Source: Planctomycetota bacterium
GTDB taxonomy: Bacteria > Planctomycetota > UBA1135 > GCA-002686595
Direction: 5' to 3'
Length of the DNA stretch: 64,000 nucleotides
Assembly: GCA_016795325.1 (NCBI GenBank)
Contig: JAEUHY010000015.1
Span: 806,001-870,000, forward strand
A program made the position numbers and the translations under genes. Shown in pieces: positions 1 through 64,000 of the stretch. Below the pieces are notes generated by a model. The model was given only the letters and a program-made list of their open reading frames with translations, had not been told where the DNA came from and made no database searches. Position 1 is the first letter of the stretch, and the number at the start of each line of letters is the position of its first letter.

Positions 1-526
1 ACTGCGAGTGCACGTGCGCGTCGAAGGTCCAGTAGGGGACGTACACGCCGCGCGCGTCGTGGGTCCGGACCTGCCGCAGGGCGTTCGGGCGGAACCACAG
101 GCCCGCGATCCAGGTGCGGAAGTTCTTGTCGACCAGCGTGCGCTCGACGTCGAGCGGCACGATCGACTCCGGTCGGATCAGCTGGCGGTTGGCGCTCTGC
201 GGCAAGACGCTCGCCGAGCCGCAGAACGGACAGGTCTGCGCCGTGCGCACATCCGCGAACTCGACCGTCGCTCCGCAGGTCGAACAGCGCGCCGCGCGTT
301 GTTCGACGCCCATGCCCCGCGCGGCGGCGCCCGCGTCCTCGAGCGCGCGCTCGACGATCTCGCCGTCGGCGCGCGGCACGGCCTGCTTCGCGCCGCAGTG
401 CTGGCAGCTGAGGCAGTCGCTGGCCGGGTCCCAGGTCAGTTGCGCGCCGCAGTCGCGGCACGGAAAGTCGACCTGCGTGGGTTCGGCGGGCTCGCTGGCG
501 GCGGGGGACTCGCTCGGTTCGCTCAA
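1..526 (-). CDS. Zinc-ribbon protein, N-terminal part (runs off the window)
   Basis: Reading the minus strand from 526 down to base 1 gives an open frame with two zinc-ribbon knuckles: CRDCG paired with CxxCQHCG, then CSTCG paired with CPFCG. A WIAGLWFRP stretch and VYVPYWTFDAH follow. An in-frame stop at 605-607 bounds the 5' side, and no ATG lies above 313. I chose the TTG at 526 because translation from 313 would lose the first zinc ribbon. The C-terminus lies outside the window. This layout resembles the multi-zinc-ribbon proteins often encoded beside SPFH or virion-core-like genes, which fits the divergent neighbour at 734. Function is unknown. A structural or DNA-binding role for the ribbons is only inference. 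Confidence 0.68.
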   Translation of the reverse strand, partial: MSEPSESPAASEPAEPTQVDFPCRDCGAQLTWDPASDCLSCQHCGAKQAVPRADGEIVERALEDAGAAARGMGVEQRAARCSTCGATVEFADVRTAQTCPFCGSASVLPQSANRQLIRPESIVPLDVERTLVDKNFRTWIAGLWFRPNALRQVRTHDARGVYVPYWTFDAHVHSQ

Positions 527-733
527 GGACGGAAGGTCTTTCAGGGGGCGGGGAACGGGAGGGCGACGAGCGCTTCGTACGTCGTCGAGCGATTCCCCGT
601 TACGCTAGCGCCGATTTGTCGAAGTAGATCGTCGCAGGCCGCGCGCGCCGTTCGCGCGCGGACGCCTGGCCCGGCCCGCGCGAACCGCGCGTGTCCGAGC
701 GACGAATTTCTCATCCTCAGCTAGGAGCAACGC

Positions 734-1834
734 ATGGGAGTGATGGACTGGATCAAGCGCGGTGTCGGCGAACTGATGATCGCCCGGCCCGACGAAGCCA
801 AGGGCTACGTCGTGTGGAAGCACCCCGACCCGACCATCCCGATGAAGTCGCAGCTGACCGTCGAGTCCGACGAGCGCTGCGTCTTCTTCCGCGACGGCAA
901 GATCGTCGCCACGCTCGGCCCCGGGCGCCACACGCTCGACTCGGCGAACCTGCCGTTCCTGTCGAACCTGATCGACTCGTTCACCGGCGGGCGCGTGCTG
1001 ATCGCCGAGGTGTTCTTCGTCAGCGTGCGTGAGTTCACCGGCATCAAGTTCGGCGGGAAGATCGGCAACGTCGAGGACCCCAAGAGCGGCGTGCCGGTCG
1101 AGACGATGGTGCACGGCGAGTTCGCGTTCCGCGTCAGCTCGCCCGAGGCGCTCGTCGTCGGGCTGGTCGGCATGGGCCGCAGCGAGCCCGATCCGGTCGG
1201 GCCCTGGATGCGCGAGCAGGTGCTCAAGGTCATCCGCGACCGCATCGCCGAGCTGATCGTGCGCAACAAGTGGCCGCTGCTCGACGTGACCAGCGGCGCG
1301 TACACCGAGGAACTCGAGAAGTCGGTGCTCGAGGGCATCGTCGGCCACGTCTCGAGCTACGGCCTCTTGATCCCGCGCCTGGGCAACTTCGTGATCGCGA
1401 TCAACGAAGACGACCGCGCCAACCTGAAGCGCCTGTACACCGACGCCGCCTACCTGCGCGCGGTCGGGGGCGTCGACAACTTCCAGCGTTTCGCCGCTGG
1501 CAAGGCGATGATGGGCGCGGGCGAAGGTCTGGCCAAGGGCGGCGGCGACGGCGGCGCGGGCGGCGGAAGCGGCCTGTTGGGCGGCGCCGGGCTCGGCGTG
1601 GGCCTGAGCATGGCCCAGATGATGATGGGCGCCGCGGCGCAGCAGGCTGCTCCGAATGCACAGGCGGCTGCGGCCGGTGCAGCGGGCGCGGCCGCCGCTG
1701 GCGCTGGCGCTGGAGCTGGCGCTGCGGCCGGGGCGCCGGCCGTCGGAACGGCGCGTTTCTGCGCCGGCTGCGGCGCGCCTCTGGCGCCGGACGCGCGCTT
1801 CTGCGGCCAGTGCGGGCGCAAGCGCGACGCGTAG
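734..1834 (+). CDS. SPFH-domain (virion-core-like) protein with C-terminal zinc ribbon
   Basis: The 366-aa protein starts at an ATG preceded by AGGAG. Residues about 1-250 resemble the SPFH/prohibitin-like YdjI (virion core) family: MGVMDWIKRGVGELMIARPD at the start, then LTVESDERCVFFRDGK and LGPGRHTLD. A Gly/Ala-rich low-complexity linker follows (about residues 265-335). The end is a zinc ribbon with CAGCG and CGQCG pairs, probably four zinc ligands. SPFH proteins usually form large oligomers at membranes, but no signal peptide or clear membrane helix is visible here. The divergent neighbour also carries zinc ribbons, suggesting the two products act together. A strong terminator follows. 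The family assignment is good; the cellular role is unknown. Confidence 0.85.
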   Translation: MGVMDWIKRGVGELMIARPDEAKGYVVWKHPDPTIPMKSQLTVESDERCVFFRDGKIVATLGPGRHTLDSANLPFLSNLIDSFTGGRVLIAEVFFVSVREFTGIKFGGKIGNVEDPKSGVPVETMVHGEFAFRVSSPEALVVGLVGMGRSEPDPVGPWMREQVLKVIRDRIAELIVRNKWPLLDVTSGAYTEELEKSVLEGIVGHVSSYGLLIPRLGNFVIAINEDDRANLKRLYTDAAYLRAVGGVDNFQRFAAGKAMMGAGEGLAKGGGDGGAGGGSGLLGGAGLGVGLSMAQMMMGAAAQQAAPNAQAAAAGAAGAAAAGAGAGAGAAAGAPAVGTARFCAGCGAPLAPDARFCGQCGRKRDA

Positions 1835-1855
1835 CACCGGTCCGTTCTGCACGCT

Positions 1856-1901
1856 GCGGGGGGCGCCAGGTCGAGCTCGACCGGCGCCCCCCGCTCTGTT
1901 T
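1856..1901 (+). terminator. Rho-independent-type terminator after the SPFH gene
   Basis: A 12-bp perfect GC stem (1856-1867 with 1883-1894) surrounds a second palindrome, GGTCGAGCTCGACC, separated by one bulged A. TCTGTTT follows. It lies 22 nt after the stop codon. Confidence 0.75.
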
Positions 1902-2194
1902 CCCGTCGGGCGCCGGGCCCGTGCCACACATCCGGTCGCCCCGGGAGCTGTGAGGGGCGCCTCGGGGACCTACGGAGCCGCTGCTGGGGCAGTGCCGCGG
2001 CGGGGAAAACCATTAGGCGTTCGGACGGCGCCCTCGCCGTGTGAGAAACAGCGGGTAAGCTTTCGAAGTAGAGCGCGGGGCCCCGGCGCGGGAGTGGTAG
2101 CCCGCATTCAGGTAGCCGCAAGGCCGGCGCGCTCCTCTGTGCTGCGCAACCTCCTTTCGCAGCGCTGATCCTCTTCACCAAGGAAACAACATCC

Positions 2195-3766
2195 ATGCGT
2201 AGTCTTCTTGTTATTGCCGCAGCCGCTGCGGCGCTCGGGTCGCTCAATCTCAGCGCTTCGGCGCAGTGCACGACCGGTGGCGCCGGTGGCCCCGTTCCGG
2301 CCGTGGGTACGGGCGGCGGCGCAGTCGCCGGCCAACTTCCGCCGACGCCGTTCGTGTCGACGCTGAACGTCACCTCGCTGCCGGCGGGCGCGACTTCGGT
2401 CACCGAAGTCAAGCTCAACGGCTTCGCCCACACCTGGGCGAGCGACATCACCGTCGTGCTCACCGACCCCGCTGGCGTGTCGGTCGTTCTGCTCGAGGAA
2501 CCGGGCGGCGAGCCCGCCTACCAGTGCAACTTCAACGGCGACTATTCGATCGTCGACGCGCAGAACCCGGCGGCCATCTACCCGGCTTGCCCGGTTGACG
2601 CGGACATCCCCGCGGGCGCCTACGAGCAGTACTTCGGCACGTGGCCGGCCGCTGGCTTCGCCGGCGTGCAGAAGCTGCTGATGTCCCAGATTCCGCCGCA
2701 GATCGGAACCTGGACGCTGTCGATCTACGACTGGGTTGCGGCCGACGCCGGCGCGCTGACGAGCTGGGACCTGTGCTTCGGCACGCCGTCGACGAACTCG
2801 ACGCAGGCTGCCTGCAACGGCGGCACGACGCTCTCGACGCTCTTCACCGGCCCCAACGGCGGCAACATCAACGGCCAGATCTTCTTCAACCTGACCGTCA
2901 CCAACCCCGCGGGCATCAACGTCTCGCAGCTGGAGATCAACAGCACCTACTCGAACAACCCGTTCGAGCTGGAAGTCTTCACGAAGCCGGGCCTGTTCGC
3001 GCTGAACGACAACACCGACCCGAACCTGTGGACCTCGCAGGGCGTCGGCGTCGGCTACACCAACACGGTTGACCTGCCGACGGTGGTCGAGATCCCCGAC
3101 TTCAACCTCGCTCCGGGCCAGTACTGCGTTTCGCTGCTCATGCGCGGCACCAACTTCCGCTACACGAACGGCACGACGCCGCTCCCGGGCAACCAGGTCT
3201 ACACCAACGCCGACATCACCATCGCCGGCGTCGGCGCGCAGAACTTCGCCTGGACCACGCCGCTGTTCTCGCCGCGCGTGTTCAACGGCTCGCTCCGCTA
3301 CAACTGCGGTCCCGCCGTCCCGCCGATCGTCACGTACTGCACCGGCGGTACGACGACGAACGGCTGCGTTGCGTCGCTCGCCTCCTCGGACCAGCCGAGC
3401 GCGACGAACGCCACGAGCCCGGTCTTCACCGCCACGAACGTCGAAGGCGCCAAGCAGGGCCTGATGTTCTACGGCCTCAACAACACCGGCTTCACGCCGA
3501 TCGCCTGGGCCTCCGGCAGCACGAGCTTCCTGTGCGTCAAGTCGCCGACCCAGCGCTTCCCCAACCAGACGGCGACCGGCACCGCGAACCAGTGCAACGG
3601 CACGATGACCCAGAACTTCGTCGCGTGGGAGACCGCCAACCCCACCGCGATCGGTCAGCCCTTCGCCTCCGGTCAGAAGATGTTCATCCAGGCTTGGTTC
3701 CGCGATCCGGCGGCCCCCAAGACGACGAACCTCTCGAACGCGATCGAACTGACCTTCATCCCCTGA
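2195..3766 (+). CDS. Secreted protein with P-domain-like N-terminus and planctomycete-type C-terminal module
   Basis: The 523-aa protein begins with a clear signal peptide (MRSLLVIAAAAAALGSLNLS, cleavage near ASA-Q). Residues about 35-205 resemble the P/Homo-B beta-sandwich of proprotein convertases, with LNGFAHTWASDITVVLTDP, GTWTLSIYDW and LTSWDLCFG. Middle residues (about 210-375) form a second Thr/Asn-rich beta-type region. The C-terminal part (about 380-523) runs from VTYCTGGTTTNGC through GLMFYGLNNTG and FLCVKSPTQR to QAWFRDP and ends NLSNAIELTF. A related ending occurs in the exported protein at 20070-22463. No protease residues are visible, so it is more likely structural or binding. 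AAGGA stands 10 nt before the ATG. It is a stand-alone gene flanked by terminators. Confidence 0.85.
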   Translation: MRSLLVIAAAAAALGSLNLSASAQCTTGGAGGPVPAVGTGGGAVAGQLPPTPFVSTLNVTSLPAGATSVTEVKLNGFAHTWASDITVVLTDPAGVSVVLLEEPGGEPAYQCNFNGDYSIVDAQNPAAIYPACPVDADIPAGAYEQYFGTWPAAGFAGVQKLLMSQIPPQIGTWTLSIYDWVAADAGALTSWDLCFGTPSTNSTQAACNGGTTLSTLFTGPNGGNINGQIFFNLTVTNPAGINVSQLEINSTYSNNPFELEVFTKPGLFALNDNTDPNLWTSQGVGVGYTNTVDLPTVVEIPDFNLAPGQYCVSLLMRGTNFRYTNGTTPLPGNQVYTNADITIAGVGAQNFAWTTPLFSPRVFNGSLRYNCGPAVPPIVTYCTGGTTTNGCVASLASSDQPSATNATSPVFTATNVEGAKQGLMFYGLNNTGFTPIAWASGSTSFLCVKSPTQRFPNQTATGTANQCNGTMTQNFVAWETANPTAIGQPFASGQKMFIQAWFRDPAAPKTTNLSNAIELTFIP

Positions 3767-3819
3767 TCGCCTGAGGCTCGCGCTGCGGGGGTGAGTCCTC
3801 GCGGCGCGCGCTGAATTCC

Positions 3820-3863
3820 GCGGCCGGCCGTCCTCGCGAAGGATGGCCGGCCGCTTGTGTTTT
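3820..3863. terminator. Terminator hairpin between convergent genes
   Basis: A 15-bp stem (3820-3834 with 3840-3854, one G-T pair) encloses the loop CGCGA and is followed by TTGTGTTTT. It sits between the secreted-protein gene and the convergent GGDEF-EAL gene, and could act in both directions. Confidence 0.75.
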
Positions 3864-3968
3864 CTGCGCGGTTCGCTGGTGCGCGTGGGAACACGGTCTG
3901 CGAGTTCAACCGCCCTGAGCCAGAGCTCCAACCGCCGGGCGCCAGAGCGGACCCGCCGCGCGGAGCGG

Positions 3969-5744
3969 CTACCAGCGGCGCGCGACGAGCAGCAGGTTGC
4001 GGCAGGCGGCGCCGTCGAGCGGCTTGGCGAAGAAGTAGCCCTGCGCGAAGTCACAGCCCACGTCGCGCAGCAGCGCGAGTTGGTCGGCGGTCTCGACGCC
4101 CTCGGCGATCACCTGCTTGCCGAGGTTGCGGCCGATCATGACGATCGCCCGCACGATCCGCGCGTCGTCGCCGTCGATGGCGCGGTCGACGCCCAGGTGC
4201 TGCACGAAGGAGCGGTCGATCTTCAGCGCGTCGATCGGGAAGCGCTGCAGGTACGACAGGGACGAGTATCCCGTGCCGAAGTCGTCGATGGACAGGCGCA
4301 CGCCGAGTTGCTTCAGGCGCCGCAAGGTGCTCGCCGCCGCCTCGGGGTGGTCGAGGATCGCGCTCTCGGTGATCTCGAGTTGCAGGTGCTCGGCCGGCAG
4401 CTCGGTCTCGCGCAACACCTCATCGATCACGTTCGCGAGGTCCGGCTGCGAAAGCTGCTTGCTCGAGAGGTTGACGCTCAGCGTGCAGGCGCCCGCGCTC
4501 GACTGGCTGCGCCACTGCATGGCCTCGATGCACGCCTCGCGGAGCACCCAACGTCCGAGCGGCTGGATCAGGCCGGTTTCTTCGGCGACGGGGATGAATT
4601 CACCGGGGTCGACCAGGCCGCGTTCCGTCGAGCGCCAGCGGGCCAGCGCCTCGACGCCGCTGACGCGGCCCTCTCCGAGCGCGACGATCGGCTGGTATTG
4701 GACGAACATCTCGCCGCGCTCCACCGCGCGGCGCAGCTCGGCTTCGAGCTGCAGCTGGCGCAGCACGTGAGCGTGCATCGCGGTGTCGAACAGCGCGTGC
4801 CGCGCGCGGCCGCGCGCCTTGGCGCGGTACATCGCGGTGTCCGCGTCGCGCAGCACGTCTTCGGGCCGCTGGTACCCGGTGGTCGAGCAGGCGATTCCGA
4901 TCGACGAGCTCGTGAAGATCTCCTGGCCGCCGATGTCGAACGGCGCGGAGAGTTCCTTCTGGATGCGCTCGGCGACCGTCGTGGCGTCCGAGATGTCCTT
5001 GATGTCGTCCAGCAGCACGGTGAACTCGTCGCCGCCCAGGCGCGCCACGCTGTCGCCGGGGCGCAGCGAAACCTCGAGCCGCCGCGCGACCATCACGAGC
5101 AAACGGTCGCCGGCCATGTGCCCCAGGCTGTCGTTGATCACCTTGAAGCGGTCGATGTCGAGGAACAGCACCGCGAAGGCGAAGTCCTTGCGCCGCGTTG
5201 CGCGCCGCAGCGCGTGGCGCAGGCGGTCGAGGAACAGCGCGCGGTTGGGCAGGTTGGTGAGCGGGTCGTAGAAGGCGCGGTGCGCGAGCTGCTCCTCGGC
5301 CACCTTGCGGTGCGTGACGTCGGTGAGCGAGCCGCCGAACTCCAGCGCCTTGCCCTGTTCATCGCGACCGGCGATGCCGCGGCACACGACCCAGCGGTAC
5401 ACGCCGGTCTCGTGCATCACGCGGTGTTCGTTCTCGAAGTGGCTGGTCAGCCCCTCGATGTGCGCCCTCAGCGCCGACAGCACGCGCTCGCGGTCGTCGG
5501 GGTGCACGCGGTCGAGCCACTCGTTGATGTTCTCGTCGATCTCGTGCTCGGCGTAGCCCAGCAACTCCTTCCAACGCGGCGAGAAGTGCACGCGGTCGTG
5601 CGCGATGTCCCAGTGCCAAAGGCCGTCGTTCGCCGCGCTTTCGACGAGCTCGTAGCGCCGACGTTCGGCGTCGAGCAGTCGTCGCAACTCGACGCTGTCC
5701 AGGGCGCCGGTTGTGGGGCCGGCGAGGGCGGATTGTTCGTGCAT
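3969..5744 (-). CDS. PAS-GGDEF-EAL cyclic-di-GMP signalling protein
   Basis: The 591-aa protein has three domains in order: a PAS/PAC sensor (about residues 30-155, with WHWDIAHDRVHFSPRWKELL and the closing SLTDVTHRK), a GGDEF domain (about 160-330) and an EAL domain (about 340-585). The diguanylate cyclase signature GGDEF is intact at residues 237-241, so synthesis of c-di-GMP is possible. The phosphodiesterase motif is also intact (E365-A-L), with DDFGTGYSSL and AEGVET further on. No RxxD inhibitory site is obvious before GGDEF. No transmembrane segment is visible, so it is probably cytoplasmic. Which activity dominates cannot be told from sequence. It is transcribed alone. Confidence 0.93.
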   Translation of the reverse strand: MHEQSALAGPTTGALDSVELRRLLDAERRRYELVESAANDGLWHWDIAHDRVHFSPRWKELLGYAEHEIDENINEWLDRVHPDDRERVLSALRAHIEGLTSHFENEHRVMHETGVYRWVVCRGIAGRDEQGKALEFGGSLTDVTHRKVAEEQLAHRAFYDPLTNLPNRALFLDRLRHALRRATRRKDFAFAVLFLDIDRFKVINDSLGHMAGDRLLVMVARRLEVSLRPGDSVARLGGDEFTVLLDDIKDISDATTVAERIQKELSAPFDIGGQEIFTSSSIGIACSTTGYQRPEDVLRDADTAMYRAKARGRARHALFDTAMHAHVLRQLQLEAELRRAVERGEMFVQYQPIVALGEGRVSGVEALARWRSTERGLVDPGEFIPVAEETGLIQPLGRWVLREACIEAMQWRSQSSAGACTLSVNLSSKQLSQPDLANVIDEVLRETELPAEHLQLEITESAILDHPEAAASTLRRLKQLGVRLSIDDFGTGYSSLSYLQRFPIDALKIDRSFVQHLGVDRAIDGDDARIVRAIVMIGRNLGKQVIAEGVETADQLALLRDVGCDFAQGYFFAKPLDGAACRNLLLVARRW

Positions 5745-5826
5745 CCTCGTGTGTGGAGGCGAGGCGGGGCCGTCAAGCTAGCGATCACGCGCGCGCGAGC
5801 AAGCGCGCACTGACGGCGGCAGGATG

Positions 5827-6501
5827 TCAGACGCGCTGGAACAGCGCCCGCCAGTGCCGGGTCGGCGGGTCGCCAGCGCTCGCCAGGTCCTCGAGTTCTT
5901 GCTCGCACAGGCCGAACTGGACGAAGCGCTCGACTTCGCTGCGCACGAGCGGCCAGGGAAGCTCGCCCAGCGGTTCGTCGGGCTCGCGCGCTCGCGAGAT
6001 GGCGAGCAGGCGACCGCCCGGGCCCACGCACTGCGCCATGTTGCGCGCGGCTTGTTCGCGCAAGTGTGCGGGCAGCGCCTGCAGCGTGTAGATCTCGAGC
6101 ACGAAGTCGAACGCGGCGCGCCAGCTCGGCGGCGGCGCAAGCAGGTTCGCCGTGGAGTACTCGACCGAGCTGTTCGGCCACAGTTGCGCGCACCACGCGA
6201 CGGCCGTCGGCGCCACGTCGAACGCGCTCACCTGCGCTCCGGCCCGCGCGAGCTCCTCGGCGTCTTCGCCCAGGCCGCAGCCGACCACCAGCGCACGTGC
6301 GCCGCGCAGCGACGCGCCGTACTCGGCGAGCCACTCGCGCAGCAGCGGGTGTCCCTCGCGGTCCGCCCAGGGAACCCGCGAACTCGCTCCGTCGGCTTCT
6401 CGGTACAGCTTCTCGAACCAGCCGAGCGCGTCGCCGTGCGAGAGCGACTCCTTGGCGAGCGCGCGGGCGCGTTCGCGCGCCGCGTAGCGTTGTTCGTCCA
6501 T
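5827..6501 (-). CDS. Class I SAM-dependent methyltransferase, thiopurine-methyltransferase-like
   Basis: The 224-aa protein carries a SAM-binding motif I, ALVVGCGLGEDAEELA, followed by motif II VSAFDVAP and a motif-IV-like FDFVLEIYTLQAL. The fold and the N-terminal W/P/L pattern (VPWADREGHPLL) resemble the thiopurine/TehB-like methyltransferases. The substrate is unknown. Its ATG overlaps the stop of the upstream thioredoxin gene (TGATG), so it is last in a translationally coupled minus-strand set that begins at 9012. An in-frame fusion to upstream sequence is ruled out by that stop. Confidence 0.85.
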   Translation of the reverse strand: MDEQRYAARERARALAKESLSHGDALGWFEKLYREADGASSRVPWADREGHPLLREWLAEYGASLRGARALVVGCGLGEDAEELARAGAQVSAFDVAPTAVAWCAQLWPNSSVEYSTANLLAPPPSWRAAFDFVLEIYTLQALPAHLREQAARNMAQCVGPGGRLLAISRAREPDEPLGELPWPLVRSEVERFVQFGLCEQELEDLASAGDPPTRHWRALFQRV

Positions 6502-7796
6502 CACTTCGTCTCCGCGAGCAGGGTCTCGATCAGGCGCTCGAAGTCCTCGCGCAACTTGAGGTGCGCCGCGCCCGTGGCGGGGCCGCTGAAGCCCTGGTGC
6601 ACGGCGCGCACGTCGCCCTTGGAGTCCACGAACAGCGTGGTGGGGTAGGCGCGCACTTTGTCGAGCAACGGAAAGCGCTCCGAGGCCTTCTGCTTGTCGG
6701 ACACGCCGGCCACCAGCAGCGGGTAGCGAATTTTGTGGTGCGTTGCGTACTTGCGCACCTGGCCCGAGTCGCGCGTGAAATCGCCGGTGAGCTCGAAGGC
6801 TAGGCCGAGGATCGACAAGCCGCGCGCGCCGTAGCGCTCGTGGAGTTCGGCGAGGTAGCGCGTCTCGTCGTTGCAGTTGGGGCACCACGTGCCAAAGAGC
6901 TGCACGACGCGCGCCTTGCCGGCGAACTGCGCCTCGCCGAGCTTGCGCGACACGCCCTCCAGGTCGGGGAAGGCGAGCTCGTCGAGCTTCACGCCATCCT
7001 TCAGCTTCGTGAGGCCGAACGGGTCGGGCAGTCGCGCCTGGTCGTCGCGCACGGCGGTCCAGGTGTCGTGCCACGCGTCGCCCGACCAGAAGTCGCCGGC
7101 GAGCGAACCGTCTTCGAGCAGTTTCGCCTTGAACAGGAACGCGTGCGCGCCGTCGAAGCACGAGAGCGTGAGCTGCTCGGCGGGGAAATTGAACCGGCCC
7201 GCGAGGAAGCGGTAGTCGCCCAGGGTGGTGAGGAACGTGCCGCTGAAGTCTGCGCCCGTCGCCGCGGACGTCGAGCGCCTGTCGAGCTTGCGCCACACGG
7301 CGACGCTCGGAGCGCTGTCCGAGGCGAACTGCGCGCGCCAAGTCCCGAAGAAGCTCGGTTGGGACGCGTCGTTCGGCCAGGCAGCCTGCTCGAGGCGGCC
7401 GGGTTCGTCGATCGGCAGCGACCGCCCTTCGTACGGTTGGTAGCGCCGCGCCGCGAAGCGCATCTCGCTCCACTTGTCCGCGCCCTTGCGCTTGCGCCAC
7501 ACGCCCGCGAGCTCGTCGCCATCCGCATCGGCGCTGGCTGTGATGCGTGAGTCGTAGTGGGGGAACTCGAGCGTGAGCTCGCGCCGCTCGTCCGACCACG
7601 CGACGCTCGGCACGTCGAGGACCTCGGGCTCGTTCCGGACCTGCGCGCGCCACGCGCCGTTCTCAGCTCGCAGGAGCACGAGATCGAAGCGCAACTCTCC
7701 GCCTGGGCTGACGAGATGAGCGCGCCAGTTTCCCAGCTCGAGCGGCCGCTCCGCCGGAGCTTGGGCGAGCAGTGCGGTGAGAGCGAGTTCGAGCAT
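6501..7796 (-). CDS. TlpA-like thioredoxin-fold protein with long N-terminal beta region
   Basis: The 431-aa protein has a hydrophobic N-terminus (MLELALTALLAQAPA), probably an export signal, then about 260 residues of beta-rich sequence resembling domains attached to Planctomycete TlpA/AhpC-type proteins. The thioredoxin-fold domain occupies about residues 270-431 with the active site W-C305-P-N-C308. Further thioredoxin features are LFGTWCPNC, YPTTLFVDSKG and cis-Pro in AYPTT. A role in extracytoplasmic thiol-disulfide exchange is inferred from the family. I chose the ATG at 7796, which overlaps the TGA of the upstream sixA-like gene as TGATG. A TTG one codon earlier is the alternative. Confidence 0.87.
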   Translation of the reverse strand: MLELALTALLAQAPAERPLELGNWRAHLVSPGGELRFDLVLLRAENGAWRAQVRNEPEVLDVPSVAWSDERRELTLEFPHYDSRITASADADGDELAGVWRKRKGADKWSEMRFAARRYQPYEGRSLPIDEPGRLEQAAWPNDASQPSFFGTWRAQFASDSAPSVAVWRKLDRRSTSAATGADFSGTFLTTLGDYRFLAGRFNFPAEQLTLSCFDGAHAFLFKAKLLEDGSLAGDFWSGDAWHDTWTAVRDDQARLPDPFGLTKLKDGVKLDELAFPDLEGVSRKLGEAQFAGKARVVQLFGTWCPNCNDETRYLAELHERYGARGLSILGLAFELTGDFTRDSGQVRKYATHHKIRYPLLVAGVSDKQKASERFPLLDKVRAYPTTLFVDSKGDVRAVHQGFSGPATGAAHLKLREDFERLIETLLAETK

Positions 7797-8278
7797 CAAC
7801 GCTTGCGGCCGATCGCGCGCAGCTGGCGGGGCGTGAGGAGCGCCGCAACGTGCATCCCGCCCGGCTTGGGTTCGCCTTCGAGCACGACGACGCCGCCCTT
7901 CTTGAACGGGAAGGCGCGTGCGAGCTTGCGGTCGCTGGTGGCGAGCCAGGCCACGAGCTCGGACACGTAGGGCTCGTGTCCGACGAGCGCCATGCGCTCT
8001 TCGCTCAGCTCCTCGAGCAGCGCCTTGGTCGGCGCGCGCGCCATCAGTCCGCTGGAGCGCAGCTCGCCCTCGACCAGCTCGCTCAGCAGGTCCGCGGTTT
8101 CCACGGCGCGCAGCAGCGGGCTGTGGAGCACGTGGACGAAGCTGATCCCCAGGCGCTTCAAGCCCTTCACGACGCCGGAGAACTTGCGTTTGCCCGCGCT
8201 GGTCAACGGTCGCGCGGAGTCGCGCTGGCCTTCGACCGGATCCGCGGCCACGGCATGTCGAATGATGATCAGTTTCAT
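7796..8278 (-). CDS. sixA: SixA-like histidine phosphatase (RHG family)
   Basis: The 160-aa protein opens MKLIIIRHAVAADP, where R7-H8 are the phosphate-binding arginine and nucleophilic histidine of the histidine phosphatase branch. The second catalytic histidine is in ALVGHEPYVSEL, and LLRAVETADLL matches the usual R-A-x-x-T-A pattern. Length fits SixA, which dephosphorylates phosphohistidine on signalling proteins. The start overlaps the stop of the CHAD gene by ATGA, and its own stop overlaps the next gene. The pairing of SixA-like and CHAD genes beside ppk1 suggests a link to phosphate or polyphosphate metabolism, but this is inference. Confidence 0.88.
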   Translation of the reverse strand: MKLIIIRHAVAADPVEGQRDSARPLTSAGKRKFSGVVKGLKRLGISFVHVLHSPLLRAVETADLLSELVEGELRSSGLMARAPTKALLEELSEERMALVGHEPYVSELVAWLATSDRKLARAFPFKKGGVVVLEGEPKPGGMHVAALLTPRQLRAIGRKR

Positions 8279-9012
8279 GCTTCGCCTCCCAGTATGGCGC
8301 CGGACGTCTCCCGCCAGGCGCTTCGAACTCGTTCCATGTGCAGCACCAGGCGCGCGCTCAGCGCCGAGTCGTACTCGCTCAGGCTCGCGCCCAAGCCCAG
8401 CGCCGCCAGTTGGCGTTGCGCCACGACGATGTCGTTGAGCGAGCCGAGCTCGTCCTGGAGTCGTCGGGCGGCCTTCGGCTCGCGGTTCATCCACTCGTGC
8501 GCGTAGCGCAGTCGCCGCAAGGCGCGCCGCAGGGCGTGGAGCGCGTCGACATCGGATTCCGGACGGCACACGCTCGCGCCCAGCAGGGCCACGCGTGTCG
8601 CGAGTTTCCTGCTGCGCCGCTGCGCGCGGGCGAAAGTGAGCGGCGGGAGTTCTTCGAGGGCGTCGAGCAGCGCGCCGCAGCGTTCGTGAGCGAGCACCGC
8701 GAGGAATTGCTCGCGCGCCGGCTCGCGCTGCGCCGCGAGGGCGACGCGGAAGACGTCCGGCGTGTCGTTTTGCGCGAGCAGCACGTCGAGGTCGCGCACG
8801 GCGGAGGCGGCGCGTCGCAGCCAGCGCAGGTCCGCGCGCAGGACGCGCCAGCCGAGCAGGCGCAGGTACACGTCGAGGCGCGCGCAGGCCACACGCAGTC
8901 CGTGGACGCCTTCGCTGTCGCGCCCTTCGCGGGCCACGTCGATGCGCTCGAGCAGGGCTTCGCGCCAGCGGCCGCACTCGATGCGTTGCTCGTTGTGCTG
9001 TGCGGATCGCAT
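8275..9012 (-). CDS. CHAD-domain protein (putative polyphosphate-binding)
   Basis: The 245-aa protein is helical and rich in His, Arg and Lys. It contains the CHAD signatures VHGLRVACARLDVYLRLL and LHALRRALRRLRYAHEW, plus LGSLNDIVVAQRQL. CHAD domains bind polyphosphate through basic helices, and here the gene is divergent from ppk1 with 127 nt between the start codons. I chose the ATG at 9012, just before the first predicted helix. An ATG at 9063 would add residues without family resemblance. It heads an overlapping minus-strand unit of four genes. There is no CYTH triphosphatase domain, so it is a stand-alone CHAD protein. Confidence 0.88.
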   Translation of the reverse strand: MRSAQHNEQRIECGRWREALLERIDVAREGRDSEGVHGLRVACARLDVYLRLLGWRVLRADLRWLRRAASAVRDLDVLLAQNDTPDVFRVALAAQREPAREQFLAVLAHERCGALLDALEELPPLTFARAQRRSRKLATRVALLGASVCRPESDVDALHALRRALRRLRYAHEWMNREPKAARRLQDELGSLNDIVVAQRQLAALGLGASLSEYDSALSARLVLHMERVRSAWRETSGAILGGEA

Positions 9013-9099
9013 CGCCGCCCAAGATAGGCTTCGCACGCTGTGTGCGGACTTGTCCGGGCGCACATCAAGAGCCGATCAAGGCGGGGCCACGGCAGCGCT

Positions 9100-9108
9100 G
9101 GCTATGCT
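9100..9108 (+). promoter_or_regulatory. Possible -10 element for ppk1
   Basis: GGCTATGCT lies 31 nt before the ppk1 start. Similar GGCTAT/GCCTAC blocks precede several other genes here. No good -35 box is seen. Confidence 0.3.
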
Positions 9109-9139
9109 TTTGCGCCCCGCGTCCCCGCGCTGCGCCCCG

Positions 9140-11476
9140 ATGCCTGAACCTGCCGCCAAAGACCTGCGCGACCCCGCGCTGTACCTCAACCGCGAACTCT
9201 CGCAGTTGGAATTCAACACGCGCGTCCTCGAACAGGCCAAGGAACCCACGGTTCCGCTGCTCGAGCGCCTGCGCTTCCTGACGATCTGCAGCACCAACCT
9301 CGACGAGTTCTTCGAGATTCGTGTCTCCGGGCTCAAGCAGCAGCACTCCCTGGGCGTGCCGAGCGCCGAGCCCGACGGGATGTCCACCGCGGAGACGCTG
9401 CGGCGCATCGGCGAAGGCGCGCACGCCTTGGTGGACGAGCAGTACCGCGTGATGAACGACGTGCTGCTGCCCGCGCTCGAGGCGCAGGGCCTGCGCCTGC
9501 TCAAGCGTTCGCAGTGGACGCAGCGCCAGCAGCGCTGGATCAAGCGCTACTTCATGAGCGAGGTGCTCCCGGTGCTGACGCCCGTCGGCCTCGATCCGGC
9601 GCACCCGTTCCCGCGCATCCTCAACAAGAGCCTCAACTTCATCGTCAACGTCGAGGGCGAGGACGCCTACGGCCGCACGAGCGGCATCGCCGTGGTCCAG
9701 GTGCCGCGCTCGCTTCCGCGTCTGACCGCTCTGCCCGCGAAGGTCTCCGGCGCGCCCTACGACTTCGTCCTGCTCAGCTCGATCATCCACGCGCACATCG
9801 GCGAGGCGTTCCCCGGCATGACGGTGACGGGCTGCTACCAGTTCCGCGTCACGCGCAACAGCGATCTGTGGGTCGACGAAGAAGAGTCCGGCGACTTGAT
9901 GCGCGCGCTCAAGGGCGAACTTGCGGACCGCAACTTCGGCGACGCGGTGCGTCTGGAAGTGGCCGACACCTGCACCGAGGAGATGTCGAGCTTCTTGCTC
10001 TCGACCTTCGGGCTCAAGGAGCGCGATCTGTACCGCGTGCACGGCCCGGTGAACCTGCATCGCATGATCGCGATGTACGAGCTCAGCCAGCGGCCTGACC
10101 TGAAGTTTCCGCCGTTGCAGCAGCGCGTTCCGCGGCGTATCGAGCAGGGCGGACAGGACATGTTCGAGGTGCTGCGCAAGGGCGACGTGTTGTTGCACCA
10201 CCCCTTCGATTCGTTCGGGCCGGTCATCGAGTTGTTGCGCCAGGCCGCGGCCGATCCGACGGTGCTCGCGATCAAGCAGACGCTGTACCGCGCCGGCGCG
10301 GACTCTCCGCTGGTCGACGCCCTGATCGATGCGGCGCGCGTCGGCAAGGAAGTGACCGCGGTGATCGAACTGCGCGCGCGCTTCGACGAGGCGGCGAACA
10401 TCAACCTCGCGACGCGGCTGCAGAAGGCCGGCGCCAACGTCGTGTACGGCATCGTCGGCTACAAGGCGCACACCAAGATGCTGCTCATCGTGCGCCGCGA
10501 GCAGCGCAGGCTGCGCCGCTACGTGCACCTGGGAACGGGCAACTACCACGTGCGCACGACGCGCGGCTACACCGACTTCGCGCTGCTCACCTGCTCGCGC
10601 GAAATCGGCGAGGACGTGCACCGTCTGTTCCTGCAGCTCACCGGCCTGGGGCGCGTGATGCGCCTGCGCAGCATCGTGCAATCGCCGTTCTCGTTGCACG
10701 CCTTGATCCTCGAGTCGATCGAACGCGAGGCGCACAACGCGCGCGCCGGCAGGAAGGCGCGCATCGTGGCCAAGATGAACGCGCTCACCGAGCCCCAGAT
10801 CATCCAGGCGCTCTACCAGGCCTCGCAGGCCGGCGTTTCGATCGATCTGATCGTGCGCGGCGTGTGCTGCCTGCGCCCTGGCATCCCCGGCGTCTCGGAC
10901 AACATCCGTGTGCGCTCGATCGTCGGCCGTTTCCTCGAGCACAGCCGCATCTTCCGCTTCCACAACGGCGGCGACGAACGGGTCTGGCTGGCCAGCGCGG
11001 ACTGGATGCAGCGCAACTTGTTCCGCCGCGTGGAGACCTGCTTCCCAATTGAAGAGCGGCGCCTCGCGCAGCGCGTGGTGAGCGAAGGACTCGATCCGTA
11101 CCTCGCCGACAATGCGCAGGCTTGGATCCTCGGGCCCGACGGCCGTTACAAGCGCGTGAAGCCCGGCGCCGCGGCGCGTCGCGCGGCGCAGGAGGTGCTG
11201 CTCGAGCGTCTGTGCGAACAGCCGCGCACGGAGTTGGCGCCGGAGAAGGTCGCCGACTCGACTCCGGCCAATCGCATCGCCGTCAGCGAAGCGATCGACG
11301 CGAAGATGCGCCTCGCCAAGCGGCGGCGCGAGAACGGCGACGCGCCCGGCGGCGCGCCGCGCCGGCCGCGTCGCTCGCGCGTCGGCATGCTCGAACCGCT
11401 GCGACCGTCCGAGGCCGAGCCGCGTGATTCGCGAGCCCCCGGCGACCAGACGAAGCGCGAAGCGAGCGGTCGCTGA
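9140..11476 (+). CDS. ppk1: Polyphosphate kinase 1
   Basis: This 778-aa enzyme reversibly polymerises the terminal phosphate of ATP into polyphosphate. The start MPEPAAKDLRDPALYLNREL leads into the family's N-terminal pattern ELSQLEFNTRVLEQA and TNLDEFFEIRVSG. The two histidines of the catalytic core are present: H444 in GYKAHTKMLLIVRR and H463 in YVHLGTGNYH, 19 residues apart like H435 and H454 of the E. coli enzyme. The length is slightly above the usual 690-720 because of an Arg-rich C-terminal tail (RRPRRSRVG). The gene is divergent from a CHAD gene and convergent with ppx, so synthesis, binding and degradation of polyphosphate are encoded together. Earlier in-frame ATGs exist, but the family alignment begins near this one. 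Confidence 0.96.
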   Translation: MPEPAAKDLRDPALYLNRELSQLEFNTRVLEQAKEPTVPLLERLRFLTICSTNLDEFFEIRVSGLKQQHSLGVPSAEPDGMSTAETLRRIGEGAHALVDEQYRVMNDVLLPALEAQGLRLLKRSQWTQRQQRWIKRYFMSEVLPVLTPVGLDPAHPFPRILNKSLNFIVNVEGEDAYGRTSGIAVVQVPRSLPRLTALPAKVSGAPYDFVLLSSIIHAHIGEAFPGMTVTGCYQFRVTRNSDLWVDEEESGDLMRALKGELADRNFGDAVRLEVADTCTEEMSSFLLSTFGLKERDLYRVHGPVNLHRMIAMYELSQRPDLKFPPLQQRVPRRIEQGGQDMFEVLRKGDVLLHHPFDSFGPVIELLRQAAADPTVLAIKQTLYRAGADSPLVDALIDAARVGKEVTAVIELRARFDEAANINLATRLQKAGANVVYGIVGYKAHTKMLLIVRREQRRLRRYVHLGTGNYHVRTTRGYTDFALLTCSREIGEDVHRLFLQLTGLGRVMRLRSIVQSPFSLHALILESIEREAHNARAGRKARIVAKMNALTEPQIIQALYQASQAGVSIDLIVRGVCCLRPGIPGVSDNIRVRSIVGRFLEHSRIFRFHNGGDERVWLASADWMQRNLFRRVETCFPIEERRLAQRVVSEGLDPYLADNAQAWILGPDGRYKRVKPGAAARRAAQEVLLERLCEQPRTELAPEKVADSTPANRIAVSEAIDAKMRLAKRRRENGDAPGGAPRRPRRSRVGMLEPLRPSEAEPRDSRAPGDQTKREASGR

Positions 11477-11489
11477 CGCCGCTGTCGCA

Positions 11490-11585
11490 GCTCACGAGAA
11501 ACTCCATGCCCAGCGCGCGCCGCTGGGCGACTTCTTCTTCGACGTCGGCGCGCGAGAGCACGCACAGCGCAGCCCAGCGCTGTCG
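11490..11585 (-). pseudogene. Decayed copy of the ppx 3' end
   Basis: Read on the minus strand, this stretch encodes LSRADVEEEVAQRRALGMEF and then LVS. It matches the C-terminus of the intact ppx at 13111-14610 at 18 of 23 positions. Where ppx has its TGA stop, this copy has TGC. Upstream the similarity fades (RWAALCVLSRAD against DWLAEHPLSRAD). It begins only 13 nt after the ppk1 stop. No start codon or complete reading frame belongs to it, so it is a remnant and not a gene. Confidence 0.65.
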
Positions 11586-12100
11586 AACGCCGCGTGCCAT
11601 GGCTCGCGGCGTGTGCACTCGCGACGGGCGCGACGCTGCAGCCCGGCCGTCCCGGAACGCCGCATGCTTGCACGATGAGTGGATGCGCGTGCAAGTCCCG
11701 AGTCGGCGCGAAATCTCCGTGGACCCGTGTCGGGCGTCGCTTGGTCCGCCGCGTCGGAAGACATCCGCACCGACTCCGCAACGGCAGCCGCGTTTCCGTC
11801 CCGCTCCTTTGCTCGCGTAGTCCGATTTGGGGGAGAGCTGCCAGAAGTGCGCTGCTCTCCGCGCCGCGATTCCCGCGTATGGGATTTTGGGGGGGCATGC
11901 CTTCCGCTACGCCCTCGAATGACGATTCCGCGATGGCATCGGAGCGTCGAGCCGCCGGCTCGCAGAGTCTCCACAGATTGGCGCGTAGACGCTATTTCCC
12001 GAGCCAGTTACGCTCTTCAGCGAGGTTTCGAGCTCTCTCGCAAATTGAGCTCGCGCCGCTTCCGAGTGTTCTCCCTTCTCAACAACTCAAGGAGTTCCGA
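11586..12100. other. Non-coding stretch with visibly lower GC
   Basis: No convincing gene is present. Frames crossing it lack family resemblance and have irregular third-position use. AT-richer words such as GGGATTTTGGGG (near 11880) and CGCTATTTCCC (near 11990) mark a base composition unlike the flanks. It joins the ppx remnant to the two small secreted-protein genes and probably holds their promoter. Confidence 0.5.
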
Positions 12101-12469
12101 GTGAAAGTCCTAGACTCGCTCGTATTCGTGGTCGGGCTTGCCACCGCCACGCTGTTTGTTGGCTCACCGCTCGTCGCTCAGGATGGCTGTGGACAGTTCG
12201 AGTGTCCGACGTCCGGCAACGGACCATGCAGCGGTGTCGTGGTCGAAATCACGGACATCAACTGCGACACGGAGCGCTGCTTGATCAGCGTCGAAGTCTC
12301 CAATCCCAACGGACCGGCCACGGCCAAGCAGTTCCGGAGGGATCCGAGCGGCAATGTGACCATCACGCTCTGCAATGCGGCGAATCCCCCGTGCTGTGTG
12401 CACATTCAGCCCTGCGTGGATTGGGCTGACACCGATTCCAACTGCTGTATCGTCAAGGAGTGTGAGTGA
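12101..12469 (+). CDS. Small cysteine-rich secreted protein, unrecognised
   Basis: The 122-aa product starts at a GTG preceded by AAGGAG at good spacing. Its signal peptide (MKVLDSLVFVVGLATATLFV, cleavage near LVA-Q) is followed by about 96 mature residues with 12 cysteines, including CC pairs in NPPCCVH and SNCCIVK. An even number of cysteines in an exported protein suggests a disulfide-knitted fold. I recognise no family. The stop overlaps the start of the next gene (TGATG) and AAGGAG lies inside its last codons, so the two are translationally coupled. Codon use is less GC-biased than in the neighbours, consistent with acquisition or relaxed selection. Confidence 0.7.
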   Translation: MKVLDSLVFVVGLATATLFVGSPLVAQDGCGQFECPTSGNGPCSGVVVEITDINCDTERCLISVEVSNPNGPATAKQFRRDPSGNVTITLCNAANPPCCVHIQPCVDWADTDSNCCIVKECE

Positions 12470-13017
12470 TGTTGCGCCACCTTCACGCGGTGTGGATCGT
12501 CGCAGTCGGCGCAGCAACGCTGCTCGGCGGCGCCGGTGGGGCGGAGAGCGACAATCAGCAACCGACTGCAACGCTGCGCAGCGCTGCGACGCCGGCGCGG
12601 CCGGGCAAATGCGTTGTGCACCACAGCTCGCATCCGCTGTCGAAGCGGGTTCAAGCCTCGGTGGATGTCTTCTGCGATGCAGCCGCGCGGCTGAGTTCGA
12701 ACTTCGAGGATCGTCTGGCGGGTGAAGAGGTGCGCTTCGGCGCTTACCACCTCATCCTGCTGGGCTCGGAGGCCACTGGTCCATCGATGCTGTTCCAGGA
12801 GATGGGCATGATCAAGCGACTGCCCGACTCCGCCGAGCCCTACGAGTCGCGCACGCGCCTCTCGAAGGCGGACTTCGAGCACTTCAGCGAGGAGTGCGGA
12901 GTCCACAACGAGTCGGATCTGCTCGTCAGCGTGGCGCCGGCCCCGGGCTTGACCTGGGGACAGGTCACCAAGCGCGACCAAGTGCACGTCGCGGTGCGAT
13001 TGGATCCGGTCAACTGA
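12469..13017 (+). CDS. Secreted protein of unknown function
   Basis: The 182-aa product has an N-terminal signal peptide (MLRHLHAVWIVAVGAATLLG, cleavage probably near GGA). The mature part has helical stretches (HPLSKRVQASVDVFCDAAA) and a mixed C-terminal half with HLILLGSEATGPS and an end QVHVAVRLDPVN. Only a few cysteines are present, unlike its partner. No catalytic motif or known family is recognised. It is coupled to the cysteine-rich gene upstream and followed by a perfect 16-bp hairpin. A GTG one codon earlier is an alternative start. Confidence 0.65.
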   Translation: MLRHLHAVWIVAVGAATLLGGAGGAESDNQQPTATLRSAATPARPGKCVVHHSSHPLSKRVQASVDVFCDAAARLSSNFEDRLAGEEVRFGAYHLILLGSEATGPSMLFQEMGMIKRLPDSAEPYESRTRLSKADFEHFSEECGVHNESDLLVSVAPAPGLTWGQVTKRDQVHVAVRLDPVN

Positions 13018-13024
13018 ACGTGCG

Positions 13025-13062
13025 GCGCACCGCGTCCGTCTCTTTCGACGGACGCGGTGCGC
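13025..13062. terminator. Perfect 16-bp hairpin between convergent genes
   Basis: GCGCACCGCGTCCGTC pairs exactly with GACGGACGCGGTGCGC around a TCTTTC loop. There is no T-run, so an intrinsic terminator is likely but not certain. It sits between the 13017 stop and the end of ppx. Confidence 0.6.
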
Positions 13063-13110
13063 GCCTATCTCGCGGCGCTGCGCAGTTCGTGGCCACGTTG
13101 GCCGCAGCGC

Positions 13111-14610
13111 TCAGGACACGAGCAGTTCGACGCCGAGTACGCGCGCCTGTGCGACCTCTTCTTCGAGGTCGGCGCGCGAGAGCGGGTGCTCGGCGAGCCA
13201 GTCGCCGTCGAACTCCAGGCGCAACTGCTCGCGGCGTGCGTAGAGGCGCAGCGCGGGCGCTGCGCGCGGCGCGCGGCTGCGGTGCAGTCGCACCGCGATG
13301 CGCAGCAGCATGCACAAGCGCAGCGCGGGGCCGCGCACGTCGGAAGGCAGCGCGTCGAAGCTCTCGCGCGAAGGTTTGCGCCGGTGCGCTTCGATCAGCA
13401 GCGCCAGGACCTGTTGATCCTGGCGTGAAAAGCCCGGCATGTCGGAGTTGGCGGCGATGTACGCGCCGTGCCGGTGGTAGCCCGAGTAGGCGATGCTCAG
13501 CCCGATCTCGTGGAGCCGCGCGCTCCAGGACAGCAGGCGCTGGTGGTGGGAGCTGTGCAGGTCCCAGGGCTCGCGCACCTGATCGAGCAGGCTGAGCGCC
13601 GTGCGCTCGACGCGCCCGGCCTGCTCGAGGTCGACGTTGTAGCGGCGCGCGAAGGCGCGGATCGTCTGCTCGCGCACGTCTTCGTGGCGCATGCGTCCGA
13701 GCAGGTCGTACAGCACGCCCTCGCGCAGGGCGCCCGGCGAGGCGCGCATCACGTCGACGTCGAGGATCTTGAACACGGCGCACAGAATCGCGACGCCGCC
13801 GGCGAGCACCGGCGCGCGGTCGGCCTGCAGCGCCGGAAGGCTCAGTTTGTCGCAGTGACCGGCGTCGAGCAGCGCCTTGCGCAACTTGCGCATCGACTTG
13901 TCGGTCAACCCGTCGTCGGACCAGCCCGAGAGCCGCACCATCTCCTCGCACGCCACGATCGTGCCCGACGAACCGATGCAGGTCTCCCAGCCCAGGCGCT
14001 TGTAGCGCCGCGCCAGGCCCTGCAACTCGAGCCCCGCTGCGATCTGCGCACGCTGCATGCGCTCGGCGTTGATCTCGCCGCCGGGGAAGTACTTCAGCGA
14101 GTAACCCACGCAGCCCATCTGCAGGCTGTCGGTTTCGAGCGGCTCGTGGCCTTCGCCGAGGATGCACTCGGTCGACCCGCCGCCGATGTCGACCACCAGC
14201 TTGCGGCGCGAGTCGTCGGCGCTGGCGTGCGTCACGCCCAGGTAGATCAGGCGCGCCTCTTCACGCCCCGAGATGATCTCGATGCGCCGTCCCAGCGCGG
14301 CCTGGGCGCGCTCGAGGAAAGCGTGGCCGTCGCGCACCTGGCGCATCGTGTTCGTGCCGACCACACGCACTGCGCCGGCCGGCATGTGCGCGAGGCGCTG
14401 TCCGAAACGCTCCAGGCAGGCGAGCGCGCGCTCGGCGACCTTGGGCCGCAAGCGCTCGTTTTCGTCGAGGCCCTCCGCGAGCGCCACGCGCTCGCGCAGC
14501 CGGTCGATGATCTTGAGCTGCTCGTCGGCGAGCGAGGCGACCACCATGTGGAAGCTGTTGGAGCCCAGGTCGACGGCGGCGACGGTTTCGTTGAACTCGG
14601 GCTCCTGCAT
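13111..14610 (-). CDS. ppx: Exopolyphosphatase (Ppx/GppA family)
   Basis: The 499-aa protein degrades polyphosphate or pppGpp from the end. The ASKHA-type N-terminal domain shows AAVDLGSNSFHMVV, VVGTNTMRQV, the catalytic-Glu region EIISGREEARLIYLGV, DIGGGSTECI and ETCIGSSGT. The C-terminal half has an HD-like pattern (SARLHEIGLSIAYSGYHRHG), as in long Ppx enzymes. I chose ATG 14610 (MQEPEFNE) because conserved sequence begins about 10 residues later. An in-frame ATG at 14688 would add an unusual leader. ppk1 lies convergently 1.6 kb away, and a decayed copy of this gene's 3' end lies next to ppk1. Confidence 0.94.
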   Translation of the reverse strand: MQEPEFNETVAAVDLGSNSFHMVVASLADEQLKIIDRLRERVALAEGLDENERLRPKVAERALACLERFGQRLAHMPAGAVRVVGTNTMRQVRDGHAFLERAQAALGRRIEIISGREEARLIYLGVTHASADDSRRKLVVDIGGGSTECILGEGHEPLETDSLQMGCVGYSLKYFPGGEINAERMQRAQIAAGLELQGLARRYKRLGWETCIGSSGTIVACEEMVRLSGWSDDGLTDKSMRKLRKALLDAGHCDKLSLPALQADRAPVLAGGVAILCAVFKILDVDVMRASPGALREGVLYDLLGRMRHEDVREQTIRAFARRYNVDLEQAGRVERTALSLLDQVREPWDLHSSHHQRLLSWSARLHEIGLSIAYSGYHRHGAYIAANSDMPGFSRQDQQVLALLIEAHRRKPSRESFDALPSDVRGPALRLCMLLRIAVRLHRSRAPRAAPALRLYARREQLRLEFDGDWLAEHPLSRADLEEEVAQARVLGVELLVS

Positions 14611-14715
14611 GGGAGGTGTCGCCTCGTGCTCGTTCGCGTGGTCTCGCACCTTGAAGGCGACGTTAGCCGGGCGCGGATCGAGTGGCAACGCGCACGAAGG
14701 CGCAGATTCGCGCCC

Positions 14716-15489
14716 TCAGCGCGCGTCGCCGCTCGGCGGCGTCTCGCCCCAGAACTCGCGCCAGCGCACGGCGTCGGCCGGTGCGAGCTCGCCGACGCGC
14801 TTCGGCGGCGCGAACGTCTCCCGAGCGCCGCGCCACCACGCGCGCCACGCGTCCAGCGCGCGTCCGTGGTCGACTCCGCTGAGCACCACCAGCGCCAGGC
14901 GGAAATCCTCGAGGTGGTTGTGCATGTCGACGAAGCCCACTTCGTCGGCGAGCTTCATCAGCGCCTCGACCGAGTCCTTGGTGCGGATGCGCGCCAGGCC
15001 CAGGATGCGCGCGCGGATCGTCGGAACGAGGCGCTGCGCCTGGACGTCCGCGACGAGCGGTGCGATCGCGCGCGGGTCGCCGCGGCGCGCCAGGGCGGCG
15101 AGCAGCGCGGGCAGGTCGCGATCCTGCGTGCGCAGCTCCTTGCGCCGTTCACGGTGGTGGGTGAGCAAAGCGGCGAAGGCGTTCTCGTGCGCGTTGCGGC
15201 CCAGCGCGTCGTAGGCGGCCAGCCGCACCTCGACGTCGCGGTCGCCCAGTCCGCGCCGCACCTGGGCCACGACGGCTTCGTCGGCGTGACGCCAACTCTC
15301 GCGCAGCGCGGCGACGCGCTGTGCGGCGCTGCCGGAGTCGAACGCTTCGCGCAGGCGCTCGAGGTGGGCGGCCGTCTGCGGAGTGCGTTCGTCGACCCGC
15401 ACCTGCGCGGAAGCCGCGCCCGCCGCCTGTTCGGTGGCGGGGCACAGGGCGAGCAGGCCGAGCAGAAGCACGTATCTCACGACGCCCAT
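14716..15489 (-). CDS. Exported HEAT-repeat protein
   Basis: The 257-aa protein has a signal peptide (MGVVRYVLLLGLLALCPATE) and then HEAT-like helical pairs: VRRGLGDRDVEVRLAAYDAL, LPALLAALARRGDPRAIAPL and IRTKDSVEALMKLADEV. The end is Trp-rich (ALDAWRAWWRGARE, RWREFWGE), a feature shared with other HEAT proteins in this window. The L-x-L-C near the signal is not a good lipobox. HEAT arrays bind other proteins; no enzyme motif is present. The ATG at 15489 gives a clean signal peptide; a frame open to 15549 would not. Confidence 0.72.
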   Translation of the reverse strand: MGVVRYVLLLGLLALCPATEQAAGAASAQVRVDERTPQTAAHLERLREAFDSGSAAQRVAALRESWRHADEAVVAQVRRGLGDRDVEVRLAAYDALGRNAHENAFAALLTHHRERRKELRTQDRDLPALLAALARRGDPRAIAPLVADVQAQRLVPTIRARILGLARIRTKDSVEALMKLADEVGFVDMHNHLEDFRLALVVLSGVDHGRALDAWRAWWRGARETFAPPKRVGELAPADAVRWREFWGETPPSGDAR

Positions 15490-15831
15490 CTTTTCGTCCG
15501 GCGCGGGCCAAGTCCAACTGTCCGTCGGCCAGTAGCGCGACCAATTCATGCGCCCGCGCCTGCAAACGCCGGATCATTCTGCCCTGCTGCGCCTTCTTGG
15601 GGCGCGAGATGTTCTCGAGCCGCCGGGCATGTCGCTCCCGCTGACGAGCATCCTCTCGGGTGCTCGCCCGCGGCCGCGGCGCGGCCTGACGCGGGAACCC
15701 TCGCGCCCTCGCGCCGAAGAACCTCGCAGGACAGGCGCTGCGGCCGTTTCGCTCCGCGGTTCACGACGAGGCCGGGCTGGCGCTCGGAAAAATGTTTGCG
15801 GGGTCAGCCGCTGGCGCGCTTGGATGGGGCC
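15490..15831. other. Intergenic region between divergent genes
   Basis: Contains no gene I can defend. It must hold the promoters of the HEAT gene and the M18 aminopeptidase gene. One AT-rich spot (GGAAAAATGTTTGC near 15786-15799) is the only obvious compositional feature. Confidence 0.4.
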
Positions 15832-17121
15832 ATGGACGCCACCGCCGACTGCGCCTCGCTGCTCCGCTTCATCGACGCTTCGCCCACGCCGTTCCACGCG
15901 GTCGAGAGCGTGGCGCGCTACCTCGACGCCGCCGGCTTCCAGCGCTGCGACGAGCGCGAGGACTTCGGAGCAGCGCCGCCCACGCGCGGCTACCTCGTGC
16001 GCAGCGGCAGCGTCGTCGCCTGGGCCGGGGAGCGCGCCGCGCTGCGCGAACACGGCGCGCGCATCCTCGGCGCGCACACCGACAGCCCGAACCTGCGCCT
16101 CAAGGCGCGCGCCAACACGGGCGCGGCCGGATTCCGCCAGCTCGGCGTCGAGGTCTACGGCGGCGTGCTGCTGAACTCGTGGCTCGATCGCGATCTGTCG
16201 CTCGCCGGCCGCGTGATGGTGCGCACGCCGCGCGGCGCCGAGGCGCGGCTCGTGAAGCACGATGGCGCGCTGCTGCGCATTCCGCAGCTCGCGATCCACC
16301 TCGACCGCGAAGTCAATTCACGCGGCCTGGTGCTCGACCCGCAACACCATCTCGCGCCCGTGTGGGGGCTGGGCCGCACGGACGAGCACCTGCTGCAGCG
16401 CTTCCTCGCCGCGCAGCTGGGCTGCTCGGCCGACGACGTGTTGAGCTGGGACCTGATGCTGTACGACGTCGTGCCCTCGACCTTCGCGGGATTGAGCCGT
16501 GAACTCGTGTTCGCGCCGCGCCTCGACAACCTGTGTTCGTGTTGGTGCGCGCTGGAGGCGCTGCTCGCGCACGCCGCCGCTGGCGCGCGCGGCCCGCTCG
16601 GCGTGCTGTGCCTGTTCGACCACGAAGAGGTCGGCAGCACCTCCGACCGCGGCGCGCAGAGTCCGCTGCTCGAGTACGCGCTCGAGCGTTTGCTCGGCGA
16701 GGCGGGAGCGGGGCGCGAGAGTTTCCACCGCGCGATGGCGCGCAGCTTGTGCGCCTCGATCGACATGGCGCACGCCACGCATCCCAACTACCGCGAGAAG
16801 CACGAGCCCGAGCACTGGATCGCGCTCAACGCCGGGCCGGTGATCAAGATCAACACCAACATGCGCTACGCCACGGATGCCGAGAGCGAAGCGGCGTTCC
16901 AACTCGCCGCCGAGCGCGCGGGCGTGCCGCTGCAGAAGTACTTCCACCGCTCCAACCTCGCGTGCGGATCGACGATCGGGCCGCTGACGGCCGCGCGCCT
17001 GGGCGTGCGCACCGTCGACGTCGGCTGCGCGCAGCTTTCGATGCACTCGATCCGCGAACTGTGCGGCGCCCTCGACCCGCGCTTCATGGCGCGCGCGTTG
17101 ACCGAGTTCTTGGCGCGTTGA
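15832..17121 (+). CDS. apeB: M18 family aminopeptidase
   Basis: The 429-aa metallo-aminopeptidase matches the M18 (aspartyl aminopeptidase) family in full length. Seen motifs: LLRFIDASPTPFHAVES at the start, GAHTDSPNLRLK with a metal-ligand His and Asp, LDNLCSCWCALEALL, FDHEEVGSTSDRGAQSP with the catalytic Glu pair, IDMAHATHPNY, and the C-terminal QLSMHSIREL that supplies the last metal His. It should remove N-terminal residues, typically acidic ones, from peptides in the cytoplasm. No signal peptide. The ATG matches the family start. A slyD-like gene follows after 86 nt. Confidence 0.95.
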   Translation: MDATADCASLLRFIDASPTPFHAVESVARYLDAAGFQRCDEREDFGAAPPTRGYLVRSGSVVAWAGERAALREHGARILGAHTDSPNLRLKARANTGAAGFRQLGVEVYGGVLLNSWLDRDLSLAGRVMVRTPRGAEARLVKHDGALLRIPQLAIHLDREVNSRGLVLDPQHHLAPVWGLGRTDEHLLQRFLAAQLGCSADDVLSWDLMLYDVVPSTFAGLSRELVFAPRLDNLCSCWCALEALLAHAAAGARGPLGVLCLFDHEEVGSTSDRGAQSPLLEYALERLLGEAGAGRESFHRAMARSLCASIDMAHATHPNYREKHEPEHWIALNAGPVIKINTNMRYATDAESEAAFQLAAERAGVPLQKYFHRSNLACGSTIGPLTAARLGVRTVDVGCAQLSMHSIRELCGALDPRFMARALTEFLAR

Positions 17122-17158
17122 CAGCGTCGGAGCAGCAGTACCGCGGCGCGCGCGCTGC

Positions 17159-17167
17159 GGCTATGCT
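17159..17167 (+). promoter_or_regulatory. Possible -10 element for the slyD-like gene
   Basis: GGCTATGCT, identical to the block before ppk1, lies 40 nt before the start codon. No clear -35 box. Confidence 0.3.
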
Positions 17168-17207
17168 CGCTCGCGCTCCTACATTTTCGACCCTCCCTCG
17201 AGACCTC

Positions 17208-17714
17208 ATGTCCGAAGCCTCTCAGCGCGTCGCCCCCGGCAAAGTCGTCGGCATCTACTTCACGCTCAAGGACCCGCAGGGTCGCGTGCTCGACACCAAT
17301 CGACGCGGCGGCAAGCCCATGCCGTACCTGCACGGCGCGAAGAACATCCTCCCCGGCCTCGAGCAGGCGCTCGAAGGCAAGGCGAAGAACGACTTCGTCG
17401 ACGTGCACCTCACGGCCGAGCAGGGCTACGGCGCGAAGAAGCCCGAGCTGATCCAGAAGCTCGAGCGCAAGGCTTTCCCGCCCAACGTCGAGATCGTCGC
17501 TGGAATGCGCTTCAGCGGACGCGACCCGCAGGGCCGTCAGCGTTCGATGCTGGTGCTCGCGGTCGAAGGCGACGTGATCACGGTCGACGAGAACCATCCG
17601 CTCGCCGACCTCCCGCTGCACTTCGAGGTCACCGTGTGCGGCGTGCGCGACGCGACCGAGGAAGAGAAGCAGCACGGCCACCCGCACGGGCCGGGCAGCC
17701 AGCACAACCACTGA
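17208..17714 (+). CDS. slyD: FKBP-type peptidyl-prolyl isomerase, SlyD-like
   Basis: The 168-aa protein has the SlyD arrangement: an FKBP part (VVGIYFTLKDPQGRVLDTN, then YLHGAKNILPGLEQAL), an inserted chaperone-like flap (VHLTAEQGYGAKKPELIQKL through GMRFSGRDPQG), and a return to the FKBP fold with VDENHPLADLPLHFEV. The NHPLAG-like element of SlyD proteins is present as NHPLAD. A short His-rich tail (HGHPHGPGSQHNH) may bind nickel or other metals, as in SlyD. It assists proline isomerisation and folding in the cytoplasm. Confidence 0.92.
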   Translation: MSEASQRVAPGKVVGIYFTLKDPQGRVLDTNRRGGKPMPYLHGAKNILPGLEQALEGKAKNDFVDVHLTAEQGYGAKKPELIQKLERKAFPPNVEIVAGMRFSGRDPQGRQRSMLVLAVEGDVITVDENHPLADLPLHFEVTVCGVRDATEEEKQHGHPHGPGSQHNH

Positions 17715-17753
17715 GGCTCGGGCGGGGCGCGTACAGCGCGCCAACCCGGGTAC

Positions 17754-17835
17754 GCGCTGCGCGAGTCAGGCCATGCGCGGCGCTAGTCAGACCGTGCGCT
17801 GCGCGAGTCAGGCCATACGCTGCGCGAGCCAGGGT
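17754..17835. repeat. 21-nt tandem repeat of the kinase gene's 3' end
   Basis: Three 21-nt units (17754-17774, 17775-17795, 17796-17816) and a diverged fourth (17817-17835) share GCGCTGCGCGAGTCAGGCCA. On the minus strand each unit reads LAQRMA-stop or a close variant (LAQRTV-stop, LAPRMA-stop). The last codons of the FGGY kinase gene, including its stop, have thus been multiplied downstream. Units 1 and 3 are identical. Confidence 0.8.
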
Positions 17836-19178
17836 GCGCGCCACGCGAGCCAGCGCTCGAACTTGGCGCGCAGCCACGCGTGTTCGCGCGCCGGCGCGAG
17901 TCGGGTCGACCTCGGCGCTGCACAGGCCGCCAGGCCCGCCGCCAGGCGTGCGGCGCCGAGCAGCGTCGCCTCGTGGTCCTCGAGCACCTCGAGCGGGCGG
18001 TCGAGCACGGCCGCGAGAGCAGGCGCGACGAAAGGATCGCGTGCGACGCCACCTGAGAGCGCCAGCTCACACTCGGCGCGGGGATCGAGTGCGTCGACGA
18101 GCTCGCGCACCCGGAACACCAGGCCCTCGAGGAACGCACGTCGCCGCGCGTCCCGCGTCAACGCGTCGCTCGAGAAGCGCGGGCCCAGATCGCTGCGCCA
18201 GTGCGGCGCGCCGACGCCGTCCTCGGGCGCACATAGCACGTCCGGCTGCGGGTCGCTGGAGCTCGGCGCCGCGCTCGCGCCGCCGATGCGCTCGAGGCCG
18301 GGCGCGCCGGCGTTGAGCGTCCCTTCGAGCGCCCAGCGCGTCGCGCCGCCCGGCGCCGTCATGAGCGGACCGCACAGGAAGCCAGCGCGCGGCTGGAAGC
18401 GCGCCAGCTCGCGCAGCACGAAGCCGCCCGTGCCGAGATTCACGAGCAGTCGAAGGGCGCCTTCGCGCGCGCTGGCGAGAAAACCCGCGGCCTGATCGGC
18501 GAGCGACGCGGTTACGCGCAGTCCGCCGGGAAGTTCGTCGTCGCGGCCTGCGCTGGGCGCCACGCGCGGGAGCGCGTCGAGCGGCGCACCGACCCAGTCG
18601 AGCGCCGCGGGGTTCCACGCGCCGACGCGCACGTCGAACAGCGCCGTTCGCGCGGCCATGCTCGCGTCGGTGAGGTGGAGTTGTGCTGCGCGCCGCGCGA
18701 GCACGAACGCTTCGAGCGTTCCGACGCGCACGTCGCGCTGTCGCCGGAACAGGCCCGCCGCGGCGAGGACGGCGAGTTTGGGCCCGAAATGGTGCGGCGA
18801 CAGCCGCAGCCCGCTGTACTCCGCGAGCCACGGCTCGCGTGCGCGCTGCGTTGCGCACCAGGCCTGCGCACGCCGGTCGCGCCACGACAGCGCGCGCGTC
18901 AGCGGTTCGCGTGTCGTCGCATCCCACGCGACGAGCGTGGAGCGTTGGCACGCCAGTCCGAGCGGAGCGCGCGGCGCCGCGGCGCGCGCGAGCTCGAGCA
19001 ACTCCGCGACGGCCGCATCGAACTCGCGCGCGTCGAAGTCACATTCGAACTCGCTCTCGCGCGTCTGCGGCGCCGGCCGTGTCGCGAGCAGCGACAACGT
19101 TCCATCCGCGCCGAGCGCGGCGAGCTTGAGCCGCGTCGAACCCAGGTCGAGGGCCAGCGCGAGCGGCGCCGAGCTCAT
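17808..19178 (-). CDS. FGGY-family carbohydrate kinase
   Basis: The 456-aa protein shows the phosphate-1 motif ALDLGSTRLKLAALG, then LACQRSTLVAWDATT, LSWRDRRAQAW, the phosphate-2 region LLVNLGTGGF, and the C-terminal ELALSGGVARDPFVAPALA. These are FGGY kinase features (glycerol, xylulose or related sugars). It is shorter than typical GlpK or XylB (about 500 aa), and the sugar cannot be assigned. The start overlaps the stop of the upstream gene by ATGA. Its 3' end lies in a 21-nt tandem repeat whose extra copies follow the stop codon. Confidence 0.86.
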   Translation of the reverse strand: MSSAPLALALDLGSTRLKLAALGADGTLSLLATRPAPQTRESEFECDFDAREFDAAVAELLELARAAAPRAPLGLACQRSTLVAWDATTREPLTRALSWRDRRAQAWCATQRAREPWLAEYSGLRLSPHHFGPKLAVLAAAGLFRRQRDVRVGTLEAFVLARRAAQLHLTDASMAARTALFDVRVGAWNPAALDWVGAPLDALPRVAPSAGRDDELPGGLRVTASLADQAAGFLASAREGALRLLVNLGTGGFVLRELARFQPRAGFLCGPLMTAPGGATRWALEGTLNAGAPGLERIGGASAAPSSSDPQPDVLCAPEDGVGAPHWRSDLGPRFSSDALTRDARRRAFLEGLVFRVRELVDALDPRAECELALSGGVARDPFVAPALAAVLDRPLEVLEDHEATLLGAARLAAGLAACAAPRSTRLAPAREHAWLRAKFERWLAWRAPWLAQRMA

Positions 19179-19834
19179 CGCCGCTGTGCGAGCCGCTCGC
19201 CCAGCCACAGCCGCTCCGCGGCGAGCGCCGCGAGGCCGGGGAACTGCTCGCGCGACAGGCACACCACGCGCACGGCGACGAGGCGCTGTTGTGAGGTGGC
19301 GCTGGCGCCGGCGCTCGGATCGGCGACGGGCAGCACGCGGCACAGCGGGTCGTTCGCGCCGAAATCGGCGAGGATCTGCGCGATGCTGCGTGGGTCGTCG
19401 GCGGCGATCGCGTGCTCGACGAAGGCGCCGCGTTCGATGAGCGGGAGCAATTCGCGGTCGGCCAAACGCTGGAGATCGAGGCTCAGCGCGGTGTGTTTGG
19501 CGCGCAGCTCGCCGGGTTCGAGTCCCTCGTACTTCCAGCCGAAGTCCTCCGCGGGCTGCTCGGGCTGTGCGCCGTCCTCGAGCCCCTGCGCCTCCGGCGG
19601 CGGGGGAGGTAGCTCCGTCTGCGTGCGCTGCGAAGCACCGCTCGAGCGCTGCTCCGCTGCGGGCTCGGCGGCCACGGCGTCCATGGGCTGCCCGCCCGGC
19701 GCGCGTTCGCTTGCGGCCGCAGGCGCGGCCGGCCGCGCCGCGGCGTCCGAGGGGTGCTCGGCGCTCGACAGCCGCCACCACAGCGCCCCGCTCACGCCGG
19801 CGAGTGCGAGTGCGGCGACAGCGAGGCGCTTCAT
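19175..19834 (-). CDS. Single-pass membrane protein with proline-rich linker
   Basis: The 219-aa protein begins with a hydrophobic anchor (MKRLAVAALALAGVSGALWW), followed by about 80 residues rich in Ala, Pro, Glu and Gln (LPPPPPEAQGLEDG). The C-terminal half is more globular, with ELRAKHTALSLDLQRLADRE and VAVRVVCLSREQFPGLAALA. No family is recognised. Its stop overlaps the kinase start, so the two are coupled. The ATG at 19834 places the anchor at the N-terminus; one at 19865 would add 10 residues. Confidence 0.65.
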   Translation of the reverse strand: MKRLAVAALALAGVSGALWWRLSSAEHPSDAAARPAAPAAASERAPGGQPMDAVAAEPAAEQRSSGASQRTQTELPPPPPEAQGLEDGAQPEQPAEDFGWKYEGLEPGELRAKHTALSLDLQRLADRELLPLIERGAFVEHAIAADDPRSIAQILADFGANDPLCRVLPVADPSAGASATSQQRLVAVRVVCLSREQFPGLAALAAERLWLGERLAQRR

Positions 19835-20069
19835 GGTCGCGAGGATAGCTGCGGACGGCCGCATTCCGAGCACCGTGGGCCGAGGCGCCGTGGTGTCGAA
19901 GCCGTCGATGCGGTCCGTTTCGCGGAACCTGCCGAGCGCGCGAACCGTCCTTTTTTGCGCTCCGCGCCGGTCCCTCGCCCCGCAGAATTCGCCCTCCGCG
20001 GCCGCGCCATCCGGGCCTCGGGTACCTTCTTTCGCTGCGCTCGTCGGCGTCGCCCTCTCCTCCGCGCCC

Positions 20070-22463
20070 ATGCTCAACACCGCTTCGCTGCGTTTCCTGA
20101 CCTTCCTCGCCCTCGCGCTCGTCGGCGCGCGCGGACCGGCTTTCGCGCAGCAGCTCGAGGTGCGCGTGATCAACGTCGACCAGGGGCTCGCGGTGTTCGT
20201 GCGCAGCCCCTCGGGCACGCGCCTGCTGATCGACGCCGGCAACCCCGGCGACGGCACCGCCATCGTGCGTCCGTACCTGCAGTCGATCGGGGTGACGGGG
20301 CTGGACTACACGGTGATGACCCACTGGCACACCGACCACTTCGGCGGCCTGACGGAGATCCACAACTCGCCCTACAAGCCGCTCGTCGCCGCCTACGACC
20401 GCGGCGACGTCAACCGTCCGTCGAACGGCTTCGTGACGTCGTACTTGTCCGCCGTCAGCGGCAAGCGCGCGATCGCCACCGTGGGGCAGACACTCAACCT
20501 CGGCGGCGGCGCGACGCTCCAGTTCCTCTCGCGCGACGGCGCGTACTCGGGCGGCTCGGTCAACGTCAGCGGAGACGAGAACGCTCACTCGCTGGGCATG
20601 GTGCTGCGCTACGGCGACTTCGATCTGTACGTCGCCGGCGACCTGACGGCGGGTGGCTTGAGCACGCCGCCGGTCGAAGGGCCCGTCAGCGCGCTCGCGG
20701 GCCAGGTCGAGGTCGCGATCTCGTCGCACCACGGCTCGAGTTCGAGTTCGTCGAACACGGTCGTCAACAACCTCAACCCCAGTCTCGTGGTGCACTCGGC
20801 CGGGCACGACAACCCGTACGGGCATCCGACGGAGACGGTCGTCGACGCGTGGAGCACGAGCGCGGCGACGCGCGTGCAGTGGTGCACCACCGAGGGCGAC
20901 ACGGTGCTGCCCACCGGCGGCGATCCGGGCGGCTTCAACTCCGTGAACGGGCACATCCTGATCACCAGCGACGGCGCGAGCTTCACGACCTCGAGTCCGG
21001 CGCAGGCGGTGAGCTTGCAGTTCGCGACCTTCGAGCAGCCCGGTCCGTTCGCGGGCGTGGGCCAGATCGTGGTCAACGAACTGCTGGTCGATCCGCTGGC
21101 GTCGTCGGACGTCTACGGCGAGTGGTTCGAGCTCATGAACGTGTCCGCGCAGACGCTCAACCTCGGGGGGCTGCGGATCGAGAGCGGCGCGCAGAACTTC
21201 ACGCTGCGCAGCCAGGCGCTGGTCGCGCCGGGCGAGCGATTCGTGGTCGGCGTCGACGGCCGGCTCTCGCGCAACGGCAACGTGTTTCCGGGCGTGAACG
21301 CGCCCTGGCAGAGCTTCGCGCTCGCCAACGGCTCGGGCTCGCTCACGCTGCGCGCCGCGGGCGGGCAGGTGATCGAGACGGTGACCTGGGGCGGCAGCGG
21401 CATCAGCGTCACCCCGGGCGTATCCGCCGAGCGCAAACAACCGACCAGCGCGCCGCTGGCGAGCAACTTCGCCGACGCGCTCACGGCGTGGGCCGGCGCC
21501 GACAAGGGCACGCCCTGGTCGCCCAACGACAACCAGGAAGGCTCGTGTCCGACGCCGATTCCGTACGGCGTCGGCAAGTTGACCAGCAACCTGACCGTGC
21601 CCTACGTCACGTGGAGCGGCACGCCGAGCATCGACACCAACGACTTCTCGATCACGCTGGTCGACGCGCTGCCGCTCAAGTCGACGGTGGCCTTCTGGGG
21701 CTCGGCCGCGGCGAGCGCGCCCTTCCTCGGCGGCACACGCTACGTCGCCAACCCGATCCAGCGCATGGGCGTGACGACCACCGACAGCCTCGGTTCCGCG
21801 ACGTACGCGGTGCCCGTCACGCCGTCGATGGCCGGCCTCAAGCGCTACTACCAGTTCTGGTTCCGCGATCCGCTCAACCCCGACGGCACGAACGCCGGTT
21901 TGTCGGCCGCGCTCGAGGTGCAGTTCTGTCCGCTGGCGGCGCCGCCGGTCGCCGGCGACGTCGTGGTGACCGAGTACCTGCGCGATCCGACCGCGGTGGC
22001 CGACGCCGACGGCGAGTGGGTCGAGCTCTACAACACGACGAACTTCACGCTGAACCTGCAGGGCTGGCTGCTGACCGACAACGGCGGTGAGAGCGCCGCG
22101 ATCAGCGCGCCGTCGGGCAACTTGTTCGTCTCGCCGGGCCAGCGCGTGGTGGTCGGGGTCAACGCGAACACCGCGACCAACGGCGGCGTGGCGCTCGACG
22201 GCACGTACTCCTTCACGAGCTTCCGGCTGCTCAACTCGATCGATCAGATCGTGCTGCGCGCGCCGGACGGAACCGAGATCGACCGCATCGAGTACGACAG
22301 CGTCGCCTGGCCGAGCTTCCCCGGCGCGAGCGCCGGCTCGAAGCCCGGCGTTTACGACCACGTGCTCAACGACGATCCCAACAACTGGTGCAGCGCCTCG
22401 ACGCTCCTCGGCGCCGGCCCGGACAGCGGCACGCCGCACGCGCCGAACGACCTGTGCCCCTGA
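20070..22463 (+). CDS. Secreted ComEC-like metallo-beta-lactamase with two lamin-tail domains
   Basis: The 797-aa protein has a signal peptide (MLNTASLRFLTFLALALVGA, cleavage near AFA-Q). The metallo-beta-lactamase domain (about residues 28-300) resembles the extracytoplasmic nuclease-like domain of ComEC: VINVDQGLAVFVRSPSG, T-H85-W-H87-T-D89-H90-FGG, YVAGDLTAGG and ISSHHGSSSSS. Two lamin-tail domains follow, near residue 332 (VVNELLVDP, GEWFELMNVS) and near 630 (VVVTEYLRDP, GEWVELYNTT). Between them a beta-type module ends YYQFWFRDP, like the end of the secreted protein at 2195-3766. An extracellular phosphodiesterase or nuclease is the likeliest role. It is monocistronic and divergent from the membrane-protein gene. 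Confidence 0.9.
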   Translation: MLNTASLRFLTFLALALVGARGPAFAQQLEVRVINVDQGLAVFVRSPSGTRLLIDAGNPGDGTAIVRPYLQSIGVTGLDYTVMTHWHTDHFGGLTEIHNSPYKPLVAAYDRGDVNRPSNGFVTSYLSAVSGKRAIATVGQTLNLGGGATLQFLSRDGAYSGGSVNVSGDENAHSLGMVLRYGDFDLYVAGDLTAGGLSTPPVEGPVSALAGQVEVAISSHHGSSSSSSNTVVNNLNPSLVVHSAGHDNPYGHPTETVVDAWSTSAATRVQWCTTEGDTVLPTGGDPGGFNSVNGHILITSDGASFTTSSPAQAVSLQFATFEQPGPFAGVGQIVVNELLVDPLASSDVYGEWFELMNVSAQTLNLGGLRIESGAQNFTLRSQALVAPGERFVVGVDGRLSRNGNVFPGVNAPWQSFALANGSGSLTLRAAGGQVIETVTWGGSGISVTPGVSAERKQPTSAPLASNFADALTAWAGADKGTPWSPNDNQEGSCPTPIPYGVGKLTSNLTVPYVTWSGTPSIDTNDFSITLVDALPLKSTVAFWGSAAASAPFLGGTRYVANPIQRMGVTTTDSLGSATYAVPVTPSMAGLKRYYQFWFRDPLNPDGTNAGLSAALEVQFCPLAAPPVAGDVVVTEYLRDPTAVADADGEWVELYNTTNFTLNLQGWLLTDNGGESAAISAPSGNLFVSPGQRVVVGVNANTATNGGVALDGTYSFTSFRLLNSIDQIVLRAPDGTEIDRIEYDSVAWPSFPGASAGSKPGVYDHVLNDDPNNWCSASTLLGAGPDSGTPHAPNDLCP

Positions 22464-22490
22464 ACGCGCCGATGGCTGCGCGCCGGCGCT

Positions 22491-23339
22491 TCACGCGCTG
22501 ACGCGCACCTCGAGTCCCGTCGCGCGCGCGATCTCGGCGCCGAGCGCTTGGAGTTCGTGTTCGGACAGCGCGCGCAATTGCGCCGCTTCGGGCTGGTGCG
22601 ACGGGCGCGCCAGCCCGTAGAGCAGCACGCCGCGCAGCTGCGTGCGCGCTTCGTGCACTTCGCGCAACGCCGCGCAGTACTGCTCGAGCGCAGGCCCCGC
22701 GAGCGTCGGCCCGTTCCAGTCGAACACCAGCGTCTGCACCCACGTTGGGCAGCGGCTCGCGCAGTGCTCGAGCGCGCGGCGCGCGCGCGCGAATCCGGTG
22801 GCGCTCGAGTTGATTCGCGCGAGGCCTGCGTCGTCTCCCGCGTCGAGCTTGCACCACACTTCGCCGCCCAGTTCCGCGAGGCGCTCGAGCGCGCGCTGCA
22901 CCGGCGCCTGGTGCGCGAGCGAGCCGTTGGTGATGAGCGTCAGGCCGCACGTCGTCGCCAGTCCGGCGGCGTAACGCTGGCGTGCGATGGCTTCGAGCAC
23001 CTCGCCGAGCTCGCGCGCGCTCGTCGGCTCGCCGTTGCCCGCGATGGCGATGTCCGCGACGCGCCGCGCGCCCTCGGGCGCGTGGGCCTCGAGCCAACTC
23101 GGCGTCGAGACGCGCTCGAGCACCTCGGCGAGTTCGCGCTCCAGGCGCGGCACGTCGATGGCGGGCGCACGACCCGCGCTGAGCCCCGGCACCTGGCAGT
23201 ACACGCAGCGCCAGTTGCAGGCGTTGTTCGGATTGAGGTTGACGCCCACCGACACGCCGCGCGCACGGCGCGAGACGACGTAGTAGATGTACTCGAGCCC
23301 GGCGCTGCCGCGGTCGTGGTCGCGCGTGTCGAGGGTCAC
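22491..23339 (-). CDS. Radical SAM enzyme
   Basis: The 282-aa protein has the iron-sulfur signature C41-x3-C45-x2-C48 in NACNWRCVYCQVP, plus IAIAGNGEPTSA, which matches the GGE-like SAM-contact strand. The C-terminal half has TLITNGSLAH and KLDAGDDAGLARIN. The overall pattern resembles wyosine-like radical SAM proteins of unclear substrate. The start codon is GTG, with VNLNPNNAC close to the expected N-terminal distance from the cluster. It follows the HEAT/TPR gene at 23377 on the same strand with 37 nt between them. Confidence 0.88.
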   Translation of the reverse strand: MTLDTRDHDRGSAGLEYIYYVVSRRARGVSVGVNLNPNNACNWRCVYCQVPGLSAGRAPAIDVPRLERELAEVLERVSTPSWLEAHAPEGARRVADIAIAGNGEPTSARELGEVLEAIARQRYAAGLATTCGLTLITNGSLAHQAPVQRALERLAELGGEVWCKLDAGDDAGLARINSSATGFARARRALEHCASRCPTWVQTLVFDWNGPTLAGPALEQYCAALREVHEARTQLRGVLLYGLARPSHQPEAAQLRALSEHELQALGAEIARATGLEVRVSA

Positions 23340-23376
23340 GCCGAGCGCTCGCTCTGGGCCCGCCGCCGCGCGCGCT

Positions 23377-24687
23377 TCACAGCCCGAAGGCCGACTTGCC
23401 GTACTTCGACTCGCGCAGCGGCTTGAACTCCGGATCCTCCGCGAGTTCCTTCAGCTTGGAGTCGCCCAGCGGCGAGCGCCGCAGCGTGTCGCCCGCGTCC
23501 TTGTACTTGCCGCGGCGCGTGTAGGCGCGCGCGAGCTTGACCCATGTGTCGGCGTTGAGCGACGGGTCGTTCTTGCCGACCGCGAGCGCCTGGCGGTAGT
23601 CCTTGATCGCGTCTTCGTCCTCGCCGATGCGCGCGTAGATGTCGCCGCGCCGCACGTAGGACTCCGACCAGCCGTCGTTCTTCGTCACCACTTCGTCCGC
23701 TTCGCGCAGCAGCTCGCGGCGCGAGTTCTTGTCGCCCAGGCGTGTGAGCAGCACCAGCGCCGCTTCGCGCAACTTGCGGTCGGCGGAGCTGACCGAAGGC
23801 TCGAGCGCGCGCTTGAGCTCGCCGTTCAAAGCCGGCTTGAGCGGCGCGAGATCACCCAGCAGAGCCACGCGCAGGTCGACGCCGAGCGCCGCGGAAGTCG
23901 CCATGCGCACGAAGGCTTGTGTGTCCGCCGCGGCGGCGAGGCTCGGCTCGCTCGCGAAGTAGCGCATCAGACGCAGCGCGTGCTTGGGGCCGTTCGCGAC
24001 GTCGTGCAGGATGCGTCGGACGGATTCGACCGTGTCGTTCGAAGGTTTGGCGGTGAGCGCATCGAGCAGCAGCCCAACCGCGGTTTCTTCGCCTTCGGCG
24101 AGCACTTCGTCGATCAGCGCGGGCGGGTAGCCGTCGCGCAGGGCGAGCAGCGTGCGCAGCGCTTCGTGCTTGAGCGAGCCCGCGCTCTGCTTGTAGAGCC
24201 CGTGGACCACCGGGCGCACGCGCTGCGGCTCGGGCGTGCCCGCAAGTGCGATGAGCGCGTAGCGCTTGGCGAGCGGGCTGGGCTGCTCGAGCAAGGCGAG
24301 CAGCTCGCGCGTCACCGCGCTCGTGTCCAGTTGCGCCAGAGCCGCGGCGACGCGGCGCGCGCGCAGCCGCTCGTTCTCGCTGGCGGTTTCGGGCAGGTTG
24401 ATCTGCGCCAGCAGGAGCGGCGCGGCTTCGGTCCCCAGGCGCACGATGCCCTGCTCGAGCGCATCGAGGTCCGCGGGCGTCGGCGTGCCGCCCGCCGGCG
24501 CGAACTGGCCGAGCAAGGTGTCGAGCTGCGTGCGCAGTTGCGCCTGCGCCTCGAGTTGTTTGGCGCGCGCGCGCTCGAGCAACTGTTCGAGCGAGAGGCG
24601 TTCACCGTCGGCGCCTGCGCCCGCAGCTGACGGAGCGAGCGCCGCCAGCCCAACCGCCACGGTCCAAGCGCACCATGCCCGCTTCAT
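23377..24687 (-). CDS. Exported HEAT-like protein with TPR-type C-terminus
   Basis: The 436-aa protein has a signal peptide (MKRAWCAWTVAVGLAALAPS) followed by a coiled-coil-like stretch (LEQLLERARAKQLEAQAQLR). HEAT-like helical repeats cover about residues 70-330 (TRELLALLEQPSPLAKRYAL, LKHEALRTLLALRDGYPP). The C-terminal 100 residues have TPR character (YVRRGDIYARIGEDEDAIKD and TWVKLARAYTRRGKYKDAGD). No catalytic residues are recognised, so a scaffold role is inferred. An ATG at 24702 would add five residues before the signal. It is probably co-transcribed with the radical SAM gene. Confidence 0.78.
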   Translation of the reverse strand: MKRAWCAWTVAVGLAALAPSAAGAGADGERLSLEQLLERARAKQLEAQAQLRTQLDTLLGQFAPAGGTPTPADLDALEQGIVRLGTEAAPLLLAQINLPETASENERLRARRVAAALAQLDTSAVTRELLALLEQPSPLAKRYALIALAGTPEPQRVRPVVHGLYKQSAGSLKHEALRTLLALRDGYPPALIDEVLAEGEETAVGLLLDALTAKPSNDTVESVRRILHDVANGPKHALRLMRYFASEPSLAAAADTQAFVRMATSAALGVDLRVALLGDLAPLKPALNGELKRALEPSVSSADRKLREAALVLLTRLGDKNSRRELLREADEVVTKNDGWSESYVRRGDIYARIGEDEDAIKDYRQALAVGKNDPSLNADTWVKLARAYTRRGKYKDAGDTLRRSPLGDSKLKELAEDPEFKPLRESKYGKSAFGL

Positions 24688-25281
24688 GTCGTGCCGCTGC
24701 ATGCTGTCATCCTAGTGGGTTGATTCCAGATTTCGCCGCACATCTCAGGCGCCTCGCCGCCCCCCCGCGGCGTTGCTCCGGTTCGGCGACCTCTTCAGGT
24801 CGCCTGGAATCCTCGCGCCTTGCGGGGAGCGCCGATTCCAGCGACATCCTCGCCGAACTTCGGAAGCAGGACACTAGCGCGGCGCGGCGTGCGCTCTCTC
24901 GGCCGAGCCCTCGCGGGGCCGAGCTCAGACGCGCCGCGGCATCGGCCGCACGCTGACGCCGTTGCGGCTGCGCGCGAGTTCCCCCGGTCGACGCGGCTTG
25001 CCAGTCGGCAGCGCCGGCGGCGGCGACGGCACGGCGAAGCGTGCGCCGGCCAGCGGACCGGGCGCGACACGACCGTAGACGAGCGCCATGCGCTCGCGGC
25101 AGCGGAAGACGAGATCGAACATCGAGAGGCCGCAGTTTCGACCGCCCGCGGCGCGAATCTGGACGTTCGGCGCGCGGGAGGGCGCGAAGCGCGCGGCGGC
25201 CGGAAAGGCCTTCGCTCCCGGCGTGACGTGGCTTGATCGAAGCGTTCCAATGGGGGCTTCGCGCCTGCGCTGCGCACGCCC
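24688..25281. other. Long spacer upstream of mnmG with a small hairpin
   Basis: This separates the divergent HEAT/TPR gene and mnmG. A perfect hairpin, GGCGACCT-CTTC-AGGTCGCC, lies at 24785-24804. ATTCCAG words in both orientations flank it (24723-24729, 24836-24842, and inverted at 24804-24810). A possible short minus-strand gene (24925-25122) lies inside and is listed separately. Confidence 0.4.
24925..25122 (-). CDS. Possible small protein, unrecognised
   Basis: A 65-codon frame beginning ATG (MFDLVFRCRERMALVYG) and ending VRPMPRRV has G or C at nearly every third position, like the real genes around it. The middle is Pro/Ala-rich. There is no clear ribosome site, and in-frame GTG codons further upstream could extend it. 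It is basic at the C-terminus and shows no known domain. It may be coding, or chance in a GC-rich spacer. Confidence 0.33.
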   Translation of the reverse strand: MFDLVFRCRERMALVYGRVAPGPLAGARFAVPSPPPALPTGKPRRPGELARSRNGVSVRPMPRRV

Positions 25282-27183
25282 ATGAGCCCCGCCCGAGCCA
25301 CCCATCCCCATCCGCAGCCCGCGCGTGCGGCCGGCGAGCGCTGCGACGTGCTCGTCGTCGGCGGCGGCCACGCCGGCGTCGAGGCCGCGCTCGCCGCCGC
25401 GCGCCTGGGGGCGCGGGTGATCCTCGTCACGATGCGCGCCGACCGCATCGGCGAGATGAGCTGCAACCCGGCGATCGGCGGGCTGGGCAAGGGGCAACTG
25501 GTGCGCGAGATCGACGCGCTCGGCGGGTTGATGGCGCGCGCCGCGGACGCGACCGGCATCCAGTTCAAGGTGCTCGGCGCCTCGAAGGGGATCGCGGCGC
25601 AGGGACCGCGTTGCCAGTCGGATCGCCACCTCTACCGCGAGTTCGTGACGCAGCACCTGCGCTCCGCGCCGGGCGTCGAGGTGCTCGAGTCCACCGTCGA
25701 CGGACTGCTCGTCGATGGCACCGATGGTGTGACGCGCGTGTGCGGCGCGCGCCTCGGCGACGGCGCCGAGCTGCGCGCCGGCGCGGTCGTGATCACCACG
25801 GGCACGTTCCTGGCCGCGGTGATGCACACCGGCGAGGAGCGTTCGAGCGGCGGCCGCGTGGGCGAGAGCACCTCGCGCGGGATTTCGGCCGATCTCGCGC
25901 GCCTGGGCCTGCAGGTCGGCCGGCTCAAGACCGGCACGCCGCCGCGGCTGCAGCGCGATTCGATCGAGTGGTCGGCGCTCGACGCGCAGCCCGGCGACGC
26001 GCGCCCGCAGCCGTTTTCGTTCGCCACTTCGCGCGCGAACTTCCCGGCGCTGCCGCAGATCCAGTGCTTCATCACCTGGACGCAGCCGGCCACGCACGAA
26101 CTGATCCGCGCCAACATCCACCGCGCCCCGATGTACGCCGGCCGCATCCAGGGCGTCGGTCCGCGCTACTGCCCGTCGGTGGAGGACAAGGTGATGCGCT
26201 TCGCGGACCGCGATCGCCACCAGGTGTTCCTCGAGCCGGAGAGCCTCTCGACGGACGTCGTGTACGTGAACGGCGTGTCGACTTCTCTTCCTGCTGACGT
26301 TCAGGAGTCGTTCGTGCACACGATTCCGGGCCTCGAGCGCGCGCGCTTCCTGCGCCACGGTTACGCGGTGGAGTACGACTTCGTGTTCCCCGCGCAGCTC
26401 GACCGCAGCTTTGCGGCGCGCGCTGTCGCAGGCCTGTACCTCGCCGGCCAGATCAACGGCACGTCGGGCTACGAAGAGGCCGCTGCGCAAGGCTTGATCG
26501 CGGGCGCCAACGCGGCGCTGTGGCTGCGCGGCGACGACGCGTTCGTGCTCGCGCGCGACGAGGCCTACATCGGCGTGCTCGCCGACGATCTGGTCGTGTC
26601 GCAGCCGACCGAGCCGTACCGCATGTTCACCAGCCGCGCGGAGCACCGGCTGCTGCTGCGTTCGGACAACGCTGACCGTCGCCTGACGCCGCGCGCCGCG
26701 GAACTCGGGCTCGCCGCGAGCGACGCGCTCGAGCGTCTGCGCGCGCGAGAGGCGCGCCTCGCGTCGGCGCTGCGTGTGCTCGAGTCGACGCGGCCAGCCG
26801 CGTACGACGGCAAGACCCTGCGCGACGTGCTGCGCCGTCCCGAAGTCGACGTGGCCTGGCTCGAACAGCGCCACGCCGAGGTGGCCGCGCTCGGGCTCGA
26901 ACTCGACGAACGCGCCGCGCTGGAGGCCGATGTGAAGTACGCCGGCTACGTCGAGCGCGAGCACGAACAGGTGGCGCGCATGCGGCGCCAGGAAACGACG
27001 GAAATTCCTGCTGATTTCCGGTTCGAAGGGCTCTCGGGCCTAGCGGCGGAAGCAGCCGCGAAGCTGCGGCAGATCCGGCCGCGCACGCTGGGGGCCGCGG
27101 CGCGCATCGCCGGCGTGCGGCCGCCCGACGTGGCGTTGCTCGCGGTGTACGTCGAGCGCTTCAAGCGCGCGCGAACGAGCTGA
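25282..27183 (+). CDS. mnmG: tRNA uridine-5-carboxymethylaminomethyl modification enzyme MnmG
   Basis: The 633-aa FAD enzyme acts with MnmE to install the cmnm5 group on wobble U34 of tRNAs. The FAD-binding N-terminus is intact: DVLVVGGGHAGVEAALAAAR, then EMSCNPAIGGLGKG and RCQSDRHLYRE. Family blocks GTFLAAVMHTGEERSSGGR, GRLKTGTPPRL, YCPSVEDKVMRF, GLYLAGQINGTSGYEEAAAQ and PYRMFTSRAEHRLLLR follow. The C-terminal helical domain that contacts MnmE is complete. It lies 3.4 kb from mnmA, whose product thiolates the same nucleotide. The ATG gives a short Pro-rich leader before the Rossmann strand. Confidence 0.98.
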   Translation: MSPARATHPHPQPARAAGERCDVLVVGGGHAGVEAALAAARLGARVILVTMRADRIGEMSCNPAIGGLGKGQLVREIDALGGLMARAADATGIQFKVLGASKGIAAQGPRCQSDRHLYREFVTQHLRSAPGVEVLESTVDGLLVDGTDGVTRVCGARLGDGAELRAGAVVITTGTFLAAVMHTGEERSSGGRVGESTSRGISADLARLGLQVGRLKTGTPPRLQRDSIEWSALDAQPGDARPQPFSFATSRANFPALPQIQCFITWTQPATHELIRANIHRAPMYAGRIQGVGPRYCPSVEDKVMRFADRDRHQVFLEPESLSTDVVYVNGVSTSLPADVQESFVHTIPGLERARFLRHGYAVEYDFVFPAQLDRSFAARAVAGLYLAGQINGTSGYEEAAAQGLIAGANAALWLRGDDAFVLARDEAYIGVLADDLVVSQPTEPYRMFTSRAEHRLLLRSDNADRRLTPRAAELGLAASDALERLRAREARLASALRVLESTRPAAYDGKTLRDVLRRPEVDVAWLEQRHAEVAALGLELDERAALEADVKYAGYVEREHEQVARMRRQETTEIPADFRFEGLSGLAAEAAAKLRQIRPRTLGAAARIAGVRPPDVALLAVYVERFKRARTS

Positions 27184-27193
27184 CGCGCAACGC

Positions 27194-28819
27194 TCAGGTG
27201 CCGCGCCGCAGCACGACGGTCTTGATCGTCTGGAACAGGATCGAGAGGTCGAACAGCAGCGACTGGTTCTTGATGTAGAACAGGTCGTACTGGAGCTTCT
27301 GCAGCGCGTCTTCGACGGTGTTGCCGTACGGGTAGTTGATCTGCGCCCAGCCGGTGAGTCCGGGCTTCACGATGTGGCGCTGGTTGAAGTACGGGATCTG
27401 GCGCGCGAGCTCGTCGACGAACACCTGGCGCTCGGGGCGCGGCCCGACCAGCGACATGTCGCCCATCAGCACGTTGAAGAGCTGCGGCAACTCGTCGAGG
27501 CGCGTCTTGCGCATGAATTGGCCGCTGCGCGTGATGCGCGGATCGCCCTTCTTGGCCCACACCGGCCCGGTGTTCTTCTCGGCGTCCGCGCGCATGCTGC
27601 GGAACTTGTAGAGCGTGAAGCGGCGGCCGTCGCGACCCACGCGTTCCTGGCTGAACAAGGCCGAACCCGGCGAGTCCAGGCGCACCACAAGCGCGGTGAG
27701 CAACATCACGGGCCACAGCACGGCCAGCAGCGCGAGCGAGACGACGATGTCGACCACGCGTTTGGCGCTCTCGCCCTTGGCGGAGCGCCCGAAGCCGTCG
27801 TTGAAGATCAGGTACGAAGGCCGCATCGCCTCGACGGCCAGCTTGCCGGTGATCTGCTCGTAGAGCGCCTCGCGCTCCTTCACCGCGATCCCGGCCAGGC
27901 GGCAGCGCAGCAGCTCTTCGGTGGGCAAGTGACCGCGCCGGTCCTCGAGCGCGACGACCACCATGTCCACCTCGAGCGAGCGCACCAACTCGAACAACGC
28001 GAAGGTGCTGTGCGCCGGCGCACTCTCCGGCGTCGGAGCGACGGCGAGCGCCGGAAGCGGATCGAGCACCAGCGTCGCGATGTGCGCCTCGGTCGCGGGG
28101 TCGAGGCTGGAGACCTCAGGCGCGGCGCCCACGCCGGACTTGACGGCGTTGTCGCGCACGAAGCGCGGCAGTTGCGGCGCCGTGCGTCGCCCGCTGCTCT
28201 CGATGGGACTGCTGGGCTCGGGCACGAGTCCCACGGCTTCGAAGCCTGAGTCGTCGTGCCCGAGGATCTCGCGCACGAGGCTGGTCGCGGCGGGGCCCGC
28301 GCCGAGCACGAGCACACGCTCGTTGAAGTTCCAGCGCCGCAGCGACGCGTGGAACACGTGCCGCCAGACGTACAGCAGCGAGAAGCCGAACAGCAGCGTG
28401 AAGACCAGCGTCTGGTAGAGCTGCGAGGCGTGCAGGCCGGGGAAGCCCAGCACGCGGCGCAGGTCCCAGGCGCGCGCGAGGAAGACCGCTGCCAGGGCGA
28501 GGGCGATCGCCGAACCGGCCGAGCTCACGAAACGCGAGGCGCGGTCGTAGCGCGAGCTCGACACGCGGAAGTCGTAGAGCTCGTTGAAGGCGATCGCCAG
28601 CTGCGCCAGGACCGCGATCGAGACCGCCGAGATCAAGCACTGGCGCAGCGCGCCGGCCGGACTCACCACGTCGAGCAGCAGCAGGTTGGTGACCTGCGGG
28701 TCGGGCTCCCACAGGTGTGCGGTCATCCCCGCCGACAGCACGCCGCCGAGCAGCGCCGTCTCGCTGAACACGAGCAGCGCGCGGCGGAGCGGCAGGTAAT
28801 GGCGGAGGACTCGCAGCAT
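27194..28819 (-). CDS. Polyprenyl-phosphate sugar phosphotransferase (exopolysaccharide initiation)
   Basis: The 541-aa membrane enzyme should transfer a sugar-1-phosphate onto undecaprenyl phosphate to start exopolysaccharide synthesis. The N-terminal third has several hydrophobic segments (LISAVSIAVLAQLAIAFNEL, AIALALAAVFLARAW, TLVFTLLFGFSLLYVW). A nucleotide-binding-like central domain starts VLVLGAGPAATSLVREI. The C-terminal bacterial sugar transferase domain (about 340-541) has FSQERVGRDGRRFTLYKFRS, LDELPQLFNVLMGDMSLVGP and GLTGWAQINYPYGN. The central domain carries an insertion (about residues 205-270) with low-complexity Ala/Pro sequence. No other polysaccharide genes flank it. Confidence 0.93.
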   Translation of the reverse strand: MLRVLRHYLPLRRALLVFSETALLGGVLSAGMTAHLWEPDPQVTNLLLLDVVSPAGALRQCLISAVSIAVLAQLAIAFNELYDFRVSSSRYDRASRFVSSAGSAIALALAAVFLARAWDLRRVLGFPGLHASQLYQTLVFTLLFGFSLLYVWRHVFHASLRRWNFNERVLVLGAGPAATSLVREILGHDDSGFEAVGLVPEPSSPIESSGRRTAPQLPRFVRDNAVKSGVGAAPEVSSLDPATEAHIATLVLDPLPALAVAPTPESAPAHSTFALFELVRSLEVDMVVVALEDRRGHLPTEELLRCRLAGIAVKEREALYEQITGKLAVEAMRPSYLIFNDGFGRSAKGESAKRVVDIVVSLALLAVLWPVMLLTALVVRLDSPGSALFSQERVGRDGRRFTLYKFRSMRADAEKNTGPVWAKKGDPRITRSGQFMRKTRLDELPQLFNVLMGDMSLVGPRPERQVFVDELARQIPYFNQRHIVKPGLTGWAQINYPYGNTVEDALQKLQYDLFYIKNQSLLFDLSILFQTIKTVVLRRGT

Positions 28820-29025
28820 GCGGCGCAGACGTCGGGCGCGGGGGGCGCGCGACGCGACTCACGGTGACGATCAGGAGGAGGAAGGGCCGCGCTGCCCGCG
28901 GCGGAGTGGGGGCCATGGTCGCGCCATACCCCTCTGGGGAGAGCATAGTGAGCGGCCGCGCACGCGAACATCGGTCGCGGCGGCGGCGGGGATTGAACGC
29001 GCGCGAGCGGTCCTTGGCGCGGGGC

Positions 29026-29520
29026 CTAGGGCGAGCGCCGCGCGGTCCCGTCGGCCGGCGCGCCAGGAAAGTTCGTCCGGCCGCCCGCTCGCCCGGCACG
29101 CAGGGGGGGCGATCCGTAGCTCGGGCGCGCGGCGTCGAGGCTGCGGTACATGTCGACGCACAGGACGAGTGCGTAGGCCAGGACGCCGCCGAGCTGCACG
29201 ACAGTGGGGAGGTCGACTTCGAGCGCGGAGCACACGAGCCAGGCGGCGTAGAACGCCACCGCCCCCACGCTCCGGCAGCGCTCCTCGAAGGTGGAGTCCG
29301 ACCAAACGCGCATCGTGATGACGAGCGTTGCGAGCACCAACGCCGAGAGTGACACGAGTGTGGCGATGCGGCGCGCGTCGCCCTCGAGGACGAACGTCGC
29401 GACAGACCCGCCGACGAGAATCGTCAGCGCGACGGTCCTCAGCCAGAAGCGCCAGTGTCTCGGGCGCGACTCGTGTTCCGAGTCGATTTCCGAGTCGATC
29501 TCGTCGGGCTCGCTCTCCAC
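29026..29520 (-). CDS. Small multi-pass membrane protein, unrecognised
   Basis: The 164-aa product begins with an acidic stretch (VESEPDEIDSEIDSEHESR), then has four hydrophobic segments: WLRTVALTILVGGSVATFVL, IATLVSLSALVLATLVI, AVAFYAAWLVCSALEV and VVQLGGVLAYALVLCV. The C-terminal tail is basic and Pro/Gly-rich. I chose the GTG at 29520, which lies 4 nt from the end of a 48-bp inverted repeat; an upstream start would require translating through the palindrome. No ribosome site is visible. Family unknown. Confidence 0.6.
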   Translation of the reverse strand: MESEPDEIDSEIDSEHESRPRHWRFWLRTVALTILVGGSVATFVLEGDARRIATLVSLSALVLATLVITMRVWSDSTFEERCRSVGAVAFYAAWLVCSALEVDLPTVVQLGGVLAYALVLCVDMYRSLDAARPSYGSPPLRAGRAGGRTNFPGAPADGTARRSP

Positions 29521-29523
29521 GCT

Positions 29524-29622
29524 GGACGATCGTACGGTGCCAGAGCAATTTGTCTCACGCTTCCGGTGCGCGAGGCGCACCGGAAGCGTGAGACAAATTG
29601 CTCTGGCACCGTACGATCGTCC
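29524..29622. repeat. 48-bp perfect inverted repeat (long palindrome)
   Basis: Bases 29524-29571 pair without mismatch with 29575-29622 around a 3-nt GAG spacer. The arms contain CGTACGGTGCCAGAGC, then the AT-richer CAATTTGTCTCACGC. It fills the gap between yraN (stop at 29624) and the start of the small membrane-protein gene (29520). In RNA it would form a very stable hairpin on either strand. No target-site duplication is evident. Confidence 0.93.
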
Positions 29623-29623
29623 G

Positions 29624-30040
29624 CTAGCGCGAACCCCATTCGTGCACCCGCACGTCGCGCGACGTGCCGTCCGGATCGATCCAGACTTCGACCAGCGCCA
29701 GGCGCGGCGGCGAGCCGCCGCGGTCGCTAGCGCACGCACGCGCCGCCCGTGCGACGCGCGCGCGTTGGCGTGTGCTCAGCCTCGCGCCCGGCGCGAAGTG
29801 GGACGGCGCGGCCCGCGCCAGCGAGGTCTTGACCTCGAAGCACCACAGCTCGCCCCCGCGTTCGGCGACGAGGTCGAGTTCGCCATGGGGCGTCGCCACG
29901 CGCTCGCCGAGCACGCGAAACCCGCGTGCGCGCAACCAACGGGCGCACGCGGCTTCTCCCGCGCGCCCGATGTGGGCGTTGCTCGAGCGCGCGAGCAAAA
30001 CGCGCGTCCAGGCGTAGGGGGCGGCGCTCTGCGGCCGCAT
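29624..30040 (-). CDS. yraN: YraN family (UPF0102) nuclease-like protein
   Basis: The 138-aa protein matches the YraN/UPF0102 family of endonuclease-fold proteins: RAGEAACARWLRARGFRVLG, then TPHGELDLVAERGGELWCFE and VKT, which carries the D/ExK-type metal residues. The C-terminal LSTRQRARVARAARACASDR and RLALVEVWIDPDG also fit. A role in recombination or DNA processing has been suggested for the family, without firm evidence. It follows yajC after 50 nt on the same strand. Its stop codon lies 2 nt from the long palindrome. Confidence 0.88.
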   Translation of the reverse strand: MRPQSAAPYAWTRVLLARSSNAHIGRAGEAACARWLRARGFRVLGERVATPHGELDLVAERGGELWCFEVKTSLARAAPSHFAPGARLSTRQRARVARAARACASDRGGSPPRLALVEVWIDPDGTSRDVRVHEWGSR

Positions 30041-30090
30041 GCGCCGCCGCAGGCGCGCCCACCAAGCGCGCAGTCCCGCGAAGGCGCGCG

Positions 30091-30489
30091 CTACTTGGCG
30101 GACTTGGCTTCGGCCGGCTTCGCGTCGCTGTCCTTCACGACGTCTGCGACCGCGCTGCGCGAGAACTTGAGGCGCACGCCGTCGTCGACCTGCAGCGTCA
30201 CGGTGGTCTCGTTCAGCTCCTTGATCACTCCGTGCAAGCCGCTCGAGGTGACCACCTTGTCGCCCTTCTCGAGCTTGCTCAGCAGCTCTTCGCGCTTCTT
30301 GCGCGCCTTGCGCTCCGGCCCGATCAGCAGGAAGTACATGATCCCGCCGATCGCCAGGAACGGAATGAACTGCATCCAGCCCGGCGGCGCGGCCGCGGGC
30401 GTGCCAGCGCCCGTCGACGGCGCTGCGCCGGTGCTGGGAGCTGCCGTGTCGGTCGCTTGGATCAGGGCCAGAAAGGCTTGGTTCAGCAT
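30091..30489 (-). CDS. yajC: Preprotein translocase subunit YajC
   Basis: The 132-aa protein has one membrane helix (WMQFIPFLAIGGIMYFLLIG) followed by the family block PERKARKKREELLSKLEKGD, then KVVTSSGLHGVIKELNETTV. It associates with SecDF at the Sec translocon. The region before the helix is an unusually long Ala/Pro/Thr-rich leader (about 35 residues). No secD or secF lies nearby. The gene is divergent from mnmA. Confidence 0.95.
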   Translation of the reverse strand: MLNQAFLALIQATDTAAPSTGAAPSTGAGTPAAAPPGWMQFIPFLAIGGIMYFLLIGPERKARKKREELLSKLEKGDKVVTSSGLHGVIKELNETTVTLQVDDGVRLKFSRSAVADVVKDSDAKPAEAKSAK

Positions 30490-30619
30490 GGGGGACGCGC
30501 GGCGCGGAGGCTGCAGGGGGCGTACGGCCGAGCACTCCGGCCGTCGAAAGGGGCGAAGAGGCTACTAGAATCGCCGCGGCCATTGAAGCCGTCGCGAACG
30601 GCTGCGAGCCTCGCACCCC

Positions 30620-31969
30620 TTGGAAACACCGCACGACTTCGCGCGCCTCGACGCGTCCGCTTCGGCCTCGCCGCGCGAGGGCGCCGCCGCCACACACACG
30701 CCCGACGACTCGGTCGCGAATCCCGCACCCGCCGCCGCAGTCATCCCGGCGGGGGAGGCTGTTGGAGGCGCCCCAGCGCAGGAGAGCTTGGTCGGCGCCC
30801 CAGCGCGCGAGCGCGTCGTGGTGGCCCCAGCGCGGGAGCGCGTTGTTGTGGCCCCAGCGCGGGAGCGCGTCGTTGTCGCTATGAGCGGAGGCGTCGACAG
30901 TTCCGTGGCCGCGCTGCTGCTCGCACGCGCCGGCCACCCGCTGGTCGGTCTGTTCATGCGCAACGGCGTGCACGTCGACGAGAACGAATCGCACAAGAAG
31001 TCCTGCTGCTCCGTCAGTGACGCGCGGGACGCCCGCATGGTGGCGGCGAAACTTGGAATTGCGTTCCAGGCGGTCGACCTCGCCAGCGAGTTCGGCGCGA
31101 TCATCCGCTACTTCCTCGCCGAGTACTCGGCCGGTCGCACGCCCAATCCGTGCGCGGTCTGCAACCGCGACCTCAAGTTCAACCGGCTGCTCCGTTTCGC
31201 GGACGAACTCGAGTGCGCTGCCGTGGCGACGGGCCACTACGCCCAGCTCGAGCTGCGCGACGGCCGCGTCGTCGTGCGCCGCGGCGTCGACCGCGACAAG
31301 GACCAGTCGTACCAGCTGTTCTCCGTGAGCGAGAAGAACCTCGCCCGCGCGCGCCTGCCGCTCGGCGGCATGCGCAAACCGGACGTGCGCGCGCTGGCCG
31401 CGGACGTCGGCCTGCGCACCGCGCACAAGGCCGACAGCCAGGAGATCTGCTTCGTGCCGTCGAACGACTACCGCAAGCTGCTCGCCGAGCGCGGCGTCGA
31501 GCTGCACCCCGGCTCGCTCGTCGACACCTCGGGCAAGTTGCTCGGCACGCACGCCGGCACCGAGCACTTCACCATCGGCCAACGCCGCGGCCACGGGATC
31601 GCTAGCGACAAGCCGCTGTACGTGGTCGCGCTCGACCCCGCGCGCGGCCTGGTGGTGCTCGGCTCGCGCGAGGAGTGCGCCGCGCGTTCGATGCGCGTGC
31701 GCGAGCTCAACTGGATCGGCATCGATCCCGCGCGCGAGCTGCGCTGCGAGGTGCAAGTGCGCTACCGCCACGAACCGGTGCCCTGCAACGTCGAGCTCGA
31801 CGCGACGGGCGCGCGGGTCGTGTTCGACACGCCGGAGCTCTCGATCACGCCCGGCCAGGGCGCGGCCTTCTACGCCGGCGATCGCCTGCTCGGCGGCGGC
31901 TGGATCGAGAGCGCGGAACTCGCCGGCGCGGCCGGTTTGGCGCTCGGCCTCGCTCGCCAGGCCGAGTGA
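30620..31969 (+). CDS. mnmA: tRNA-specific 2-thiouridylase MnmA with repetitive N-terminal extension
   Basis: The enzyme thiolates wobble U34 of tRNAs. The PP-loop VVVAMSGGVDSSVAALLLA, the acceptor region TPNPCAVCNRDLKF with the catalytic cysteine, the second cysteine in DSQEICFVPSNDYR, and FTIGQRRGHGI are all present. The core is of normal length (about 370 aa). About 85 extra residues precede it, ending in four 9-residue repeats. I kept the TTG at 30620 because codon differences inside the repeat core are synonymous, suggesting translation. GTG at 30848, 9 nt after a GGGAG, is a strong alternative start that would give a standard 373-aa protein. Confidence 0.93.
   Translation: METPHDFARLDASASASPREGAAATHTPDDSVANPAPAAAVIPAGEAVGGAPAQESLVGAPARERVVVAPARERVVVAPARERVVVAMSGGVDSSVAALLLARAGHPLVGLFMRNGVHVDENESHKKSCCSVSDARDARMVAAKLGIAFQAVDLASEFGAIIRYFLAEYSAGRTPNPCAVCNRDLKFNRLLRFADELECAAVATGHYAQLELRDGRVVVRRGVDRDKDQSYQLFSVSEKNLARARLPLGGMRKPDVRALAADVGLRTAHKADSQEICFVPSNDYRKLLAERGVELHPGSLVDTSGKLLGTHAGTEHFTIGQRRGHGIASDKPLYVVALDPARGLVVLGSREECAARSMRVRELNWIGIDPARELRCEVQVRYRHEPVPCNVELDATGARVVFDTPELSITPGQGAAFYAGDRLLGGGWIESAELAGAAGLALGLARQAE
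30767..30874 (+). repeat. Four 27-nt tandem units at the mnmA 5' end
   Basis: Units 30767-30793, 30794-30820, 30821-30847 and 30848-30874 encode GAPAQESLV, GAPARERVV, VAPARERVV and VAPARERVV. They run directly into VAMSGGVDSS of the enzyme core. The repeat appears to be copies of the native core leader ARERVVVA. Differences among the last three units within APARERVV are synonymous (CGC/CGG, GTC/GTT, GTG/GTT). Confidence 0.85.
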
Positions 31970-31974
31970 GCCGC

Positions 31975-34455
31975 ATGGCGACCACGCGCGAGCCGCTCGC
32001 CGCGGCGCGGGCGCTGTTCGCGCTCGCAGCTTTGGCGCTGGCGTTCGCCGCTTGGTTCGCGTGGCCGACTGCCTTCGGGGCCGCGCGAGCGCGCGGCGTG
32101 CGCGCCGTGCTCGTCGACGTGTCCGCGAGCGTCGTGCGCTCGCGACCGGACTGGCCCGCGTGGCGCGACGCTGAACTGGCCGCCCAGGCGCAGGCGGCGG
32201 CGCAAGCCGGCGAAGAACTCTTCGTCGCCTGCTTCGCGCGTGGGTTCGAACGCAGTTTCGGCCCCGCGCCGGCGGACGAGTGGAGCGCTGCGGCTTCGCG
32301 CGAGTCCGCGCTTTCCGACGAGCGCAGCGAACTCGCGGGAGCACTCACGGCGCTCGCCAGCGCGCTCGAGCGCCGCGCGCTGCTGCACCTCACGCTGCTG
32401 GGCGACGGTGGCTTCGACGGACCCGATCCGCGTCCGGCGCTCGACCGCTGGCGCGCCGCCGGCGCTCGGTGGGAGTGGCGCGCGCCGCCTCCGCCCTCGC
32501 GGGTCGACCTCGCCATCGAGGAACTGCGCGCGCCGCGCGAACTCGAACTCGGCGCGCCTCTCGCGCTCGCCGCGCGCTTGGGTTCGCTCGCTGCGGCGCC
32601 GACCGAGCGCGCGCGTTTGGTCGTCGATCTCGAGGACCGAGCCGGACGCCGCAGCGTGCAGCGCTGGATCGACGCGGAGCGCTTCGCCGCGGGCGAGGTC
32701 GTGCTCACGCTCGACGTCGGGCCGCTCGCGGAGGGACTCACGCGCCTGGAGGCGCGCGTCGAGGCGGCCGGCGATCCGTTCCCAGAGAACGACCGGCGTC
32801 GCGCGAGCGTGCGCAGCCGCGGCGCGCTTGTCGTCGGCGTGCTCGACGAACGCGGCCGCGCCGCGCGTTGGCTCGAGAGCGCGCGCCAACTCGCGGGGCT
32901 CGACGTCCGCGCGCTCGACGTGGGCGACTCGCTCGATGGATTCGACGTGTTCGTCAGCGTCGACGCCGACCCTGCGCAACTCGACGCCGCGCGTGTGCGC
33001 GAATTCGTGCGGCGCGGCGGAGGCTGGCTCGCCTGCGGAGGTCCGCGGCTCGCTGCGGCGCTGGCGCGCGCGCCACAGCCGGGCGAACTCGCCGAACTCG
33101 CGCCGCTCGAGGTGCAGGCCGCGCCGGAGCGCGACGTCGTGCTGCTGCTCGACGGTTCGGGCAGCATGGGCCCGGCGGAACTGGAGAGCGTGCGACGCGC
33201 GAGTTCGGAACTCGCGGCGCGTGCGGCCGCCGACGAGCGCATCCAGGCGCAGTGGTTCACCGATCGTTTGCTCGAGGCCTTCGAACTTGCGCCGGGACCG
33301 ACGTCGCAAGCGCGCAGCACGAACGCCGCGCGCTGGGCCGCGACGAGCGCGCCGCGCGGCCCCACCGACGTCGTGCGCGTGCTCGAGGAACTCGCCGAGC
33401 GCCGGCGCGGTGCACGAGCGGCGCTGGTGTTCCTGATCACCGACGGCCGCGATCAGCGCGCGCGCTGGCCCGACAGCGCGGCGCTGCGAGCGCGGGTCGA
33501 GGCGCTCGCCGCACGCGGCGTGCGCCTGGCCGTGATCGCCGCGGGTGAAGCCGCGGATCGAGCCTGGCTCGACGAGCTCGCGCGCGCGACGGCGCACGGC
33601 CGCGCCTGGACCGAGGGCGAGGCCGAACTCGCCGATGCGCTCGCCGCGGAGGCGAGCCGCGAGTGGATCGCGCGCGAGGGCGGGGCGGTTGTCGCGGCGC
33701 CTTCGCCGGCGCCGGACGTCGCAGCGCTCGTCGCGGCTTGGCGCGCTGTCGAGCAACTTCCGGCGGCCGGTACGCACTGGCGCGCGCGCCTGCGCGCCGG
33801 CGGCGAGCTGGTCCTGGCGCTCGAGGGCGGCGACCCGCTGCTCGCGCTCCGCCGCCACGGCGGCGGCTGGTGCGCGGTGTGGAGCAGCGAACCGGGCGCC
33901 TGGTCCCCGGGCTGGGACGACGCGCGCGCGCTCGCGCCGCTGCTGCGTTGGCTCGGAAGAGAACACGCGCAGTCCGGACGGCTCGCCCTGCGCGCTGTGC
34001 GCGCTGCCGGCGCCTGGCGTCTCGAGGACTGTCCCGTGTCGTGGCCAGCGGACGTGTGGATCGCGGACGTGGAGCGCCCCGACGAACGGACGAGGGCGCG
34101 GCAGCCTGCCGAGGCTGGCGCGCTGGACCCGCGGTCGCTGCGTGCGGCCGCGCCGGGCGCCGCAGAGGGTGCGCGGGCGTTGCTGGTCCTCGACGAGTCC
34201 GGTGCGCTGCTCGCCCAGGTCGACACCGACGGAGTTCCCGCGCCCGAATTCGCGAGTGCGCGGGCCGGCGTGCTCGAGCCCGCCCTGGCGCCGCTGGGGC
34301 CGGTCGGCGAGGGCGAGGCCGCCGATGGCGCGCGCCGGCGCTGGGCCGTGCTCGCGCTCGCGGCGGCCGCACTGGCGCTGTCCCTGGGACTGGTGTTCGG
34401 CGCCCGCTCGGGCGGTCGCGCCGCTGGTCAAGTTCTTCCCGGTCGAGGTCGATAG
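31975..34455 (+). CDS. Membrane-anchored von Willebrand factor A protein
   Basis: The 826-aa protein begins with a hydrophobic segment (LFALAALALAFAAWFAW) and ends with another (RWAVLALAAAALALSLGLVF), so most of it should face outside the cytoplasm. A vWA domain lies at about residues 385-560 with the metal site D393-G-S395-G-S397-MG and later FLITDGRDQR. The N-terminal part (VRAVLVDVSASVVRSRPDW) looks like a second, degenerate vWA-type strand. The overall layout is like BatA-type or glutamine-amidotransferase-like planctomycete proteins. It starts 5 nt after the mnmA stop, so it is probably co-transcribed, though no functional link to tRNA thiolation is apparent. Confidence 0.83.
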   Translation: MATTREPLAAARALFALAALALAFAAWFAWPTAFGAARARGVRAVLVDVSASVVRSRPDWPAWRDAELAAQAQAAAQAGEELFVACFARGFERSFGPAPADEWSAAASRESALSDERSELAGALTALASALERRALLHLTLLGDGGFDGPDPRPALDRWRAAGARWEWRAPPPPSRVDLAIEELRAPRELELGAPLALAARLGSLAAAPTERARLVVDLEDRAGRRSVQRWIDAERFAAGEVVLTLDVGPLAEGLTRLEARVEAAGDPFPENDRRRASVRSRGALVVGVLDERGRAARWLESARQLAGLDVRALDVGDSLDGFDVFVSVDADPAQLDAARVREFVRRGGGWLACGGPRLAAALARAPQPGELAELAPLEVQAAPERDVVLLLDGSGSMGPAELESVRRASSELAARAAADERIQAQWFTDRLLEAFELAPGPTSQARSTNAARWAATSAPRGPTDVVRVLEELAERRRGARAALVFLITDGRDQRARWPDSAALRARVEALAARGVRLAVIAAGEAADRAWLDELARATAHGRAWTEGEAELADALAAEASREWIAREGGAVVAAPSPAPDVAALVAAWRAVEQLPAAGTHWRARLRAGGELVLALEGGDPLLALRRHGGGWCAVWSSEPGAWSPGWDDARALAPLLRWLGREHAQSGRLALRAVRAAGAWRLEDCPVSWPADVWIADVERPDERTRARQPAEAGALDPRSLRAAAPGAAEGARALLVLDESGALLAQVDTDGVPAPEFASARAGVLEPALAPLGPVGEGEAADGARRRWAVLALAAAALALSLGLVFGARSGGRAAGQVLPGRGR

Positions 34456-34503
34456 CAGCGGCGGAGCCCGGGGCCGAAGCGCCCCGTCCGGAGGAGACCC
34501 ACG

Positions 34504-35121
34504 ATGATCGGCACGCAACGTTTTGGTGCGCTCGGCGCACTGGCCCTGGCCGCGCTCCTGGCGAGCGCTTGTTCGAGCACCTCGAGCGGCAAGAACCCCA
34601 GCGGCTGGCTGCAGCCCTCGCCCAGCCTGCGCCAACAGATCGACGACCAGATCAAGCGCCTGCCTTGGACGCACGGCGTCGAGCGCGTCGAGCAGATCAG
34701 CTGGCTCGCCGCCGTCGGCGAGCCCGCGTACGAGCAGTTGCTCGCCCTGTGCGCCGACCCGCGCGCCGACGTCGCGGCGAGTGCGGTCGCGGCCCTGGGC
34801 GCGACGCGCGACAGCCGCCTCGTCGAGCCCTTGCGCGCCGTGAAATGGAGCGCGGGCGACGACCGTTCGCTGCGTTACGAGCGCGCGCGCTGTTTCGTGC
34901 GGCTCGGCGATTGGGCGCAGCTGGGCGCGCTGATCGAAGGACTGGCCGAGGAGGATGCCTGGGCCCGCGCCTGGTGCCTCGCGGCGCTGCGCGAGGTCAC
35001 CGGCCAGGACCTGGGCTTCGATCCGCGCGCCGAGGCGCCGGACCGTGGGCAAGCCCTCGAACGCTGGCGCTCGTGGTACGCCTCTCGCACGAGCGAGGGG
35101 ATCCTGACGCAGTCGCGCTGA
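34504..35121 (+). CDS. HEAT-like lipoprotein
   Basis: The 205-aa product has a lipoprotein signal with lipobox LASAC (MIGTQRFGALGALALAALLA, then SAC). The mature part has two or three HEAT-like helical pairs (YEQLLALCADPRADVAASAV, AALGATRDSRLVEPLRAV) and ends LREVTGQDLGFDPRAEAP with ERWRSWYA. This end resembles that of the HEAT protein at 35777. It is probably a membrane-anchored scaffold. A GGAGGAG lies upstream of the ATG, and the gene follows the vWA gene after 48 nt. Confidence 0.82.
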   Translation: MIGTQRFGALGALALAALLASACSSTSSGKNPSGWLQPSPSLRQQIDDQIKRLPWTHGVERVEQISWLAAVGEPAYEQLLALCADPRADVAASAVAALGATRDSRLVEPLRAVKWSAGDDRSLRYERARCFVRLGDWAQLGALIEGLAEEDAWARAWCLAALREVTGQDLGFDPRAEAPDRGQALERWRSWYASRTSEGILTQSR

Positions 35122-35134
35122 CGCGCGGCGCGTT

Positions 35135-35536
35135 TTAGTCCGCGCCAGGCGATTTGAGGCGGCGCACGAGCGCGTCGAAACGCGGTTCCGTGCGCAGCTC
35201 GCGCAGGTCCTCGTCGTGCGCTAGGTGCTCGGCGTCGTCGTAGCCGAGCTCGACGGCCTTCTCCAGCTCGTCCAGGGCCCGGCTGCGTTGCCCGCACAGC
35301 GCGAGCGAACAGGCGAAGTTGTAGTGCGCCGTGGCGTTGTCCGGCGCCAGGCCGACGAGCGCTTCGTCGACCGCCAGTCCCTCGCGGTAACGGCCCAACT
35401 TGGTGTAGGTGCAACCCAGCTCGGCCAGCACCTCGGTGTTGCGCGGCTGGCGCCGGCGCGCCCGCTCGAGGAACTCGACCAGGAATTCCTGCCCCAGGCG
35501 TTCGAGGGTCGGGGTGCTGCGGAAAGCGGAGTCCAA
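35135..35536 (-). CDS. Small TPR protein
   Basis: The 133-aa frame contains TPR helices: NTEVLAELGCTYTKLGRYRE, NATAHYNFACSLALCGQRSR and ALDELEKAVELGYDDAEHLA, then LRTEPRFDALVRRLKS, the common ending of small TPR proteins. No ATG exists in the frame. The TTG at 35536 (LDSAFRSTPTLERLG) is the best start I can find; the true start could be upstream. It is convergent with the lipoprotein gene at 34504, with stops 13 nt apart. Partner unknown. Confidence 0.72.
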   Translation of the reverse strand: MDSAFRSTPTLERLGQEFLVEFLERARRRQPRNTEVLAELGCTYTKLGRYREGLAVDEALVGLAPDNATAHYNFACSLALCGQRSRALDELEKAVELGYDDAEHLAHDEDLRELRTEPRFDALVRRLKSPGAD

Positions 35537-35706
35537 GCGTGTGGGGAACGCCCCGGAAAGGCGCGGGCGGCGAGTATACGCCGCCGCATTGGCGCGCCGC
35601 CGGATCTGCAACTCGGCGGGCCGGCGGGCTAGGAGTACCCACGGCCTGTTCGGGGCGCGCGGGCGTCGACGCGCCCGCTGCCGCGCGTCAAGCTGTGCGG
35701 CGGATA

Positions 35707-35751
35707 GGTTTCGGATCGGCAGGTTTCGGGTCGGCAGGTTCCGGGGCGGCA
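35707..35751. repeat. Three 15-nt tandem units
   Basis: GGTTTCGGATCGGCA, GGTTTCGGGTCGGCA and GGTTCCGGGGCGGCA stand head to tail in the leader of the gene at 35777, 25 nt before its start codon. Confidence 0.8.
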
Positions 35752-35776
35752 ACTCCGGACGCGAGAGCGGGGAGCT

Positions 35777-36925
35777 ATGACCAACATCTACTTCTGTGAT
35801 GTGTGCAACGAGTCCGTTCCCCAAGCCGACCTCGACTTGGGGCGCGCGCTGGTGGTGAAGGGGCGCGTCATCTGCACCTTGTGCGACCGCGCGATGACGC
35901 AGCGCCAGGAGGCGCGCGGCGGTCGTCCGGCGAACCTGGGGCTCGACCTCGATGCGGCGGCGCCGGCCGCGAGCGCTCCCGCGGCGGCCGCCGCGCCGGT
36001 GAGCGCGCACGCGCACCCGTACACGCACGGGCCGACGCGTTCGTCGAGCGGAGTGGGGCTCGCGATCGCTTCGAGCCTGGTCGCGCTCGCCACCGCGGCG
36101 CTGCTCTGGCAGTGGACCCGCGACGAGTTGCACCGGCGCGACGCGGACAGCGCGCGCGCCACGCAGCTCGCCGTGGTCGAACAAGCCACGGCGCGGCGCG
36201 AACTCGAACTGCGCGCCGAACGCATCGAGGAGCAAGCGCGCGCGTTGGCGCAGCGCGTGGAGTCCACCGCGGCCGACAGTTCGGCCTCGGCGTCGTCGCT
36301 CAGCGCGCAACGCGGCGCAACCTCGGCGTTGGGCGAACGGCTCGACGAGTTGGCGCAGCGCGTGACGCAGCTCGCCGAAGGGCTCGAGCGTGTGCCGCGG
36401 CACGACGAGGAGCTCATGGCGCTGCAAAAGCGCATCAGCGCGCTCGTCGAAGAGAACGCTGCGCTCGCGCGGCGCGTGGCGGACCTCGAGGCGCCGCCGA
36501 CGCCGACGCCGACCGAAGCTCCCGCGGAGGGGGCGAGCGGCGCCGCGCCCTGGGCGGAGCTCACCGCGCGCCTCAAGAGCCCGGACATGGCGGTCCGTTA
36601 CGAAGCGCTGATCGCGCTGGCGGAGACGCGCGATCCGGCGACCGCGCCGTACATCGCCGAGGTGCTGAAGGACAGCGACCCGTTCCTGCGCATGGCCGCG
36701 GCGCGCATGTTGGGCGACCTGCGCGCGCCAGCGGGAGTCGAGCCGTTGCTCGCTGCACTCTCGGACTCGCTGGACGTCGTGCGCGAGGCCGCGATCCAGG
36801 CCCTGCGCGACATCACGGCTCGGCCGCTCGACTTCGATGCGCGTGCACCCGATCCCGAACGCGAGAAGAAGGCGCGCCAGCTGCGCGAGTGGTGGAGCAA
36901 GGAACGCGCGAAGTTCGGCGCGTGA
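35777..36925 (+). CDS. Zinc-ribbon, single-helix, coiled-coil protein with C-terminal HEAT repeats
   Basis: The 382-aa protein has four parts: a zinc knuckle pair (CDVCNE and CTLCDR, residues 7-36), an Ala/Pro linker, a membrane helix (GLAIASSLVALATAALLWQW, about residues 95-114), and a long coiled coil (RRELELRAERIEEQARALAQ and onward to residue 235). C-terminal HEAT-like repeats follow (VRYEALIALAETRDPATAPY, FLRMAAARMLGDLRAPAGVE). The end, ALRDITARPLDFDARAPD plus LREWWSKE, matches the Trp-rich end of other HEAT proteins here. Probably a membrane-tethered adaptor. GGGGAG lies just upstream of the ATG. Confidence 0.82.
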   Translation: MTNIYFCDVCNESVPQADLDLGRALVVKGRVICTLCDRAMTQRQEARGGRPANLGLDLDAAAPAASAPAAAAAPVSAHAHPYTHGPTRSSSGVGLAIASSLVALATAALLWQWTRDELHRRDADSARATQLAVVEQATARRELELRAERIEEQARALAQRVESTAADSSASASSLSAQRGATSALGERLDELAQRVTQLAEGLERVPRHDEELMALQKRISALVEENAALARRVADLEAPPTPTPTEAPAEGASGAAPWAELTARLKSPDMAVRYEALIALAETRDPATAPYIAEVLKDSDPFLRMAAARMLGDLRAPAGVEPLLAALSDSLDVVREAAIQALRDITARPLDFDARAPDPEREKKARQLREWWSKERAKFGA

Positions 36926-37277
36926 GCTGAGCGAGCGCGGCGCTGCGTGAGCGCAGCGCCGCCGTTGCGCGCGAGGAGCGCGGCGCTGGAGGTGGGCCGG
37001 GAATCGGGCGCTGAAGTCGGGCGCCGAAGCGCCGGGAAGCGGGCGAACGGCCAACTCGCCGCCTCCGCGCAGTGCGCTGCGCGCGTGGTCGTCTTCGCGC
37101 GCCGCGTGCGCCGCGTTTCGTCGCCGAATCGAGGGCGTGCGCCGCTGCGAACCGATGGCGCGCGCCGTTGCGACGGCTATCCTACGCCGCTTCGCCGCCG
37201 CGCGGCCGGGCCGCTCGATGTCCAGCGCATGGCGGGAGACCACCTACCAGCACTGCGCTCATTCCAGCAGCACTTCC
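36926..37277. other. Spacer upstream of icd
   Basis: No gene is seen. The first part repeats short GGGAA/GGGCG words (GGGCGCTGAAGTCGGGCGCC near 37007-37026), and the end contains the possible icd -10 block at 37175. Confidence 0.4.
37175..37183 (+). promoter_or_regulatory. Possible -10 element for icd
   Basis: GGCTATCCT resembles the block before other genes here; it lies 94 nt before the start codon. No clear -35 box. Confidence 0.27.
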
Positions 37278-38372
37278 ATGCGCCATCCGGTCACTTTGAT
37301 TCGCGGCGACGGCACCGGTCCCGAACTCGCTCGCGTCACGCGCGACGTCCTCGACGCCACGGGCGTCAAGTTTGATTGGGTCGAAGTCGAGGCCGGAGTC
37401 GACATCATGGCGAGCGCCGGAACGCCGCTGCCGCAGAACGTCCTGGACTCGATCAAGAAGACCAAGACCGCGATCAAGGCCCCGATCACCACGCCCGTCG
37501 GCACGGGGTTCCGCTCGGTGAACGTCGCGCTGCGCAAGGAGTTCGATCTCTACGCCTGCCTGCGGCCGTGCAAGAGCTACGAGGGAGTGCGCTCGCGTTA
37601 CGAGAAGGTCGACCTGGTGATCTTCCGCGAGAACACCGAGGACCTGTACGCCGGCATCGAGTTCGAGAAGGGCCAGAAGAACACCGGCGAGCTGATCGAG
37701 TTCATCAAGAACGTGCACGGCGCGAAGATCCGCCCCGACAGCGGCATCTCGATCAAGCCGATCTCGGTGTTCGGCACGACGCGCATCGTCAAGGCGGCCT
37801 TCGAGTACGCGCGCGCCAACAAGCGCAAGAAGGTCACCGCCGTCCACAAGTCGAACATCATGAAGTTCTCGGACGGGCTGTTCCTCGCCACGGCGCGCGA
37901 AGTGGCGGCGTCGTATCCCGAGATCGAATTCAACGACGTCATCGTCGACAACATGTGCATGCAGCTCGTGCAGAAGCCCGAGCTGTACGACGTGATCGTG
38001 TTGCCGAACCTGTACGGCGACGTGCTCAGCGATCTGTGCGCGGGCCTCGTCGGCGGCCTGGGCGTCGCGCCGGGCGCGAACCTCGGCGACGGCGGCATCG
38101 CGATCTTCGAAGCCACGCACGGCTCCGCGCCCAAGTACAAGGGCCTCAACAAGGTCAACCCCGCCGCGATGCTTCTGTCGGGGATGCTCATGCTCAAGCA
38201 CCTGGGCGAGAACGCCGCGGCCGTGCGCCTGGAGAAGGCGATCGCCAAGGTCTTCGCCGAGGGCAAGCACGTGACCTACGACATGAAGCCGCACCGCGAC
38301 GATCCGACCGCGGTCGGCACGCGCGAGATGGGGCAGGCGATCATCGACGCGATGAGCGCGGTCACGGTCTGA
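37278..38372 (+). CDS. icd: Isocitrate dehydrogenase
   Basis: The 364-aa protein oxidatively decarboxylates isocitrate to 2-oxoglutarate. Family blocks are intact: [20 protein letters not shown], the substrate pattern [19 protein letters not shown] (S, N and R ligands), [27 protein letters not shown] and [17 protein letters not shown]. The cofactor loop reads [16 protein letters not shown]. The K-Y pair and the Y in VTYDM match positions that favour NADP in the E. coli enzyme, though the arginine expected four residues after that Tyr is absent. The shorter length is like NAD-type members, so cofactor use is open. mdh follows after 28 nt. I chose the ATG where family similarity starts. Confidence 0.92.
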
Positions 38373-38400
38373 AGCGCGCCCCACGCACCGGAGAGCAGGC

Positions 38401-39354
38401 ATGTCGGCCATTCCGCAACGCAAGCTGACCGTCGTCGGCGCCGGCTACGTCGGCATGACCTGCGCGCAACTCGCGGCGCAGAAGAACCTCGTCAGCGAGG
38501 TGGTGGTGATCGACGTCAACGAGGGGCGCGCGAAGGGCATCGCGCTCGACCTCAACCAGATGGCGGCGGTCGAGGGGTTTCGCACGCGCGTGACAGGCAC
38601 TGCGGACCCCAAGGCCACGTGGGGCAGCGACGTGTTCATCGTCACGGCGGGTTTGCCGCGCAAGCCGGGCATGTCGCGCTCCGACCTGCTCGAGACCAAC
38701 GGCAAGATCATCGCGCAGGTCGCGCAGTACGTGCGGGACGGCAGCCCCGAGTCGATCGTGATCGTGGTCACCAATCCGCTCGACTCGATGGTGCACCTGA
38801 TGCGCGTGAAGACCGGTTTCCCCGGCAAGCGCGTGGTCGGCATGGCGGGCGTGCTCGACAGCGCGCGCTTTTCGTGGTTCATCGCCGAGGAGGCCAAGGT
38901 CAACGTCGCCGACGTCGACGCGATGGTGCTCGGCGCCCACGGCGACTCCATGGTGCCCGTGGCGGACTACTGCACGCTCAACGGAGTGCCGCTGCCCAAG
39001 CTCGTGGCCAAGTCGAAGATCGATGCGATGGCGGACCGCACGCGCAACGGCGGCGCCGAGATCGTTGGATTGCTCAAGACTGGCTCGGCCTTCTTTGCTC
39101 CGGCCGCTGCCTCGGTGCAGATGGCCGCTTCGATCCTCAACGACGAGAAGCGCATGCTGCCGAGCGCGTGCTTGCTCAACGGGCAGTACGGGATCGAGGG
39201 GCTCTACATGGGCGTGCCCGCGGTACTGGGCAAGGACGGCGTCGAGCGCATCGTCGAGTTGCCGCTCGACAACGAGTCGCGGATCCTGATGAACAAGACG
39301 GCCGCCGCGATCGCCAAGGACGTCGATCTGCTGCGGGATCTGGGCCTGGTTTAG
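38401..39354 (+). CDS. mdh: Malate dehydrogenase
   Basis: The 317-aa enzyme interconverts malate and oxaloacetate with NAD. It belongs to the LDH-like MDH type: LTVVGAGYVGMTCAQLAAQK, an Asp in VVVIDVNEG at the NAD ribose position, VTAGLPRKPGMSRSDLL, VTNPLDSMVHLM with the conserved Asn, GVLDSARFSWFIAEE and the catalytic His in VLGAHGDSMVPV. The active-site loop Arg (PRKPGMSR) fits malate over lactate. It is probably in one unit with icd. GGAGAG precedes the ATG. Confidence 0.97.
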   Translation: MSAIPQRKLTVVGAGYVGMTCAQLAAQKNLVSEVVVIDVNEGRAKGIALDLNQMAAVEGFRTRVTGTADPKATWGSDVFIVTAGLPRKPGMSRSDLLETNGKIIAQVAQYVRDGSPESIVIVVTNPLDSMVHLMRVKTGFPGKRVVGMAGVLDSARFSWFIAEEAKVNVADVDAMVLGAHGDSMVPVADYCTLNGVPLPKLVAKSKIDAMADRTRNGGAEIVGLLKTGSAFFAPAAASVQMAASILNDEKRMLPSACLLNGQYGIEGLYMGVPAVLGKDGVERIVELPLDNESRILMNKTAAAIAKDVDLLRDLGLV

Positions 39355-39563
39355 TTGCGGCCGTCTGGAGCAGCGGCCTGTTGCGCTCCGGCCTTGTTCT
39401 GAACGGGGCAATTGCGCCGGCGGTGGGGGCGCTCTGAGCGTGTTGGGGCGCGGATCGCCGGCGACAGCGCGCTGGGTGAGCCGAGCTTCGTCCGTTGCCA
39501 GCGCTGGCGGCGCCCCTTACCCTCTTTCGCCCCAATCTCTCCCGAGCCCCTCCCGCAGACTCC

Positions 39564-40988
39564 ATGGCAGCCACCCGCACTGAAAGCGATTCCTTCGGCC
39601 CGCTCGAAGTTCCCGCCGACCGCCTGTGGGGCGCGCAGACGCAGCGCTCCGTGCAGAACTTCAAGATCGGCGGCCAGCGCTTCACGCGCCCGATGATCCG
39701 CGCGCTGGGCATCGTCAAGAAGTGCGCGGCCCAGGCCAACATCGAGCTGGGCGAACTCGCCATGCTCGACAAGAAGCAGCAGAACGCGCTGCTCAAGGCG
39801 GCGGATGAGGTGATCGCCGGGCAGCACGACGAGCACTTCCCGCTGGTCGTGTGGCAGACCGGTTCGGGCACGCAGAGCAACATGAACGCGAACGAGGTCA
39901 TCTCGAACCGCGCGATCCAGATGCTCGGCGGCGAACTCGGCTCGAAGAAGCCGATCCACCCCAACGACCACGTCAACCGCGCGCAGAGTTCCAACGACGC
40001 GTTCCCGACCGCGATGCACATCGCTGCGGCGGAGGAGAGCGTCAAGCGTCTCTTGCCGGCGCTCGAAGCGCTCGAGAAGTCGCTCGCGGCGAAGTCGGCG
40101 CAGTGGAAGAAGATCGTGAAGATCGGCCGCACGCACCTGCAGGATGCGACGCCGCTCACGGTGGGCCAGGAGTTCTCCGGCTACGTGCAGCAGCTCAAGG
40201 ACGCGCGGCGCGCCATCGACAACGCGCTCGTCGGCGTGTGGGAACTGGCGCTCGGCGGCACGGCCGTCGGCACCGGACTCAACACGCACCCCAACTACGC
40301 CAAGCTCGCGGCGAAGAAGATCGCGGCCGAGACGAAGCTGCCCTTCAAGAGCGCGCCCAACAAGTTCGCCACGCTCGCGGCGCACGACGCGCTCGTGGCG
40401 CTCGGCGGCGCGCTGCAGAGCACGGCCGCGGCGCTGATGAAGATCGCCAACGACATCCGCTGGCTGGGCTCGGGACCGCGCTGCGGCATCGGCGAACTCA
40501 AGCTTCCCGAGAACGAGCCGGGCAGCTCGATCATGCCGGGCAAGGTCAATCCCACGCAGTGCGAGGCCATGACGATGGTCTGCGTGCAGGTGATGGGCAA
40601 TTCGTTCGCCGTCACGCTCGCCGGCTCGCAGGGCAACTTCGAGCTCAACGTGTTCAAGCCGGTGATGATCCACAACACGCTGCAGTCGATCGCGCTGCTC
40701 TCGGATGCCTGCGATTCGTTCCGCGAGAACTGCATCGACGGCCTCGAACTCGACACCGCGCGCGTCGACGAACTGATGCGCAAGTCGCTGATGCTCGTGA
40801 CGGCGCTCAACCGCCACATCGGCTACGACAACGCAGCCAAGGTCGCCAAGCACGCCCACAAGCGCGGCCTGACGCTGCGCGAGAGCGTGGTCGAACTGGG
40901 CCTGATGAGCGCGGAAGCCTTCGACAAGGCCGTGATTCCCACCGACATGGTCGCGCCCAAGAAGGGCCTGTCGATGTCCGGCGGCTGA
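39564..40988 (+). CDS. fumC: Fumarate hydratase, class II
   Basis: The 474-aa iron-independent fumarase hydrates fumarate to malate. Motifs: [20 protein letters not shown] at the N-terminus, [46 protein letters not shown] and the signature [13 protein letters not shown]. The length is usual for FumC. It starts 209 nt after mdh, so it may have its own promoter. The ATG fits the family start; in-frame codons upstream do not. Confidence 0.97.
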
Positions 40989-41040
40989 GCCCCGCCCCGC
41001 AGCCTGATTTTGCGAGCCTGATTCTTTCGGGGCCGCCCTC

Positions 41041-41049
41041 GACTACACT
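41041..41049 (+). promoter_or_regulatory. Possible -10 element for rpmH
   Basis: GACTACACT lies 34 nt before the rpmH start codon, in the position expected for a -10 box. The -35 region is poor. Confidence 0.3.
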
Positions 41050-41083
41050 GCGGGGCCCCACACCACGTACTTTCGGATCCAAG

Positions 41084-41209
41084 ATGAAGACCAACGTCCG
41101 TCGCAGCAACGCCAAGCACGCCAAGAAGACCGGTTACCGCACCCGCCAGCGCACCAAGGGCGGCCGCAAGGTGAACCGCCGTCAGCGCGCCAAGCACGGC
41201 AAGATCTGA
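41084..41209 (+). CDS. rpmH: Ribosomal protein bL34
   Basis: The 41-aa basic protein MKTNVRRSNAKHAKKTGYRT continues RQRTKGGRKVNRRQRAKHG and ends KI. It has the bL34 pattern (K/R-rich N-terminus, then TGYRTRxxTKGGRKVxxRRxAK). The N-terminus MKTNVRRSN differs from the usual MKRTYQPS. The common partners rnpA, yidC and dnaA are not adjacent; here fumC lies upstream and a transporter downstream. Confidence 0.88.
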   Translation: MKTNVRRSNAKHAKKTGYRTRQRTKGGRKVNRRQRAKHGKI

Positions 41210-41271
41210 TCCTCGCGCGCCGCCGGCGAGCGGCGGCCGTTGCGGGTCGTCGGATCTGTGTCGAGGGAACT

Positions 41272-41526
41272 GTGTCGAGCGCGCGTTCGCGGCTGCCTCA
41301 CGTTCTGTTCGCGCTGCACTCGGTGGTCGCGACGTTCTGCGTCGTCGGTCCCGGGTACCGCTGGTGGGGCGCCTCCGCGCGCCCCTTCGTTTTGGGCCTT
41401 CCGTGGTCCCTCGTCTGGGCGCTGATCTGGCTCGTCGCCGTGTTTGCTTCGCTGCTCTTGTATGAGCGCTTCACGCGCAGCGTGGAAGGCGAAGCGGCGC
41501 GCAGCGCGTCGGGCGACGGGCGCTGA
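41272..41526 (+). CDS. DUF3311 small membrane protein, transporter partner
   Basis: The 84-aa protein has two membrane helices (LFALHSVVATFCVVGPG and WSLVWALIWLVAVFASLLLY) and the DUF3311 layout with a conserved GLPWSLVW turn. Such proteins typically accompany SSS-family symporters, and here the next gene starts 3 nt after its stop. The GTG start has GAGGGA at proper distance. Confidence 0.8.
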   Translation: MSSARSRLPHVLFALHSVVATFCVVGPGYRWWGASARPFVLGLPWSLVWALIWLVAVFASLLLYERFTRSVEGEAARSASGDGR

Positions 41527-41529
41527 AGC

Positions 41530-43017
41530 ATGGGCGAGTTCGCGCTCAGCACCGACGCCTGGATCGTGAGCGGCGTCGCGCTCGCCTACCTCGCGGGTTG
41601 CCTGTGGGTCGGCATGCGCGGCGGTTCGGGCGCGAGCGACAGCGCCCTGGGTTACGTGGCCGGCGACCGCGCGCTCGGACCGCTGGTGATGTACTTCATC
41701 ATCGGCGCGACGGTCTTCTCGGCCTTCTCGTTCCTGGCGACGCCGGGCCTCGCGCTGACATCCGGGGCCGCCGTCTTCTACGTGCTCGGTTACGGGCTCG
41801 TCGGCTTCATCCCGTTCTACTTCCTCGGTCCGCGGGCCGCGCGGCTGGGTCGCTCGCGCGGTTACATCACGCAGGCCGAGATGGTCGCCGGCGAATGCCG
41901 CCATGCGCCGCTCGCGGGAACGATGGCGCTGGTCAGCGCACTCTCGTTCATTCCCTATCTGGCGCTGCAGATCAAGGGCGCGGGCCTCGTCGTCAACCGC
42001 CTGACCGAAGGTCAAGTGCCCGAGTGGCTGGGCAGCGCGGTGTGCTACGTGGTCGTGCTCGCGTATGTGCTCAAGAGCGGCGTGCTTGGCGTCGGCTGGA
42101 CGAACGTGTTCCAGGGCGTGCTGATGATGGCGCTCGCCTGGGCCTTCGGACTGTGGCTGCCCTACAAGCTCTACGGCGGCGTCGGTCCGATGTTCGAGCA
42201 GATCGCGGCCGCCAAACCCGAAGTCGAAGGCGGTCCGCTGTTCCTGAGCGCGCCCGGCGCGAAGACGTGGACTTGGTTCCTCAACTCCGGCGTGATCTCG
42301 ATGATCGGCTTCGTGTGCTGGCCGCACCTGTTCATGAAGGCCTTCTCCGCGCGCGATGAACGCACGCTGCGCCGCACGGTCGTGTTCTATCCGACCTTCA
42401 TGGTGTTCCTGGTCCCGATCTTCCTGATCGGCTTCGCCGGCGTGCTGTTTCCCTCGCAGCCAGCGAGCCCCGAGCAGATCCTCCCGCACATGTTGATGAG
42501 CCTGGACCTGCCTGCGCTCGTCGTGGGGCTGTTCTGCGCGGGCGCGCTCGCGGCCGGCATGTCGACCGGCGACGCGATCGTGCACGCCTCCGCCTCGATC
42601 CTGGTGCGCGATGGCTGGATCACGGCGCTGCGCCGTCCGCTCACCTCGACGCAAGAGCGCACCGCCGTGCGTGTGCTCATCGTCGTGCTCATGCTCGCGT
42701 CCTACGCGCTCGCGGTGCTGTACGACGGCGACCTGGTCTCGTTGCTGCTCTACGCGTACGGGCCGATCGCGCAGTTCCTCCCGGGACTGCTCGTCTCGTT
42801 GCTCGGCCGCCGGCGCGACGGCGTCGCGCTGCATGCCGCGCTCGTCGTCGGCGTCGTCGTGTGCGTCTCGCTGAAGATGTTCCCCGAGTCCGCGCCGTGG
42901 GGCGTGCACGAGGGGCTGTGCGGGCTCGCGGCGAACGTCGTCGTGTTGCTCGCGCTCTCGTTCGCGCGCGGCTGGCGGCCGTTCAGCGCGTCGAGCGGAA
43001 GCAACGCGCCAGCGTGA
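41530..43017 (+). CDS. Sodium/solute symporter (SSS family)
   Basis: The 495-aa polytopic protein has about 13 hydrophobic segments. SSS features seen: GYVAGDRALGPLVMYFIIGA, FSAFSFLATPGLALTSGAAV, GYITQAEMVAGE, IPYLALQIKGAGLVVNRLTE and ALAAGMSTGDAIVHASASIL, which matches the conserved sodium-binding helix 8 region. Monocarboxylate or pantothenate-type transport is suggested by the DUF3311 partner, but the substrate is unknown. The final 35 nt overlap the convergent dcd gene. Confidence 0.92.
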   Translation: MGEFALSTDAWIVSGVALAYLAGCLWVGMRGGSGASDSALGYVAGDRALGPLVMYFIIGATVFSAFSFLATPGLALTSGAAVFYVLGYGLVGFIPFYFLGPRAARLGRSRGYITQAEMVAGECRHAPLAGTMALVSALSFIPYLALQIKGAGLVVNRLTEGQVPEWLGSAVCYVVVLAYVLKSGVLGVGWTNVFQGVLMMALAWAFGLWLPYKLYGGVGPMFEQIAAAKPEVEGGPLFLSAPGAKTWTWFLNSGVISMIGFVCWPHLFMKAFSARDERTLRRTVVFYPTFMVFLVPIFLIGFAGVLFPSQPASPEQILPHMLMSLDLPALVVGLFCAGALAAGMSTGDAIVHASASILVRDGWITALRRPLTSTQERTAVRVLIVVLMLASYALAVLYDGDLVSLLLYAYGPIAQFLPGLLVSLLGRRRDGVALHAALVVGVVVCVSLKMFPESAPWGVHEGLCGLAANVVVLLALSFARGWRPFSASSGSNAPA

Positions 43018-44176
43018 GGTCCTGGTCGCGGTAGGAGCTCTGCGAGCGGCCTTCCGCGTAGAGCTTTTCGGGCACTCCGCCGGTGCGGTAGAAGCGCAGG
43101 CGGAAGAACACCTGCCCGTCCTCGACGAGGAACGGCACGTCGTGCGCGCGCACCTCGAGCACGGCCGCGGTCCCGTTGCGCTCGCCCGCCGTCGTGCCAC
43201 GCCAGCCGAAGCCGTTGTCGAAGAAGCCGGCGTAGTTGTTGCGCATCTCGCCGACGTCGACGTCGACCGGCAGCATCTCGGCCGCCAGGTGCGGCGGGAT
43301 CACCACGCGTTCGCGGCTGGCGAAGATGTAGAAGCTGCCGGGCGAGAGCGTGCAGTGCCCACGCGGCGCGTGGACCGGCTCCCAGAACTCGCGCGGATCG
43401 TGGGCGCCTTCGCGCGCGAAGTGCACGACGCCGGTGTGGTGCTGCGCGCGCCAGCCCGCCGGATCGCGGCCCGCGAGTCCAAGGCTGAGCGCGAGGCTGC
43501 CGTCCTCGTCGAAGCGCACTTCGTCGATCGGCGTGGGCCGCTCGCCGCTCCAGCACAGCGGCGTGCGTGCGTACTCCGCGCGCAGCTCCTCGCGCGACAA
43601 CGTCGGGTCACCCTCCGCCAGGCGCAGCTGGCACAGCCGGTCGCCGCGTTTGAGGCGCACGGGGAAGGAGAGCGGCGAGACTTCGAGCCACAGCTTGCCG
43701 CGGTAGCCCGGCGGCGCTTCGTTGAAGCGCGGATGGCCGGGCACGAGCACGCGCGTGAACAGGTCGCAGCGGCCGGTCGAACTGCGCGGATTGAACGCGG
43801 CGCGAAGGTGCGGCGGCAAGGCGAGCTCTTCCTCGAGCGGCAGCAAGTACACCAGCCCCTTCTCGAGCACGGCGCCGTCGCCGCCGAGCCACAGGCGGCT
43901 GGTCTCGAGCTCTTCGAGGCGCTGCTCGAGCGGCGTGCGGCCGGGGAGGAAACCGGCGCGGATGCGGGCGGCGAACGCGCCGACGCGCAGGTCCAGGCTC
44001 GCGGCCTGCAGTTGCGCCTCGGCGATGGGGGGCGAGCCCGGGCTCGCGCGCAAGGCGCCGTCGAACAGCTGGCGCAACTGGTGGTCGACCAGCCACTCGC
44101 CGCGGCGCGGCGCGGAGCGTTCCTCGAGCGGCGAGGATGGGTCGGGGCGAACCTGGACGGGGCCGCGGGCGTTCAT
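42983..44176 (-). CDS. dcd: 2'-Deoxycytidine 5'-triphosphate deaminase, long form
   Basis: The 397-aa protein belongs to the long DCD family, about twice the size of standard Dcd, with two dUTPase-like beta-barrels in tandem. The N-terminal barrel has LQAASLDLRVGAFAARIRAG, YLLPLEEELALPPHLRAAFN and PRSSTGRCDLF (trimer/active-site motif). The C-terminal barrel has VVIPPHLAAEMLPVDVDVG and NNYAGFFDNGFGW. The product would deaminate dCTP to dUTP for thymidylate synthesis. The ATG follows family length. It is convergent with and overlaps the symporter gene, and divergent from sucC. Confidence 0.92.
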   Translation of the reverse strand: MNARGPVQVRPDPSSPLEERSAPRRGEWLVDHQLRQLFDGALRASPGSPPIAEAQLQAASLDLRVGAFAARIRAGFLPGRTPLEQRLEELETSRLWLGGDGAVLEKGLVYLLPLEEELALPPHLRAAFNPRSSTGRCDLFTRVLVPGHPRFNEAPPGYRGKLWLEVSPLSFPVRLKRGDRLCQLRLAEGDPTLSREELRAEYARTPLCWSGERPTPIDEVRFDEDGSLALSLGLAGRDPAGWRAQHHTGVVHFAREGAHDPREFWEPVHAPRGHCTLSPGSFYIFASRERVVIPPHLAAEMLPVDVDVGEMRNNYAGFFDNGFGWRGTTAGERNGTAAVLEVRAHDVPFLVEDGQVFFRLRFYRTGGVPEKLYAEGRSQSSYRDQDLTLARCFRSTR

Positions 44177-44250
44177 CCCGCCGAGGATGACGCGGCGCGC
44201 GCCCGGGCGAAAGGGAGCACGCCTCGACGGTTTCGCTGAGGATCGGCGGC

Positions 44251-44259
44251 GCCTACACT
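44251..44259 (+). promoter_or_regulatory. Possible -10 element for sucC
   Basis: GCCTACACT lies 46 nt before the sucC start codon; no strong -35 box. Confidence 0.3.
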
Positions 44260-44305
44260 CTTTCCCCCTCCCAAACTGCCCGCGGACCCCGCGCCAGAGA
44301 ACCCG

Positions 44306-45484
<1,179 letters not shown>

Positions 45485-45497
45485 GGAGCCCCGCACC

Positions 45498-46409
<912 letters not shown>

Positions 46410-46441
46410 TTTTCCAGGCGTTTTTGCGCTCTCGCGAGCTT

Positions 46442-46477
46442 CGCGCCCGCCGCCGCCTTCGGGCTGCGGCGGGCGCG
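46442..46477 (+). terminator. Terminator-like hairpin after sucD
   Basis: CGCGCCCGCCGC pairs with GCGGCGGGCGCG. Inside, GCC-TTCG-GGC adds a UUCG-capped tip with one internal mismatch. Only a weak T-run follows. Confidence 0.65.
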
Positions 46478-46597
46478 AGTCGTTTGAGCGGAGGCAGCTC
46501 CACTTGCCGCGCGTGCAGTAACGTCGCGTGCGACTCGCTTTCCTCGCGGGTCCGCGACGGGCGAGTTGCACCGCCGCTCGGCCCCCCCTCAACACAC

Positions 46598-48016
46598 ATG
46601 CTGACCGCACCTCGATTCCTCTCGTTGACTCTCGCCGCCTCGTTCCTGCTCGCGTCCCCTGGGCTCGCGAGCGGGTCGCAAGCCACGGCGAGTTCGCAGG
46701 TCGAAGTCGCCGCGCCGCAGGAGACGCTTGCGAGCAAGATCGATGCGCTCGTCGCCGCGCGCGCCAAGCGACCGACCTTCAGCGGGCTCTCCGTCGCCGT
46801 CGCCCAGCGCGGCGAGGTCGTGTTCGAGAAGGCCTACGGTCTTGCGGACGAGGAGTTCTCCGTCGCAGCGGACACGGCGACGATGTTCCGCATCGGCTCG
46901 GTCACCAAGCAGTACACCGCGGCGCTGGTGCTGCGCTTCGTGGAGCGCGGGAAGCTCTCGCTCGACGACACGCTCGACAAGTTCGTGCCGCAGTTCCCGC
47001 TGCACACCTCGCCTGCGGGGCGTGTTGTGACCGTGCGGCAGTTGCTCAACCACACCTCGGGGATCCCCAGCTACACCGACCTGGGCGAGGAGTGGAGCGC
47101 GAAGTGGCCGCTGGAGCTGTCGCACGAGGAGTTGCTCGCGCTCGTCGCCGGCAAACCGTTCGACTTCGAGCCCGGCGCGAGCTGGCGCTACAACAACACC
47201 GGCTACTACCTGCTCGGCATGGTGCTCGAGAAGGTCTCGGGCAAGAGCTACGCCAAGCTCGTGCAGGAGGAAATCGCCAAGCCGCTGGGCCTCTCGCGCA
47301 CGCGCTACGACTCCAACGAGGAGCTGCTCAAGAACCGCGCGCAGGGCTACACGCTGAAGGGGCGCAACAAGGTCAACGACGTTCCGCTGGGAATGAACCA
47401 GCCCGGCGCGGCCGGCGGGCTGGTGTCGACGGCCGGTGAGCTCGTGCGCTGGAAGGTCGCGTTGCGCGGCGGCAAGGTCGTGAGCCCCGAGTCCTTCGCG
47501 CTCATGACGACGCCGGTCGCGGCGGCGGACGGCACGGGCGGCGACTACGGCTTCGGCCTGATGGTCGACGAGTTCGAGGGCCGGCGCCGCATCCAACACG
47601 GCGGCGGGATCTTCGGCTTCAACTCGATGCTGATGTGGTTCCCCGAGGCGGACGTGGCGGTCGCGGTGATCTCCAACTGCGAGCCCGAGTCGTCCAGCGA
47701 CATCGCCGACGACGTCGCGCTCGCGGCGCTGGGCATCCAGCGCGCGCCGGTGCTCGATCTCGCGCTCACCGCAGAACTGGCCCAAGAACTCGCTGGCGAA
47801 TACCGCATCGCGCAACTGGGGCTCGACGTGGCGATCACAGCGCGCGATGGCAAGCTCTTCGCGCGCGCCACGGGGCAAGGCGAGTTTCGCCTGAAATTCC
47901 AGGGCGAACGCAGCTTCCGAGCTGACTTCGACGACAGCGTGCGTTTGGAGTTCGCCGCGGATGGACGTTCGTTCACGCTGCACCAGGGCGGCGGTCAGTT
48001 CGTCGCGAAGCGTTGA
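46598..48016 (+). CDS. Exported serine hydrolase (class C beta-lactamase fold)
   Basis: The 472-aa protein has a signal peptide (MLTAPRFLSLTLAASFLLAS) and a serine hydrolase domain with the nucleophile motif S101-V-T-K104, the Y198-N-N triad and H334-G-G in place of KTG. These are typical of the beta-lactamase/D-Ala-D-Ala peptidase-like (PF00144) family, which also includes esterases. A C-terminal beta-type domain (about 375-472) is like those attached to such hydrolases. HGG makes antibiotic hydrolysis unlikely; a cell-wall or esterase role is more plausible. It stands alone. Confidence 0.92.
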   Translation: MLTAPRFLSLTLAASFLLASPGLASGSQATASSQVEVAAPQETLASKIDALVAARAKRPTFSGLSVAVAQRGEVVFEKAYGLADEEFSVAADTATMFRIGSVTKQYTAALVLRFVERGKLSLDDTLDKFVPQFPLHTSPAGRVVTVRQLLNHTSGIPSYTDLGEEWSAKWPLELSHEELLALVAGKPFDFEPGASWRYNNTGYYLLGMVLEKVSGKSYAKLVQEEIAKPLGLSRTRYDSNEELLKNRAQGYTLKGRNKVNDVPLGMNQPGAAGGLVSTAGELVRWKVALRGGKVVSPESFALMTTPVAAADGTGGDYGFGLMVDEFEGRRRIQHGGGIFGFNSMLMWFPEADVAVAVISNCEPESSSDIADDVALAALGIQRAPVLDLALTAELAQELAGEYRIAQLGLDVAITARDGKLFARATGQGEFRLKFQGERSFRADFDDSVRLEFAADGRSFTLHQGGGQFVAKR

Positions 48017-48248
48017 TCCGAGCTGCTCACCGAGCGCGACGCGCAAGCGCGGGGCGTTCCTGCACCGTCTTCGAGCGCGCGCGACGCTTCCCGCGTCCGT
48101 TCGCGCGGACGGCCGCTGGTGAGCAACGCTTGCGTCGCTCACCGGCGCGAATGACCTCCCGCACGAGTTGCGTTCGCGCGCGGCGAGGAGCACGCCGCCG
48201 CGCAGCACGCCCGGCGTTCGCACACGCGAACTCGTGCGCCAAGTCTGG

Positions 48249-49577
48249 TCAGCGCGTCGCGAGCTCGCGCACCGCAGCCTGCAGCTCGAAGCTCGGCGCG
48301 ACACGCTGGGTCTGCGTGAGAACGTCCGTCGCCGGCTCGTAGCTCTTGCGCAACTCGAGGATCTGCTTGCCGAGCTCGGCGTCCACGCGCGCCGGCGCGA
48401 AGTGGCGCGCGTGCCAGGTCAGGCGGCGCGCGAACGGCACGCCTTCGAGCCGCCCGACCGGCGCCGAGGCGAGCGCCGTGCGCTCGAAGGACTGCGTGAG
48501 CGACTGGGCCGCGAGCGCGCCGCGTTCGCGCAGCGCGTCGCACGTCGCGTTGGCCAGACGGCGCTCCGCCTCGGCGACGAGCGTCGGAAGCAGTCCCTCG
48601 AGTTGCTCGAGCGTGAACTCGTCGCCGCAGTCGGCGAGCGCGCTCACGGCAGCACTCCACGCCGGGTGCGCACGCTCGCCCGCGATGCGGTGCAGCTCGA
48701 GCCACGCGAACGGACTCCACGCCGCGCGCTGGCCGAGCGCCAGCGTCGCGGCGCGGCGCACGCGCAGGTCCTCGTCTTTCGCTTCGATGCACGCGCGCAG
48801 CGACAGATCGTCGAGCGCCTCGATGGGCAACGCTCCGCGCGCGGCCTGGCCGAGCGCGATCCACGCGAACGCGCGCACGGGCGGCTGCGTGTGGCGCGTG
48901 CAGGCGAAGAGCGCCGTGCGCCAGGGCTCTTCGTAGAGCTGGCGCTGCGCGAGCGCACGCAACGCGGCCTCCAACGAGTGCAGGTACAGCTCGCCCGGTT
49001 CGGCGCGCAGTCGTTCGCCGAACTCGACCGTGGGCGCGCCGGCCGCGGCGCGCTGCAGCGGTGCGAGCAGTTCCTCGACGTTCCACGGCGCGAGCTGCGC
49101 CGCCGCCGACTCCGGCTCGATCGCGCTGGCGCGCAACTTGACCAGCACCGCGCCGGCCAACGGCCGCAGCTGACTTTCGTGGCGCTCGAGCCAGCCGCGC
49201 GCGAGTGCGGGCCGCAGCTCGAGGAACGCGCTGTGTGCGTGGTCGCGCGTGTGGCTGTCGTGCTGGCGCAGGTTCCACTCGACGGCGCGCGCCCACTGAG
49301 GCGCGTCGAGCTCGCGCAGCGCGCGCTCGAAGGTCGCGAACTGGCCTTCTTCACGTGGGTACAAACACAGGCGTTCGAGCAGCTCCACTTCGCGCCGCTC
49401 CTCGAGGAACGCGGTGAGCGACGTGACGTTGCTCCACCCGTGCGCGCTCAGCTCGCGCTCGACGAGCACCCAGCGCGCTTCGAGGTCTCGCTCGCGCCAG
49501 GCGCGCTCCTCCGGTCGGAACTCGGGAGTTTGGAACGCGACCAGCGCGACAGGTGTGAGCAGTGCGAGCAGCGTCAT
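48249..49577 (-). CDS. Exported HEAT-repeat protein
   Basis: The 442-aa protein has a short signal peptide (MTLLALLTPVALVAF, cleavage near FQT) and then all-helical sequence with HEAT-like units such as VRAFAWIALGQAARGALPIE and DLRVRRAATLALGQRAAW, then AWSAAVSALADCGDEFTLEQ. No catalytic residues are recognised. The start overlaps the upstream lipoprotein stop by ATGA, indicating coupled synthesis. Together they may form an envelope complex; function unknown. Confidence 0.72.
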   Translation of the reverse strand: MTLLALLTPVALVAFQTPEFRPEERAWRERDLEARWVLVERELSAHGWSNVTSLTAFLEERREVELLERLCLYPREEGQFATFERALRELDAPQWARAVEWNLRQHDSHTRDHAHSAFLELRPALARGWLERHESQLRPLAGAVLVKLRASAIEPESAAAQLAPWNVEELLAPLQRAAAGAPTVEFGERLRAEPGELYLHSLEAALRALAQRQLYEEPWRTALFACTRHTQPPVRAFAWIALGQAARGALPIEALDDLSLRACIEAKDEDLRVRRAATLALGQRAAWSPFAWLELHRIAGERAHPAWSAAVSALADCGDEFTLEQLEGLLPTLVAEAERRLANATCDALRERGALAAQSLTQSFERTALASAPVGRLEGVPFARRLTWHARHFAPARVDAELGKQILELRKSYEPATDVLTQTQRVAPSFELQAAVRELATR

Positions 49578-50182
49578 GGGGCGAGTTCCTCGCGATGGGG
49601 GACCGGATTGCTGTCGAAGGCCTGGATGCGGCCGGTGCGGCCGTCGAATTGGTAGTCGACGCGCAGCCGCGGCCGGCCGCCGACCCACAGCTCGGTGCGC
49701 CACTCGCCCGCGCCGACGGGCGCGGCGGAGAGCGCGAGCTCGAGAGCGAACGACTCGTGGCTGGTCGCTTCGAGGTCGATGCTGCCGTCGGGCGCCACGC
49801 GCCGTTCGGGCAGGCGGCCCGTGCGCACGATGCTCACCGCTCCTGCGTGTGCGCCGACGTCGGATGCGTCGCGGCGCACCGTGCGGATCTCGATGCCGCG
49901 TTCCTGCTCCAGGCGCGTCAGCTCGCGCGCGGTGATGCGGTTCACGCCGCGCCGGCCCTCGATGCCGTGGATCGGATCGACCCGCGGACCGTCGGCGGCG
50001 AGCCGCAGCGCGAGCTGCGCGCCGGACTCCACGCGCTCGAGCACGAGTTCAACGCCCGCGAGGCCACGTCCGCCGGGCTCGTCTTCGATGTAGCGCTCGC
50101 TGCGGCGGTCGAGTTCGGCGCGCGGCGTCGGGGCCGGCGCGCAGGCCGCAAGGATCAACACGAGCAACGTGGTGCGGTGCAT
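49574..50182 (-). CDS. Lipoprotein of unknown function
   Basis: The 202-aa product has a lipoprotein signal (MHRTTLLVLILAACAPAPTP, lipobox LAAC). The mature part is rich in beta-type strands: GVELVLERVESGAQLALRLA and WRTELWVGGRPRLRVDYQFD. No known domain is recognised. ATG 50182 was preferred over 50194 because it puts the signal at the very N-terminus. Coupled to the HEAT gene downstream. Confidence 0.7.
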   Translation of the reverse strand: MHRTTLLVLILAACAPAPTPRAELDRRSERYIEDEPGGRGLAGVELVLERVESGAQLALRLAADGPRVDPIHGIEGRRGVNRITARELTRLEQERGIEIRTVRRDASDVGAHAGAVSIVRTGRLPERRVAPDGSIDLEATSHESFALELALSAAPVGAGEWRTELWVGGRPRLRVDYQFDGRTGRIQAFDSNPVPHREELAP

Positions 50183-50387
50183 ACGGACGTCCATTGTCGG
50201 CAGCGAGCGCGGCCCGGCGGTCACCGGATCGTAACCGGCCGTCGGCCCGCGGTCGGTCGGGGCGTGCCTGCGCGCGGAGCGCGAACAACAGCGGAACGAC
50301 ATCGTGCGGGGCGCTACGGAGCGCACGCGGCCGACGCGAGCGAAACCTCGCCGTGCGGCGACGCACGAGCGTGCCGCGCGCAGGCCT

Positions 50388-51050
50388 TCAACTGGACCGA
50401 GCGCCGCGCGGCCGCGCGACGACCACGACCTTGTCGGAGAGCCAGTTGGGCCGGCGCAGCGCTTCGAAGGCGAGCACCTCGAGGCCCGCGGCTTCGAATT
50501 CCGAGCGGATCGCGTCGCGCGTGAACGCGCTCGGCGCGTGGTCGCGCAGTCCCACCGCCGAACGAGCATTCGCGTACCAGACCTTGAGTGACTCGGCCTG
50601 CAGGTAGTCGACGACCACGCCGCGGCGCGCGACGCGCGCGAGCTCGCGCAGGAAGGCGTGGCGCAACTGGACCTCGCGCACCAAGTGCATCAGGCGGATG
50701 CACACGGCGACGTCGACGGCGCCGTCGCGCAGTGGGAGCCGCGCGAGGTCGCCGGCTGCGAGCGGCGCGGCGCACTTGCGGCGCGCTTCGACGAGCATGG
50801 GAAACGCGGCGTCGACGCCCAGGTAGCGCACTCCGCGCTCCGAGAGCCACGCACTGAGCCGCCCAGCGCCGCACGGTGCGTCGAGCACGCTCGCGGCGGG
50901 TCCGAAGCTCGCCAGCGCGCGTTCCAACGCGGCGCGCATGCGGGATTCGCGGCGCTGGCCGCTCGCGCCGGCCCAGCGCTCGTCGTAGCGCGCCGCCACG
51001 GCCGGGTCGCGGTAGATCGCGAGCTTGTCCTCGTCGCGTTGGATCGCCAC
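50388..51050 (-). CDS. Class I SAM-dependent methyltransferase
   Basis: The 220-aa protein has motif I VLDAPCGAGRLSAWLSERG, an acidic motif II (YLGVDAAFPML), and motif III/IV LPLRDGAVDVAVCIRLMHLV. The start GTG gives VAIQRDEDKLAIYRDPAVAA, a common beginning of small methyltransferases (YxDPxxAxxYD). The substrate is unknown. It is divergent from another methyltransferase gene starting 46 nt away. Confidence 0.86.
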   Translation of the reverse strand: MAIQRDEDKLAIYRDPAVAARYDERWAGASGQRRESRMRAALERALASFGPAASVLDAPCGAGRLSAWLSERGVRYLGVDAAFPMLVEARRKCAAPLAAGDLARLPLRDGAVDVAVCIRLMHLVREVQLRHAFLRELARVARRGVVVDYLQAESLKVWYANARSAVGLRDHAPSAFTRDAIRSEFEAAGLEVLAFEALRRPNWLSDKVVVVARPRGARSS

Positions 51051-51095
51051 AGGGCAAGCGTGGCGCGGCGCGCGGCGAGCTGCAAGGATCGCAGC

Positions 51096-51836
51096 GTGAC
51101 TTGGCGCACGCTGGAGACCGAAGACGGCAGTTGCACGCTGCAACGCACCGCTGACGCCGTGACCTGCCATTCCACGGCCGGCGCCTGGCGCCAAGCCCGT
51201 GAACGCTACGCGCGCGCCTGCCGCATCGCCGAGCTCGGGGCCGAGCGCGGCGCGGTGGCCCTGCTCGACATCGGAACCGGGCTGGGGCTGAACCTCGCCG
51301 CGGCGCTCGAAGCGCTCGAGGCCAGCGCTGCGCCGCTCGAGGCCGTGAGCTTCGAGCGCGACGTGGAGCTGCTCGCGCACGCGTTCGAAGTGCGCCAGCC
51401 GCCGGAGTGCGAGCGTTGGGTCGCGCCTGTGCGCGCCATCCTGCGCGTGGCGCTCCACAGCCCGGGCGAACGGGTCGCCGCACCCTGGGGCGGTCTGCGG
51501 CTCGAGCTGGGGGACGCGCGTACGGCGGTGCGCCGCTGGCGGACGGGCGCGTTCGACGCCGTGTTCCTCGACCCGTTCGCGCCGTCGCTCGAGCCGCAGC
51601 TGTGGTCGGCGGAGTTCCTCGCCGACCTCGCCGCGGCCATGGCGCCCCACGCCTTGCTGTCGACCTACAGCGCTTCCGTAGCGGTGCGGGCGGGTCTGGT
51701 GGCGGCGGGATTGCGAGTCGGACAAGGCCCGCGGGTGGGACGCAAAGCGCAGGGGAGCCTCGCCAGCTTCACCGCGCCTTTGCCGCCTCTGCACCCGCGC
51801 CTTGCGCGCAAGATCGCGCGCCGTTCGGCGCGCTGA
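51096..51836 (+). CDS. MnmC-like (DUF752) methyltransferase domain protein
   Basis: The 246-aa protein resembles the methyltransferase half of MnmC, which finishes the mnm5 group on tRNA wobble uridine. Seen motifs: TCHSTAGAWRQARERYARAC, LLDIGTGLGLNLAAALEALE, FERDVELLAHAFEV, and FDAVFLDPFAPSLEPQLWSA with the family's DPFxP signature, then STYSASVAVRAGLVAAG. The FAD oxidase half is absent. This fits the presence of mnmG and mnmA elsewhere in the window. Start is GTG with AAGGA upstream. Confidence 0.85.
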   Translation: MTWRTLETEDGSCTLQRTADAVTCHSTAGAWRQARERYARACRIAELGAERGAVALLDIGTGLGLNLAAALEALEASAAPLEAVSFERDVELLAHAFEVRQPPECERWVAPVRAILRVALHSPGERVAAPWGGLRLELGDARTAVRRWRTGAFDAVFLDPFAPSLEPQLWSAEFLADLAAAMAPHALLSTYSASVAVRAGLVAAGLRVGQGPRVGRKAQGSLASFTAPLPPLHPRLARKIARRSAR

Positions 51837-51906
51837 GCCGCGCTCCGACGGCGGCCTCGCACGCGCCGCAAAAGCACCGCCGGCGCTGCGGAAGCGAGCC
51901 CGGATT

Positions 51907-51915
51907 GCCTACAAT
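51907..51915 (+). promoter_or_regulatory. Possible -10 element for tatA
   Basis: GCCTACAAT contains TACAAT, five of six matches to the -10 consensus; it lies 160 nt before the tatA start. Confidence 0.35.
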
Positions 51916-52075
51916 CCAAGCGCCACCGCAGACCTCGGTTCAAAGGCTCCACCGCCCCTCCGCGGCCGCGCGCCAGGGCGGAGCGAGGGAGCCTGCCGCT
52001 CCGGTGCGCGTCGATCCGGAACAGTCGACGCGCCAGGCGCCCGCCGCGCACACGCCCATTCGCACACACACGCCC

Positions 52076-52315
52076 ATGGAAAACCTCCTCGCCAACCCCG
52101 CGCTCGCCATCTTCGGTCTGGGGACGACCGAGCTGATCATCATCCTGATCGTCGTCCTGCTGCTCTTCGGCGGCGCCAAGCTGCCCGCGCTCGCGCAGTC
52201 GATGGGCGCCAGCATCAACTCCTTCAAGAAGGGGATGAAGGAAGGCGGCGACGACGCGGCCAAGCCGACGGCGGACGCCAAGCACGAGCCCAAGCACGAC
52301 GCGCACTCGCACTAG
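52076..52315 (+). CDS. tatA: Twin-arginine translocase subunit TatA/E
   Basis: The 79-aa protein has one N-terminal membrane helix (TTELIIILIVVLLLFGGAKL), then the amphipathic helix LPALAQSMGASINSFKKGMK and an Ala/Lys/His-rich tail. FGGAKLP matches the TatA hinge motif FGxxKLP. It forms the protein-conducting element for folded exported proteins. No tatB or tatC is adjacent. Confidence 0.93.
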   Translation: MENLLANPALAIFGLGTTELIIILIVVLLLFGGAKLPALAQSMGASINSFKKGMKEGGDDAAKPTADAKHEPKHDAHSH

Positions 52316-52366
52316 CAGTCTCAGGCGGCGGCGCCCGGGCATCGACTCGCCGCGCCGCCGACGAAG

Positions 52367-53035
52367 ATGGACACCGGACGAGAGGAACACGGCGCGCGCG
52401 CGGAACGCACGGGGCTGGTGCTGTGCGGCGGCCGGAGTCGGCGGATGGGCCGCGACAAGGCGCTGATCGAACTCGACGGCCGGCGTCTGCTCGAGCACGC
52501 GCTGGCGGCCCTCGAACCGGTGTGCGGCGCGTTGCTGCTCGCCTGCGGTGCGACGCCGCGCTACGGCGAGCTCGGAATCCCGCTGGTGCTCGACGGCGAA
52601 GCCGACCGCGGCCCGCTGAGCGGGTTGTGCGCGGGCCTGGAGGCGGCGCGAACGGAATGGGTGATCGCGGTCGGCTGCGACATGCCCGAACTCTCGCCGC
52701 AGGTGCTCGAAGAACTCGTCCGACACGCCCAGGAGCACGCGTGGGATGTCACCATGCTGGGCACGGAGAAGGGCAGCGAACCGTTGTGCGCGGTCTACCG
52801 TCGGACCTGCCTGCCGGCCGTGCGCGCGGCGCTGGCGGGCGGCGCGACGCGACTGACGGCCTTCCACGACGGCCCGCTCGCGCCCTCCGGCGAAGCCCGG
52901 CCCAGAGTGGCCGTGCTGCCCAGCGAAAAATTCCCGCCGGCCCTGCGCGCGAGCGCGCGGCACGCGGCCCGCAACCTCAACACACCCTCCGATCTCGAGG
53001 CCCTCGGCGCTGAGCGCTCCGCTCGCGCCTCCTGA
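52367..53035 (+). CDS. mobA: Molybdenum cofactor guanylyltransferase
   Basis: The 222-aa protein has the nucleotide-binding loop LVLCGGRSRRMGRDKALIEL, GPLSGLCAGLEAARTEWVIA and the metal Asp in VGCDMPELSP, followed by EPLCAVYRRTCLP. It should attach GMP to molybdopterin. No other molybdopterin genes are present. A 16-residue leader precedes the loop, so the exact start is slightly uncertain. The prenyl synthase gene starts 2 nt after the stop. Confidence 0.92.
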   Translation: MDTGREEHGARAERTGLVLCGGRSRRMGRDKALIELDGRRLLEHALAALEPVCGALLLACGATPRYGELGIPLVLDGEADRGPLSGLCAGLEAARTEWVIAVGCDMPELSPQVLEELVRHAQEHAWDVTMLGTEKGSEPLCAVYRRTCLPAVRAALAGGATRLTAFHDGPLAPSGEARPRVAVLPSEKFPPALRASARHAARNLNTPSDLEALGAERSARAS

Positions 53036-53037
53036 CC

Positions 53038-54024
53038 ATGAACCCCGACCCCCAGCAACTCCTGCGCGTGATCGCGCCGGTCCAAGACGGCCTCGAGCGC
53101 ATGCGCAACGTGATCGCGTTGCAACTGGCCGACGCCTCGCCCGCGGTGCGCGACATGGTCGAGCACGTGGGGCGCTTCCAGGGCAAGCAGATGCGCGGCG
53201 CGCTCGTGCTGCTGTGCGGCGACGCGAGCTCGAACTCGACCGACGAACACGCCTCGATCGCGGCGGTGGTCGAGATGATCCACCTGGCGACCCTGGTGCA
53301 CGACGACGTGCTCGACGGCGCGAAGGTGCGCCGCCGCGTCGCGTGCGTCAACGAACGCTGGGACAACCAGGTCGCGGTGCTGTTCGGCGACTACCTCTAC
53401 GCGCGCGCGTTCGCGCTCTCGACCGATCTGTCGTCGCGCCTGTGCAGCCGCGTGCTCGCCGAGGCGACGCGCCGCATCTGCATCGGCGAGATCGAGCAGG
53501 CCGCCAGCCGCTACGACTTCGAGATGCGCCAGGAGCGCTACGAGTGGATCGCCGGCGCCAAGACCGCGACGCTGTACGCGGCCGCGTGTGAGCTCGGCGC
53601 GCGTTACCCCGGCGGCCACGAGTCGATGGGCGCCAACATGCGCCAGTTCGGCTACGAACTCGGGCTTGCGTTCCAGATCATCGACGACTGCATCGACTTG
53701 ACGGCCAGCGCCGAGCAGGCGGGCAAGTCGGTCGGGACCGACGTGGCGGATGGCAAGGTGACCTTGCCGGTGCTGTGGGCGTACGCTCGCGCCGACGAAG
53801 CGCGCCGCGCGGCCATCCGCGACGCGTACACCCTCGAAGGGATCGAGGATCGTGTCGCCCGCCTGCGCGCCGCCTGCGACCTCGCCGGCGGCGTCGAGTA
53901 CGCGCGAGCCCGCGCTCGCGAACTTCTGAACAGCGCTGTCGCTCGACTTGCGACGTTGCCCGCCGGTCCCTCGCGCGCTTCGCTCGAGGACATGGCCGGC
54001 TTCGTGCTCGAACGCAACCACTGA
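53038..54024 (+). CDS. Polyprenyl diphosphate synthase
   Basis: The 328-aa trans-prenyltransferase has both aspartate-rich motifs: VHD-D89-D90-V-L-D93 (first, DDxxD) and IID-D216-CID (second), plus GRFQGKQMRGALVLLCG, GEIEQAASRYDF and GTDVADGKVTLPVLW. The small residues before the first motif (ATL-VHDD) suggest a long-chain product for quinone or lipid-carrier synthesis, though chain length cannot be fixed. It follows mobA without a gap and precedes resB by 41 nt. Confidence 0.94.
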   Translation: MNPDPQQLLRVIAPVQDGLERMRNVIALQLADASPAVRDMVEHVGRFQGKQMRGALVLLCGDASSNSTDEHASIAAVVEMIHLATLVHDDVLDGAKVRRRVACVNERWDNQVAVLFGDYLYARAFALSTDLSSRLCSRVLAEATRRICIGEIEQAASRYDFEMRQERYEWIAGAKTATLYAAACELGARYPGGHESMGANMRQFGYELGLAFQIIDDCIDLTASAEQAGKSVGTDVADGKVTLPVLWAYARADEARRAAIRDAYTLEGIEDRVARLRAACDLAGGVEYARARARELLNSAVARLATLPAGPSRASLEDMAGFVLERNH

Positions 54025-54065
54025 GCGCACGTCCCCCCAACGCGCCGACGAAATCCTGCACAACG

Positions 54066-56723
54066 ATGAGTGAACCGCAGTCCCAACCCCAGGCGCCGCG
54101 CGCGAAGACGGCGCGCCTGGGATTCTTGAGCGCAGCGGGCATCGTGCTCGCCTTGGTCGTGATGGGGCACGGGCTGGGCGTGCTCATCAACGCCTTTCCG
54201 CCGTACCGCGGACTGCACGACCTCCTGCGCGCGGACGCCGAAGGTTTCAAGCGCGGCTTCGACTTCAGCCTCTGGGGCGCGCGCGACTACCTCACGGCGG
54301 TGCTGCTCGTCGCGCTCGCCGCTTACGTCTTCGTGTGGCGTGAACTCATCGCGAGCTTCTTCCGCTCGATGTACGTGGGGGTCACGCTCGTCGCAGGCAG
54401 CACGCTCGCCGTGACGCTCGGCGTGCTCGTGCCGCAGATCGACGGCTTCGAGGATCCGACGGCGCGCGTGCCGCTGATCGCTGACATCGACGTCGCCAAG
54501 GTCGATGAGTACCTGCAGTCGCCCAAGTCGCGCGGCGACAACTTCATCGGGCCGCACCCTGAGGACCACGCCGCGCTGCGCGGCATGACGCGCGACCAGG
54601 TGACGCGCCTCAAGGAGTACCGCCAGCAGTTCGACGCCTTTCGCTGGGCCGAGTCGTACTTCTTCTATCACCTCGCGCACGGACTGACGTACGGCGCGTT
54701 CATGCCCGAGGCGGAGATTCCGCCGCAGGCGATGCAGGGCTTGGATCGCTACGAGCGTGTGTACGGCAAGGAAGAGCGCAGCAACCGCGAGAAGACCATG
54801 AAGGCTTCGTTCGCGTCGGGGCCCAAGACCGACGAGATCGAGGCGCTCATGAAGCGCAACTACGGCTTGCTGAAGAGCAGCTTCGACTGGTGCACGACGC
54901 TCGATTTGAACCGCACGTACAAGTCGCATTGGTTCTCGGCGTTGCTCGTGTTGCTCGCGACCGCGGTCGGCTTCAACACGTTCCGCGGCAAGCCCGCCAA
55001 GTGGTTCAGCATCCAGAAGATCGGCTTCGTGGTGACGCACGTCGGCATGCTGGTGATGCTCGGCGGCGGCTGGATCTCGAACGCGCTCACCGACCGCGGG
55101 ATCCTGCAGCTGTACCTCGACAAGGAGCCGCAGGACACCTACTGGCAGCACTACCGCAGCGACCGCACGCAGCGCATGCCCTTCGCGGTGAAGCTCGATC
55201 GCTTCGCGCGCAAGGAGTGGAAGGCGCTGCAGATCGAGCCGCTCGACCGCAGCTTCACGAGCCGTCCGCCGCGCTACACGCTGTGGCCGGGGCGCACGAT
55301 CCAGCTCGACTATGCACAGGCACCCGACGGCGAGTGGAAGCCGCAGCTCGAACTGCGCGTCGTCGATCTGTTCGACCACGCGCGGGTCGACAGCCCGAAG
55401 GTCACCGAAGATCCGAGCGCGACCGATCCGCTCCCGGTGTTCGAGCTCGAGGTTCCCAACACCGAACGCGACCGCATGCTGCGCGAGCGCGCCGGCATGA
55501 CGAGCTCCGACGGTCCGACGCGCCAGGTGCTGCTCTCGCCGCGCCTGCGCGACCAAGGCTACTTCGATCCCGAGCGCAATTTCCGGCTCGTGGCGAGCTA
55601 CGGGGACGACCCGCTCGAGCTCTTCCCGCGCGACGAACAAACGCTCGGCGTGCTCTACGTCGAGAAGCTCGGCAGTTCCGATCCGCTCGGCGAGCCGATC
55701 GAAGTGCGCGTGGGGACCAGCGTCCAACTCGAGGGCGGCTACACGCTGAGCATCGTCGACGCGACCAGCGACTTCCGCGTCGGCGTCGACAAGGACGACG
55801 GCAGCACGCACCCGCAGCCGCTCGGCCAGCAGCCCGACAAGTTCTGTGCGGTGTGGATCGACATCAAAGGCCCGCCCTCTGCCGAGGCGCCGAACGGGCG
55901 CACCGAGCGGCGCGTCGTGCACGAGCAGGTCGACGCGGTCGAGTACGGTCTGCAGGACCGTTACCTGCACCGCGGTTTGGTCACCAAGCTCGCCTGGAAT
56001 CGTTGGACGAGCCCCGGCCCCGCGCGCTTCGTGCTCTCGTGGCAGGAGGGAAGCGAGCCCCAACTCGTCGCGCAGGACGGAACCCGCACTCCGGCGAGCA
56101 AGGGCGCGCAACTCGCGCTCCCCGGCGCGACGAAGGTGGTCGCCAAGAACTTCTACCGCAGCGCGAAGTTCGAGAAGCGCATCCTGTTCGAGGACACCAA
56201 GGTCAACGCCGAGGGCTGGGACGAGTCGTTCTACAGTCGCGACGCGCGTGGTCTGGTGCTCGACGTGGTGCACTTCCCTGGGACCGACAAGGAGCACGTC
56301 GAGCGCATCGAGATGGCCTCGACGGACACGCAGCAGTCGAACATCTGGATCACCGGCGACCACCGTTTCGCGCTGCGTTTCCTCGAGAACACCGAGGGTT
56401 TCCCGTTCGACTGGCGCAGCGTGCTCTCGATCGTCGAGAAGGACGCCGCCGGCCAGCCGTACACGGTTCCGCTCGGGCCTGAGTCGGCGCGCGAGATCCG
56501 CGTGAACGACTACTTCAAGTACAAGGGCTACCGCTTCTTCCAGACCAACGCGGACCCGGAGAACCCCACGTACTCGGGGATCGGCGTGGTCTACGACCCT
56601 GGGATCCCCGTGGTGCTCGCTGGCATGTACACCATCATCCTCGGCACGTTCCTCGCGTTCATCGTGAGGCCCATCGTGCTGGCGCGGCGCAAGTCGCAAG
56701 CCCCCGTCGGAGCGCAGGCATGA
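54066..56723 (+). CDS. resB: Large ResB-like cytochrome c biogenesis protein
   Basis: The 885-aa protein has four clear membrane segments: LGFLSAAGIVLALVVMGHGL, YLTAVLLVALAAYVFVW, WFSALLVLLATAVGFNTF plus VVTHVGMLVMLGGGWIS, and the final VVLAGMYTIILGTFLAFIV. Between them lie long extracytoplasmic domains. KIGFVVTHVGMLVMLGGG and VNDYFKYKGYRFFQ match the ResB pattern, which delivers reduced apocytochrome and heme in system II. It is longer than typical ResB (about 450-550 aa), with an unusual 550-residue outer region. The stop overlaps the next gene (ATGA), which encodes the CcsA/ResC partner. Confidence 0.88.
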   Translation: MSEPQSQPQAPRAKTARLGFLSAAGIVLALVVMGHGLGVLINAFPPYRGLHDLLRADAEGFKRGFDFSLWGARDYLTAVLLVALAAYVFVWRELIASFFRSMYVGVTLVAGSTLAVTLGVLVPQIDGFEDPTARVPLIADIDVAKVDEYLQSPKSRGDNFIGPHPEDHAALRGMTRDQVTRLKEYRQQFDAFRWAESYFFYHLAHGLTYGAFMPEAEIPPQAMQGLDRYERVYGKEERSNREKTMKASFASGPKTDEIEALMKRNYGLLKSSFDWCTTLDLNRTYKSHWFSALLVLLATAVGFNTFRGKPAKWFSIQKIGFVVTHVGMLVMLGGGWISNALTDRGILQLYLDKEPQDTYWQHYRSDRTQRMPFAVKLDRFARKEWKALQIEPLDRSFTSRPPRYTLWPGRTIQLDYAQAPDGEWKPQLELRVVDLFDHARVDSPKVTEDPSATDPLPVFELEVPNTERDRMLRERAGMTSSDGPTRQVLLSPRLRDQGYFDPERNFRLVASYGDDPLELFPRDEQTLGVLYVEKLGSSDPLGEPIEVRVGTSVQLEGGYTLSIVDATSDFRVGVDKDDGSTHPQPLGQQPDKFCAVWIDIKGPPSAEAPNGRTERRVVHEQVDAVEYGLQDRYLHRGLVTKLAWNRWTSPGPARFVLSWQEGSEPQLVAQDGTRTPASKGAQLALPGATKVVAKNFYRSAKFEKRILFEDTKVNAEGWDESFYSRDARGLVLDVVHFPGTDKEHVERIEMASTDTQQSNIWITGDHRFALRFLENTEGFPFDWRSVLSIVEKDAAGQPYTVPLGPESAREIRVNDYFKYKGYRFFQTNADPENPTYSGIGVVYDPGIPVVLAGMYTIILGTFLAFIVRPIVLARRKSQAPVGAQA

Positions 56724-57877
56724 ACACGCCGCTCAGTTCGTTGCAGTGGCTCTCGGTTGTCGACGTCCTGTGCGTCGTCGGCATCGCGCTGTCTTTCGCG
56801 GCGATGTTCCAGCACGCGCGCGCCAAGCGCCGCGGGCTCGATGGTTCCGCGCCCTCGCCGTTCGCAGCTCGCATCGTCTCGCTGTGCCTGTGGGCGGCGA
56901 CCGTCACGATGGGGCTCTCGATGTGGCAGCGCTACCTCGAGGTGAACCACTTCCCCAGCCAGACGATGAGCGAAGTGCTGGGCATGTTCAGCTTCGCGCT
57001 GCTGCTCTCGATGCTTGCGCTGCACTACGCGCTCGCGCTGCGCAGCCGCGGCCCGGGCTGGGCGATCCTCGACGACGCGCTCGTCGCGCTGGTGCTCGGC
57101 GGCGCGCTCATGACGCACGTCTACCTGCGCACGCTCTCCACCGCGCAACGTGACCTGCCGCCGGCGCTGCAGTCGTACTGGTTCGCGCCGCACCTCTCGT
57201 CGCTGATCTTCAGCTACGCCACGCTCGCCATCGCCGGACTGATCTGCCTGGTCTACTTCTGCACGCGCTTTTGGAGCGGCGTGTTCGTCGGCGGCCAGCC
57301 GCGCGGCAAGCAGGTGCTGACCTTCGCGCTGCTCGCGTTCCTGCCGTTCGCGCAGGTCGTGACGCTGCCGGTGCTGCTGCTGTGCGGCGCGATCTTCTTC
57401 GTGCTGCACCGAACGGGCAACCTGCCCGGCGCGGCCGCCGTCGGCGCGCTCGAGAAGGAACTCGACGACGTCAGCTTCCGCGCCTTCGCGGTCGGCATGC
57501 CGTTCCTCACCGCCGGCCTGTGGATGGGCGCGTTCTGGGCGCAGGAAGCCTGGGCGAACTACTGGGGCTGGGACAGCAAGGAGAACTCCGCGTTGATCAC
57601 CTGGCTGATCTACGTCGTGTACATCCACCTGCGCATGCTCGGCGGATACCGCGGCGAGAAGGCCATGGTGATGCTCATGGGCGGCGCGCTCTCGATCTTC
57701 GTCACCTTCCAACTCTTCGGTTATCTGCCGGACAGCCAGAAGAGCCTGCACCGCTACACCGACGACAACGTCGTGCCGCGCGAGGGCATGCAAGGGCCCG
57801 CTGCCGACACCAAGACCTCGCAAGCGGGCGGCGCGCCGGCGGGCGAACAAGTCGCGTCGCGGGGAGCGGCGAAGTGA
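56720..57877 (+). CDS. ccsA: CcsA/ResC-type heme-handling protein
   Basis: The 385-aa membrane protein has eight or more helices and the tryptophan-rich WWD-like motif ending WAQEAWANYWGWDSKENS, the signature of heme-handling proteins. SSLIFSYATLAIAGLICLVY and LITWLIYVVYIHLRM follow the family. A histidine before the first outer loop (VNHFPSQTMSE) may be a heme ligand. It works with ResB to attach heme to c-type cytochromes. A Gly/Ala-rich tail follows. It overlaps resB by 4 nt and folD by 4 nt (GTGA), so all three are coupled. Confidence 0.95.
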   Translation: MNTPLSSLQWLSVVDVLCVVGIALSFAAMFQHARAKRRGLDGSAPSPFAARIVSLCLWAATVTMGLSMWQRYLEVNHFPSQTMSEVLGMFSFALLLSMLALHYALALRSRGPGWAILDDALVALVLGGALMTHVYLRTLSTAQRDLPPALQSYWFAPHLSSLIFSYATLAIAGLICLVYFCTRFWSGVFVGGQPRGKQVLTFALLAFLPFAQVVTLPVLLLCGAIFFVLHRTGNLPGAAAVGALEKELDDVSFRAFAVGMPFLTAGLWMGAFWAQEAWANYWGWDSKENSALITWLIYVVYIHLRMLGGYRGEKAMVMLMGGALSIFVTFQLFGYLPDSQKSLHRYTDDNVVPREGMQGPAADTKTSQAGGAPAGEQVASRGAAK

Positions 57878-58779
57878 GTCGTACGGGCCTCGAGGCCAGC
57901 GGCGTGACGATCGGCGGAGCTCGGATCCTCGATGGCAAGGCCGTCGCGGCCGAAGTTCGCGCCGGCGTTCGTGCGCGCGCGCAGGCGCTGATCGCGCGCG
58001 GCGTGCAGCCGGGGCTCGCGGTGGTGCTCGTGGGCGAGGATCCGGCGAGCCAGGTCTACGTGCGCAACAAGGACAAGGCTGCGCAGGAGGCGGGATTCAG
58101 CGTGCGCACGCTGAAGTTGCCGGCGCAGACCGCGCAAGCGGAGCTCGAGCGCGTGGTGCGCGAGCTCAACGCCGATCGCAGCGTGCACGGCGTGCTCGTG
58201 CAACTGCCGCTGCCGCGTGGGCTCGACTCCGAGCGCATCGTGCGCGCACTCGATCCCGCCAAGGACGTCGACGGTCTGCACCCCGAGAATGTCGCGGCGC
58301 TCGTGATGGGGGATGCGCGCGGCCTCGCGCCGTGCACGCCTGCGGGTTGCATCGAGTTGTGCGACCGCGCGGGCGTTTCGCTCGCCGGCAAACGCGTGAC
58401 GGTGGTCGGCCGCTCGCTGCTCGTCGGCAAGCCCTTGGCGTTCCTCGCACTCGCGCGCGACGCGACGGTGACGGTGTGCCACTCCAAGACCAGCGACTTG
58501 CCCGCGGTGTGCCGCGAAGCGGACGTGCTCGTCGCGGCCGTCGGTCGGCCGGAGCTGGTGCGCGGCTCCTGGATCAAGCCCGGCGCGGTCGTGATCGATG
58601 TCGGGATCAACCGCCTCGACGGCGGCGGCTTGGCGGGCGACGTGGCCTTCGCCGAGGCCCGGGCGGTCGCCGGCTGGCTCACTCCAGTGCCGGGCGGGGT
58701 CGGACCGATGACGATCGCGATGCTGCTCTCGAACACGGTTCTCGCGGCCGAACGCGCCGCGGGCGTCTCGCGCGCTTAG
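57874..58779 (+). CDS. folD: FolD methylenetetrahydrofolate dehydrogenase/cyclohydrolase
   Basis: The 301-aa bifunctional enzyme interconverts 5,10-methylene- and 10-formyl-tetrahydrofolate. Motifs: LAVVLVGEDPASQVYVRNKD with the catalytic Lys, VLVQLPLPRGLDSERIVRAL, DVDGLHPENVAALVMGD, VTVVGRSLLVGKPLAFLAL (NADP site) and TPVPGGVGPMTIAMLLSNT. The GTG start overlaps the ccsA stop (GTGA) with GGGGAG upstream. A 10-residue leader is slightly longer than usual. Confidence 0.97.
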   Translation: MSRTGLEASGVTIGGARILDGKAVAAEVRAGVRARAQALIARGVQPGLAVVLVGEDPASQVYVRNKDKAAQEAGFSVRTLKLPAQTAQAELERVVRELNADRSVHGVLVQLPLPRGLDSERIVRALDPAKDVDGLHPENVAALVMGDARGLAPCTPAGCIELCDRAGVSLAGKRVTVVGRSLLVGKPLAFLALARDATVTVCHSKTSDLPAVCREADVLVAAVGRPELVRGSWIKPGAVVIDVGINRLDGGGLAGDVAFAEARAVAGWLTPVPGGVGPMTIAMLLSNTVLAAERAAGVSRA

Positions 58780-58802
58780 GCCGCGCACACCACGGCGAGC
58801 GC

Positions 58803-59663
58803 ATGAAAACGGCCCGCGACTACGACGAGCCCTTCGAGCCCGAGTCCGATTCGGGGGGCGGGCCGTCGTTCCGGTTGCCCCGCGTCGAGAGTGCGACGCG
58901 CGCGATGCTCACGATTCTGATCGTGTTCGGCGTGCTCGGATTCGTGTTCGGCGACGTGGGCTGGGGGGCCACGGTCTACAACGCGCTCGCACTCAACCCG
59001 GAGCAATGGCGCGCGTGGGCGCCGTGGCTCCCGGTTTGGCAGTTGGTGACGCACGGATTGCTTCACAGTTGGAGCGATCCGATGCACTTGCTGTCGAACT
59101 GCCTGACGATCTACGTGTTCGGTTCGTTGTTTGAGTCGAGCTTCGGCGCCCGTCGCACGTTGGCCTGGGTCGTAGCTGCGGTGTTTGCCGGCGGCTGCGC
59201 CGAGTTGCTTCAGGCGCTCGTGTTCGGTCATTCCAAGCTCGGCGTCGGTGCGTCCGGCGGCGCGCTTTTCCTACTCGTCGCCATGGCGACGCTCAAGCCG
59301 AACCTGCAGATCTTCACGATCTTCGTCGTGCTTCGGCTCCGGACCCTTGCCCTGATCCTGATCGGGTTCGACCTGCTTCGGTTGCTGTTCGCGCTGAAGG
59401 GCCGAGACGGAGACGTCGCGTTTCTGGCCCATCTCTCCGGCGCCGCCCTGGGCTTCCTCGCCGTGCGCCAGCGTTGGGTGTGGATCGACCCGCTGGCCGA
59501 GTTGGAATCGCGCCGCGAGGCGCGTGCGGTTGCCTCGCGCGAGGACGACGAGCGTCGCCTCGACGCGCTGCTCGAGCGGATCCACCGCGAGGGAATCGGC
59601 TCGCTTTCCGCGCGGGAGCGCGAATTCTTGAAGCGCATGAGCGCCCGCCGCGGCGGCGGCTAG
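58803..59663 (+). CDS. Rhomboid-family intramembrane serine protease
   Basis: The 286-aa protein has six hydrophobic segments, with the catalytic S151 in GASGGALF and H210 in AHLSGAALG, plus the oxyanion-region HLLSNCLTIYVFGSLFESSF. An N-terminal cytoplasmic acidic stretch and a C-terminal charged tail (EDDERRLDALLERI) flank the core. The TAG stop (59661-59663) directly abuts the MITE-like element at 59664, and the stop may lie within its target site. Confidence 0.92.
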   Translation: MKTARDYDEPFEPESDSGGGPSFRLPRVESATRAMLTILIVFGVLGFVFGDVGWGATVYNALALNPEQWRAWAPWLPVWQLVTHGLLHSWSDPMHLLSNCLTIYVFGSLFESSFGARRTLAWVVAAVFAGGCAELLQALVFGHSKLGVGASGGALFLLVAMATLKPNLQIFTIFVVLRLRTLALILIGFDLLRLLFALKGRDGDVAFLAHLSGAALGFLAVRQRWVWIDPLAELESRREARAVASREDDERRLDALLERIHREGIGSLSAREREFLKRMSARRGGG

Positions 59664-59932
59664 CAGTCTGGTTGAAAAGTGCTTCGAGCGCAGAAGTCGT
59701 CCGGTTGCGTCGGATCTAGGAGCGGGACCAATTGGCGGGGCGCAAAGCACGACGCTTTGGCGTCGTGCGGGCCCCGACATGAATCAGAGGATTCAGCGAG
59801 GGGTCAGCCGCGGCGCCGCGCAACGCGCGGCGGCGATACGACGCCTTGGCGTCGTATCGCAGGGGATCCTCGCGACGACGAGCCGGCGCAATCCGGGCGA
59901 GTTGTGCGTCGAGTGACTTTTTCAACGGGCTG
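59664..59932. mobile_element. MITE-like element with terminal inverted repeats and three hairpins
   Basis: The left end CAGTCTGGTTGAAAAGTGC and the inverted right end CAGCCCGTTGAAAAAGTCAC form imperfect terminal repeats. Flanks read CTAG on the left (59660-59663) and TTAG on the right (59933-59936), like the YTAR sites of some IS5-family elements, with one mismatch. Inside are three stems: 59747-59768 (loop TTTG), 59814-59832 (loop AAC) and 59834-59859 (loop TT). The first and third share ACGACGC-TTGG-CGTCGT. No transposase frame fits inside 269 bp, so it would be non-autonomous. Confidence 0.72.
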
Positions 59933-59989
59933 TTAGCGAGCTCCCGCGGGGCTGCTGCGGCGGCTCCCCTGTGACCGGATCGGACGGAG

Positions 59990-59998
59990 GGCTATCCT
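59990..59998 (+). promoter_or_regulatory. Possible -10 element for the gene at 60096
   Basis: GGCTATCCT, the same block as before icd, lies 97 nt before the start codon and outside the MITE-like element. No strong -35 box. Confidence 0.3.
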
Positions 59999-60095
59999 CT
60001 CGTGTTCGCCCGGCCAAACGGCCGTTCGCGCGCGCCGAGGCGCCATCCGTGGGCGCAGACGCGCGTCGCCCAGCCCCGGTTCCAGGACAAGCGAC

Positions 60096-62126
60096 ATGAT
60101 CCTCCTGCCTTTCGTCTGCGCTCTCGCTCCCGCTTCTTCGATGCCCGTGCTGGTCCAGGCGCCGGACAAGTACGCGCAGTTCAAGAAGAACTTCAAGGCG
60201 GCCCAGGTCGTCGGCGCGCACGAGGAGATGGCCCGCTTGGTGCGCGGGAACCAGGACGAGGCGATCCGCCTGGTTTCGGAGCTGGCGAACGCGATGGCGG
60301 CCGGAAGCAGCGCCGAGATCGAGGCGGAGTTCCAGGCGCTCTCCAAGACCTGGAGCGAGGTCTTCAAGACCGACTTCGTCGAGCGACAGTACCGCTACCA
60401 CTCCGAGCTCGCCTTCGACAAGCCGCGCCGCGACGAGCGCTACAAGCTCGAGGTCAAGTACTACGACCGGCTCAAGGCGCTCAACGCCAACGCCTCCGGC
60501 GCGAAGGACTCGGCTGTGTACGAGATGGTCGGCGCGGAGTTCGCCGCCTACTCGGCGCGCTTCGAAGAGCTCGGCGACCACTACTTCGCGGCCCAGGCCG
60601 CGGCCGGCGCGGCGGTCACCGCCGACGAGAACTACCGCGGCAAGGACGCCGACCTGCGCCGCGCCTGCGAGTGGTGGGGCAAGGCCGTCGTGAACTTCGA
60701 CAAGGTCGCGCTCAACTACAGCTACTACCAGAGCTGCAAGCGGCGCTTCGAAGACCTCGTGGCTGCCGGGTTCGGAACCGCGCCTGCTGCTGACCCCAAC
60801 GCGCCCACGGAACCCGCGACGCCGCCGCCCGCGGCCGCCGCGCCGGTGGTGGCCGCGACCACCTTCGAACTCGTCGACAGCCTCGAGAAGTTCACGCGGC
60901 CGCTCTTCACCGCCGACGAGCTGTACCAGATGTGGCCGATCGTGAACCTTGGCGCCAAGGGCTCGAAGGCGGACTTCCAAGCGCTCGGCGAGAAGGGGCC
61001 GTCCGTGGTGCGCACCGAGGCGTCCAAGGCAGGCGTCGACATCGACCGCGACGGCACTGCGGACAAGCCGATGCCGCTGACCGGCAACTTCACCGCGATC
61101 GACTTCGAATTGGGCGCGGACAAGCGCCGCTGGGGCTTCCTGTTCAAGACCGGCATCCAGGACGATCGTTTCCAGGGTCTGCAAACCAACCTGCAGCCGG
61201 ACGACGTGCAGATGCGCGTGTACGTGATCAACGCCGCCAGCGTGGTCGCGTCGATCAACGGCACGCCGGTGCGTGTGCTCGACGAGAACATGGACGGCGA
61301 GTACGGCAGCGAGCCGAAGACCTTCTACTACCCCGGTCTCTCCGAAGGTGTGGCGCAGCCCGACTACGACTGCGTCGTGGTCGGCGCCTCCAAACGCGCG
61401 CGGCCCTGGAGCAAGTACCTGGAGGTCGGCGGCGCTTGGTACGAGGTCAAGCCGCTCGCCGCCGGCGCGCAGCTCGAGTACCGCGCCGTTCCGCTCGAGA
61501 CGGGCACGCTCAAGCTCGACTTCAAGGGGCCGGTGCAGCCGAACTTCCTGATCCTCAAGGGCACGGGCAACCTCGAGGGCTGCTACTTCGACGTGGTCAC
61601 CGAGAGCAAGAAGCCGCTGGTGGTTCCCATCGGACAGTACGAACTGTTCGTCGGCGAACTGCGCCAGGGCAAGAAGGCGCAGACCGTGAAGTGCCTGATC
61701 CTGCCGGGCGGCGACGGACGGCGCTATCTGGTCAGCAAGGGGGCCGAGACGCTCGTGACCCTCGGCGCGCCGTTCAACTTCGAGTTTGCGACCGAGGCCG
61801 CTGAGGAGTCGCTCACGGTCAAGGGCAAGAGCGTTGCGGTCGTCGGCAGCGCCAAGGAACGCTACGAGCGCTTCTGGAACTGCGTGCCGCGGCCCGAGGT
61901 CAGCGTGCGCAAGGCCGGTTCGAAGAAGGGCGGCAAGCCCGAGAAGATCGACATCGTGATGGACCTGCTCGAACGCAAGGAGGACGGCTCGTTCCGCTTC
62001 GTGGAGGCCGACACCTGGCGGCCGATCGACACCCAGTTCCCGATCAAGAAGGGTGAGTCGGTCGAGGCGCAGCTGGCCGAGAAGAAGCACAAGCTGCTCG
62101 GCGACATCTCGAGCGAGTTCAAGTAA
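60096..62126 (+). CDS. Large exported protein of unknown function
   Basis: The 676-aa protein has a short hydrophobic start (MILLPFVCALAPASSMPVLV), then about 200 helical residues with coiled-coil character (HEEMARLVRGNQDEAIRLVS, AEFQALSKTWSEVFK, AYSARFEELGDHYFAAQAAA). A Pro/Ala linker lies near residues 235-250. The rest is beta-rich: VDIDRDGTADKPMPLTG, GLQTNLQPDDVQMRVYVIN, RVLDENMDGEYGSE. The last two resemble calcium-site-like D-x-D/N-x-D motifs (DIDRDGTADK, DENMDGEYG). The signal peptide is atypical, so export is likely but not certain. Family unrecognised. Confidence 0.78.
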   Translation: MILLPFVCALAPASSMPVLVQAPDKYAQFKKNFKAAQVVGAHEEMARLVRGNQDEAIRLVSELANAMAAGSSAEIEAEFQALSKTWSEVFKTDFVERQYRYHSELAFDKPRRDERYKLEVKYYDRLKALNANASGAKDSAVYEMVGAEFAAYSARFEELGDHYFAAQAAAGAAVTADENYRGKDADLRRACEWWGKAVVNFDKVALNYSYYQSCKRRFEDLVAAGFGTAPAADPNAPTEPATPPPAAAAPVVAATTFELVDSLEKFTRPLFTADELYQMWPIVNLGAKGSKADFQALGEKGPSVVRTEASKAGVDIDRDGTADKPMPLTGNFTAIDFELGADKRRWGFLFKTGIQDDRFQGLQTNLQPDDVQMRVYVINAASVVASINGTPVRVLDENMDGEYGSEPKTFYYPGLSEGVAQPDYDCVVVGASKRARPWSKYLEVGGAWYEVKPLAAGAQLEYRAVPLETGTLKLDFKGPVQPNFLILKGTGNLEGCYFDVVTESKKPLVVPIGQYELFVGELRQGKKAQTVKCLILPGGDGRRYLVSKGAETLVTLGAPFNFEFATEAAEESLTVKGKSVAVVGSAKERYERFWNCVPRPEVSVRKAGSKKGGKPEKIDIVMDLLERKEDGSFRFVEADTWRPIDTQFPIKKGESVEAQLAEKKHKLLGDISSEFK

Positions 62127-62254
62127 CTGGCGTCGCGCGAGCGTTACCCCGCGCTCGCTCTCCTCTCGCCACGCAGCCCAGGGCACAATGCGTGGCTGCA
62201 TTCCGACCACGACCGCACCGCGACTCCGTTTCGCACCGCAAACCCCCTCCGCCC

Positions 62255-63538
62255 GTGCTCGACCTCAAGCTGATCCGCCAAAATCCCGACCTCATCCGCG
62301 AAGGCGCGCGCAAGAAGCGCATCGCTGTCGACCTCGAGGGGCTCCTGCGTGTCGACGCCGAGGCTCGCGCGGTGCAGACCGAGGTCGACAACCTGCGGGC
62401 GCGTCAAAACGCGCTCTCGAAGGAAGTCGGCAAGGCGGCTGCGGACAAGCGCCCAGCGTTGATCGCGGAAGTCAACTCGTTCAAGGCGCAACTGGCGGCG
62501 GGCGAGGAACGCCTGCGCGCCTTGCAGGCCGATCTCGATGCGCGTTTGCTGCGCATCCCGAACGTGCCGGCCGCGGAAGTGCCCGAGGGCAAGGACGACA
62601 GCGAGAACGTCGAAGTCAAACGCGTCGGCGAGCCGCGCAAGTTCGACTTCGAGGCGCTCGACCACGTCGCTCTCGCCGAAGCCCAGGGCTGGCTCGAGAT
62701 CGAGCGCGCCGCGCGGCTCTCGGGCTCGCGCAACTACGTGCTCAAGGGCGACCTGTCGCTGCTCGAGACCGCCGTGATGCGCTACGCGCTCGACCTGATG
62801 GTGGAGCGCGGCTTCACGCCGCTCTCGGTGCCCACGCTCGTGCGCAGCGAGATCATGGTCGGCACCGGCTACTTCCCCGGCGGCGAGGACCAGGCCTACC
62901 GCTGCGACGAGCGCGACGATCTGTGTCTGGTGGGCACGGCGGAAGTGCCCGTCACGGCGCTTCACAAGGACGAGATCTTCAAGCTCGAGGAACTGCCGAT
63001 TCGCTACGTCGCGCTTTCGAGTTGCTACCGCCGCGAGGCGGGCGCCGCCGGTCGCGACACGCGTGGCCTGTACCGCGTGCACCAGTTCCAGAAGGTCGAG
63101 CAGGTCGTGCTCGATGTGGCTGACGACGCGCGCTCCATCCAGCACCACGCTGCGATCGTCGACAACGCCGAGCACCTGCTGCAGTCGCTCGAGTTGCCCT
63201 ACCGCATCGTCAACGTGTGCGGCGGCGACCTGGGCGCGCCGCAGGTGCAGAAGTTCGACATCGAAACCTGGATGCCCTCGCGCGGCGGATATGGCGAGAC
63301 GCACTCGGCTTCGCGCTTCGCTGAGTACCAAGCGCGGCGGCTCGGTCTGCGCTACCGCGACAGCGAAGGCAAGGTGCGCTTCTGCCACACGCTGAACAAC
63401 ACCGTCGCGGCGAGCGCGCGCATGCTGATCGCGATCCTCGAGAACCACCAGCAGCGCGATGGGACCGTGCGAGTCCCCGCGCCGTTGCAGCCTTATCTGC
63501 GCGGCCGCAGCGTGCTCGGGCGCGCTGTTCGCAGCTGA
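62255..63538 (+). CDS. serS: Seryl-tRNA synthetase
   Basis: The 427-aa class II synthetase begins VLDLKLIRQNPDLIREGARK at a GTG, then the coiled-coil tRNA-binding arm (about 25-105). Motif 2 is CYRREAGAAGRDTRGLYRVH and QFQKVEQ; motif 3 follows RFCHTLNNTVAASARMLIAI. LVGTAEVPVTALHKDEI and TWMPSRGGYGETHSASRFAE are serine-enzyme blocks. In-frame GTG 62192 would add 21 residues with no family match, so 62255 was chosen. Confidence 0.97.
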   Translation: MLDLKLIRQNPDLIREGARKKRIAVDLEGLLRVDAEARAVQTEVDNLRARQNALSKEVGKAAADKRPALIAEVNSFKAQLAAGEERLRALQADLDARLLRIPNVPAAEVPEGKDDSENVEVKRVGEPRKFDFEALDHVALAEAQGWLEIERAARLSGSRNYVLKGDLSLLETAVMRYALDLMVERGFTPLSVPTLVRSEIMVGTGYFPGGEDQAYRCDERDDLCLVGTAEVPVTALHKDEIFKLEELPIRYVALSSCYRREAGAAGRDTRGLYRVHQFQKVEQVVLDVADDARSIQHHAAIVDNAEHLLQSLELPYRIVNVCGGDLGAPQVQKFDIETWMPSRGGYGETHSASRFAEYQARRLGLRYRDSEGKVRFCHTLNNTVAASARMLIAILENHQQRDGTVRVPAPLQPYLRGRSVLGRAVRS

Positions 63539-63818
63539 CCCCGCATCAGGAGACCACTCTCAGCTCGCGCGTCAGCGCGCACGTAAGGCGTCGACGCGCG
63601 GGGAGCTCAGCACGGCTGTGCTTGGCGGGGACGTGCGCTGCTGCGCTTGCGCCGTGCGCGGCGCCCACCGCTCGTTACCCGCTTGCGAGGTGACACCTGG
63701 GAGAAGGAACGCCGTCGTGCGCGTGTTGCCGCGCGCTGCGCCGCCTCGCCCAGGACCAGCGGCGCAGGCGCTCGAGCGTCGGGCGACACGGACGCGGATC
63801 GGCGCGCCGCGCGCTCGC

Positions 63819-64000
63819 TCAGCCGCCGAAGCCGCCGCCCGAGCCCACGGGGGCGGCGCCGCCGCCTGCCCCGCCGCCTGCTCGTGGGGCTCCCGTGCCG
63901 CCGCTGCGATCGCCCGTGCCGCCGCCGCCTCCTGTCGGACCTCCGGCGCCAGCCCCTCCGGCCGCCGCACCGCCCGCTCCGTTCGCGTTGGGCGCAGCGC
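63819..64000 (-). CDS. C-terminal Gly-rich end of an unknown protein (runs off the window)
   Basis: Reading from the window edge downward gives an open frame rich in Gly and Ala with scattered Pro, Ser and Thr: NGAGGAAAGGAGAGGPTGGG at first, later GAAPVGSGGGFGG, then TGA at 63821-63819. Such glycine tails end various surface or membrane proteins. The rest lies outside the window, so no function can be named. The opposite frame lacks coding pattern here. Confidence 0.5.
   Translation of the reverse strand, partial: AAPNANGAGGAAAGGAGAGGPTGGGGGTGDRSGGTGAPRAGGGAGGGAAPVGSGGGFGG

Follow-up and report, generated by a model that had tools for sequence, protein, structure and literature searches.

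To our knowledge, the way in which REPINs and related repeats are mobilised has yet to be solved, and RAYT transposases have mostly been studied in Proteobacteria. RAYT-like genes bounded by terminal inverted repeats, some of which form dimers and clusters, have been described as TIRYT/TIRtron (Di Nocera et al. 2013, PMC3733652), and most of these were placed in subclass 2.1 (Quentin et al. 2018, PMC6006769). REPINs show compensatory changes, and pairing of a 5' tail has been suggested to re-form the symmetrical unit (Bertels and Rainey 2011, PMC3116915). Here we describe a palindrome that, judged from sequence comparison, is probably (at roughly 80%) a copy of a dispersed, non-autonomous, REPIN-like repeat belonging to a Planctomycetota RAYT/TIRYT-type HUH tyrosine transposase system. 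As such, it would be a REPIN-like dimer of TIRYT-type ends, with two transposase-recognised ends lying head to head.

The palindrome lies in a 64-kb window, the whole stretch of DNA that was analysed (C59:806001-870000), from an assembly of 6.48 Mb in 64 contigs that is 89.9% complete (the source genome, G000). As the preliminary description had it, the two arms of 48 nt each (29524-29571 and 29575-29622) are 100% complementary on either side of GAG, and they encode no gene. This is by far the longest inverted repeat of the window, the runners-up having about 31 nt at 74%. The palindrome had also been said to fill the entire intergenic gap, which is nearly but not wholly so: 1 base separates the right arm from the minus-strand stop codon of yraN (TAG, 29624-29626), and 3 bases separate the left arm from the candidate GTG start of a small predicted membrane-protein ORF, for which a Pfam search gave no match. 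The repeat proper comprises the inner 91 bp, at 5 nt from the yraN stop and 7 nt from the GTG; the outermost 4 bp of either arm (GGAC/GTCC) are particular to the window locus (Table 1). In the sister species (G001), the membrane-protein ORF and the palindrome are both absent between yraN and its neighbours, so the pre-insertion junction cannot be read there.

Table 1. Features at the palindrome locus, in window coordinates.
Feature	Position	Strand	Basis or remark
Core palindromic element, 91 bp, GATC subtype (GATCGTACGGTGCCAGAGCAATTTGTCTCACGC...-GAG-...GATC)	29528..29618		Matches about 80 dispersed copies; boundaries from comparison of 71 complete copies
Left arm	29528..29571	+	Outer ~20 nt (GTACGGTGCCAGAGCAATTT) are the conserved end, common to RAYT units of relatives
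Loop GAG, 3 nt	29572..29574		Varies among copies
Right arm, reverse complement of left arm	29575..29618	-	Arm comparison
Locus-specific complementary flank, left half GGAC	29524..29527		Flank complementarity over 68 copies
Locus-specific complementary flank, right half GTCC	29619..29622		Flank complementarity over 68 copies
yraN/UPF0102 gene	29624..30088	-	Pfam UPF0102, E=7.9e-11
Small predicted membrane-protein ORF	29026..29520	-	Candidate GTG start at 29520

A repeat family, with other copies of an arm elsewhere in the genome, was one of the options raised by the preliminary description, and it is borne out: the source genome has about 80 copies, a number estimated from pattern matches, and a chance origin of the palindrome is thereby excluded. 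In searches of this genome, arm matches to the core pattern numbered 155, and those to a reversed control pattern 3; with the end pattern, 168 were found against 1 for the control. At 40 scored places, 83-99 bp were matched at 88-100% identity, and 71 complete copies were extracted from the fetched places. The unit is 91 bp long in 62 of the 71 (GATCGTACGGTGCCAGAGCAATTTGTCTCACGCYTCCGG..., a 3-nt loop, then the reverse complement), and 101 bp long with an imperfect centre in six. The end subtypes are symmetrical (GATC/GATC, GGTT/AACC, GAAC/GTTC and GGTC/GACC), and the flanking DNA is unique for nearly every copy. An Rfam search gave only sub-threshold matches, to generic long hairpins. Three copies are found within tandem 357-bp repeats that include a coding-like flank (L027:6772-7576, C24:378271-379075), an arrangement resembling the tandem REPIN clusters described in Pseudomonas.

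The element was searched for in 121 genomes, comprising the source genome and 120 relatives. Full-length matches are found in the source genome and in the sister species of the same genus, shorter ones occur in G026, and G006 and a few others retain only the ends of about 20 bp. Matches of other relatives to the GC-rich centre alone were dismissed as chance. Other Planctomycetota MAGs carry relatives of the element with the same ends (RTACGGTGCCAGAGCAAT), and a search of public genome DNA with a 19-nt end returned 38 stretches, all from Planctomycetota MAGs. An exact 25-mer search of public genome contigs gave no match, because the interior of the element is species-specific, and an IMG/VR search with the element end gave none either. 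Conservation of the ends but not of the interior, as seen in G006, G026 and the public MAGs, is expected if an enzyme reads the ends. In G026, two solo ends 882 bp apart (L095) were considered as a parent element and rejected; they enclose ordinary genes and no transposase.

The sister species carries a 101-bp version of the element, and about 10 of its 38 copies are at positions orthologous to copies of the source genome. Thus, many copies are old. The interiors at these shared sites are mostly of the species-specific type, which suggests replacement or homogenisation inside each genome. Of the options in the preliminary description, recent origin finds support, in the form of recent spread, for the 91-bp subfamily: its copies are highly alike, and the sites shared with the sister species hold 101-bp copies there.

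RAYT homologues are common in the family. Ten aligned RAYT units in relatives are 1106-1256 bp long, with inverted ends beginning RTACNGNGYCAG or a close variant. The proteins match NCBIfam NF047646 with E values of 4e-13 to 2e-16, which is below that model's curated cut-off; of the six proteins checked, all have the HUH motif HFH and five have the Y...NP motif. The long C-terminal extension gave no HTH match in a Pfam search, even at E 10. In the 260 bp upstream of RAYT genes, the motif RTACVGHGYCAG is present at 12 of 30 loci, compared with 2 of 476 control windows; downstream of the genes, in inverted form, it is present at 8 of 29 loci and in none of the 476. In two genomes, the ends of the RAYT unit are the palindrome's own ends: the unit on C16 of G006 ends in TGTTGAATACGGTGCCAGAGCACTTTCATCACAG, which matches the ends of the G006 palindromes (CTGTTGAATACGGTGCCAGAGCAATTTCATCACA), and in G026 the RAYT has an element arm on either side, the two arms being in direct orientation. 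The G006 C16 and G026 RAYTs form a sister clade with full support (100/100). Several of the RAYT unit ends fold as a four-base foot followed by a short hairpin, which is the layout of REP ends.

The source genome has one intact Y1 (RAYT) gene with the motifs HFH and YIDDNP; its protein on C2 matches NF047646 with E=7e-15, again below the curated cut-off. This RAYT is split across contigs, with its left end on C2 and its right end on C64, and its ends (GTACAGAGCCAG) differ from palindrome-type ends at 2 of the first 12 bases. A RAYT with GGTGCCAG-type ends was not found in this 89.9% complete assembly. As the only RAYT found there has GTACAGAGCCAG ends, the palindromes of the source genome may be driven by a RAYT that is absent from the assembly or has been lost, or by the GTACAGAGCCAG-end RAYT with relaxed recognition.

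As in TIRYT/TIRtron, the units of relatives have a RAYT-like HUH transposase gene inside inverted ends, and the terminal sequence also occurs elsewhere in the genome as dimers and clusters (here as dispersed dimers in G006 and G026). Unlike most described TIRs, the planctomycete ends start with RTACNGNGYCAG and do not have GGGGWSAS, a motif absent from 11 unit ends and four element arms. The long near-perfect palindromes with locus-specific complementary flanks are a further difference from TIRYT/TIRtron. Features in common with REPINs and BIMEs are a long hairpin unit built of two inverted ends, tandem clusters, compensatory changes and, in relatives, a RAYT nearby. However, the foot is RTAC and not GTAG/GGAG, the hairpin within each arm is weak, and the stem is almost perfect across 44 bp. 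With neither a GTAG foot nor GGGGWSAS, the family is thus set apart from the GTAG REPs.

In the 62 copies of 91 bp, Watson-Crick pairing is seen at 97.4% of arm positions, against 87.6% with shuffled partners. Arm cells with compensated changes (both sides changed) number 183 against 71 that are mismatched, and 26 of the 62 copies are perfect palindromes. A number of the two-sided changes are each confined to a single copy; this suggests that one arm was copied onto the other, not that two mutations arose independently. The loop triplets vary freely, with at least 20 different ones among the 62 copies. Complementarity continues into the flanks: in the source genome it is found in 66% of 68 copies at positions -1/+1, in 62% at -2/+2 and in 60% at -3/+3, against a background of about 0.27; it falls to 43% at position 4 and to background level from position 5, and the complementary sequences vary by locus. 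In the sister species, the flanks beyond the GGTT/AACC end have complementarities of 0.89, 0.83, 0.78 and 0.47, then 0.25. Target-site duplication was sought at the 68 copies and none was found, direct flank identity at position 1 being only 9%. Elements of G006 (JAEUIA; at L103, L121, L135, L136, L148 and L151) have 25-79 bp of perfect locus-specific mirrored flank, which may reflect true fold-back copying, terminator stems that were already there, or an artefact of short-read assembly.

In the proposed mechanism, a RAYT would act in trans on the element in its single-stranded or cruciform form: it would recognise the RTAC foot and the short hairpin that both ends carry, and would copy or insert the element. 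The palindrome would then be made perfect again by fold-back copying, which takes in one arm and a few bases of flank. Copies would persist at gene 3' ends, where a strong hairpin may do no harm or may be of use in ending transcription or protecting the 3' end of mRNA. The particular step of spread or maintenance by fold-back copying, with the RAYT opening the hairpin foot and the arm plus a few flank bases being copied to the other side, is put forward tentatively. It would produce the perfect match of the arms as well as the complementary flanks that differ by locus and, if true, would represent an insertion footprint not yet described for RAYT-type elements. Fold-back copying would imply a single flank half in the empty site; insertion into a palindromic target would imply an 8-bp palindrome there (GGACGTCC at the window locus). 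In the sister species, the 100 bp preceding an element that stands before a second RAYT gene recurs (96%) 1.26 kb downstream, and this partial pre-insertion target contains the left flank CGTTGGTT without its mirror AACCAACG. This case, single and complex, speaks for copying or pairing rather than for a palindrome already in place. A precise empty site for the element was not found, the orthologous intergenic DNA being too diverged, and nine further loci examined for one had shared sites, another hairpin or unalignable gaps. The planctomycete family offers about 80 similar copies, orthologous copies in a sister species and RAYT units with matching ends, and the footprint (3-4 bp complementary flanks, paired arm changes) is measurable, with different models predicting different outcomes.

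It is possible, although we consider it doubtful, that the palindrome is instead kept mainly as an RNA hairpin, acting as a factor-independent bidirectional terminator or as a 3' stabiliser of mRNA, with its spread being incidental. There is a strong tendency for copies to be placed just after stop codons: according to heuristic gene calls from an ORF caller trained on the window, stop codons are mostly at -2 to +10 bp from the element, and at 15 bp or less in 31 of the 71 copies; for comparison, among intergenic positions of the window, 4.5% have a stop and 5.3% a start no more than 10 bp away. The predicted fold is also very stable (-102.8 kcal/mol), the gap of one convergent gene pair (L032) is occupied by the element in the source genome but by an ordinary 18-bp hairpin in the sister species, and strong hairpins are found in other convergent gaps of the window. 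A stable hairpin right after stop codons is indeed like an intrinsic terminator. However, inspection of the sequence after the window palindrome found no T-tract, near-identical copies are dispersed, and some of them occupy divergent gaps. The same site can have different interiors in the two species, and the RAYT-linked ends are better conserved than the stem interior. For the REPIN-like repeat, the stop-codon placement and the sister hairpin in a convergent gap make a terminator-like or mRNA-end role plausible. Work on E. coli, as cited in PMC12306157, reports that REPs up to 15 nt from a stop codon can stall ribosomes, and thus the placement of the element could also tune expression.

The inverted ends, many copies and lack of coding capacity would also fit a MITE of an ordinary DDE insertion sequence, bacterial MITEs likewise being short non-autonomous repeats. 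This origin is improbable, as the adjacent bases, with 9% direct identity, show no target-site duplication, and the genes bounded by RTACNGNGYCAG ends are RAYTs, linking the family to an HUH and not a DDE transposase. The hairpin is close to gene ends, and the 99 nt of the palindrome are divisible by three with one reading frame open throughout, as might suit a recombination site of the integron attC kind or a palindromic coding insert like the RPEs of Rickettsia. Either has hardly any credibility: the stem is nearly perfect, without the extrahelical bases that define attC, the end sequence is GTACAAC and not RYYYAAC, and the copies are intergenic, with only 2 of 71 inside a called ORF. Assembly fold-back or chimera, which the preliminary description had allowed for, is very unlikely, because flanks differ at nearly every copy, loops are variable and copies imperfect, and the same element type is seen in the separate assemblies of other species and at orthologous sites. 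The extra mirrored flanks of 25-79 bp in some JAEUIA copies do point towards such an error, as do contig ends, at least 20 of the 128 in the source genome being in or beside copies (e.g. C8, C11, C12, C43 and C53). With that many ends at copies, the repeat is a major cause of fragmentation of this assembly, and the case shows that a contig's perfect palindrome of 48 bp need not be an artefact but can be a true genomic repeat, one that itself breaks assemblies. Given the approximately 80 copies and the match of their ends to those of RAYT units in relatives, we regard the window palindrome as probably real and mobile, a REPIN-like element and not an error of assembly.

Additional RAYT-related sequences were observed. 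On C64 of the source genome (L275:10640-11096 and 4068-4868), several tandem truncated copies of the RAYT 3' end with the terminal motif are found downstream of the RAYT, and a decayed partial RAYT copy is located about 6 kb away. The RAYT on C11 of the sister species (L192/L246) is 94% identical to that of the source genome, and its Y...NP motif reads YIDGNS. One genome of family f2 (G073) has 53 Y1-transposase matches, far above the nine other genomes searched. In other genera, perfect palindromes with arms of 77 bp (G016, L264:2527-2683) and 67 bp (G018, L256:2466-2603) are located directly downstream of RAYT genes, and these may be further families of a similar kind.
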